Source: Cyanobacterium sp. T60_A2020_053 (lineage in GTDB: Bacteria > Cyanobacteriota > Cyanobacteriia > Cyanobacteriales > Cyanobacteriaceae). Taken from it: a DNA stretch of 37,980 nucleotides. Under the pieces are notes generated by a model. It was given only the letters and a program-made list of their open reading frames with translations. It ran no database searches and had not been told where the DNA came from. Shown one piece after another: positions 1 through 37,980 of this stretch (position 1 is the stretch's first letter; each line of letters starts with the position of its first letter). The stretch lies in contig JACYMF010000042.1 in the NCBI GenBank assembly GCA_015272165.1, forward strand, positions 1-37,980, written 5' to 3'. Both the position numbers and the translations under genes were made by a program.

Positions 1-66
1 TATGGGCTGTCGTCTAACGGCGAGTCGGTGAACCAAGAATCCCCCACTATAACCCGTAGGGTTTAG
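1..66 (+). CDS. tnpB: TnpB C-terminal tail (partial, cut by window edge)
   Basis: Only the last 21 codons are in the window, open from base 1 to a TAG stop at 64-66. The peptide contains the stretch SSNGESVNQESP, which I recall as the typical C-terminus of cyanobacterial IS200/IS605 TnpB (RNA-guided nuclease of the transposon). It runs straight into the hairpin that forms the element's right end, as expected because the TnpB omega-RNA overlaps the gene's 3' end. The catalytic RuvC domain lies outside the window, so I cannot say whether the gene is intact. The identification rests on this tail and its context. Confidence 0.55.
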   Translation, partial: YGLSSNGESVNQESPTITRRV

Positions 67-84
67 TGGTGGGAGTGTCAATCG
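1..84 (+). mobile_element. Right end of an IS200/IS605-type element
   Basis: After the TnpB stop, or overlapping it, lies an imperfect hairpin at about 38-73. Its outer arms are CCACTA/TAGTGG and its inner arms are AACCC/GGGTT, followed by GGGAGTGTCAA. Subterminal hairpins of this kind are the right-end recognition structure of IS200/IS605 transposons and also the 3' part of the omega-RNA. The exact terminal base cannot be fixed without the left end. Confidence 0.5.
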
Positions 85-141
85 TGATAGAGTAGTATTT
101 GATTGATGCTATTTTTCGAGCAATTATGTCCGTTTGAACAC

Positions 142-226
142 CTATAAATCAATCAAAAATAATCTTAGTTCAATTTATTGAACGAGATATTATTAGCCGT
201 GTAATTCATTACACGGTGGGTAAATT
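142..226 (+). repeat. Two-hairpin intergenic repeat, copy 1
   Basis: About 85 bp that recurs, inverted, at 21580-21665. It holds two palindromes: GTTCAATTTATTGAAC, and CCGTGTAAT/ATTACACGG around a TC centre. The spacer between them differs between copies while both palindromes are kept, which suggests that the hairpins are what is conserved. Together with the IS end it accounts for most of the gene-free stretch 67-360. I see no clear promoter for cikA. Confidence 0.7.
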
Positions 227-360
227 ACTTGATATTATTCATTCTCCTGTTTTCTCAATCTTTAGAAAACATTACAGTTTGACGAAAAGCGAGGAATAGG
301 ATAGATGATGATAGTATGATCTAATTAAATTTAGCCACTTCATCATCATTTTATCTTGGC

Positions 361-2583
361 ATGGCTAACAATCATCCCTCTTTAAACAAAACGATTATTT
401 CCCATCAAATGTTGAGCAAATTACATCATCTCTGGCAACAAACTGCCGAGAATCAGGGAAGTGACCTTATTTTTCTTACTCAACAGCATCTCAACAGAAA
501 AAAAGACATTTCTAATAATGGCTTAATTTTTCACAACTTCAATTTAATCCTGCATCCAGATTTACAGGCTTTACTATTTATTGATCGAGAAATCAGTAAT
601 TTCTATTATCAAATTACCATTAGTTTTGAACTTGACAAAATCGTTAGTTTTTATGAAATAATTAAGCCTTTCTTAAATTTAAGAACTAAAAAGAAAATTG
701 ATCATCATCTCGCTATTATCGATGTTGATAATTCTTTAAATCATGGTTTTATTCTTGAAGTTTTGAAAATTTTTAGCAATCCCTTAAATATTCAAGAGCA
801 ATCTATTAATGATCAAAATGATAATTCCCCCATTGAGGATATATTGCATAGTCGTCTGAAACAAGAAAATATATTACATAATTTAACTCAGCAAATTCAA
901 GATAATTTAGAGTTAAAACAAATCATTCAAAATACTTTAGAAAATGTCAAAAATTTATTAGAAATAGACCGTTTATTAATTTATCAAGTTAATGTAACAA
1001 ATACTGATAATAAATTAATCAATATTGTTACTTATGAAACAGAAGTATCAGCGCCCTTCACCTCAGTTTTAAACTATCAAGAAGATCGCTGTTTTGAAAC
1101 ATTACAAACCCTGCAAAAATACCAAGATGATTTTATTTTAATTATCAATGATATTGACGAGCAAAATTTAGAAAAATGTTTAACTGAAACCATGAAGAAA
1201 ATGGCAGTTAAAGCAAAAATTGTCATACCAATTATCGTGAAACATGAGTTATGGGGTTTGTTAATTGCCCATGAATGTAATCAACCAAGAAAATGGCAAG
1301 AAAATGACATAAAATTTCTGAAGCACATCAGCGAATATTTAGCAGTAGCAGTCTATCAGTATAACTACTATCAACAATTAGAAGCACAAAAAAAAGCCTT
1401 AGAAAAACAAGTGGAAAAAAAGGCTAGAGAATTACAAGATGCTTTAATTTTAGCGGAAGTAGCTCAACAATCAAAAGCAGAGTTTTTAGGTAGTATTAGT
1501 CACGAACTAAGAACTCCTTTAACTTGTATAATTGGATTATCGGGAACTTTGTTACATTGGTCTAAAAATGATAATAGTAGCATTTTATCTCCTGAAAAAG
1601 AAACTAGATATTTAAAAATTATTCAAGAAAATGGTAGAAAATTACTGCAATTAATTAATAATATTCTTGATTTTGCTGAAATCGAATCAGGAAAATATTT
1701 ACTTAATATTAAACCAATCTCTTTAGAAAATATCGCTCAAATGGTATTACTATATGGTTTAGAAATAGCCCGTAACAAAGGTGTTATGGTTAAACTAGAT
1801 TATCGAGTCAGTAATGAAGAAGATTTGTTTTATGCAGACGGTGAAAGACTTTACCAAATTTTATTAAATCTCGTGGATAATGGTATTAAGTTTACGGGCG
1901 CTGGAGGAGAAGTTATTATAAAAATTTGGCGAGAAAATAATCAGGCTATTTTTCATATTGAAGATACAGGTATTGGTATTTATCCAGAACAAATACCTCT
2001 TTTATTTAACGAGTTTCAACAATTAGAAAATTATCGCACTCGTACCAATCCGGGTACTGGTTTAGGGTTAGCTTTAACTAAACATTTGGTAGAATTACAT
2101 GGCGGTTTTATTGAGGTTGAATCCATGGTAGAAAAAGGTTCCGTTTTCACTGTTTATTTGCCTAATTCTGATGTTAACTCTATACTTTATCAACAAAATA
2201 TAGAAAATGAACTTAAAGCAAGAAGTGATAATAAAACAGTAGTAATTATTTGTGAAGATGACGAAATTGGCACGGTTTTATGTGAGTTATTGACGGCGGC
2301 TGATTATCAAGTAATTTGGTTATTTGATGCCACAGAAGCGATGCAAAAAATTTCTTTAATTAATCCTAAAGTGATTATTTTAGAGCAAAATCAATTCACT
2401 TCTCTGAATTTGGCTTCGGATATTCAAACTCTTAATAACAATTTTCATTTGATAGTCATTAGAGATGAAATTAGCGGACAAGAGTGGAATAGTCTTTCTA
2501 AGTTAGGAGTTAATGAATATTTACTAAAGCCTTTACAACCAAGAATTTTGCTTAAAAAAGTTAATAAAGCCATGAGTTATTAA
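361..2583 (+). CDS. cikA: CikA, circadian input/output histidine kinase
   Basis: The 740-residue length is close to Synechococcus elongatus CikA, and the domain order is the same: an N-terminal region (1-175), GAF (about 178-335), coiled linker (336-372), HisKA with SHELRTPLTCIIG (His381), HATPase_c (N box around Asn507, DTGIGI 535-540, GTGLGL 565-570) and a C-terminal pseudo-receiver (about 625-735). In the pseudo-receiver the phosphoacceptor Asp is replaced by Glu675 in VIILEQ. In this family that domain binds oxidised quinones and the KaiB fold-switched state, while the kinase core acts as a phosphatase on RpaA. Cys273 lies exactly 10 residues before VKA, the position of the bilin-binding Cys in cyanobacteriochrome GAF domains, though Leu rather than His follows it. 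Start is ATG at 361; no good Shine-Dalgarno is visible. The gene stands alone, before pth. Confidence 0.88.
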   Translation: MANNHPSLNKTIISHQMLSKLHHLWQQTAENQGSDLIFLTQQHLNRKKDISNNGLIFHNFNLILHPDLQALLFIDREISNFYYQITISFELDKIVSFYEIIKPFLNLRTKKKIDHHLAIIDVDNSLNHGFILEVLKIFSNPLNIQEQSINDQNDNSPIEDILHSRLKQENILHNLTQQIQDNLELKQIIQNTLENVKNLLEIDRLLIYQVNVTNTDNKLINIVTYETEVSAPFTSVLNYQEDRCFETLQTLQKYQDDFILIINDIDEQNLEKCLTETMKKMAVKAKIVIPIIVKHELWGLLIAHECNQPRKWQENDIKFLKHISEYLAVAVYQYNYYQQLEAQKKALEKQVEKKARELQDALILAEVAQQSKAEFLGSISHELRTPLTCIIGLSGTLLHWSKNDNSSILSPEKETRYLKIIQENGRKLLQLINNILDFAEIESGKYLLNIKPISLENIAQMVLLYGLEIARNKGVMVKLDYRVSNEEDLFYADGERLYQILLNLVDNGIKFTGAGGEVIIKIWRENNQAIFHIEDTGIGIYPEQIPLLFNEFQQLENYRTRTNPGTGLGLALTKHLVELHGGFIEVESMVEKGSVFTVYLPNSDVNSILYQQNIENELKARSDNKTVVIICEDDEIGTVLCELLTAADYQVIWLFDATEAMQKISLINPKVIILEQNQFTSLNLASDIQTLNNNFHLIVIRDEISGQEWNSLSKLGVNEYLLKPLQPRILLKKVNKAMSY

Positions 2584-2609
2584 ATCGGCTTTGGTGAGTT
2601 AAAAAAGTA

Positions 2610-2680
2610 AAAGTAAATTTAAAAATAGTTTGAACCACCATTAAATTTGCCTAACTTTTAAAAGACGGGGTTTTAAAGCG
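2610..2680 (+). repeat. Dispersed repeat (ACTACCATTAAATTTGCTC family), diverged copy
   Basis: A stretch reading roughly AAATTTAAAnATAGnTT-ACnACCATTAAATTTGC, then AAAAGACGGGnTTTTAAA. Other copies are at 24420-24465, 29237-29309 and 30539-30590. It fills the cikA-pth gap. The GACGGGGTTTTAAA tail may act as a weak structural end, but I cannot assign a function. Confidence 0.6.
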
Positions 2681-2765
2681 CGACCTGAACTGATTGCCCG
2701 GAATAGCGATACTTAAACAAAAAAAATAAGGTAAATTAAAAGTTGGCGTAATACAATTATCACAG

Positions 2766-3362
2766 ATGGTTGAAGAAAACAAAAAATCTATCGTTATTCC
2801 TGATTTAATCGTAGGTTTGGGTAATCCTGAGCCAAAATATGACCACACTAGACATAATATTGGCTTTGCTGTGGTTGACTATTTGGCTGATAAATGGGGT
2901 TTTACTTGGCAGAAAAATAATAAATTTAATGCCTTATTTACTGAAGGATTCGCACCTAACCGCAAAAAAGTTCGCCTTGTTAAGCCCTTTACTTATATGA
3001 ACAACTCTGGGCAATCGGTGCGCGCTGTCTTAGATTGGTACAAACTAACTCCTGAAACTTTGTTAGTGGTGTATGATGACATGGATTTGCCCTTAGGTAA
3101 GATTCGTTTGCGGCTATCAGGCTCGGCAGGGGGTCATAATGGTATGAAGTCGATTATTAGTCATGTGGGGGGGCAAAAATTTCCCCGTTGTCGCATTGGT
3201 ATTGGTAAGTCTGGAGAAAAACAAGCTACTATCGGTCATGTTTTAGGTCGTTTTTCTAGTGAGGAAACCCCTGTTATTAACGACTTGATGGTTGTAGTGC
3301 GAGGGGCGCTGGAGCTTTCTCTCCATGACGGAGTGGAAAAAACTATGAGTTTGTATAATTAG
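2766..3362 (+). CDS. pth: Peptidyl-tRNA hydrolase
   Basis: 198 residues, normal length for the bacterial Pth family, which releases peptides from peptidyl-tRNAs that dropped off the ribosome. Family motifs are clear: VGLGNPEPKYDHTRHNIGF near the N-terminus contains the substrate-binding Asn and the catalytic His. YDDMDLPLGKIRLR and GSAGGHNGMKSI follow mid-protein, and the C-terminus ends in VEKTMSLYN. The ATG at 2766 leaves a short charged extension (MVEENKKS) before the first strand. The stop codon TAG is formed by the first bases of a MITE-like inverted repeat starting at 3359. No operon partner is evident. Confidence 0.96.
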   Translation: MVEENKKSIVIPDLIVGLGNPEPKYDHTRHNIGFAVVDYLADKWGFTWQKNNKFNALFTEGFAPNRKKVRLVKPFTYMNNSGQSVRAVLDWYKLTPETLLVVYDDMDLPLGKIRLRLSGSAGGHNGMKSIISHVGGQKFPRCRIGIGKSGEKQATIGHVLGRFSSEETPVINDLMVVVRGALELSLHDGVEKTMSLYN

Positions 3363-3620
3363 GGTCTGCTGAAAAAGTGGAGTGGTGAGGGGAGGTGTCA
3401 GGCTTCGGGTCTCAGGTTTCAGGTGAAATGCTTATAAATCAAAGACTTTAGCCAAATAGTTATTTTTCATAAATTGCTAATTTGTCTCAATAATTTTCGA
3501 TGGGAATGGAAAAAATAGAGTGTTTTTAGAGAAAAAATCAATTTATGACACTTTTTGTTGTGTAGAATAGACTTTAAACCTTTATTTGACAAGGGTTTTG
3601 ATTTATTCAGCAGACCCTAA
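3359..3620. repeat. MITE-like element with 15-bp perfect terminal inverted repeats
   Basis: The left end is TTAGGGTCTGCTGAA (3359-3373) and the right end is its exact reverse complement (3606-3620), giving an element of about 262 bp with no coding capacity. Near the left end are reiterated TCAGG units (GTGTCAGG, CAGGTTTCAGGTG) shared with repeats at 22665-22838 and 26565-26690. It fills most of the pth-petF gap. The left terminus supplies the pth stop codon. A two-base TA-type target is possible, but I see no clear target duplication. Confidence 0.75.
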
Positions 3621-3661
3621 ATAATGTTTTGTCACAGATTACCCCAGCATGATATAAAAAC

Positions 3662-3707
3662 TAAAAAAGCAGTTAATAATCCCCAAAAAGGATAAATCAA
3701 CTGCTTC
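3662..3707 (-). terminator. Rho-independent terminator of petF
   Basis: On the minus strand, AAGCAGTT (3699-3706) pairs with AACTGCTT (3667-3674), with a smaller ATCC/GGAT stem inside the loop. A T-run follows immediately (AAAAAA at 3663-3668 on the plus strand). It lies 17 bp past the petF stop. Confidence 0.75.
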
Positions 3708-3723
3708 GCAACGAGATAACTTA

Positions 3724-4050
<327 letters not shown>

Positions 4051-4298
4051 TTATTGCCTACTGAATCAGTAAGCCTATTAAGAATAGTAAAGGATAAATG
4101 ACATTATTTACCTACACATTAGTAATGAAATTGTTAATCCCAGAATAAATAAGATTAATTTATAATATAAAATCAAGTAGGATAGTTGAGTTTAAAACAT
4201 TTATTTTTTTTATAATCCTTATCTAGTAAGGGTTTTATTCAAGAGCATTCTGTTATAATTACCTTTCCAATCATAATTAACTATATTAGTTAAACTTA

Positions 4299-4312
4299 TT
4301 CAGTACACCCTA
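4299..4312 (-). repeat. Solo repeat end TAGGGTGTACTGAA overlapping a stop codon
   Basis: On the minus strand the GGDEF/EAL gene ends directly in TAGGGTGTACTGAA, whose TAG is the stop codon. The identical 14-mer is at 34294-34307 at the end of cofG, and a two-mismatch form (TAGGGTCTGCTGAA) ends pth. I find no matching opposite end nearby, so this may be a solo end or a degraded MITE. Confidence 0.6.
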
Positions 4313-7300
4313 AATATGAAATAGATTGATGAGATTACCAGCGCCCGTCGCATCCACCGGCTTAGAATAAAGATACCCTTGACCGAAATCACAACCAATC
4401 CGTTTTAAAATTGTTTCTTGGGTTGTGGTTTCGATACCTTCAGCTACTACATCAAGGGAAAGATTATGTGCCAAAGCCACAATGGCTTCCACAATAGCAT
4501 GACGATCATTTGTATTATTTAGAGGGGTAATGAAAGCGCGATCAATTTTGAGAGTATTAAAAGGTAAACGATGCAGATAACTTAGAGAAGAATAACCGGT
4601 GCCAAAATCATCGAGAGAAATTTTTAAATCTCTGGCTTGAATTTTATCTAATAAATTTTTAGCTACATTAAAATTATCCATCAAAATACTTTCGGTAATT
4701 TCTAATTTTAAATTAAGGGGATTCACTTCACTTTTGTTTAAAATTGAGTCCACTTTATCTAAAAAATGTTCGTCTAATAATTGTTTACTTGATACATTTA
4801 CGGCAATAAATAAATTAAGGTCAGGATATTTTTGGTGCCAGAGGTGCGCCTGATGTGCTGCCGTATTTAAAATCCAATCTCCCAAAGGAATTATTAAACC
4901 ATTTTCTTCAGCAATAGGAATAAATTTCACGGGAGAAATAAAGCCTAAATCTGGATGAAACCAGCGAACTAAAGCTTCAAATCCTGCAATATTATTTGTT
5001 TTTAAATTAATAATTGGTTGATAATATAATTCAAGAATACCATCACTTAGAGCTTTCCTTAATTGAGATTCTAATTTTAATTTATCCAATAATTGTTTAT
5101 ACATGATTGGTTTAAATATTTGATAACAATTTTTTCCTGCTTTTTTCGCTTGATTCATTGTTAAATCAGCATCTCTCAGCATTTCTTCAGGTTTTTGATA
5201 CCCTAAAGATGCTATTAAAATTTCTTCTTTATTTTCATAATTAACAGAACTAAAAGTAACACCAATTGTTACGGAAGAAGCAAAATAATTATTATCTAAT
5301 AAATGATTAGTATTACAAGCTGTGATAATATTTTGAGCAATTATTTCTCCTTGCTCATAAGAAGTTAAATCATCTAATAGCACTGCAAACTCATCACCGC
5401 TAATCCTTGCCAATGTGTCTTTTTCTTCAAGACAACTGATAATTTTATCGGCAATTATAATTAATAAGTCATCTCCAATATTGTGACCCAAACTATCATT
5501 AATTTTTTGGAAATTATCTATATCAATCAATAAGACGGCACATAACTTATTAGAGCTTTTATTACACTTCGTTAAAGTTTTCTCTAACCTTTCTAAAAAT
5601 AAAAATCGGTTAGGTAATCCAGTTAATTTATCATATAATCTATCAAGTAAGATTTGTTCTTCCATATTCTTGACTTGGGAAATATCAATAATTTGTTGAA
5701 TTAGTTGAACAGTTTGACCTTGATTATTTCTTAAAATACTTACGTCAACTATAGTGTAAATAACTGTACCATTACTAGCTAAATATCTTCTTTCTTGACT
5801 ATACTTTCCTTGACTACTATTCAATATCTCTCTTACCAATAATTTATTTTTTTCTATATCATCAGGGTGATAAAAATTTTCTTGATTTTGATTAATTAAA
5901 TCAGTAAAACTATAATTCAATAATTGGCAAACAGAATTATTAACCCTTTTAATAATTCCATTTTGATCCGTAATCATCATGCCGATGGGTGCTGAATCAA
6001 ATATTAATCTCAATTCTTCTTCACTTTGCACCAAAGCCTTTTGAATTTCTTTTTGTTTGCTGATGTCAGTAATAATACCATCAATTCTAATCACCTTTTT
6101 CTGTTCATTGTAAATGACATAAGCTCGATCTCTTACATACTTTTCCTTACCATTGGGTAAAATTATTTTATATTCTAAATCATGATTATTTAGCATTTCA
6201 TCAAACAAAGAAATACTTAAGATATTAGAATAAAGTGCTTTAACGTTTTCTTGCTGTTCAGAATGTACTAAATCAAGCCAAAAACAGCGTTTCTGAAAGA
6301 AAAATGATAACTCACATTCATATAAAACTTTGGCAGCATTATTTATATACATTAACTGTAAAGTTTGAGGATGGATAGACCAAATAACATCTTCCAAGGA
6401 TGATAGAATATCATTTAATCTTTCTTGATTTTCTACTAAAGCAATATTGATATGTTCTTTTTCTAGTTCTTTTTCTTGAGCTAAAATAGTTCTACTAATA
6501 TTTAAAGCAATAGCTTCAATTAAATGTTTTTGATAAATTAAATAGTGATCGGTTTTTTCCACACTAAAAAGGTGAATCGTACCATAAATTTCCTCACTGA
6601 GCCAAATGGGTGTCGCCAAATAGCTGGTAATACTTAAATTTTGTGAAATATTTTGTGAAGATAGTAAGCTAAAACTACTTGTTGATTCGTCATAAATTGT
6701 TTCTTGTCTTTTAGTTACTTCTTGGCTGAGTATATTAATTAAACAATATTGTTGATCAAAAAATAAATCATTATTAAATGTACAGTATTGGCTGACTATT
6801 TCAAATTGAGAAGTGGAAACTTCAACAATAATTCCTATTTGCATATTAAGAATATGACAAGCGTTTTTTAAGTAATAATTTAAGTTATTCTTTAAATCTT
6901 CTTCTAAGTTTTCTTTTAATTCATTGACAGCTTTTAGTTTTTTACTAAAGTTAGCTAGTTGTTTTGTTTTTTTGCTTAGTGCCTGTTCTAAATTATATTT
7001 TTTAGTAATATCATTTTGTACCCCAATAAAATGAGTTAAATCTCCTTTTTGATTATAAATTGGATTAATATATATCTCATTCCAAAAAAGTTCGCCATTT
7101 TTGCGATAATTTTTAACGACTGTACGACATTTATTCCCTGATTGAATTGCTTTTCTTAATTTTTTTACGCCATTTTGTTGATGCTCATTATTTTGAAGGA
7201 AACTACAATTCTTACCTAATGTTTCCTCTTTAGTATAACCAGTAATTATTTCAAAACCTTTATTAACATAAATTACAGGATTATGGGCTTGGGATGAATC

Positions 7301-7981
7301 GGTAATAACAATACCATTAAGGCTGGAATCAATAGCTTTTTCTAATAATTCTAAACTTTTATTTTTTTCTAAAGAGTAGGTAAAAATAGAAATTATATGT
7401 TTTATAAATTCAATTTTTAAATTATCAAAAAAATCATCTTCACTAATATAAAAGCTAAAAATTCCCCAAGGAGTAGAATAATTAACGTTATTTTCTTTTT
7501 CAACTAATAAATTAATAGTATTTTCTGTTAAAAATGGAGAATTTTTATCAAAACTAATATTTTTAATCCGTTGTGTAATATTCTCTGGGCTAATCTTTAT
7601 TTGCGAGTATTCTATAGGAATATCATTAATTTGGTGATCTTGTATTCCTTGATGATATTTAAAATAGAATTGATTAAGACTAGGATTAAATTGCCAAAAT
7701 TTAGCTTCACAAATTCCTAGCGTTTGACAAATTACCTCTATAATTTTTTCTTCTATTTCTTGCCCATCAGACTGTTTTTCTAAGTTATTGAAAATAGCCC
7801 TTTGATAAATTTTTATGGCTTCTAAATTTTGCTTTTCTTCCCGCTGTGATAGCAGTTGATAAGATTTTAAGTCTAACTGATGTTTTAAAATGAGATTTTT
7901 ATCTCTTACTTTTTTTAAAAAATAAATTAATAAAATATTAGTAATTACTACAAAGAGACTAAATAACCAAAAAATTGTCAT
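4310..7981 (-). CDS. LOV/GAF/PAS/GGDEF/EAL c-di-GMP signalling protein
   Basis: 1223 residues. An N-terminal membrane helix (4-22) is followed by a weak GAF-like region (about 60-205) and a LOV-type PAS domain (about 211-328). GKNCSFLQ puts the flavin-adduct Cys at 259, and NYRKNGELFW and NPIYNQKGDLTHFIGVQNDI match LOV strands. Then come a GAF (about 365-500), two PAS domains (about 520-640 and 650-770), GGDEF (about 780-955; signature SGDEF 861-865) and EAL (about 970-1220). In the EAL domain EALVR (Glu1002), NVSSKQ, EITES, DDFGTG (1124-1129), KIDRAF and EGIET are all kept, so the phosphodiesterase site looks intact. SGDEF is a tolerated variant of the cyclase signature. I infer a blue-light-responsive c-di-GMP enzyme at the membrane; I recall Synechocystis Slr0359 as similar. 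Start ATG at 7981; apparently single-gene. Confidence 0.9.
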   Translation of the reverse strand: MTIFWLFSLFVVITNILLIYFLKKVRDKNLILKHQLDLKSYQLLSQREEKQNLEAIKIYQRAIFNNLEKQSDGQEIEEKIIEVICQTLGICEAKFWQFNPSLNQFYFKYHQGIQDHQINDIPIEYSQIKISPENITQRIKNISFDKNSPFLTENTINLLVEKENNVNYSTPWGIFSFYISEDDFFDNLKIEFIKHIISIFTYSLEKNKSLELLEKAIDSSLNGIVITDSSQAHNPVIYVNKGFEIITGYTKEETLGKNCSFLQNNEHQQNGVKKLRKAIQSGNKCRTVVKNYRKNGELFWNEIYINPIYNQKGDLTHFIGVQNDITKKYNLEQALSKKTKQLANFSKKLKAVNELKENLEEDLKNNLNYYLKNACHILNMQIGIIVEVSTSQFEIVSQYCTFNNDLFFDQQYCLINILSQEVTKRQETIYDESTSSFSLLSSQNISQNLSITSYLATPIWLSEEIYGTIHLFSVEKTDHYLIYQKHLIEAIALNISRTILAQEKELEKEHINIALVENQERLNDILSSLEDVIWSIHPQTLQLMYINNAAKVLYECELSFFFQKRCFWLDLVHSEQQENVKALYSNILSISLFDEMLNNHDLEYKIILPNGKEKYVRDRAYVIYNEQKKVIRIDGIITDISKQKEIQKALVQSEEELRLIFDSAPIGMMITDQNGIIKRVNNSVCQLLNYSFTDLINQNQENFYHPDDIEKNKLLVREILNSSQGKYSQERRYLASNGTVIYTIVDVSILRNNQGQTVQLIQQIIDISQVKNMEEQILLDRLYDKLTGLPNRFLFLERLEKTLTKCNKSSNKLCAVLLIDIDNFQKINDSLGHNIGDDLLIIIADKIISCLEEKDTLARISGDEFAVLLDDLTSYEQGEIIAQNIITACNTNHLLDNNYFASSVTIGVTFSSVNYENKEEILIASLGYQKPEEMLRDADLTMNQAKKAGKNCYQIFKPIMYKQLLDKLKLESQLRKALSDGILELYYQPIINLKTNNIAGFEALVRWFHPDLGFISPVKFIPIAEENGLIIPLGDWILNTAAHQAHLWHQKYPDLNLFIAVNVSSKQLLDEHFLDKVDSILNKSEVNPLNLKLEITESILMDNFNVAKNLLDKIQARDLKISLDDFGTGYSSLSYLHRLPFNTLKIDRAFITPLNNTNDRHAIVEAIVALAHNLSLDVVAEGIETTTQETILKRIGCDFGQGYLYSKPVDATGAGNLINLFHI

Positions 7982-8397
7982 AGACCTTGAAAATGCTTGT
8001 TATCGGTAATTACCCATCATCGTTGTAATTACTTGTTTCCTTTATCTTATCAAAGTAGTGAACTTTCTCATGATGAAAAGATATTTTAGATCATTTGATA
8101 GTTTTATTAGCCTAAATTTATAGCTAAAGTTATTTGGGGTGTGATAAAAAATATTTGGTGAAGCTAACTGTAGGTAAAACAGAAGAGAAAAGAGTCTAAA
8201 ATAACTATATATAAAAGATTTTAGCTTATTGACTATTGTTGATCAACTGTCAAGTTGCATGAATTTTTTTTGATGTAATAAGCAAAAATTAAATTTTCTA
8301 TTAAAAACAACTTATCAATTTTCATCGTATTGATTAGAATAACTTTTCTTTTAATTATTAAATTATAGTTAAAAAACTTAACGAAAGTTAATACTTC
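7982..8397. other. Intergenic region, no gene seen
   Basis: About 415 AT-rich bases between divergent genes. I find no open frame of more than 20 codons, no RNA gene and no repeat shared with the other families here. Promoters for both neighbours should lie here, but none is convincing by eye. Confidence 0.5.
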
Positions 8398-8637
8398 TTG
8401 ACAAAATATACTAGAATAGAGTCAAATTCATATTTTTTAGAAATGTTAATCCCTATTCTCGTCTTTGATGTAGCATTAGTGGCATGGTCATTACACTTAA
8501 TGCAACAAGCCTTTAATCAAAGAGAATTTTCATTAATGTTAGCCGGTAGTTTGGTAGCGTTATCGGCGGCAGCGATGTTGGTGGTTTATTTCTTAGTGGA
8601 AAATTGTCTGACTTCTCTTACTAATACTTTAGTATAG
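8398..8637 (+). CDS. Small two-helix membrane protein, unknown function
   Basis: 79 residues if translation starts at TTG 8398; an ATG at 8443 would remove 15 residues. The sequence shows two hydrophobic segments (about 15-35, MLIPILVFDVALVAWSLHLM, and about 46-67, LMLAGSLVALSAAAMLVVYF) joined by a short polar loop with QREFS. The longer form has a short polar N-terminus with TRIESNSYF. I think it is a conserved cyanobacterial membrane protein because of its regular helical-hairpin pattern, but I do not recognise a named family. No neighbouring gene gives it context: the region downstream is full of transposon relics. Confidence 0.6.
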   Translation: MTKYTRIESNSYFLEMLIPILVFDVALVAWSLHLMQQAFNQREFSLMLAGSLVALSAAAMLVVYFLVENCLTSLTNTLV

Positions 8638-8689
8638 ATTCTTATTAGCTTATTTTTTTGTTAAACTAAGGCACAGACTTATTCAGGAC

Positions 8690-8880
8690 TTATGCCAAAG
8701 ACATAACAATAAAAGGAGATTTTAACTCTTTTCTTAGGTGATTCTCTGGCAAAGAATGTTTAATTCGATAAACAGTCTCACCTGTGGCGTAAGCAACCTG
8801 TTTTAATTTTGTCCACACACAAATAGTACAATTAATGTGATTTCTTTGAATTCTTGCTTTGCGACATTGACAAGATTCTA
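8690..8880 (-). pseudogene. C-terminal relic of a DDE transposase (IS701/IS4-like)
   Basis: On the minus strand an open fragment of about 60 codons ends at TAA (8690-8692). It reads CRKARIQRNHINCTICVW, then TKLKQVAYATGETVY and RIKHSLPENHLRKELKSP. I recall this arrangement (RRNHINC, VWLKLKQLAY, VYQLKH...LKSPS) as the C-terminus of cyanobacterial IS701/IS4-group transposases. A stop codon lies just upstream in frame, and no catalytic domain remains. No terminal repeats could be defined. The family name is recalled, not searched. Confidence 0.5.
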
Positions 8881-9034
8881 TGACCGTTAATTAGAGTTAT
8901 TGCAAAATAAAGGGAAAAAAATCTGAAAACTTTACTGTATATAGATTTGATTGATCTTGATATAAGAACAGCTGTAAGTCCTATGTTAAGAAGTTTTCGA
9001 CTATTTTAGGACATTATTTCACAACAAGTCTAAT

Positions 9035-9160
9035 CTTTTTGAAATCATACTGTTTTTCTTTTAAATCATTGAATATTTTTTGTACTAGATTCAAATTTGA
9101 TGCCACAAAAAATAGATGCAGAGATGTGTTACCCAATACTTATCAAATTATCTAACTTGT
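9035..9160 (-). pseudogene. Decayed MerR-family (cvkR-like) gene fragment outside the CAST
   Basis: Minus-strand DNA here aligns with the middle of the intact cvkR at 16990-17415. The frame reads NLNLVQKIFNDLKEKQYDF against LNLEMAQKILNDLRQKEPDF of CvkR, and the DNA shares AAATCATTGA and ATTTTTTGTnC. Upstream the match continues (AGTATnGGnTAA) in a shifted frame, so the gene is broken. There is no start, HTH or C-terminus. Its position just outside the left transposon end suggests the remains of an earlier CAST or an old rearrangement. Confidence 0.65.
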
Positions 9161-9216
9161 TAAGACGATATTGATTCGTTGATGACCACAAATAGTATAT
9201 TACTGCATAGTTAATG

Positions 9217-9454
9217 TGTACAGTAACACATTAAATGACATGGTAACAAATTAGTGTCATTTAAAATAAAGACTTCTGTAGCCCTTGTACAGTAAACATT
9301 ATACTTAATATTATCCTAAAATCACGCTTAATTACTTCTGACATTAAATTAACAAATTAAGTGTCGTTTTCCAAGAAAATCACAAATTATGTGTCGCCTT
9401 CTGATTAGGCGATTTTTTTGTTGTAAAAGTGGGCATTAACAAATTATGTGTCAT
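9217..9454 (+). repeat. CAST left end with multiple TnsB-type binding repeats
   Basis: Repeats of the form ACAAATTA-(T/A)GTGTC occur at 9243-9260, 9351-9366, 9381-9398 and 9438-9454. TGTACAGTAA occurs at the terminus (9217) and again at 9286. Arrays of this kind (AAATTAnnTGTC) are the TnsB sites of V-K left ends. The last site overlaps a TATAAT at 9454-9459 upstream of tnsB, which would allow TnsB to repress its own gene; that regulation is inferred. Confidence 0.8.
9395..9418 (+). terminator. Rho-independent terminator within the CAST left end
   Basis: TCGCCT (9395-9400) and AGGCGA (9407-9412) form a perfect 6-bp stem around a 6-nt loop, followed by a run of Ts. It faces the tnsB direction and lies upstream of the gene. 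It would stop chromosomal read-through into the transposition genes. Confidence 0.65.
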
Positions 9455-9495
9455 ATAATAAGTATTAATCTACTATGTAGCTATAAAACAGTTAT

Positions 9496-11164
9496 GTGAA
9501 ACTTATTGCTATGGATGATCAATTTTCCGATGCACCCGAATTAATTACCCGACTTTCACCTGAAGAACAAAAAATTGCTGATGTCATTGAAGATTTACTT
9601 GAACCTTGCGATCGCAAAGCCTACGGAGAAAAGTTGAAACAGGCATCCATATCTTTGAATAAGTCAGTTCGCACTATCCAAAGATATGTCAAACAATGGG
9701 AAAAAGATGGTTTGCATGGCATCCCCCAAAATCGTCGAGCAGACAAGGGATCTTACAGAATTGATGAGCGATTACAAGACTTTATTATCAAGACCTACAG
9801 AGAGGGTAATAAAGGTAGTAAAAGAGTTACCGCCAAACAAGTTTATCTACGAGCAGTTTTTCAAGCTGAAAATTGGGGTACTAAACCACCTTCCCACATG
9901 ACGGTTTATCGTATTCTCAATCCAATTATTGCTGAAAAAGACAATAAGAAGAGGGTTAGAAGTCCGGGGTGGAGAGGTACAAGGTTAGCTGTATCCACCA
10001 GAGCAGGGACAGATATTGATGTGGAGTATAGTAATCATGTTTGGCAATGTGACCATACCCGAGCTGATATTCTTCTCGTAGATCAATTTGGTCAATTATT
10101 GGGCAGACCTTGGTTAACCACAGTAATAGATACTTATTCTCGCTGTATTATGGGTATTAATCTTGGTTTTGATGCTCCTAAGTTCCCAAGTGCTTGCTTT
10201 GGCTCTACGTCACGCTATTTTGCCCAAAAGTTATAGTTCTGATTATGGACTACACGAGGATTGGGGAACTTATGGTAAGCCTGAGTATTTTTACACTGAT
10301 GGCGGTAAAGATTTTCGTTCTAATCATCTCCAACAAATTAGTTTACAGCTAGGTTTTACTTGTCATTTACGCAGTCGCCCTAGTGAGGGTGGTGTGGTAG
10401 AACGTCCTTTTAAAACCTTGAACACGGAGGTATTTTCTACCTTACCCGGATATACAGGTGGTAATGTCCAAGAGCGTCCAGAGGATGCGGAAAAGGAAGC
10501 CTGTTTAACGTTGAAAGACTTGGAGAAACTGATTGTCCGCTACATTGTGGATAACTACAATCAACGTCTTGATGCTCGTATGGGAGAACAAACTCGTTTT
10601 ATGCGTTGGGAAGCTGGATTACTTTCTGTGCCACATATTCTTTCTGAACGGGAGTTGGATATTTGTTTAATGAAACAGTCACGAAGAAGGGTACAAAAGG
10701 GTGGTCATCTCCAATTTGAAAATCTGATTTACAAGGGGGAATATTTGGGAGGTTATGAAGGAGAAACGATTATAATTCGTTATGACCCTAAGGATGTTAC
10801 GGGTATTTTAGTATATCGTCGTGAAAATAATAAAGAGGTTTTTCTGACTCGTGCCTATGCTGTGGACTTGGAAAGTGAGTCTTTATCTTTGATAGATACG
10901 AAGGCTAGTGCTAAAAGAGTAAGAGACGCTGGAAAAAGTTTGAGTAATCGTAGCGTTTTGATGGAAGTAGAGGAACGCTCGAATTTTACGACTAGGAAAA
11001 CAAGAAAACAACGACAGAAGGAAGAGCAAGAACGAGTCAAGCCCTCCATACCTTCCCCTGTCTTGAAAAAAACGGAACTAGAAGATGAGCCTTCTACTTT
11101 TTCTGATGATGATTGGGTGGAGGTTATTGATTATCAACAATTACAAGAAGATTTTGATTTTTAG
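9496..11164 (+). pseudogene. tnsB: TnsB transposase, interrupted by a +1 frameshift
   Basis: TnsB is the DDE integrase that binds transposon ends and joins strands. The first frame (GTG 9496, or ATG 9511, to 10236) carries the helix-turn-helix region (SISLNKSVRTIQRYVKQW), the first catalytic Asp186 (CDHTRADILLVD) and GINLGFDAP. The family sequence then continues in the next frame as SSQVLALALRHAILP, with the second Asp (FYTDGGKDF) and the Glu (RPSEGGVVERPF). One extra A in CCTAAGTTCC at 10180-10181 explains the break; without it the protein is about 555 residues, slightly shorter than known V-K TnsB. No stops occur elsewhere, so the break is recent, a sequencing error, or a +1 shift at CCT-A. 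A GGAG near the tnsB stop serves tnsC, 9 bp on. Confidence 0.88.
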
Positions 11165-11173
11165 GAGTTACTA

Positions 11174-12001
11174 ATGAAAGCGGAGAATGTAGCAGAACAA
11201 TTAGGTAACATTGATGTCCCTGAAGCAGATCTACAAAAGGAGATTAAAAGACTTGAAAGTAAAACAGTAGTTGGTTTAGAGCAGGTTGCGATTCTCCATG
11301 ATTGGTTGGAAAGTAAGCGTCAATCGAAGCAGTCTTGTCGAGTAGTGGGGGAATCTCGCACGGGGAAAACTATTGCTTGTAATTCTTATCGTTTAAGACA
11401 TAAGCCAACTCAAGAGAAGGGGAAACCTCCTCAAGTTCCAGTAATTTATTTACAAGTACCCCAAGAGTGTGGGGCAAAGGATTTATTTCGAGGAATCATA
11501 GAACATTTGAAGTATCAAATGACTAAGGGAACTGTGGCTGAAATCAGAAAAAGGACGATGACAGTATTGCAAGGATGTGGTGTAGAAATGATTATTTTTG
11601 ATGAGGCAGATCGTTGTAAGCCAAAAACTTTTGCGGAGATTAGGGATATTTTTGATCATCTCAATATTGCGATTGTCCTTGTGGGAACGGATCGTTTGGA
11701 TGCGGTAATCAAGAAGGATGAGCAGGTTTACAATCGTTTTCGTGCTTGTTATCGGTTTGGTAAGTTAGGGGGAGAAGAATTTAGTCGTACTGTCAATATT
11801 TGGGAGAAACAGGTTTTGAAGTTACCTGTGGCGTCCAATTTAACGAGTAAAAGAATGTTGAAGTTGATTGGGGAAGCAACTCAGGGTTATGTCGGTATTA
11901 TGGATATGGTTTTGCGTGATGCGGCGATTCGTTCTCTCAAGAAAGGACTTAACAAGATTGATTATGACACTTTAAAGGAAGTTGTACAGGAGTATAAATG
12001 A
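11174..12001 (+). CDS. tnsC: TnsC, AAA+ transposition regulator
   Basis: 275 residues, nearly the same as characterised V-K TnsC. It is an AAA+ ATPase that polymerises on target DNA and links Cas12k-TniQ to TnsB. Walker A is GESRTGKT (59-66) and Walker B is MIIFDEAD (139-146). Sensor-type text VLVGTDRLD follows at about residue 170, with the C-terminal LIGEATQGYVGIMD helices after it. An AGGAG overlapping the end of tnsB serves as ribosome site for the ATG at 11174. The stop overlaps the tniQ start by 4 bp (ATGA), so tnsB, tnsC and tniQ form one operon. Unlike tnsB, this frame is intact. Confidence 0.95.
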   Translation: MKAENVAEQLGNIDVPEADLQKEIKRLESKTVVGLEQVAILHDWLESKRQSKQSCRVVGESRTGKTIACNSYRLRHKPTQEKGKPPQVPVIYLQVPQECGAKDLFRGIIEHLKYQMTKGTVAEIRKRTMTVLQGCGVEMIIFDEADRCKPKTFAEIRDIFDHLNIAIVLVGTDRLDAVIKKDEQVYNRFRACYRFGKLGGEEFSRTVNIWEKQVLKLPVASNLTSKRMLKLIGEATQGYVGIMDMVLRDAAIRSLKKGLNKIDYDTLKEVVQEYK

Positions 12002-12468
12002 TGGAAATTCAGCCTTGGTGGTTTACGATCTCACCTTATGAGGATGAAAGTATCAGTCATTTTTTGGGAAGGTTTAGAAGGGAAAATACACTTACTGTCT
12101 CTGGTTTGGGTGAAATAACTGGTTTATATAGTGCGATCGCCCGTTGGGAAAAGTTTCGTTTTAATCCTTCTCCTTCCCTTGAGCAATTGGAGAAGTTGAG
12201 TGCAATCGTACAAGTGGACGTAGCAACCCTACAAAAAATGTGTCCTTCTGCACCCATGAAAATGAGTCCTATTCGTCTTTGTTCGGCTTGTTATGTTGAG
12301 AACCCTTACCATCGCATGAAATGGCAGTATAAGGAGATTTATAAGTGCGATCGGCATCAATTAAAACTTTTATCAGAATGCCCCCATTGTGGTGCTAGGT
12401 TTAAGATTCCTAGTCTATGGGTAAATGGTTGGTGTCACAGGTGTTTTACTCATTTTGGGGAGATGTAA
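11998..12468 (+). CDS. tniQ: TniQ, short V-K type target-selection protein
   Basis: 156 residues, matching the short TniQ of V-K elements rather than the long TnsD/TniQ of classic Tn7. TniQ bridges the Cas12k R-loop and the TnsC filament. It opens with the characteristic WWFTISPYEDESISHFLGRF and then has zinc-knuckle ligands: Cys95/Cys98 (CSAC), Cys117/His120 (CDRH), Cys128/Cys131 (CPHC) and Cys146/Cys149 (CHRC). It is translationally coupled to tnsC through a 4-bp overlap. Its stop is only 8 bp from the stop of the convergent nurA gene, so the two transcripts probably overlap. Confidence 0.94.
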   Translation: MMEIQPWWFTISPYEDESISHFLGRFRRENTLTVSGLGEITGLYSAIARWEKFRFNPSPSLEQLEKLSAIVQVDVATLQKMCPSAPMKMSPIRLCSACYVENPYHRMKWQYKEIYKCDRHQLKLLSECPHCGARFKIPSLWVNGWCHRCFTHFGEM

Positions 12469-12476
12469 ATAAATAA

Positions 12477-13829
12477 CTAGCCAGAAGAGTTTCTGGCAAA
12501 TTTTGCAAGAATACTTTGACTAGGGTGAGCGGAAAGACTTACTAATTTATTAACTAAAGCGACAGGGAATAAAGCGGAATCATACATATCACAATGTAAT
12601 TTTTCTACATTATTAAGTATTATTTGTAAATTAGGTAAATCGTTAATAGTTGGATTTTTCTTAAGTTCTCTGACGGGAACTGCAACAACATACATTTGTC
12701 CATTTCTCGTTTTAAAAATTACTTTATGTCCATAATAGCTAGTATTAGCATAAAGATGATCAGAGTCACTTGTCCTTGGTGAAATGTAACGGTAAATATA
12801 ATCATCGCTTGGAATTAACACTTTTCCACGTTCTAATTTGTTTTGTATATCTTGAGCATGATCAACAAAAGCCCCACTTTTTTCCAATCCCGTTAACAAA
12901 ATATTATGTTCATCTAAAAGCCAATTTACTAAATCTTGCATTGGATCATGAAGTCTAGCAGGTTGCCCAAAAAAGCCAGTTGAACCATCTTTAATAAATA
13001 AAACTTTTTTTAGCATTTCTGGCTTTTTATTACACAGTATTCTAATAATATGTATGATGATTAAATGTTCAATTACATTAACTAAATAACCTAAAATTCC
13101 TCCTGCACCTGTTTCTTCGTCAATAACTTCATGAAGTCTAAATATATCAGTTAAGTAAATTTTTCCACCAGTTTCAGGACAGTTAAAAGTATAATCTCGA
13201 TTCATTTGTTCTTCTAATAAACGAACTTGATTACGGTCTGAACTTAATGGATTAGTTGCTAAATTATAAGATTTCTCTTTTTCAGTTCTTTTTCCTTGTT
13301 TATATCTCCGAAAAACAAACCAAGCCAAAGTATCTATTAAACTTTTATCTTCATCTAAATTACTTTTTTTAAAAAACTCATAGATTGCCTTTAATACAGT
13401 TTCTTTTAAAGTATTAGTATCTTTAAAACATAGATTACGAGTAGGTAAAGCTAATTTTAAACGTTGAATATTTTTTAATTTAGCCATATCTTTAGGATCA
13501 ATAAAAGCTGATGAGTCTATTTCAGCTAGATCATCTAATTTGAAAAATAATGCTCCAAACTGTAAAAAATGGATACTTTGAGAAGGAAAATCTTTATTTA
13601 AAACTACTTCCGTATAACCGCCATCCACAGCAATAATAGACTCGACAGGATTATTTTCTGATGGTTTAAAATCTTCAATTAATTGTTCCATAGAAACTTC
13701 ATCAACTTGAGGACGTTGTTCTATTCTTTGCATTACTGCTTGAACTTCAGGGTCATTGATAATATGATGATGCGAAGCTTTACTGGCACTTTCAAAAGGA
13801 CGACGGTTATTTTTACTTGTATATCCCAT
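12477..13829 (-). CDS. NurA-domain nuclease (CAST cargo)
   Basis: 450 residues. NurA is an RNase H-like 5'-3' nuclease that works with the HerA hexameric translocase in archaeal end resection and in several bacterial defence modules. Visible family motifs are IIAVDGGY with Asp69, VLFIKDGSTGFF with Asp281, the SYYGHKVIFKT strand and a C-terminal CDMYDSALFPVALVNKLV helix. The N-terminal 60 residues are polar and probably flexible. It is the last gene of a minus-strand group, 26 bp after herA and probably co-transcribed with it. The frame is intact. The assignment comes from motif order plus the adjacent HerA; a search should return NurA (DUF/NurA domain) as top family. Confidence 0.82.
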   Translation of the reverse strand: MGYTSKNNRRPFESASKASHHHIINDPEVQAVMQRIEQRPQVDEVSMEQLIEDFKPSENNPVESIIAVDGGYTEVVLNKDFPSQSIHFLQFGALFFKLDDLAEIDSSAFIDPKDMAKLKNIQRLKLALPTRNLCFKDTNTLKETVLKAIYEFFKKSNLDEDKSLIDTLAWFVFRRYKQGKRTEKEKSYNLATNPLSSDRNQVRLLEEQMNRDYTFNCPETGGKIYLTDIFRLHEVIDEETGAGGILGYLVNVIEHLIIIHIIRILCNKKPEMLKKVLFIKDGSTGFFGQPARLHDPMQDLVNWLLDEHNILLTGLEKSGAFVDHAQDIQNKLERGKVLIPSDDYIYRYISPRTSDSDHLYANTSYYGHKVIFKTRNGQMYVVAVPVRELKKNPTINDLPNLQIILNNVEKLHCDMYDSALFPVALVNKLVSLSAHPSQSILAKFARNSSG

Positions 13830-13855
13830 AGTTTTAAACCTTATTTATACTAAAT

Positions 13856-15949
13856 TTAGTTTTCAGGAGGAAAGCGATCAATTTGAACAGGAATAACAAA
13901 AGAGTTGCTGTAAGTTTTCATACGAACAAAACCTTTATCTGTATCTTGACTAAAACGAATTAAACTTTCTGTAAAATCGCTAAAATCATAATATTTCCTC
14001 AATTCCTTAATTTCATCCTCATTGTTTAAATGAGAAATAAACCAGTTTTGAGTTGCTTTTAGAATATTACTACTAATAGAACTTACTTCTTGAGTAGCAT
14101 AGATTAAACCAAGATTTAATTTAGCGCCTTCCTTAGCTAATCTATTGTAAATTTGGGATAAATCTTTATCATCTTTTTTAGGAAAAAGGTTATGTGCTTC
14201 TTCAAAGTAAAATTGAATAAAATTATTAGGACGGGTATCTACAAACCTTCTAATTGAATCTTGAAAAATTTTACGAGTTATTTTTTCAGTAAATAATTTT
14301 TGAATTTTCTCTTCTCCTAACGATAAATCAACTATAACAATTTTACCAGCCCTCAAATGCCATAAAATATCTTGGTCATAAGGAGTTTGTATAGTAGAAG
14401 TATGTTGATTCCGAATAGAGGTTAAGACTTTATAGCCATTATGAGAATAAATTTGTTTTCCTGTTTTAGTTTGACCAGTTAACATTGCCAATAAAGCTTT
14501 CAGATCATCATCTGCCCATTCTTTTAAATCTTCATCTGATAAATTTTGATTAGATTGTATATCTTCTTGTTGAGTCTTCTTTTTCTTTCCTAATTCTGGT
14601 GTATAGACTTTCCAAAAAGTTTCCCACCAAATTGATGCTTGTTCTAAAGAAAGTTCCAGTGTTCCAGTAGGTTTATTATTACCTTGGGGTTCTATTGGAC
14701 TGTCAAGTTCTTGATTAACTGCTTCTCTAATTTCTTTATTGGAAGTAAACTTAACTTTGAAATTGCTGGGAGATGGAAATCCAGCACGATGAAGACAACA
14801 AAGATAAACAGCTATATGACGATCATAACGTTTAGCTTCAGAACTAAATCGCTCATCTTTATAATTATCTGGTTGGTTTAAATTAACAGCGATAAAACTA
14901 TTAGTAAATCGACGGTTTTCGTTAGCGATATATTCTCTAATAAGTTCAAATCCTTCTTCTATTTCAGAATAAAAATTAACTTTTAGCTGTTTAAAGCCTT
15001 CTTTTTCAATTGTTGAATATCTAACTGTTTGTTCTTGATATAAATCAAAAATTGCCGTACCTTGATCTTGAAGATTAGGATTAGCATATTCTCCATTAAT
15101 ATCAAAAATAATTTGTCCAATCGGATACTTAGGATTATTATTTTCTGTTAACGGTTTAAGAACTTCTTCAGAAGTTTCTCTACTTTTATCTAGTTCAAGA
15201 GGTGCATTTTCACTCATCTCAACACAAGACTGAATAATTTTTTTAACTGTATTAGATTTTCCAGTTCTCGTCATACCAAAAAGAGCCGTTCTTTTTCCTG
15301 CAAAATCAGGAGCTTGAACATATACAGTGACTTCTTCTTCTTGTTGCTGAAAACGGCGACTAGAACTGTAGCGAACTTTTCCAATTTTTATATCTCCAGA
15401 ACCTCCTGGTGTTCCATTTTCTCTGTAATTAACAATACCCTTTAAAATTTCTGCTGAAGGTTTGATAACTGAGTAATTATGAGCACTATAAAAATTTTCT
15501 AAATCAGCACCAAAACGAGTTTTTCCATTGTCATCAATGTAAAAAGAACCTAATATCGAACATTCTAGCCCACTAAAAGAAAACTCATAACGAGTAAAAG
15601 TATCTAGCTGAGTTTTTTTAGTTTCTCCCGTTTGAATATCATCTTTGTAGTATTCAACCATGCTACTAACAACCTGTTGATCTGTTGGTAATCTTGTTGG
15701 TTGAATAACTCTTAGTAATACTGCTTCACGGTCATTTTTTTTATCAAGTTCATTATCATAATAAGCTAATAAAAAACATCCTTGGGGTATTCCTTTGGCT
15801 TTTTGTTTCCAAGCATCAGCTATTAAAATTTCAGCTTTTGTGTAACTGAGTCGGAAAGGACGACCAACAAATATACCTGTTTCCCAGTCATCGGTTGAAT
15901 TATTGCGTTTAAAAAGATTAATCTTAATTAAGTCATCAGTAATTCCCAT
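13856..15949 (-). CDS. HerA-type DNA translocase ATPase (CAST cargo)
   Basis: Hexameric FtsK/HerA-superfamily ATPase (DUF87/HAS-barrel type) that would drive the partner nuclease NurA along DNA. I place the start at ATG 15949, which has GGAG 10 nt upstream and gives 697 residues. A TTG at 15967 would add six residues and almost abut the methyltransferase. From the ATG, the N-terminal barrel (about 1-200) is followed by Walker A GMTRTGKS (about 225-232), a long insertion rich in charged residues, Walker B QFYFEEAHNLF, and the Arg-containing RLAKEGAKLNLGLIYATQ. It is the middle gene of the methyltransferase-herA-nurA set with gaps of 20 bp and 26 bp. Bacterial HerA genes next to nuclease genes are typical of defence islands; the role here is inferred. 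Confidence 0.88.
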   Translation of the reverse strand: MGITDDLIKINLFKRNNSTDDWETGIFVGRPFRLSYTKAEILIADAWKQKAKGIPQGCFLLAYYDNELDKKNDREAVLLRVIQPTRLPTDQQVVSSMVEYYKDDIQTGETKKTQLDTFTRYEFSFSGLECSILGSFYIDDNGKTRFGADLENFYSAHNYSVIKPSAEILKGIVNYRENGTPGGSGDIKIGKVRYSSSRRFQQQEEEVTVYVQAPDFAGKRTALFGMTRTGKSNTVKKIIQSCVEMSENAPLELDKSRETSEEVLKPLTENNNPKYPIGQIIFDINGEYANPNLQDQGTAIFDLYQEQTVRYSTIEKEGFKQLKVNFYSEIEEGFELIREYIANENRRFTNSFIAVNLNQPDNYKDERFSSEAKRYDRHIAVYLCCLHRAGFPSPSNFKVKFTSNKEIREAVNQELDSPIEPQGNNKPTGTLELSLEQASIWWETFWKVYTPELGKKKKTQQEDIQSNQNLSDEDLKEWADDDLKALLAMLTGQTKTGKQIYSHNGYKVLTSIRNQHTSTIQTPYDQDILWHLRAGKIVIVDLSLGEEKIQKLFTEKITRKIFQDSIRRFVDTRPNNFIQFYFEEAHNLFPKKDDKDLSQIYNRLAKEGAKLNLGLIYATQEVSSISSNILKATQNWFISHLNNEDEIKELRKYYDFSDFTESLIRFSQDTDKGFVRMKTYSNSFVIPVQIDRFPPEN

Positions 15950-15969
15950 TTTTGCAAATCTCCACAATT

Positions 15970-16941
15970 TTATTTAGATGTTTGTGTTGTTTTTAAAGCA
16001 GGATCTTCAAAACGAATTTTTGACTGCTCAACATATTTTTTTTCTGCATCGATCGCTAGCCATTTGCGATCTAATCTAGCAGCTGCATATCCAGTTGTAT
16101 TACTTCCAGCAAAGGGATCTAAAACCCAATCACCGGGGTCAGTTAAAAACTCGATAAAAAAAGCTGGTAATCCCATTGGCATTCGTGCTGGATGAGGAGT
16201 AATGTTTCTTTCTTTACAGGTTTTTGCAAAAAAATCTCTGGAGTTACTATTTGAAAACGAAAAAGCATTTGGTAAACGTACTTTACGATTAGAATCCATT
16301 GCTTCCAATTCCATTAGATTATGAGCAATTGAGCCACCACAATCTTTTAAAAAACTTGTTTCGCCAATTTTATGTTCAGAAGGTCTTTTTCCTGAATTAT
16401 AGTTCCCTGTTTTCAACAGATATTTCATACGATCACTATAAGGACGCAAAACCTTTGAATTATCTGCTTTCGGTTTATCCGTTTTAGCCATCCACCATAG
16501 ACGAGTATAACTATCAACGGTTCTAATCCGTTCAACCGTTACCCAATTAGCTGGAGACGGTAAGCGAGAAGGGTTATAACAGACAAATTCTTGAATAAGA
16601 CGCAAATTAGCATCAGGATAAGAAACGAAACTCATTAAAGATTGTAATGGCAACAAAGATTGAACTGGGCGTTGTGATTCCCAACTGTTACCTAATTCAA
16701 TAACTATAGAACCATCTTCTGTCAACATTTCTGAAAAAAGTGGAGCTAAATCACTAAACCATTGCAAATATTCATTACCAAGCATATTGCCATAGCTTTT
16801 TTTACTATTCAATGGAAAAGGAGGAGATGTAAAAATCAACTGTATTTTTCCTTTTAATTTTCCGAAGGATTTACTATTTAGGACGGTTTCCGCTTTTCCA
16901 AGGTAATAACGTCCAGTTTTTTTCTTTTGAACAATTGTCAC
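15970..16941 (-). CDS. Beta-class DNA methyltransferase, probably N4-cytosine (CAST cargo)
   Basis: 323 residues. The catalytic motif TSPPF (38-42) precedes the S-adenosylmethionine motif DPFAGSNTTG (275-284), the order of beta-class enzymes. S-P-P-(F/Y) rather than D/N-P-P-Y points to N4-cytosine methylation, and TSPPFPLNSKKSYGN resembles what I recall of M.PvuII (TSPPFALQRKKEYGN). The middle part (about 120-260) is probably the target recognition domain. No restriction enzyme of the usual PD-(D/E)XK kind is beside it; instead the next two genes are herA and nurA, which could provide the restricting activity on unmethylated DNA. It lies 48 bp downstream of cvkR in the same direction. Confidence 0.88.
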   Translation of the reverse strand: MTIVQKKKTGRYYLGKAETVLNSKSFGKLKGKIQLIFTSPPFPLNSKKSYGNMLGNEYLQWFSDLAPLFSEMLTEDGSIVIELGNSWESQRPVQSLLPLQSLMSFVSYPDANLRLIQEFVCYNPSRLPSPANWVTVERIRTVDSYTRLWWMAKTDKPKADNSKVLRPYSDRMKYLLKTGNYNSGKRPSEHKIGETSFLKDCGGSIAHNLMELEAMDSNRKVRLPNAFSFSNSNSRDFFAKTCKERNITPHPARMPMGLPAFFIEFLTDPGDWVLDPFAGSNTTGYAAARLDRKWLAIDAEKKYVEQSKIRFEDPALKTTQTSK

Positions 16942-16989
16942 AAAGTTTTAATTTTAAAATATTATCTAACATATCCTATACATTCTATT

Positions 16990-17415
16990 CTAATAAAGGT
17001 AGTATTCTTGAATATTTTGATGAATCTGATCAATCCACAAAGGAACGATCGCCCTGCCCTCCTCAAAAAGTGCGATCGCACTTTCTCGTTCATAAGACAA
17101 TAAATTAACATTACCATCACTAGCAACCACCATAAAACGCTTTTGAAAACCCTTCTTAGTAAAATCAGGTTCTTTTTGTCTCAAATCATTGAGGATTTTT
17201 TGTGCCATCTCCAGATTTAGACCCACAGAAAGGAGATATACCATTACCGATACTTCCACCAACTCTACAAAAGAATAATAAATCGTCTTTCCTGTACCCG
17301 AAGCATTAATAAAAGGCACGACAACCTCCTTATCCCTCCAATACTGCAATTGTCGGAGGGAACACCCCGTAATCCTTGATATATCTTTGCTACTAAAAAA
17401 TACTTCCTGTTTCAT
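16990..17415 (-). CDS. cvkR: CvkR, MerR-type regulator of the V-K CAST
   Basis: 141 residues. The N-terminal winged helix-turn-helix reads SSKDISRITGCSLRQLQYWR (residues 7-26), diagnostic of the MerR family. A helical segment LNLEMAQKILNDLRQK and a C-terminal domain of about 50 residues lack the metal-binding Cys of classic MerR. In V-K elements a MerR-type protein divergent from cas12k represses cas12k and the tracr locus (described in Anabaena as CvkR). Position, size and orientation match here. It starts 64 bp from cas12k with a shared regulatory region between them. The cargo operon follows 48 bp downstream on the same strand, so it may also be the first gene of that transcript. A degraded relative is at 9035-9160. 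Confidence 0.88.
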   Translation of the reverse strand: MKQEVFFSSKDISRITGCSLRQLQYWRDKEVVVPFINASGTGKTIYYSFVELVEVSVMVYLLSVGLNLEMAQKILNDLRQKEPDFTKKGFQKRFMVVASDGNVNLLSYERESAIALFEEGRAIVPLWIDQIHQNIQEYYLY

Positions 17416-17422
17416 AGCAACA

Positions 17423-17460
17423 ATTATAAAATGATTTGTTTTTATACAAATATGTTTTAT
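17423..17460. promoter_or_regulatory. Shared cvkR/cas12k promoter region with inverted repeat
   Basis: ATTTGT (17434-17439) and ACAAAT (17446-17451) form an inverted repeat with a 6-bp spacer. On the minus strand TATAAT (plus 17423-17428) is a good -10 for cvkR, with TTGTAT 15 bp upstream of it. The palindrome overlaps this promoter and lies about 30 bp before the cas12k ATG. It is therefore a reasonable CvkR operator (inference). Confidence 0.5.
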
Positions 17461-17479
17461 TAAACAGCAATGTTAAATT

Positions 17480-19363
17480 ATGAGTCAAATTACTATTCAA
17501 TGTCGTTTGGTTGCTTCTACTGATACCCGCCAATTTCTCTGGATGTTGATGAGTCAAAAAAACACCCCTTTAATTAACGAAATCCTCATGAAGATAGCAG
17601 AACATCCTGATTTTTCCGTTTGGAAAGAGACGGGGAAGCTACCAAAAAATTTTCTAGCACAACAAATTGCCAAACTCAAAAAAGATCCTCGTTTTCAAGG
17701 GCAACCATCTCGTTTCTATGCCTCTGTTTATAAAATGATTGACTATGTTTATAAGTCTTGGTTCAAAATACGAGGTAAAAATAAATTGAGACTTCAGGGC
17801 AATACTCGTTGGTTAGAGATGTTAAAGCCAGATAGCGAAATTCTCCAATATTTTGATGATTCATTGGAAAAGTTACAAAATCAAGCCAGAAAAATTCTTG
17901 ATGAGATTGATAGTAACCTGACTCAAAAGCGTATTATTGATCATTTATTTCAGAAATATGAGCAAGTAAAAGACCCTAATATTCAGGGTGCGATCGTTTA
18001 TCTAATTAAAAATGGTGCTAGTATCCCAGAGAATAAAGTAGAAACCGAAAAGAAATACGAGAAACTCAAAAGAAAAGCAGAGATTCAAGTTAATAAATTA
18101 AAAAAACAAGTAGAAATTTCTGTTCCTAGTGGCAGAGAATTAGATGATCAAAAGTGGTTAGACACTCTCATTCTTGCTTCTACTACTATGCCACTTAATC
18201 AAACTCAGTGCGATCAGTGGTTTTCTGTCCTTAAACAAAATCCTCCTTCTGTTCCCTATCCCATTATTTATCAAACTAATGAGGATTTAAGATGGAGCAT
18301 AAACGAGAAAAATCGTCTATGTGTCCAATTTAGTGGTTTGGGGGGTCATATTTTCAAAATCTATTGTGATTCTCGTCAACTTAGTTATTTTAGACGTTTC
18401 TACGAAGATCAAGAGTTAAAGAAAAGTAACAAAGATAAGTTTTCTAGTGGATTATTTACTTTAAGATCTATTCTAATTCTATGGAAAGAAGATAAGACGA
18501 GTAAAAGTAAAGATGAGCCGTGGCACACAAATAGGTTATATCTTCACTGTACCCTAGAAACCGATTGTTGGACTACCGAAGGAACACAGATAATAGCCCA
18601 CAAAAAGCAAGAAGAAACCCTTAAAATCATTAATGGAATGAAGAAAAAAGATGATTTAACAGACACGCAAAAATCCTTTCTTAAACGTAAACAGAGCACC
18701 GTAAATCTACTCAATAATATTTATCCTCGCCCTAGCAAACCTATTTATCAAGGTAATCCAGACCTCTATTTGGGAGTAGCTATGGGTTTACAAGATCCTG
18801 TTACCATTGCTTTAGTGGATGTTAGTCAAGAAAAAGTTATCCTATATCGCAACATCAAACAATTATTAGGTGATAACTATCATCTACTTAGGAGGAGAAG
18901 GAATGAAAAACAGAAATTGAGCCACCAAAATCATAAGGCAAAGAAAAAGGCTAATTTCAAACAAAAAGGGGAATCTAATTTGGGGGAATATATTGACTGC
19001 CTTATTGCTAAATCTATTCTCGAAATAGCTCAAGAATATAAAGTTTCAACAATTGTCATTCCTCGATTTAGCCAGATGAGGTCAATTACTGAAGCAGAAA
19101 TACAAGTAAGAGCAGAGGAGCGAATACCTGAGTATAAGGAAGGGCAAAAAAAATATGCCAAAGATTACCGTGTACAAGTCCATCAGTGGAGCTATGGTCG
19201 ATTGATTAATGACATTAAGGCTAATTCCGCCAAGGTAGGTATTGTCGTAGAAGAGGGCAAACAGCTTAAAGAGGGAACATTTACTGATAAAGCAGTACAG
19301 TTAGCTTTAAGTCTCCAACAGAATATTACTGAAGGTAAAATTCCCCGAAACACAAAATCTTGA
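17480..19363 (+). CDS. cas12k: Cas12k, nuclease-dead RNA-guided targeting protein
   Basis: 627 residues, full length compared with characterised Cas12k (about 640). It opens with MSQITIQCRLVASTDTRQFL and has an alpha-helical recognition half up to about residue 410. A degenerate RuvC domain follows: the first motif, where nucleases have LGIDxG, reads LGVAMG (431-436), so the catalytic Asp is lost as expected for this family. Later RuvC parts are IVIPRFSQMRSITEAEIQ and YRVQVHQWSYGRLINDI. In known systems it binds a tracrRNA-crRNA pair and recruits TniQ/TnsC to a site downstream of a GTN PAM. It is divergent from cvkR. After the stop only 67 bp remain to the transposon end, leaving no space for the usual tracrRNA and CRISPR array. 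Confidence 0.96.
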   Translation: MSQITIQCRLVASTDTRQFLWMLMSQKNTPLINEILMKIAEHPDFSVWKETGKLPKNFLAQQIAKLKKDPRFQGQPSRFYASVYKMIDYVYKSWFKIRGKNKLRLQGNTRWLEMLKPDSEILQYFDDSLEKLQNQARKILDEIDSNLTQKRIIDHLFQKYEQVKDPNIQGAIVYLIKNGASIPENKVETEKKYEKLKRKAEIQVNKLKKQVEISVPSGRELDDQKWLDTLILASTTMPLNQTQCDQWFSVLKQNPPSVPYPIIYQTNEDLRWSINEKNRLCVQFSGLGGHIFKIYCDSRQLSYFRRFYEDQELKKSNKDKFSSGLFTLRSILILWKEDKTSKSKDEPWHTNRLYLHCTLETDCWTTEGTQIIAHKKQEETLKIINGMKKKDDLTDTQKSFLKRKQSTVNLLNNIYPRPSKPIYQGNPDLYLGVAMGLQDPVTIALVDVSQEKVILYRNIKQLLGDNYHLLRRRRNEKQKLSHQNHKAKKKANFKQKGESNLGEYIDCLIAKSILEIAQEYKVSTIVIPRFSQMRSITEAEIQVRAEERIPEYKEGQKKYAKDYRVQVHQWSYGRLINDIKANSAKVGIVVEEGKQLKEGTFTDKAVQLALSLQQNITEGKIPRNTKS

Positions 19364-19375
19364 GCTAAAATGAAT

Positions 19376-19430
19376 CAAATCGTGCCGTAAATCAAGTTGT
19401 TATCGACCTCTGTTAATTTGTTAATGTACA
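19376..19430 (+). repeat. CAST right end (short)
   Basis: The terminal motif TTAATTTGTTAATGTACA (19413-19430) mirrors the left end. A second, weaker TnsB-like site (CGTAAATCAAGTTGTTATCGAC) lies at about 19386-19407. Known V-K right ends carry more sites and follow a CRISPR array; here only about 55 bp follow cas12k. The outside flank is ACTTT. Confidence 0.7.
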
Positions 19431-19459
19431 ACTTTGTAAAGAACGTCACTAGCAAAATA

Positions 19460-19533
19460 CGGGACTGACGGGACTCGAACCCGCGACACCCTGCGTGACA
19501 GGCAGGTACTCTAACCAGCTGAGCTACAGTCCC
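19460..19533 (-). tRNA. trnD: tRNA-Asp (GTC)
   Basis: Minus strand, 74 nt including the discriminator G. The acceptor arms are GGGACTG/CAGTCCC. The D-arm region is TAGCTCAGCTGGTTAGAGTA, the anticodon stem CCTGC/GCAGG surrounds loop CTGTCAC with anticodon GTC, and the T-arm is GCGGG-TTCGAGT-CCCGT. CCA is not encoded. The 3' end faces the CAST right end 29 bp away, so the transposon lies just downstream of the tRNA. Confidence 0.96.
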
Positions 19534-19689
19534 ATTTGATTAACATTATCTATGTTAACAAATTGCCTATAAATTTGTCAAGGTTAATTGTTGGTTATTT
19601 TTATTACTGCAATCGTAATTAGGTATAGACTATAATCACCCTCATAGAGATATTTCCCCATAGACAGGAGTTGAAAGCAAAAAAATTTG

Positions 19690-21465
19690 ATGAATATACT
19701 AGACGTAAAAAACTTAGAAATCACCTTTTTTGACGAAGACAACCAAGCCGAAACAGCTGTAAAACAGATTAATTTTAGCGTGGAAGCTGGTGAAACCCTT
19801 GGTATTGTAGGAGAATCTGGCTCTGGAAAATCCATCAGCGCCCTCGCCATCATGGGATTACTTCCCACTAACGGCAAAATAACTGCCGGAGAAATACTGT
19901 TTCAAGAAAAATCAGAAAACCAACCTATAAACCTAATCAACTTAACGGAAGAAGAAAAAAGACAATATCGAGGGGGCAAAATTGCTATGATATTTCAAGA
20001 ACCCATGACTTCCCTCAATCCTTTGTACAGTATAGGTTTTCAACTAACTGAAGCCATCAGACAACATCAAAATATTAGTCCATCTCAAGTTCGAAGACAA
20101 GCCATCAATTTATTACAGGAAGTACAACTTCTACCTGATGATAGCGCCCTCAGCGCCCTCCACCCCCACAAGGACGAAAAAACGCAACAAGAATATATTA
20201 ACCAACAGAAAAGGGCAATTTTACAACGCTATCCCCACCAAATGAGCGGAGGGCAACTGCAAAGAGTTATGATAGCCATGGCAATTTCTTGTAATCCTAG
20301 CCTATTAATTGCCGATGAACCAACCACCGCCCTCGATGTCACCATTCAAGCCACGATTTTGCAACTCTTGCGAGAATTATCCCAAAAACGCCATATGTCG
20401 GTCATTTTTATTACCCATGATTTAGCCGTAGTCGCCAATATCGCTGATGAGTTAGTAGTTATGTATCAAGGAAAAATCATGGAAAGGGGAAGGGCGCTAT
20501 CTCTCCTGACTAACCCTCAACACCCTTATACAAAAGGCTTATTAGCCTGTCGCCCCCGTTTAGAAGAAACCAGAGAGTATTTACCCACCGTTGCCTGTTT
20601 GATGGCAAATGATGGCGACATCCCCCCCGTGGAGTTACCACCCAAACAAATCAAACTCAATCAACCTTTGCTTACTGTAGAAAATCTCCAAGTTGGTTTT
20701 CGCAAACAAGGCTTATTCTCAAAGAAAAACCAAAACTATTTCTGGGCAGTAAAAGATATAAGTTTTCAAATCTTTGCTGGAGAAACCCTCGGTGTCGTAG
20801 GGGAATCTGGTTGCGGAAAATCTACCCTCGCCAAAGCAATTTTACAACTAATTAAACCTTACTCTGGCAAAATCCAGTTTTTAGGAGAAGATTTAACTCA
20901 ATTAAAAGCCCATCAAGCTAAACTACGGGGAGTGCGCCGGCAAATGCAAATTGTCTTCCAAAACCCTTATAATTCTCTCAATCCCCGTCTTAGCATTGGC
21001 AATGCTATCCTTGAGCCAATGATAATTCATAACGCCGGTGGTAATCAACAAAAACGCCGTGAAAGAGTATCTTATTTGTTAGAAAAAGTTGGTTTATCTC
21101 CCGACTGGTATCAACGTTATCCCCATGAATTATCGGGAGGGCAACGCCAAAGAGTATGTATCGCAAGGGCTTTGGCTTTAAATCCTCAGTTAATTATTTG
21201 TGATGAATCTGTGTCTGCCTTAGATGTGTCTATTCAAGCCCAAGTATTAAACTTATTGAAAGAATTACAACGGGAATTAGGCTTAACCTATATTTTTATT
21301 TCCCATGATTTAAGTGTAGTTAAATTTATGGCAGACCGAGTTATGGTCATGAATCAAGGTAAAATCGAAGAAATTGCCACCACTGAACAAATTATCAACT
21401 ATCCTCAGCGACAATATACTAAAAAATTAATTGCCTCTATTCCCCAATTCCCCGAAGTTGCCTAA
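19690..21465 (+). CDS. Fused two-domain peptide ABC transporter ATPase (DppD-DppF/YejF-like)
   Basis: 591 residues from ATG 19690; a TTG one codon earlier is less likely. Two complete nucleotide-binding domains are joined. The first has Walker A GESGSGKS, signature MSGGQLQRV and Walker [13 protein letters not shown]. The second, from about residue 320, has [17 protein letters not shown] and [12 protein letters not shown]. Each ends in the oligopeptide-transporter extension ([30 protein letters not shown]), as in Dpp/Opp, GsiA and YejF. It energises uptake of peptides or related solutes; the permeases and binding protein are not in this window. The second Walker B has DES where DEP is usual, still with the catalytic Glu. 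An AGGAG about 20 bp upstream is rather far from the start. Confidence 0.92.
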
Positions 21466-21579
21466 TATTATTTGAATTTGACCTAAATTTGTAGGTTGGG
21501 TTAGCCAAAGCGTAACCCAACAATAGTTTCATTTAATATCAAGTTTGGATAATTAGTTACAAATAGATTATATCTTCGC

Positions 21580-21665
21580 AATTTACCCACCGTGTAATGA
21601 ATTACACGGAACCAATAGGTTTACGTTCAATAAATTGAACTAAGATTGTTTTTGATTGATTTGTA
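21580..21665 (-). repeat. Two-hairpin intergenic repeat, copy 2
   Basis: Reverse complement of the repeat at 142-226, with both palindromes (the CCGTGTAAT/ATTACACGG stem and GTTCAATTTATTGAAC) and the flanking AATCAATCAAAAA kept. It lies between the ABC ATPase and the convergent 126-residue gene, where the hairpins could also serve to end transcription. Confidence 0.7.
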
Positions 21666-21714
21666 AGTGATCAAGCTAACTTAATATAATAAGTCATTAC
21701 TTGTCAATTTTGTT

Positions 21715-22095
21715 CTAAATTCCGGGTTTACAAACATTGTAATCCTCATGGGAAACCACAGCTTCAGGTACAACCATACTACCATGATCTCGGCAAATAA
21801 GACGATAATTCCTAGTGACAGGAATACTGATAATGAAACGGTCATGTCTTAATCTTTTGCCCCTAAAACAAGTATAACTGGTTTGATTTTGTAATTTGTT
21901 AATAATATCTCTAGCTTTTAATACCACATTTTTGGGCAAAGAAGTTAAATCAATGGAATCATAGTAAAATGTCTCCTGCCAAGCATTTTTTTCCTTTCTT
22001 CTTTCTTCTTGAAAAGATTGTGTTTGGTCACACCTATGGCATACACTACCATAACCTGAGTGACCGCAGGAAAACTTTTTTTTTCTTCTTGACAT
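21715..22095 (-). CDS. Small zinc-knuckle protein with possible RelE/ParE-like tail
   Basis: 126 residues. The first 25 hold a basic run (MSRRKKKF) and a CGHSGYGSVCHRC motif, i.e. C-x-H-x7-C-x2-C, a likely zinc site. I recall similar N-termini in cyanobacterial proteins of unknown function. The second half (about 60-120) reads ARDIINKLQ, then RHDRFIISIPVTRNYRLICR and VVSHEDYN. This resembles the core strand pattern of RelE/ParE-type toxins (a xxIPVxxxYRLIxR strand then a short H-x-x-Y end), but I see no antitoxin gene beside it. It may instead be a housekeeping RNA-binding protein. Start ATG at 22095 with a purine-rich AAGAGGAAATAG site directly upstream. No operon partner. Confidence 0.7.
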   Translation of the reverse strand: MSRRKKKFSCGHSGYGSVCHRCDQTQSFQEERRKEKNAWQETFYYDSIDLTSLPKNVVLKARDIINKLQNQTSYTCFRGKRLRHDRFIISIPVTRNYRLICRDHGSMVVPEAVVSHEDYNVCKPGI

Positions 22096-22225
22096 GGCTA
22101 TTTCCTCTTAATTATTAACGACTTTTATTAATTATAAATCAAGTTATTTTTGACATTTATAAATACAGTTTGTTAGCTTTACATTTAAAATTAAATTTAT
22201 TTTTACAAAGGTTTTCAAAGCTAAC

Positions 22226-22361
22226 TATAGCAATCAGGAATGATTTATGAGAAATTTAAAATAAAGAAGATTATGGCACAATCTACCAGACAAGGGGTTT
22301 AAACCCCTTTTTATTAAAATTTAAGTGTTGATAATCTCACAACTCAGATAGGATTGCTATA
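22226..22361. repeat. MITE-like element with TATAGCAATC ends and a central palindrome
   Basis: TATAGCAATC (22226-22235) and GATTGCTATA (22352-22361) are inverted ends about 136 bp apart. In the middle lies a perfect 18-bp palindrome, AAGGGGTTTAAACCCCTT (22292-22309), followed by T-rich sequence. It is non-coding. Together with 22665-22838 it makes up most of the 750-bp gap 22096-22848; the rest shows nothing I can name. Confidence 0.55.
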
Positions 22362-22664
22362 AAAATAAGTTTTTACAAAAATAAGCAGATTTTTAAACAA
22401 AATACTTAGAAAATAAAAATTTTCTTAATCAGGTTTAAATAAATCTAACTGAATTTACAGATAATTTGATATTTAGCGATCACACCAAATAAATCAAATT
22501 GAACTAATAAAACTTATAAATGTCTAGGTTTAACATTGATCCCCACATCATTAGAATACTAAAAATGTTCACTAACAGACAATCAATAACTACCATAATG
22601 CAAAGAAAATGCAACGATTCTTCACAAAACTTTAAAAGAAATAAGAACTATTTAAGATTACATA

Positions 22665-22838
22665 GGTGGTGCTGAAAAAGTCTTTTGATGAGGATAGGTA
22701 TCAGGTTGCAGGTGTAAATTTCAGACGATTATAGAATTTGCTTACAAAATTTAACCGAAAAAATCAATTAAGATATATTTTTTGTCAATTCTTTCACCTA
22801 ATACCTAACACCTGATACCTGACACCTTTACAGCACCG
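22665..22838. repeat. TCAGGT-rich inverted repeat, MITE-like
   Basis: The ends GGTGCTGAAAAAG (22668-22680) and CTTTACAGCACC (near 22827-22837) are inverted. Inside are AGGTATCAGGTTGCAGGTG on the left and CACCTGATACCTGACACC on the right. The left half resembles the MITE at 3359-3620 (GCTGAAAAAGT, then TCAGG reiterations). A partial copy lies at 26565-26690. Confidence 0.55.
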
Positions 22839-22848
22839 AAACCTAGCA

Positions 22849-23328
22849 TCATTGTTGAAGTAGAGCAAAAAAACTATCATCGAGATCATAACCAAAAATT
22901 TGAGCCAGCGCCCTCAACCGTGCATTACCCGTAATACCTTGAGTTTTGAGCCACTGGTGTAGAAAAAACATTTTCGTCATAATGAAAATATCCAGAGCTT
23001 CAGAATTGTACTGAATGCCCTCACTACGGTTAAACTGATGAGGCACAAGCATCGCCACATAACGTGCCAATTCCCCTTCACGCCAATTTAAAAGTAGAGG
23101 TAGATAACCATAGCGCACATCCACTGCAATAAACCATAAGCGAATTTCAGGCATTTCTGACCATTCCCTCGGATCAGTTTCTTGTCGGGGATAATCAATG
23201 TTAAACTTAATTTTTTGTTCAGCGCCCATCACCCCATTTTCTGCTTGTAATTTGTTAATTACCGATGTAACTGGTGATAAATCTAATTGATCAATATTTT
23301 CTTGAGTGATTTTAATAATAATATCCAT
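22849..23328 (-). CDS. CRR6-like NDH-1 assembly factor (DUF1817)
   Basis: 159 residues, soluble, no signal. The central text PEIRLWFIAVDVRYGYLPLLLNW, then GELARYVAMLVPHQF and EGIQYNSEALDIFIMTKMF, is what I recall of the CRR6/DUF1817 family of cyanobacteria and chloroplasts. CRR6 is needed for maturation of NdhI and thus assembly of the photosynthetic NDH-1 complex; the Synechocystis member is Slr1097. The length fits. No ndh genes are nearby. The gene starts at ATG 23328 after AGGAG-type sequence (CTCCTATGG on the plus strand) and is flanked by repeats on both sides. The name rests on recalled family sequence. Confidence 0.7.
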   Translation of the reverse strand: MDIIIKITQENIDQLDLSPVTSVINKLQAENGVMGAEQKIKFNIDYPRQETDPREWSEMPEIRLWFIAVDVRYGYLPLLLNWREGELARYVAMLVPHQFNRSEGIQYNSEALDIFIMTKMFFLHQWLKTQGITGNARLRALAQIFGYDLDDSFFALLQQ

Positions 23329-23335
23329 AGGAGAT

Positions 23336-23436
23336 AATTAATTATGAATTATGAATTATGAATTATGAATTATGAATTATGAATTATGAATTATGAATTA
23401 ATAATTTCCTTTGCCCCTTGCCCTTTGCCCTTTTAA
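23336..23436. repeat. Octamer tandem repeat (GAATTATG)n next to GGGCAAA repeats
   Basis: About eight head-to-tail copies of GAATTATG (23340-23400) are followed by a GGGCAAA/TTTGCCC cluster (23405-23436). Similar octamer arrays are at 29351-29401 and 31568-31622, and a degenerate one is at 24990-25020. Short tandem repeats of this sort are common in cyanobacterial spacers and vary between strains. Confidence 0.85.
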
Positions 23437-23440
23437 CCAA

Positions 23441-24361
23441 TTATCCATTATTAATAGAGCCATCAGGCATAATAGCGCCCTTCAAATTACAATTAGTTAA
23501 AATTGCACCACTGAGATTAGCATTTTGTAAATTAGCCTTGCTTAAATCAGCGCCCGTCAAATCAGCATAAACCAGAGAAACATTAACTAAATTAGCCTCT
23601 TTTAAAACAGCATTTTGCAAATTAACATGACTCAAATTAGCCTCAGCTAAATTAGCCTTAATAAAACTAGCTGAAGTTAAATCACTACCATCAAAATCAG
23701 CTTGATAAAGATTAGCATGGTCAAAAATTACCCCTTGGGATTTAGTATTAATTAATTGAGTTTTTACTAATTCAGCATAACTAAAATCAGTGGCGTGGTT
23801 TTTACTTTTACTACTTAAATCAGCTAAATCTAAATCCGCAGAAGATAAATTGGCATGACTAAAATTAGCATCATTAAGCACTGCTTGAATAAAATTAACA
23901 TTACTTAAATCAGCATGGTTAAAGTCCGTTCTCAGCAATTTAGAGTAACTCAAATTACTATGAATTAATGTAGTATCTTTAAAAGTTGCTTTGCTAAAGT
24001 CCGCTTTTTTCAAATTACTATAACTTAAATCAGCTTTTTGAAAATTAGTGCGGAGGGCGCTGGCCTTTTCCAAATTACTATAAGTCAAGTCACTAGAGAA
24101 AAAATTAGCTTTCTCTAAATTTAAACCCTGTAAATTGGCTTTATGCAAATTAGCACGACTTAAATTATTTTTGCTTAAATCCCATTGTGAAGAGCGAAAA
24201 TGATAGTTACTGAAATCACATTTAACACAATTACCCTTCTTGGTTAATTGAGTAAGATCATTTTTTTCATAAGCATAAACACTACTATTAAAAGAGAAAA
24301 AAGTCACGACGAAAAATAATACACTAATAGCAATAGATAAATAGTTATTTTTAGTTAACAT
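23441..24361 (-). CDS. Secreted pentapeptide-repeat protein
   Basis: 306 residues from the ATG at 24361 (residue 12 of the longest frame, which would start at 24394). This start puts a Lys-Asn N-region directly before the hydrophobic segment ISVLFFVVTFF and an AYA cleavage site, a normal signal peptide. The mature part begins with a Cys pair (GNCVKCDF), and then almost the whole chain is A(D/N)LXX pentapeptides such as SRANLHKANLQGLNLEKANF. That pattern predicts a right-handed quadrilateral beta-helix. Pentapeptide proteins in cyanobacteria are found in the periplasm and thylakoid lumen, mostly with unknown roles. The stop is just inside the GGGCAAA cluster's edge. Confidence 0.88.
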   Translation of the reverse strand: MLTKNNYLSIAISVLFFVVTFFSFNSSVYAYEKNDLTQLTKKGNCVKCDFSNYHFRSSQWDLSKNNLSRANLHKANLQGLNLEKANFFSSDLTYSNLEKASALRTNFQKADLSYSNLKKADFSKATFKDTTLIHSNLSYSKLLRTDFNHADLSNVNFIQAVLNDANFSHANLSSADLDLADLSSKSKNHATDFSYAELVKTQLINTKSQGVIFDHANLYQADFDGSDLTSASFIKANLAEANLSHVNLQNAVLKEANLVNVSLVYADLTGADLSKANLQNANLSGAILTNCNLKGAIMPDGSINNG

Positions 24362-24419
24362 TCTGTAATAAAGATTATAAAATTCATTTGTCAATTACTA
24401 TATCAGTCAAAAGGGCAAA

Positions 24420-24560
24420 GGTAAAGATAGCTTGAACTAACATTAAATTTACTTACATCTTAATTTTCATTTCCTTAAACTACACTTTAGATTGTCACAA
24501 ACATTCTCTTTGCGTCTTTGTGCCTTTGCGAGAAACAAAAAACGTGGTTTATTCCTCTAA
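24420..24560 (+). repeat. Composite of two dispersed repeat families
   Basis: First part (24420-24465): AAAGATAGCTT...CATTAAATTTACT, the family also at 2610, 29237 and 30539. Second part (about 24473-24560): CCTTAAACT...TTGTCACAA...CCTTTGCGAGAAACAAAAAAC-TGGTTTAT, also at 34075-34145. Neither codes for protein. Confidence 0.65.
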
Positions 24561-24626
24561 AATGCACTGTAAAATACAGAGTTTTAAACTTTTTATTATT
24601 CGATCAATCTCAGATTTTTTGCCCAT

Positions 24627-24653
24627 AAAAAAACCTGCCGTTATCAGCAGGTT
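24627..24653 (-). terminator. Rho-independent terminator of the 73-residue gene
   Basis: On the minus strand AACCTGC and GCAGGTT form a 7-bp stem around an 8-nt loop, followed by a run of seven Ts. It lies about 26 bp past the stop at 24679. Confidence 0.8.
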
Positions 24654-24678
24654 TCACCATGAAAAAAACTTTAACAAA

Positions 24679-24900
24679 TTAGGCTAACTCACGGGAAGTA
24701 AACTTTTCAATGGTTGCTTGACTTTCGTAAACAAAATTATGATTTTGATCTTTTGTCTTATTCATACTAGGTAAAAGATTGCGAGACTGTAAGCTCATAT
24801 GGAGTTGTAAATGAGCGACATAATCACTAACATCCTCTTGAGAAGAATAGTTGGCAGTATTGGAGTTTAAGTTCATTACTTTTATCAACGGTTTGGGCAT
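24679..24900 (-). CDS. Small hypothetical protein
   Basis: 73 residues, hydrophilic, with no membrane segment or signal peptide. A basic start (MPKPLIKVMNLNSN) is followed by a helical middle (SQEDVSDYVAHLQLHMSLQS) and a polar tail. I do not recognise it. Support for it being real comes from a strong terminator 26 bp downstream in the same direction and from a plausible codon pattern. No Shine-Dalgarno is obvious. It could be a stress or regulatory small protein, but nothing in the sequence says which. Confidence 0.5.
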   Translation of the reverse strand: MPKPLIKVMNLNSNTANYSSQEDVSDYVAHLQLHMSLQSRNLLPSMNKTKDQNHNFVYESQATIEKFTSRELA

Positions 24901-25123
24901 GATGATCTAACTTTACCAATTTTATTTATGATCGTCAACAAAAGGTTTCTTTACATTAAGCTAGTTTACTTGTGAAAGTAGGCAAAGGACATTCATAATT
25001 CATCATTCATAATTCATCATTTCCCAGCGCCCTCCACAAAAACCTTGCTAAATTTGACGTAAATCAGTATATCATTAGGAAGAAATTTAGAATCATTAAT
25101 AATTGGTGTTGAGGAGAGGCAAA

Positions 25124-26524
25124 GTGAATACAATAGATTTGAACGGTAAACCATTCCATTTTATCGGTATTGGTGGCATAGGAATGTCTGCTTTGGCTTA
25201 TATTTTAGCGAAACGAAATATTCCTTTGTCCGGTTCTGATCTAAGGTGTAGTAACATTATTGAACGTTTACAGTCTTTGGGTGCTGAAGTTTTTTTAACC
25301 CAAAACGGAGCTAATTTTGATCAATTTGCCCAGCGCCCTTCACCCTTGAATATCCCTCAAATAATTTGCTCCACCGCTATCAATGAGAATAATTTAGAGT
25401 ATAAAGAAGCAGTAAACCAAGGTTATCCCATTTTCCATCGCTCCGATTTATTATCAGCATTAATCAAAAATTATCATAGTATTGCAGTGGCTGGAACTCA
25501 CGGCAAAACCACCACCAGCAGTTTAATTGGTTATATGTTACTCCAAGCTGGACTAGACCCCACCGTAATTATTGGCGGTGAAGTTGACTTGTGGGAAGGT
25601 AATGCCCGGGTGGGGGATGGTGATTTTTTGGTGGCGGAAGCAGATGAATCTGACGGTAGTTTAGTTAAACATTCTCCTCATATCGGTATCATTACTAACA
25701 TAGAATTAGATCACCCCGATCATTATGAAACAGTGGAGCAAGTGGTGGCAATTTTCCAGCAATTTGCTTCTCAATGTCAGTGGGTGGTGGCGTGCGCTGA
25801 TTGCCCTACCATCGCTGAAAATATCAAAGCTGACATAACCTACAGTATCAAAGATAATGATCAAGCCAATTATTTAGGTCGTGAGATCGTTCATACTCCC
25901 CATGGATCGAGTGCTGAAGTTTGGGAAAATGGTCAATTATTGGGGACAATCAATCTTTTATTGTCAGGGGATCATAACATTAGTAATGCGTTAAGTGCCG
26001 TAGCTGTAGGGCGCAAATTGGGGTTAGATTTTGCAGTAATCGCCGCAAGTATCACCGGTTTTGATGGAGCAAAAAGACGTTTTGAGTATAAAGGGGATTA
26101 TCACGGTGCCACTTTAATTGATGACTACGCCCATCATCCTAGTGAAATTCGTTGCACGTTACAATCGGCTCAATTTCGAGCGCCCTCCTACCACGCAGAG
26201 AGGATAATTGCTATTTTTCAGCCCCACCGTTACAGTCGCACCGCTTCATTTTTAACTGAGTTTGCGCAATGTTTTACGGGCGCTGATGTGGTAATTGTGA
26301 CAGATATTTACAGCGCTGGGGAAAAAAATGAAACGGGTATTGACGGGCAGAAAGTGGCAGAAACTATTAAAAAATATCATCGTCAGGTAATTTATCACGC
26401 TGATTTAACTACTTTAGCTGAATTTTTAGCAAATTTCTTACAAAAAGGCGATTTAGCTCTATTTTTGGGCGCTGGGAATCTTAATCAAATTATTCCTCGA
26501 CTTCTTGATGAATCTTTGCTATAA
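25124..26524 (+). CDS. murC: UDP-N-acetylmuramate-L-alanine ligase, MurC
   Basis: 466 residues from GTG 25124, chosen because GAGGAG lies 7 nt upstream; a TTG at 25103 would add seven residues but has no ribosome site. MurC adds L-alanine to UDP-MurNAc, the first peptide step of peptidoglycan synthesis in the cytoplasm. The N-terminal nucleotide-binding GIGGIGMSALAYIL, ATP loop AGTHGKTTTSSLI, EADESDGSL, NIELDHPDHY and the C-terminal IDDYAHHPSEI are all present. Full length. murB follows 272 bp downstream on the same strand, a usual cyanobacterial pairing, although a repeat separates them. AGCGCCC/GGGCGCT occurs four times inside the gene. Confidence 0.97.
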   Translation: MNTIDLNGKPFHFIGIGGIGMSALAYILAKRNIPLSGSDLRCSNIIERLQSLGAEVFLTQNGANFDQFAQRPSPLNIPQIICSTAINENNLEYKEAVNQGYPIFHRSDLLSALIKNYHSIAVAGTHGKTTTSSLIGYMLLQAGLDPTVIIGGEVDLWEGNARVGDGDFLVAEADESDGSLVKHSPHIGIITNIELDHPDHYETVEQVVAIFQQFASQCQWVVACADCPTIAENIKADITYSIKDNDQANYLGREIVHTPHGSSAEVWENGQLLGTINLLLSGDHNISNALSAVAVGRKLGLDFAVIAASITGFDGAKRRFEYKGDYHGATLIDDYAHHPSEIRCTLQSAQFRAPSYHAERIIAIFQPHRYSRTASFLTEFAQCFTGADVVIVTDIYSAGEKNETGIDGQKVAETIKKYHRQVIYHADLTTLAEFLANFLQKGDLALFLGAGNLNQIIPRLLDESLL

Positions 26525-26564
26525 CTCAGTTAATATCTGACGTTACGCACTGATTCAAATGTTA

Positions 26565-26690
26565 AGTTAAGGGAGGTTTCAGGTAGCAGATTTCAGGTTT
26601 AAAACCTTTTCCTCAATAAACATAAGTTTTTTGTCAATTCTTCAACCTAACACCGCGACACCAACAATTAATTCTATTTTTGCGTAACAT
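26565..26690 (+). repeat. Partial TCAGGT-family repeat between murC and murB
   Basis: AGGTTTCAGGTAGCAGATTTCAGGTTTAAA followed by TTTTTTGTCAATTCTTCAACCTAACACC matches, in order, pieces of the element at 22665-22838. The termini are missing, so this is a truncated or diverged copy. Confidence 0.5.
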
Positions 26691-26796
26691 CAGTTAATAT
26701 TTATAAGCTAATCATTTGCCCAAAAATTTAATCTCATTTTGAGATGTTTAAAGTCTTCACTCCCTCACTCACCTTGATTCACCTTTATTCTTTACG

Positions 26797-27741
26797 ATGA
26801 TCATGATAACTTTAAAATCTCCTGTTTCTGAATCTGCCAAAAATCCTATTTCTCTCAAGGGCGTTGAATGTCAAATTTATCCTGATGTTGCCCTAGCGCC
26901 CTTCACCTCTTATCGAGTGGGGGGTGTGGCACAGTGGTATGTCGAACCGAAAACTTGGCAGGATGTCCAAGAAATTTTCGCTTGGGTAGAAAAACAACAA
27001 ATTCCCTTTACTTGTTTAGGTGCTGGTTCAAATTTACTAATTAGTGATCAAGGTATCGAAGGATTAGTAATCAATACCCGTCACCTCAAGGAATGTCATA
27101 TCAATGAAGAATCTCAAACGGTGACGGTGGGCGCTGGTTATGCTTTACCCAAATTGGCTTGGGCAGGGGCAAAAAAAGGTTGGCAGGGTTTAGAATGGGC
27201 GGTGGGTATCCCCGGCACGGTAGGCGGTGCGGTGGTGATGAATGCGGGGGCGCATCAAGGTTGTATAGCAGATGTCTTGACTAGCGCTTTGGTGGCTTAT
27301 CCCGACGGCAGAATTGCTGAGGTGACGGGCGCTGATTTGGCTTATTCTTATCGTACTTCTAATTTACAACAGCAGTCGGTGTTAGTTTTACGCGCTAGTT
27401 TACAGTTGAAGGGCGCTGGTAGTAGGGAAGAAATGATGTCTCTCACTACCCATAATTTCAAGCACCGTAAACAAACCCAACCCTATGATAAACCTAGCTG
27501 TGGTAGTGTATTTCGGAATCCTCAACCCGAAGCCGCCGGGCGCTTGATTGAACAATTAGGCTTAAAAGGTTATCAAATTGGAGGGGCGCAGGTTGCCCAT
27601 CGTCATGCTAATTTTATCCTCAATGTGGGTAATGCTCAAGCCCAAGATATTCACCATTTAATTAATTATGTGCAGGAAAAGGTTTTAGCTAGTTTTTCTA
27701 TTTTGTTACATCCAGAAGTTAGGATGCTAGGTGATTTTTAA
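26797..27741 (+). CDS. murB: UDP-N-acetylenolpyruvoylglucosamine reductase, MurB
   Basis: 314 residues from ATG 26797; an ATG two codons later (26803) is equally possible. MurB is the FAD enzyme that reduces enolpyruvyl-UDP-GlcNAc to UDP-MurNAc, the substrate MurC then uses. The FAD-binding motifs are TSYRVGGVAQWYVEP, LGAGSNLLISDQGIEGLVI, GIPGTVGGAVVMNAGAH and YRTSNLQQQSVL. Near the C-terminus KPSCGSVFRNP carries the catalytic Ser, and LHPEVRMLG the catalytic Glu. The YRxS-GSVFRNP arrangement makes it a type I MurB. Follows murC on the same strand. Confidence 0.97.
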   Translation: MIMITLKSPVSESAKNPISLKGVECQIYPDVALAPFTSYRVGGVAQWYVEPKTWQDVQEIFAWVEKQQIPFTCLGAGSNLLISDQGIEGLVINTRHLKECHINEESQTVTVGAGYALPKLAWAGAKKGWQGLEWAVGIPGTVGGAVVMNAGAHQGCIADVLTSALVAYPDGRIAEVTGADLAYSYRTSNLQQQSVLVLRASLQLKGAGSREEMMSLTTHNFKHRKQTQPYDKPSCGSVFRNPQPEAAGRLIEQLGLKGYQIGGAQVAHRHANFILNVGNAQAQDIHHLINYVQEKVLASFSILLHPEVRMLGDF

Positions 27742-28010
27742 CCACAGGTAAAGGGCAAGGGGCAAAGAGGAAGAAAAAATCTAGAATTGAGAAAATAATT
27801 ACTTCCATATTCTTAATCCTGGATTCCTCCCATTGTCGATTTGCCTTCGTGACAACATTTTTGAGAAGAACCTGATTAAGCTATCATAACCTTTAATTAA
27901 CAGCGAAATGAGTATAAACTAATTGATTAAATCAAGAAAATTTAGTTAATAATATGAGGGTAAGATAATTTTGCTAAGATAGATAAAAGTAGTTAATAAA
28001 GTCAAAAAAA

Positions 28011-28727
28011 ATGGTTGCACAACTACCACAAACTACCAAAGCAGAAGTTATTTACCCCGACAGTGACGGTAAACCAATGGCAGACAATACCCTTCAATTT
28101 CGTTGGATTACCATCATCAAAACTAATCTTGATTGGCTATTTGCTGATAATCCTGATGTATTCGTAGCCGGTGATTTACTTTGGTATCCCGTAGAAGGGG
28201 ATAATAAACGGCGGTGTGCGCCGGATGTCATGGTAATATTCGGTAGAGAAAAAGGGGAAAGAGGCTCATATCAACAGTGGAAAGAAGGTAATATTGCCCC
28301 TCAAGTAGTGTTTGAAATCCTCTCACCGGGTAATACCATGAGAGAAATGTTGAATAAATTGTTGTTTTATCAACAATATGGCGTACAAGAATACTATATA
28401 TATAATCCAGATAGTAATGACTTAACAGGTTTTCAGCGCCATAATGATATTTTAGCCATGATAGAGGAAATTGATAATTGGACAAGTCCTCTTTTGGGTA
28501 TTCGTTTTGAGTTAAATCAACCAGAATTAAAGATTTATCATCCTAATGGTGACTATTTTTCTAGTTTTAATGAAGAAAAGCAAAAAGCATCAATAGAAAA
28601 ACTCAAAGCAGAAAAAGCCTTAGCTGATAAGGAAAAAGCAGAAGCTGATAAAGAAAAAGAGAAAGCAAGGGCGGATAAATTAGAAGCTAAACTAAGAGAA
28701 TTAGGGATTAATTTCGATGAAATATAG
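28011..28727 (+). CDS. Uma2-family (DUF820) endonuclease-fold protein
   Basis: 238 residues. The first 180 show the restriction-enzyme-like Uma2 fold that is greatly expanded in cyanobacteria: RRCAPDVMVIFG (PD motif), APQVVFEILSPGNT (E-x-L-S) and KLLFYQQYGVQEYYIYNP. The C-terminal 50 residues are a charged Lys/Glu/Ala coiled coil (EKAEADKEKEKARADKLEAK), common in this family, which may mediate assembly. Substrate and role are unknown; the family is often called putative restriction endonuclease without evidence of cleavage. It is followed after 26 bp by the M67 peptidase gene on the same strand, with a GGGCGCT-family heptamer in the gap. Confidence 0.85.
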   Translation: MVAQLPQTTKAEVIYPDSDGKPMADNTLQFRWITIIKTNLDWLFADNPDVFVAGDLLWYPVEGDNKRRCAPDVMVIFGREKGERGSYQQWKEGNIAPQVVFEILSPGNTMREMLNKLLFYQQYGVQEYYIYNPDSNDLTGFQRHNDILAMIEEIDNWTSPLLGIRFELNQPELKIYHPNGDYFSSFNEEKQKASIEKLKAEKALADKEKAEADKEKEKARADKLEAKLRELGINFDEI

Positions 28728-28753
28728 CGCCCTCCACCCCAATCAAATCAATT

Positions 28754-29272
28754 ATGTTAATAATAAAACCAGCGCACTTCACCGTTATTAAAGAAGAAGC
28801 AATTAAAAATTATCCCCTCGAATGTTGTGGGTTATTGGTAGGAAAAAGAGAGAGTGAAAAAAGAATTATTGAGGAAGTAATACCAACTATTAATGATTGG
28901 GAAAATCAACGGCAAAATTTCACAGAAATTATGAATAAAGCTGATTTAGGTAGTCGAGAAAATTTTAGTATTGCACCGCAAATTATTTTCCAAACTCAAA
29001 AAAAAGCGCGAGAAAATAATCTCGATATTATCGGTATTTATCACTCTCACCCTGATCATTCTTGTCACCCTTCCGCATTTGATGAAGCCTTAGCATGGGT
29101 TAATTATTCTTATATTATCGTCTCTGTGAGGTCGGGCGCTGTTCATAATTGGCAAAGTTGGTACTTAAATTCTGACGGTAAATTGATTCAAGAAAACACC
29201 TTTAGTCAAAAGGGCAAAGGGCAAGGGGCAAAGGGCAAAGGTAAACTTAAAGATAGCTTAGACTACCATTAA
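28754..29272 (+). CDS. M67-family JAMM/MPN+ metallopeptidase
   Basis: 172 residues. The zinc site is complete: Glu23 in LECCGLLVG, then His97-Ser-His99, Ser107 and Asp110 in HSHPDHSCHPSAFD, i.e. HxHx7Sx2D. Bacterial M67 proteins (Mec/CysM-linked or RadC-like JAMM) remove C-terminal extensions from ubiquitin-like sulphur carriers or related small proteins; the substrate here is unknown. The last 20 residues (QKGKGQGAKGKGKLKDSLDY) are low-complexity and are encoded by the GGGCAAA repeat plus a dispersed repeat, so the native end has probably been replaced by repeat sequence. Same strand as the Uma2 gene, 26 bp apart. Confidence 0.88.
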   Translation: MLIIKPAHFTVIKEEAIKNYPLECCGLLVGKRESEKRIIEEVIPTINDWENQRQNFTEIMNKADLGSRENFSIAPQIIFQTQKKARENNLDIIGIYHSHPDHSCHPSAFDEALAWVNYSYIIVSVRSGAVHNWQSWYLNSDGKLIQENTFSQKGKGQGAKGKGKLKDSLDYH

Positions 29273-29309
29273 ATTTGCTCACGTCTGAAAAGACAGGATT
29301 TTAAACCCT
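29207..29309 (+). repeat. GGGCAAA repeats joined to the ACTACCATTAAATTTGCTC repeat
   Basis: AAAGGGCAAAGGGCAAGGGGCAAAGGGCAAAGG leads into GTAAACTTAAAGATAGCTTAGACTACCATTAAATTTGCTCACGTCT, then AAAAGACAGGATTTTAAACC. The order is the same as at 30519-30590, so the two families travel together. The first half lies inside the M67 coding region. Confidence 0.75.
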
Positions 29310-29350
29310 TGATAATTCGATAATTCATAATTAATTTTTCACCTACCTAT

Positions 29351-29401
29351 TAATTCATAATTCATAATTCATAATTCATAATTCATAATTCATAATTCAT
29401 C
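29351..29401. repeat. Octamer tandem repeat (TTCATAAT)n
   Basis: Six head-to-tail copies of TTCATAAT. The array runs into the 3' end of the MoaC-MobA gene and supplies its last codons and stop. Confidence 0.85.
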
Positions 29402-30417
29402 ACTTGTTGATATTCTTCTGGAGTATTAATATTGGCAATGTCTGAAGGGCGCTGGGGGGAAATTAACTGACAATTACCCATCTGTAACACTTTGACGGGG
29501 CAATAAATTTGAGCCTTTTCTGCCCTAGTAAATAAATCCAGCGCCCGTGGCGTATAAATACCGCATAATGCTTCAGGAAAGCCTTTTTCCGTATTTTTAT
29601 AGCAAGTCGCCACCACATCTTGACGGTGATGATTAACTAAATTAGCGATGATGTCAGGTTGCAGATAAGCTAAATCACAGGCAACAATTAACCAATTAAC
29701 GTGAGGATTACTACGCAAAGCCGTGATAATGCCCGAAAAAGGTCCATGACTTTCTCCCTCATCAACTAAAGTAGGGAAAGAAGCCAAATTACTATTCTGC
29801 CATTGTTGTTGGCGCGCGGAAATAAATACCTTTTCGCAAAAATTACCCAAAAGATGATACAAAAACTCCCCATGGGGTTGATTGTGGTAGTCAATTAAGG
29901 CTTTATCCCGTTGCATCCTCTGACTTTTTCCCCCAGTCAACACTAAACCGTGAAGGGGGAGGGCGCTTTTTCCGCCCATTTTACTTAACAGTTGCGTATT
30001 TTTAATCACGATATTCGAGGATACCGACTTACACATATCATAAATGGTCAGCGCCGCCACCGACACCCCACATAGCGCCTCCATTTCTACCCCGGTTTTG
30101 TAAGTAGTTTTTACCTCACATTCAATGGTGACGCAAAGTTTTTCATCAATATTGATGGTGAATTTACAAGATTGCAGGGGTAAAGAGTGACAAAATGGGA
30201 TTAAATCCGCAGTTTTTTTCACCGCCATTGTACCAGCAATAATCGCTGTTTGTATCACTGGACCTTTTTTGAGGATTAAGTCTTCCCCCTGTAGATAAGG
30301 TTTCATTTCTACGGGTAATTGTACCTCGCCACGGGCGCTGGCTTGGCGATAAGTATTATCTTTATGGGAAATATCAACCATATTAGGTTGATTATTTGGA
30401 TCAAGATGAGTCAACAT
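29383..30417 (-). CDS. MoaC-MobA fusion, molybdenum cofactor biosynthesis
   Basis: 344 residues. Residues 1-150 are MoaC (MVDISHKD, AVKKTADLIPFCHSLPL, KTTYKTGVEMEALCGVSVA, LTIYDMCKS), which acts with MoaA to make cyclic pyranopterin monophosphate. Residues 155-344 are MobA (LVLTGGKSQRMQRDKALIDY nucleotide loop, VDEGESHGPFSGI, VACDLAYL), which attaches GMP to molybdopterin. The two act at the first and last stages of the pathway, so the fusion is not substrate channelling of adjacent steps. A PLHG linker joins them directly. The final residues MNYEL and the TGA stop are read from the TTCATAAT octamer array. No other moa/moe genes are in the window. Confidence 0.93.
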   Translation of the reverse strand: MLTHLDPNNQPNMVDISHKDNTYRQASARGEVQLPVEMKPYLQGEDLILKKGPVIQTAIIAGTMAVKKTADLIPFCHSLPLQSCKFTINIDEKLCVTIECEVKTTYKTGVEMEALCGVSVAALTIYDMCKSVSSNIVIKNTQLLSKMGGKSALPLHGLVLTGGKSQRMQRDKALIDYHNQPHGEFLYHLLGNFCEKVFISARQQQWQNSNLASFPTLVDEGESHGPFSGIITALRSNPHVNWLIVACDLAYLQPDIIANLVNHHRQDVVATCYKNTEKGFPEALCGIYTPRALDLFTRAEKAQIYCPVKVLQMGNCQLISPQRPSDIANINTPEEYQQVMNYEL

Positions 30418-30518
30418 TGATGTAATATTAAGCTAGTTTGTATTAGGCTTTTAAAAAAAAATAGCATTTTTTCATCGTATTTCGAGCCTCTAACCCGATT
30501 ACTAGAAATGAAATTAAT

Positions 30519-30590
30519 GTAAAAGGGCAAAGGGCAACGGTAAATTTAAAGATAGCTTCGACTACCATTAAATTTACTCACGTTTTTACA
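30519..30590 (+). repeat. GGGCAAA plus ACTACCATTAAATTTACTC repeat, second linked copy
   Basis: AAAAGGGCAAAGGGCAACGG followed by TAAATTTAAAGATAGCTTCGACTACCATTAAATTTACTCACG. It lies between moaC-mobA and pheA and is absent from the coding regions of both. Confidence 0.7.
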
Positions 30591-30645
30591 TTGACAATGA
30601 AATACCTAATTAATTTTGCTTACCCACTATACAAATTTTATCTTA

Positions 30646-31509
30646 ATGATTAAGTCTATCGCTCATTTAGGACCTATTGGCACATATTCCGAATTAGCAA
30701 CCCTTATTTACGCCGAAAAATTAACCAATACCACTGGGGTAGAAACTAAATTAATCCCTTATCCTAATATCGCTCAAACCTTACAATCCGTAGCGAAAGG
30801 AGAAACAGATGTGGCAGTTGTGCCAGTAGAAAATTCTATCCATGGCATTGTCGCCATTACCCTAGATACTCTCTGGGAATTGGATGGTTTACAAATCCAA
30901 CTGGGCTTAACTTTACCTGTCATACATAATTTTTTGACGAGAGGAAATACCTTAGAAGGAATTAAAACAGTTTATTCTCATCCCCAAGCCTTGGCGCAGT
31001 GTCAAAAATGGCTTGATTCTCACCTTCCCCAAGCGCACCTCATCGCTACCGAATCCACTACGGAAGCCTTACACCATCTTAATCAAGAACCGACGGCGGG
31101 CGCTATTGCTTCTGAAAGGGCGGCGCAGTTGTATAATGTACCCATTAAAGTTGCCAATATTAATGACTATCCTGATAATTGTACTCGTTTTTGGGTAATT
31201 AGTCGAGAAAAAAATCACCATGGCAACCATATTTCTCTCGGTTTTTCCTTCCCGCAAAATCAACCGGGGGTATTAGTTAAACCCTTAAAAATTTTTGCAG
31301 AACAAGAGATAAATTTAACGAGAATTGAATCACGCCCCACAAAAAGATTATTAGGTGAATATTTGTTTTTCCTCGATTTAGAAGGTGATACCACCCAAAA
31401 GGATATTAAAATCGCTTTAGATCAACTGTCTAGTTTAACTAAAACGTTAAAAGTTTTTGGTAATTATGACGTATTAAAAATTGATAATTGCTCAAAAGGG
31501 CAAAGTTAA
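30646..31509 (+). CDS. pheA: Prephenate dehydratase
   Basis: 287 residues from ATG 30646; a TTG at 30616 would add ten residues not seen in the family. It converts prephenate to phenylpyruvate in phenylalanine synthesis. The catalytic domain begins HLGPIGTYSELA and contains VVPVENSIHGIV, HPQALAQCQKWL, EPTAGAIASERAA and the NCTRFWVI motif with the catalytic Thr. An ACT regulatory domain follows (about 200-285; GVLVKPLKIFAEQEINLTRIESRP is the Phe-binding ESRP site). There is no chorismate mutase domain, as usual in cyanobacteria. The last residues CSKGQS are encoded by the GGGCAAA repeat that starts the downstream spacer. Confidence 0.95.
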   Translation: MIKSIAHLGPIGTYSELATLIYAEKLTNTTGVETKLIPYPNIAQTLQSVAKGETDVAVVPVENSIHGIVAITLDTLWELDGLQIQLGLTLPVIHNFLTRGNTLEGIKTVYSHPQALAQCQKWLDSHLPQAHLIATESTTEALHHLNQEPTAGAIASERAAQLYNVPIKVANINDYPDNCTRFWVISREKNHHGNHISLGFSFPQNQPGVLVKPLKIFAEQEINLTRIESRPTKRLLGEYLFFLDLEGDTTQKDIKIALDQLSSLTKTLKVFGNYDVLKIDNCSKGQS

Positions 31510-31622
31510 AAGGGCAAAGGGCAAAGGTTTAAAAAGGGTAAAGTAAAAAGGGCAAAGGAAGTTATTATTTCATAATTCATAATTCATAATTCATAATTCA
31601 TAATTCATAATTCATAATTCAT
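31493..31622. repeat. GGGCAAA cluster followed by octamer array
   Basis: AAAGGGCAAAG units from 31495 to about 31560, then about six and a half copies of TTCATAAT (31568-31622). It separates convergent pheA and mrdA and reaches into the pheA 3' end. Confidence 0.85.
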
Positions 31623-31628
31623 CAACTC

Positions 31629-33431
31629 CTACTTAAAATGAGCTTGTAAAACTTGTTGAACGATAGGTCCTGCCACCTTACCGCCACCACCGCCAGAATG
31701 CTCCACAAATGCCACCACAACGATAGAAGGATTGTCGTAGGGCGCATAAGCCCCAAACCAAGCGTGGGACTTGCCGGGGGGTGCTTCCGCTGTACCACTT
31801 TTTCCAGCCACAGCGATATTAGGTAAACTAGCGCCCCTCCCCGTGCCACTGGTGATGACTGCCCTTAACCCTTGTCTAAGGGTGTTGAGGGTTTCAGGTT
31901 TGAGGTTTAGAGATACATTTTTGACTTTATCAGGGTCAAGGTGAAAATGAGGCTTAACACGATAGCCACCGTTAGCTGGTACAGCAAACATCATGGCTAC
32001 CTGTAGAGGGGTAGCGAGGGTAAAACCTTGCCCGATAGACATATTAATGGTATCTCCTTGAGTCCATTCCCAGTTAAATCGTTGTTGTTTCCAATGCTCA
32101 TCAGCAATCAATCCCCCACTTTCCTCTTTTAATTCGATGCCCGTTTTACTACCGAAACCGAATTTACGAGACCAAGCAATGAGATTTTCACCGCCCACAC
32201 CGCGCCCAATTTGACCGTAAAAAGTGTTACTACTCCAAGCCATAGAACGAATATAATTCATCGGACCAAAACCGGCACGATTCCACTCGCCCAGCGCCAT
32301 CCCCCCCACGCGCAAATAAGCATAGGTAGGTAATACCGTATTGGGGGGAAATTTACCTGTTTCCATTCCAGCCGTAGCGGTGACGATTTTAAAGGTAGAA
32401 GCAGGGGGAAAACCGTTGACAGCACGATTAATAAAGGGATTGCCTTCCCCTTGAATTTCCTGCCACATTTCATTGGTAATAGCGCCCGTAAAAATATTAG
32501 GATCAAAACGGGGATAACTAACCATCGCTAAAACCTCACCATTACGAGGATCGAGGGCAACTACAGCGCCCTTCCTCTTACCCAATGCGCTTTCTGCCAC
32601 TTTTTGCAACTCTAAATCAAGGGTGAGAGTAATATCATCCCCCGAAGCAGAGGGTTTTTGTCCTAAACGGCGCACCACCCTACCAGCGCCATCCACTTCT
32701 AGCATCATTCCTCCCCATTCTCCCCGTAATTCTTGTTCTAATCCGGCTTCTACTCCCATTTTACCGATTACATCTCCCAAGCGATAACCTTGTTTTTTTA
32801 ACTCGGCGTATTCTTCGGCGTTGATTTCTCTGGTGTAACCTAAAACGTGGGAAGCGGTTTTGCCTTGAGGATATACCCTCACCGTGTCGATGTCGATTTC
32901 TACTTCTTGGAATAAATTGCGGTTTTCTTCAATGGCGGTAATTTGTGCTGGAGTTAAATTACGGGCAATTCTAATTAAAGTGGGGGAATCATAATCTTCT
33001 TTCTCCACTTGGGCTTTTAACTCTGCTACCGGTTGCCCTAAAATGTCGGCGAGGAGGGCGCTGATTTCTTGCCAATTTTCCTGTTTTTGCGCCCTCGGTA
33101 ATATATAAGCGGAATGGGATAAACGAGTTGCCCCCAATACTTTGCCATGACGATCAAATAAACTACCTCTGACGGGCGCTCGGGGAGTAACACGGGTACG
33201 ATTATTTTCTGCTTTTTGGGTATATATATCCCTTTGAATTATCTGCAAATAAGCTAATCGTGAGCCAATGGCACCAAACAAAAATAGCGTAATGACGATT
33301 AAGATAAATAGAGGCTGACCTTTTTGCCCTACAGTCAAAAGTTTTTGCTCTTTTTCGCGCGCTGGAGTGGAAGGCTGAGTTAAGGGTTTTTTACTAAAAT
33401 TATTTTTACGCCGAAAATTGCTTAATTGCAT
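31629..33431 (-). CDS. mrdA: Penicillin-binding protein 2, cell-elongation transpeptidase
   Basis: 600 residues, class B PBP. A basic cytoplasmic tail (1-38) precedes a single membrane helix (about 41-62), then the dimerisation domain with RGSLFDRHGKVLG (88-100), and the transpeptidase domain: STFK (catalytic Ser345), SSN (400-402) and KSGTA (544-548). The FPPASTFKI and WSSNTFYGQ contexts and the GLEQELRGEWGG loop favour PBP2/MrdA (elongasome, with RodA) over FtsI. The extended tail rich in Lys/Pro/Thr is typical of cyanobacterial members. Its stop is 6 bp from the octamer array. No rodA or mreBCD nearby. Confidence 0.94.
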   Translation of the reverse strand: MQLSNFRRKNNFSKKPLTQPSTPAREKEQKLLTVGQKGQPLFILIVITLFLFGAIGSRLAYLQIIQRDIYTQKAENNRTRVTPRAPVRGSLFDRHGKVLGATRLSHSAYILPRAQKQENWQEISALLADILGQPVAELKAQVEKEDYDSPTLIRIARNLTPAQITAIEENRNLFQEVEIDIDTVRVYPQGKTASHVLGYTREINAEEYAELKKQGYRLGDVIGKMGVEAGLEQELRGEWGGMMLEVDGAGRVVRRLGQKPSASGDDITLTLDLELQKVAESALGKRKGAVVALDPRNGEVLAMVSYPRFDPNIFTGAITNEMWQEIQGEGNPFINRAVNGFPPASTFKIVTATAGMETGKFPPNTVLPTYAYLRVGGMALGEWNRAGFGPMNYIRSMAWSSNTFYGQIGRGVGGENLIAWSRKFGFGSKTGIELKEESGGLIADEHWKQQRFNWEWTQGDTINMSIGQGFTLATPLQVAMMFAVPANGGYRVKPHFHLDPDKVKNVSLNLKPETLNTLRQGLRAVITSGTGRGASLPNIAVAGKSGTAEAPPGKSHAWFGAYAPYDNPSIVVVAFVEHSGGGGGKVAGPIVQQVLQAHFK

Positions 33432-33678
33432 GATATTTTCAAAAGACTAATTCATATCTAGCTGTTATTTTACCCACATTTTAACTAAGGCAAAGAGTAA
33501 TTGATAACATTAAGACATTATCTGGCAAGACTACACTGAAAAACCTTGTGTTATTCCAAATTAGTGGAAACGTTAAGATATTCACTATCTAAAATTCCAA
33601 GATGTACCAACTGCTTTTCGCTGGAGAAAAGATGTATTTTAAGTCTTTTCATACCTAAAACCAGCAACCCCTTTTTTT

Positions 33679-33852
33679 ATATATCCCTCTTTTATCACTT
33701 TCCGATAGAGTTGCTTTAGTGGTAATAGTTTCCGGCATTTTTTTAATCTGATAAATTTGATTACTTAAAAAGTCTTGAAATATTTTGCTAATCAAGGTTA
33801 TGTGATCCAATAATGGTAAAAGTTTTCGGAGAATGACAAAAGAGGGATATAT
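33679..33852. repeat. MITE-like element with 27-bp imperfect inverted ends
   Basis: The left end ATATATCCCTCTTTTATCAC-TTTCCGA (33679-33705) and right end TCGGAGA-ATGACAAAAGAGGGATATAT (33826-33852) are inverted with about three mismatches. The 120-bp core is AT-rich and non-coding. Each end is flanked by T-rich sequence (TTTT...; ...GTTTTCC), and I see no clear target duplication. The rest of 33432-33678 shows nothing I can name. Confidence 0.7.
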
Positions 33853-33894
33853 GTTTTCCTAAAAACTAGAGTCATTAAACGATGACAAATAAAT

Positions 33895-34031
33895 TTGGCA
33901 AATAATGTACTTTTTGTTACAATAAATGTAAAGAAATCTTACAAAGAAGACTTGGATAATCTCTGCGAAGGTTTCCTCAAGATTATACGACAACAAATAC
34001 TTTGCCGACATCATTTAGATGTCGGTTTTTT
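33895..34031 (+). ncRNA. Candidate small RNA with its own promoter and terminator
   Basis: TTGGCA (33895-33900) and TACAAT (33918-33923) are separated by 17 bp, a good vegetative promoter. A strong terminator ends at 34031, giving a transcript of about 100 nt from about 33930. Within it ATAATCT/AGATTAT can pair around GCGAAGGTTTCCTC, making a stem-loop before the terminator. There is no open frame longer than 20 codons, and the next gene (cofG) points the other way, so this is not a leader. I cannot match it to a named cyanobacterial sRNA. Confidence 0.6.
34005..34031 (+). terminator. Rho-independent terminator of the candidate sRNA
   Basis: CCGACATC and GATGTCGG form a perfect 8-bp stem with a 5-nt loop (ATTTA), followed by TTTTTT. 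Confidence 0.9.
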
Positions 34032-34074
34032 GATCAAATAATCCAGGGTTGAAAATTCTATCCAGCGCTTTTCA

Positions 34075-34145
34075 CTTCCTTAAACTTGTCACAAGGATTT
34101 TCGTTCCGCCTTTGCGAGAAACAAAAAACTTGGTTTATATCAATT
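34075..34145 (+). repeat. Dispersed repeat (CCTTTGCGAGAAACAAAAAAC family)
   Basis: CTTCCTTAAACTTGTCACAAG...CCGCCTTTGCGAGAAACAAAAAACTTGGTTTAT matches 24473-24560 over most of its length, with a 12-bp or so internal difference. Non-coding. The identical 14-mer TAGGGTGTACTGAA found at 4299-4312 closes this spacer at 34294-34307 on the minus strand. Confidence 0.7.
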
Positions 34146-34304
34146 TCGCTTAATCATGAAAAATTATACCTTAGCTGTTTCCCCCCTTTTTTTTAAATGC
34201 AGTTAAGATACAAGATTAGATACACTACATGAGGATAGTAAAACCCCACAATTGTCAACTAACAATTTGCGTTGACAACACAACTTTTTCATTTTCAGTA
34301 CACC

Positions 34305-35273
34305 CTACATAGTTAACTTTGCCCTTTTATAGCATTTTTGCAGTAAATCATTTACCCACGAGTAATAATGGGGATAAACGGGAAGTCGCTGCTGTAATTG
34401 CCAGTCATAATGGGCTAAAAATTCTTGTAAATTCAATAAATTATCATGGTGATAGTCAGGGTTAACTTCATCTTTTGGCACGATACCGCCTAAATCTCGG
34501 CATCCTAATGCTAAACATTCCAGTAATAGTTGACGATCTTTCACTAGATTCGGTGGCACTTGAATGGTAATATCATCGGGTAATATTTCTCTGGCAATAG
34601 CAACGGTTGCTAACATTTCTTTGGCATTAAAGTTTTCTGCCAATAGTTCTTCTTTAGCGCCCACAGAATAGGGTTGTAATATCACTTCTTGAATATGTCG
34701 CCATTGGGAATGAATTTCTGCGATAGCTTTGAGGCTTTCGATTCTGTCTTGTTTGTTTTCACCGATGCCTAAAAGGATTCCCGTGGTAAAGGGAATTTTG
34801 AGTTTTCCTGCCCAAATTAATTGTTGTAGTCTTATTTCTGGATGTTTACTCGGCGCGCGCCGATGTACTGTATCAAGTAGTTTTGGGCTTAATTGTTCTA
34901 ACATCAAACCCATGGAAACGTTAACTTCTTTAAATTTTGCCATTTCCTGAAAAGATAAAGGTCCTACATTGCTATGAGGAAAAAAACCTTGATTAACGGC
35001 GAGGTGCGCCAGATTGTAGATGTGATTAAACCATAATTTACGGCGACTAGATTGAGGATGCACTTCACCACTGAGAATTAAAATTTCGGTAATCTCTTGA
35101 GTTTTGAGGTTTTTAAGTATTTTTTCAGCTTCAGTTAACTGTAACCATTGATTTTTTAGCGGATCAGTGCGAAAATTACAGTAACTGCAACGATTAAAAC
35201 ATTCGTAAGTCGGTACAAGAGTGTAAGCTGGGCTGTAGGTAATAATTTGCTTTGTCATGATGGCTTTTGCCAC
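34305..35273 (-). CDS. cofG: CofG, FO synthase subunit 1 (radical SAM)
   Basis: 322 residues from GTG 35273; an ATG five codons in (35258) is an alternative. The radical-SAM cluster motif is CFNRCSYC (Cys25, Cys29, Cys32). The following text ILILSGEVHPQ, SNVGPLSFQEMAKFKEVNVSMGLMLEQLS, HRRAPSKHPEIR and GILLGIGENKQDR is typical of CofG. With CofH it makes 7,8-didemethyl-8-hydroxy-5-deazariboflavin (FO), used in cyanobacteria as the antenna of DNA photolyase. cofH is not in the window, as is usual for cyanobacteria, where the two genes are separate. The stop TAG coincides with the repeat end TAGGGTGTACTGAA. Confidence 0.94.
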   Translation of the reverse strand: MAKAIMTKQIITYSPAYTLVPTYECFNRCSYCNFRTDPLKNQWLQLTEAEKILKNLKTQEITEILILSGEVHPQSSRRKLWFNHIYNLAHLAVNQGFFPHSNVGPLSFQEMAKFKEVNVSMGLMLEQLSPKLLDTVHRRAPSKHPEIRLQQLIWAGKLKIPFTTGILLGIGENKQDRIESLKAIAEIHSQWRHIQEVILQPYSVGAKEELLAENFNAKEMLATVAIAREILPDDITIQVPPNLVKDRQLLLECLALGCRDLGGIVPKDEVNPDYHHDNLLNLQEFLAHYDWQLQQRLPVYPHYYSWVNDLLQKCYKRAKLTM

Positions 35274-35606
35274 TACTTTTAAATATGTCTGTTGCTTTTT
35301 TGAATTGTCAATTTAGCACATTAACTCAGTAAGAATTACTTATTTTTTTGATGACGTAATGATTGATTATCAGTAATCCTAACATTAATCTAGCCTACTT
35401 GAAAATTAGCTTGATACTCTTGACTTTATTTTCCGCAATAATTAATCTCTACTGAAGAAAATTAAGCTAAAATCAAAACAGGAAAATTAAGGAACAATTC
35501 TCAAAGAAAAGCAGTCTAAAAATAGTGTAATTATAACACTAAAAATAGTTGTAATTAGTTAATTTTTATTAAATTTATATATTTATAGACAGACGGGAGA
35601 ATTTCT
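35274..35606. other. Intergenic region with a possible operator, otherwise empty
   Basis: AT-rich, with no open frame of note. AGTGTAATTATAACACT (35524-35540) is a near-perfect palindrome about 65 bp before the first COP23 gene and might be an operator or promoter element. A strong ribosome site, GGGAG, lies 8 nt before the ATG at 35607. Confidence 0.4.
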
Positions 35607-36233
35607 ATGTTTAAAAATCTTATTTCTATTACCTTACTTTCAACATTAAGCCTAAGCAGTTTCATCTTCGCTCCCTCCGCACAAGGGGAGACGAAAAATA
35701 ACTATCGCTGTATCATGAAACAAGGCTCACCCACCACGGTAGTAGATACCCGTAGAGGTAGAATTGATCTAATTGTCTGGAAAAGTAGTATTTTTCAGGG
35801 GTGGACTCCTTTAGAAAGATGTCAGGCTATTAGTAGTCGTTTTCAGAATTTTTCCGACCAAGGTAAATTACGATATGTAACCAATGGTAAATTAGAAGGT
35901 CAACCAGTGATTTGTGTGGCTGAAAATATACCGGGAAGAGGTTTAAGTTGTGAGAAAAATGGTCTATTACTGACTCTACAGCCCAGTGATAACCCTCAAA
36001 AAGTGATGGAGGAACTTTTTGACCTAAGCGCCCGTGTTCGTGGCGGTTCACCCCTCGTGAGAACAGGAGCGAATCAAGTGGTTTTAAATATCAATGATTT
36101 ATTAGCGGAAGCTGTGATAAATTCCGACGAAATTGGGCAGAATGAAAGTGAGATTCTTCCCACTCAACCATTAGAAACAGCACCTTCACAACTCCCTATA
36201 AATGACGCTCCCACGACAAATCCATCTAAGTAA
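35607..36233 (+). CDS. COP23-domain secreted protein, copy 1
   Basis: 208 residues. The signal peptide (about 1-27, ending SAQG) has a hydrophobic core LISITLLSTLSLSSFIFA. The mature domain YRCIMKQGSPTTVVDTRRG, WTPLERCQAISSRFQ, GQPVICVAE and GLSCEKNGLLLTL matches what I recall of COP23, first described as a circadian-oscillating 23-kDa protein of Cyanothece membranes. Four Cys (35, 72 and two near 105-120) are shared with the neighbouring copy and probably form two disulphides. Molecular function is unknown. The tail after about residue 170 is acidic and Pro/Thr-rich. A good GGGAG ribosome site precedes it; the second copy follows after 15 bp on the same strand. Confidence 0.87.
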   Translation: MFKNLISITLLSTLSLSSFIFAPSAQGETKNNYRCIMKQGSPTTVVDTRRGRIDLIVWKSSIFQGWTPLERCQAISSRFQNFSDQGKLRYVTNGKLEGQPVICVAENIPGRGLSCEKNGLLLTLQPSDNPQKVMEELFDLSARVRGGSPLVRTGANQVVLNINDLLAEAVINSDEIGQNESEILPTQPLETAPSQLPINDAPTTNPSK

Positions 36234-36248
36234 TCACATCTGAATATC

Positions 36249-37088
36249 ATGAAAAACAAACTATTTGCCTTAACCCTTGTTTCTACTTTCGGCATCAGCA
36301 ATACTTTTAACATTCCTACCGTGGAAGCCCAAACTAGAAATGTCTATCGTTGTGTCATGAAAAATGGCTCACCCACCACCGTCGTTGATACCAAAAGGGG
36401 CAGAATTGATTTAATTGTCTGGAAAAGTAATCTTTTTTCTGGCTGGTCTCCCCTCAAACGTTGTCAAGCCATTACCAGTAGATTTCAGGAATTTTCCGAC
36501 CAAGGAGCGCTACGTTACGTCACCACAGGTAATATAAATAATCAACCTGCCATTTGTGTAGCCCAAAATATACCGGGTCGTGGCATCAGTTGTCGTCGGA
36601 ATGGGCTATTAATCACCCTACAACCCAATGATAATCCCCAAAAGGTCATGAATGATCTTTTTGACCTCAGCGCCCGTGTTCGTGGCGGTTCACCCGTTAC
36701 CAGATCAGCAGAAGGTCAGAGCATTTTAGCCATCGATAAATTCTTAGAAGAAGTGGACGTGAGTGAGGAAATTCCTCCCGATAATTTAGAGGGCATGGGA
36801 AATAACCCGACAGAAAATCCAGCGCCCGTCCCCCCTCAATCATCCACCCCGAATAATAGCGTTATTACGAATAACAATTCAGCACCTCAAAATACCTCCT
36901 CTAACGTCACAGTGATCGAAGAGCCATCCTCATCACAACTTCCTACCGTAGAACAGAGTTCCATTAGTAATCCTATAGCAGATGGTTTACTTTTAACCCT
37001 TGAACCCAAAGATAACCCTCAAATGCAACAAATGTTTTCCTACCAGCGCGCTTCAACCCAACAAGTTGCTGTGGTCAGACAGAAGTAG
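36249..37088 (+). CDS. COP23-domain secreted protein, copy 2, with long Pro/Ser/Asn tail
   Basis: 279 residues, closely similar to the preceding gene across the signal peptide and COP23 domain (YRCVMKNGSPTTVVDTKRG, SDQGALRYVTTGN, SARVRGGSPVTRS), with all four Cys kept. It differs in a tail of about 110 residues rich in Pro, Ser, Asn and Thr, probably unfolded. Near the end this tail repeats a domain motif: GLLLTLEPKDNPQ echoes GLLITLQPNDNPQ. The two genes are 15 bp apart and surely arose by tandem duplication and are co-transcribed. A palindrome at 37188-37219 may terminate the pair. Confidence 0.87.
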   Translation: MKNKLFALTLVSTFGISNTFNIPTVEAQTRNVYRCVMKNGSPTTVVDTKRGRIDLIVWKSNLFSGWSPLKRCQAITSRFQEFSDQGALRYVTTGNINNQPAICVAQNIPGRGISCRRNGLLITLQPNDNPQKVMNDLFDLSARVRGGSPVTRSAEGQSILAIDKFLEEVDVSEEIPPDNLEGMGNNPTENPAPVPPQSSTPNNSVITNNNSAPQNTSSNVTVIEEPSSSQLPTVEQSSISNPIADGLLLTLEPKDNPQMQQMFSYQRASTQQVAVVRQK

Positions 37089-37187
37089 CGGAAACTATGT
37101 GATTAACATGAATGAGTTTATCAATAACGCTCCTGTTATCAAACCCTAGAGATTATTAAGTTATTGTGCAACGTTAATTGTATATAG

Positions 37188-37219
37188 GTAAGGGGTAGCA
37201 AAGGGCTTAAGCCCCTTAC
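37188..37219. terminator. Possible bidirectional terminator
   Basis: GTAAGGGG (37188-37195) and CCCCTTAC (37212-37219) are inverted, and an inner GGGCTTAAGCCC palindrome overlaps the right arm. It lies between the convergent COP23 pair and the DUF2808 gene. No long T-run follows, so efficiency is uncertain. Confidence 0.45.
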
Positions 37220-37266
37220 ATTCCTATATTGTCATAGTTTTGAGTAAAATAATTATTCACCAGCTT

Positions 37267-37809
37267 CTAATTAATACTCAAAATCCAAGTACCAAGACTT
37301 AGACGGAGGGGAATTTGTCCCGCCGTCATCATTTGTCCTTGTAGGTAAAATGTCCCACTGCTAGGATTATAAACATTGGACATGACGATTTCGATATTAC
37401 GACTTTCTAACAAAGGTTGTTCGAGATTAATTTCAATTACTCTGCTTTCTTGATCCCAAATGACTTCTCTCAGGGGTAAAGGTTTATTATTAAGACGTAC
37501 TTGGATTTCATCTGTATCAAATTTACCATCGAAATAATCAGGGTAAACCACATAAAGTTTGGAAACTCCTTCCGTTAACTTATTGCCGGGAATCCTTAAA
37601 CGGTAACGATCCCAGCTTTTTGATCTTCCGCCAAAATCTAAATAATAATTAAGGATATTTTCTCGATCTACTCCGCCAAAAAGAGTTACGCCAGAGTTAC
37701 TTTGTGCTAAGGCAATAAAAGGCATTGTGCCGATAATAGCGCCCGTCACCGCTACAATAGATAAGATTTTTTTACTATTTTTTAACCAAGAAATCATAAA
37801 ATTTACCAA
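37267..37809 (-). CDS. DUF2808 secreted protein
   Basis: 180 residues. A basic N-terminus and hydrophobic helix (ILSIVAVTGAIIGTMPFIALA, cleavage near ALAQ) mark export. The mature part has GVTLFGGVDRENILNYYLDFGG, RYRLRIPGNKLTEGVSKLYVVYPDYFDGKFD, an EVIWDQESRVIEI strand and IVMSNVYNPSSGTFYLQGQM, the pattern I recall for cyanobacterial DUF2808 proteins, which look like small beta-sandwich envelope proteins. Function is unknown. The ATG at 37809 or the one four codons later (37797) may be the start. Convergent with the COP23 genes. Confidence 0.85.
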   Translation of the reverse strand: MVNFMISWLKNSKKILSIVAVTGAIIGTMPFIALAQSNSGVTLFGGVDRENILNYYLDFGGRSKSWDRYRLRIPGNKLTEGVSKLYVVYPDYFDGKFDTDEIQVRLNNKPLPLREVIWDQESRVIEINLEQPLLESRNIEIVMSNVYNPSSGTFYLQGQMMTAGQIPLRLSLGTWILSIN

Positions 37810-37905
37810 TAAAATTTAATTAACCTATACTTTAACAAACTGTTCACCCTGACGACATTAACGCCATAAAATGTTCCCTTTTTATCTTGAAATGTGAGTG
37901 AAAGA

Positions 37906-37954
37906 CCCCCGTTGAATTTCTCAACAAAAAAATACCCACTGAAATCAACGGGGG
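37906..37954. repeat. Large hairpin near the window edge
   Basis: CCCCCGTTGAATTTC pairs with GAAATCAACGGGGG (one bulged A) around about 20 nt that includes AAAAAAA. The left arm also contains GTTGAATTTCTCAAC, a smaller alternative hairpin. It could be a transposon end (IS200/IS605 type ends carry such hairpins) or a terminator; the window stops too soon to tell. Confidence 0.5.
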
Positions 37955-37980
37955 ATGTAAACGAACCAACAAAAAAATCG

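Follow-up and report, generated by a model that had tools for sequence, protein, structure and literature searches.

The question raised by this locus is how a complete cas12k gene can stand in a transposon that has no room for the RNA that would guide its product. The stretch of DNA that we analyzed, called here the window, is 37,980 nucleotides long and is the entire contig C42 of the draft genome of Cyanobacterium sp. T60_A2020_053 (3.36 Mb in 118 contigs, 99.84% complete). The original prediction, made from the letters of the window, offered three readings of a full-length Cas12k without tracrRNA or CRISPR array: that the guide locus had been deleted and the element was a relic, that Cas12k uses guides encoded elsewhere, or that it has a guide-independent role. 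We consider it very probable that the window contains a CRISPR-associated transposon (CAST) of the V-K type that homed to a tRNA-Asp gene and was then broken, by a deletion of about 280 bp that removed the guide and by a frameshift in tnsB, which should have left the element immobile and its Cas12k idle.

The element spans positions 9217 to 19430, carries TGTACA at both ends, and is followed beyond its guide-side end by the tRNA-Asp gene on the opposite strand (Table 1). The features by which a V-K CAST is recognized are present in part: Cas12k, tnsC and tniQ of the V-K type, and a tRNA gene at the guide-side end with a GTN PAM were found, and an intact tnsB, a tracrRNA downstream of cas12k, and an array and/or a truncated repeat with a homing spacer were not. 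The full length predicted for Cas12k is borne out by its single open frame, although a PADLOC model labelled Cas12j scores slightly above the Cas12k model on the same product (2.9e-254 vs 1e-243). Among the matches listed in a class-wide search, this protein is 79% identical over residues 1-626 to two copies in genome G157, and Cas12k and TnsC each have one match in their own genome. The tnsB-side end is 77.6% identical to that of the related element L031 across 9213-9461, which is also where an 88% match to L035 begins. The cargo (12477-16941) is common to the window element and the element L033; it is possibly defense cargo, and its 450-aa protein had no match in Pfam or PADLOC. An Rfam scan of the window returned nothing besides the tRNA. 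Elsewhere in the window, the blocks 24991-25021, 29351-29405 and 31551-31624 match one another in 7-base steps, as heptamer-type repeats do, and a direct repeat (35696-36053 and 36338-36695, 76.5% over 358 bp) overlaps two neighboring ORFs.

Table 1. Positions of the transposon features and of the tRNA target in the window
Feature	Position	Strand	Evidence or remark
tnsB-side transposon end, starts TGTACAGTAACA	9217-9465	+	TGTACAG at 9217; several TnsB-type sites (by eye)
tnsB, split by 1-base insertion near 10180	9496-11164	+	ORFs 9496-10236 and 10163-11164; PADLOC TnsB_0_V-K on both halves
tnsC	11174-12001	+	PADLOC TnsC_0_V-K 1.2e-97; sole TnsC match in genome
tniQ	11998-12468	+	PADLOC TniQ_0_V-K 2.8e-63
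Cargo, three genes	12477-16941	-	HerA-type ATPase, N6/N4 DNA methyltransferase, 450-aa protein; Pfam and PADLOC
MerR-type regulator, position of cvkR, divergent from cas12k	16990-17415	-	Pfam MerR_1 4.3e-12
cas12k, intact single frame, 627 aa	17480-19363	+	PADLOC Cas12k 1e-243
tracrRNA gene promoter-side sequence, retained	19364-19381	+	Alignment to the L033 sequence preceding GTGCCG
tracrRNA stub, model positions 1-33	19382-19414	+	nhmmer E 4.8e-4; GTGCCG at 19382
Deletion junction, 1-base overlap	19414		L033 query 1-62 and 343-361 meet here
Guide-side transposon end, one TnsB-type site left (by eye)	19414-19430	+	TGTACA at 19425-19430
Putative anchor protospacer in tRNA-Asp, PAM GTT	19461-19477	-	47 bases between TGTACA and PAM
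tRNA-Asp(gtc), attachment gene	19459-19534	-	ARAGORN; Rfam tRNA

The space behind cas12k is as small as had been claimed: the stretch from 19364 through the last base of TGTACA at 19430 measures 67 bases, and the relatives whose right-end lengths we compared have several hundred bases or more from cas12k to the end. The claim that most of these bases are TnsB-site sequence was wrong, as the match to the terminal site of L033 is limited to 19414-19430. This element, from the same genus (G157) and with the same cargo, is 87% and 85% identical to that of the window over 5.1 and 4.5 kb, and it runs after cas12k into GTGCCGTAAATCAAG, the tracrRNA start, which the window has at 19382. Positions 19353-19414 are 94% identical to the cas12k end, the promoter side and the 5' part of the tracrRNA of L033, and 19414-19432 are 100% identical to positions 343-361 of the L033 query, with 17 bases inside the element and two outside. 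The two pieces are joined with a 1-base overlap, and the 280 bp missing in comparison with L033 (its positions 19022-19301) comprise the remainder of the guide RNA, its spacer against the tRNA and most of the TnsB sites of the guide-side end; by eye, the window retains one TnsB-type site on this side vs about four in L033. With nhmmer, a profile made from 13 copies of the tracrRNA at eight loci recognized only its model positions 1-33 within the window (E 4.8e-4), and a rebuilt profile reported nothing there at E ≤ 0.01.

The second lesion lies in tnsB. The open TnsB frame of L033, compared with the window by tblastn, matches in frame 1 for residues 20-209 and in frame 2 for residues 210-536, the alignment places one extra base near 10180, and its halves share 90% and 94% identity with TnsB of L033. 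This insertion may be a sequencing error. Taken with the loss of 280 bp, it points to a V-K CAST that was probably broken recently rather than to a guide-free Cas12k system; the first reading of the original prediction is thus the one that the deletion, the tracrRNA stub and the broken tnsB support.

What the missing segment probably contained can be read from the relatives, in which we found ten fused guide units, nine in the family of the window and one in genome G150. In such a unit, a short hairpin links the 3' end of the tracrRNA directly to a truncated repeat, whose sequence in the family of the window is GAGAATTGAAAG, and a 17-nt homing spacer follows. Five elements (L035, L037, L038, L031 and L039) have a first tracrRNA beside cas12k, then the array, then a second, fused tracrRNA, the array of L035 being broken by an inserted piece. 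By eye, that piece (L035 about 7675-8585, minus strand, in the second G157 element) resembles an insertion sequence lying inside a CRISPR repeat. L125 (G392) has its fused unit behind an array, and L033 and L041 have a single fused unit, with no array seen in these elements. Two further units, L132 (G157:C1:2216147-2216478) and L133 (G392:C1:3703093-3703435), consist of a fused guide and a transposon end with no adjoining cas12k. As guides without cas12k they are the mirror image of the window; in L133, judged by eye, the regulator gene and a few cas12k bases are still present.

The spacers of eight of the ten fused units match the tRNA side of their own flank with no or one mismatch and a PAM of GTT or GTG; the exceptions are L041, with 4 mismatches, and L035, which has no adjoining match (the best has 7 mismatches). 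Four of the five anchors with one mismatch (L033, L132, L133 and L038) share a T against a C at position 15 of 17. The seven family units that lie away from cas12k have TATAAT (six) or TATAGT (one) just upstream, and the units directly behind cas12k have TAGAAT (L033) and TACAAT (L041). In all five two-copy elements covered by computed duplex energies (a sixth, in G392 and recognized by DNA match, lay outside this comparison), pairing of the first tracrRNA with the array repeat, and of the second copy with the truncated repeat fused to it, came out ahead of the crossed pairs; for the second copy in L035 the margin was just 0.8 kcal/mol. In G150 the pairing of the hairpin is kept and its sequence is different. 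A Cas12k tree joins the three family rows in one clade (100/100) and does not resolve G150, so that a single origin of the fused guide that includes G150 does not follow from it. The fused unit looks like a natural single-guide RNA.

On balance, we lean toward regarding the window as a broken member of a V-K lineage that homes by such an RNA. In this lineage, the tracrRNA would have been duplicated, and one copy, under its own promoter, would be joined via a hairpin to a truncated repeat with a 17-nt spacer against a tRNA; divergence of anti-repeats and repeats would leave the array to be read by one tracrRNA and keep homing private to the fused one, and recombination between the copies would give array-free, homing-only elements such as L033 and L041.

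The tRNA-Asp gene beside the window element fits this picture of homing. The fused guide of L133 sits at a tRNA-Asp gene and agrees with 16 of the 17 bases at window positions 19461-19477, with the PAM GTT. The distance from the transposon end to the PAM is 47 bases in the window, and for the nine fused units whose protospacer was located it is 46-63, except for L031 with 114; the passages of Ziemann 2023 (PMC9938897) that treat this distance give 46-82 for V-K elements, with one exception of 147, and name the guide-side end the left end. The position of L133 and the fitting PAM distance together indicate that tRNA-Asp is an address used by the family of the window, and the missing guide probably recognized almost the same 17-base stretch as the guide of L133. 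The site also has an older history. Positions 9139-9205 align with a decayed guide-side CAST end with a score of 48 (the best of 200 base shuffles scored 24), and a piece of a MerR regulator gene aligns, in a comparison made without a shuffle control, with 9033-9117; 9033-9205 is probably the remnant of an older CAST directly to the left of the element, pushed away at homing to the same tRNA. No target-site duplications were seen by eye at the window element or at L033, L035, L037, L038 and L041, and because none were seen in the relatives either, this says nothing about rearrangement in the window.

The most serious alternative, itself a version of the broken CAST, concerns the extent of the deletion. 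The ancestor of the window element might have had the longer layout of L035, L037 and L038, with tracrRNA, array and fused guide, in which case the deletion was larger than 280 bp or ran into the end of a neighboring tandem element. Two full tracrRNA copies occur in five loci, one of which (L035) belongs to the same genus, and the relic of another CAST end in the left flank indicates that tandem elements existed at this site; nevertheless, the sister element that shares the cargo, L033, has the short layout, and we regard a longer ancestor as possible but rather unlikely. A far smaller chance is left to an assembly artefact, in which the guide locus is present in the organism and was collapsed. 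The evidence for the deletion and for the extra tnsB base comes from a draft assembly of 118 contigs, which gives this explanation its opening, but the two sides share a single base at the junction, so a misjoin driven by a repeat is unlikely, and no leftover guide or repeat was found on any contig of a genome that is 99.84% complete.

The search of the other contigs bears equally on the second reading, that Cas12k uses guides encoded elsewhere. The absence of a V-K direct repeat, noted for the window in the original prediction, extends to the rest of the draft genome, where the repeat pattern had 0 matches with up to 3 mismatches allowed; in control relatives the same pattern gave 5 matches in G351, 2 in G387, 8 in G392 and 0 in G157, which it misses and whose array is broken. 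An RNA model of the last 91 positions of the guide (R1) had no match in the own genome at E ≤ 5. This model matches 33 of the 388 genomes of the class, including both copies in G150, which were absent from its building, and it is not sensitive to all tracrRNAs, given that 96 of the 388 genomes have Cas12k matches. A DNA search of the own genome with the whole guide region of L033 returned the two junction pieces and five weak short matches. Of the latter, two on C15, one on C110 and one on C75 (E 0.05-0.6) were taken as chance, the one C15 match that we inspected having no TGTACA nearby, and the fifth lies near the other end of the window element. Covariance-type and sequence searches of the whole draft for a V-K tracrRNA or repeat, as the original prediction had suggested, thus gave none that is usable, within the element or elsewhere.

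That another element or replicon provides the guide in trans is therefore very improbable, as no guide, tracrRNA or repeat was found in the genome outside the stub. The fused guides without cas12k in L132 (G157) and L133 (G392) make such a supply conceivable in those genomes, and the fused guide of L037, used nearly whole (shifted by 10 bases and without the last 10 bases of the spacer), had no match in plasmid records, a result that says little about plasmids of the source strain.

The third reading assigns to Cas12k a role that needs no guide and that keeps the gene intact. The dN/dS of cas12k in comparison with L033 is 0.145, and the changes assigned to the window branch are 52 synonymous and 28 non-synonymous, compared with 38 and 18 for that of the sister; constraint on the window branch is not clearly looser than on the sister branch, and the gene shows no decay so far. 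These figures mostly reflect the time before the deletion; the lack of decay fits a recent break without proving it. A guide-independent role, to which the full frame and the low dN/dS across the whole divergence would correspond, is the least probable of the explanations: we found no new constraint specific to this branch and no other indicated function, nothing speaks for it positively although cas12k has not yet decayed, and a recent deletion accounts for the intact frame.

How unusual the locus is can be judged from 80 other Cas12k loci, hand-picked among the matches listed and mostly with long open frames (G145, G034, G359:C76, L034 and L122 were left out; L051, L059, L062, L031, L038 and L041 have stops or a broken cas12k, and some loci are cut by contig ends). 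A tracrRNA, counted when at least 150 of the 242 model positions were covered, is present in 75 of them, and the remaining five, whose Cas12k is distant (34-37% identity), have array-like repeats. The array test, a search of the first 2 kb for 14-mers recurring at intervals of 60-90, is crude; it was negative in the tracrRNA-bearing loci L072, L088, L104, L109, L115, L033, L035 and L041. Not one of the 80 lacks both tracrRNA and array-like repeats, as the window does, and the expectation that an intact cas12k without guides would be out of the ordinary is thereby upheld. A homing spacer with a match in the DNA beyond it, next to a GTN PAM and with no more than 3 mismatches (a threshold that admits some chance matches), was found in 61 of the 80 loci and not in the window. 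Damage of other kinds is frequent: in the family, 8 of 15 genomes have Cas12k matches, many of these are fragments or contain stops, and damaged elements are thus common in it. Considered alone, the window copy is a decayed member of the V-K CAST kind, and its decay is of an ordinary sort.

We therefore return to the broken CAST and to the course of events that its anatomy suggests. Before the deletion, to judge from its relatives, the element would have carried one fused RNA like that of its sister L033 and no array. With this guide, Cas12k, TniQ and TnsC would have placed the element some 50 bp past the PAM. A single deletion then took everything from about position 34 of the tracrRNA to the last TnsB site, probably recently and with little other damage. 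Cas12k now has no guide to bind, the transposase is broken, and the guide-side end is probably too short; from these three defects the element should be immobile and its Cas12k idle, and RNA-guided transposition is predicted to be absent.

The fused units of the relatives have a parallel in tracr-L, a natural single-guide RNA of Cas9 that represses cas genes. The same hairpin fusion of a tracrRNA to a guide-bearing repeat is seen in both; tracr-L represses cas genes, whereas the fused units match tRNA sites and would direct transposition. In titles and the opening parts of abstracts, we found no description of a fused homing guide, and prior publication is possible. As far as the consulted sections of PMC9938897 and PMC11406308 describe them, V-K CASTs of the AnCAST/ShCAST type resemble the window in tnsB-tnsC-tniQ, cargo, divergent MerR regulator and cas12k, and in a tRNA gene that points at the guide-side end with a GTN PAM 46-82 nt away. 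The window differs from them in that the guide locus and most guide-side TnsB sites are deleted and tnsB is out of frame, and its relatives differ in that the homing repeat-spacer is fused to a tracrRNA; in the same sections this repeat-spacer usually lies apart from the array. The portion of PMC11656645 on CAST variants describes some with a delocalized crRNA only and no array, and L033 and L041 likewise keep a homing guide without an array; the homing unit of those variants, as described there, is a crRNA, whereas in L033 and L041 tracrRNA and crRNA are in one unit. The V-K_V2 subgroup with alternative tracrRNAs (Ziemann 2025, as mentioned in PMC13383573) is alike in being a V-K CAST with tracrRNA variation, as far as the brief mention in PMC13383573 goes.

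The comparison that began with this broken element turns up what seems to be a natural version, in RNA-guided transposons, of the single-guide RNA used in the laboratory. If it is expressed, the fused unit would be a compact, ready-made homing guide, would suggest how V-K elements separate homing from array-guided jumps, and would show a route to array-free, homing-only elements.
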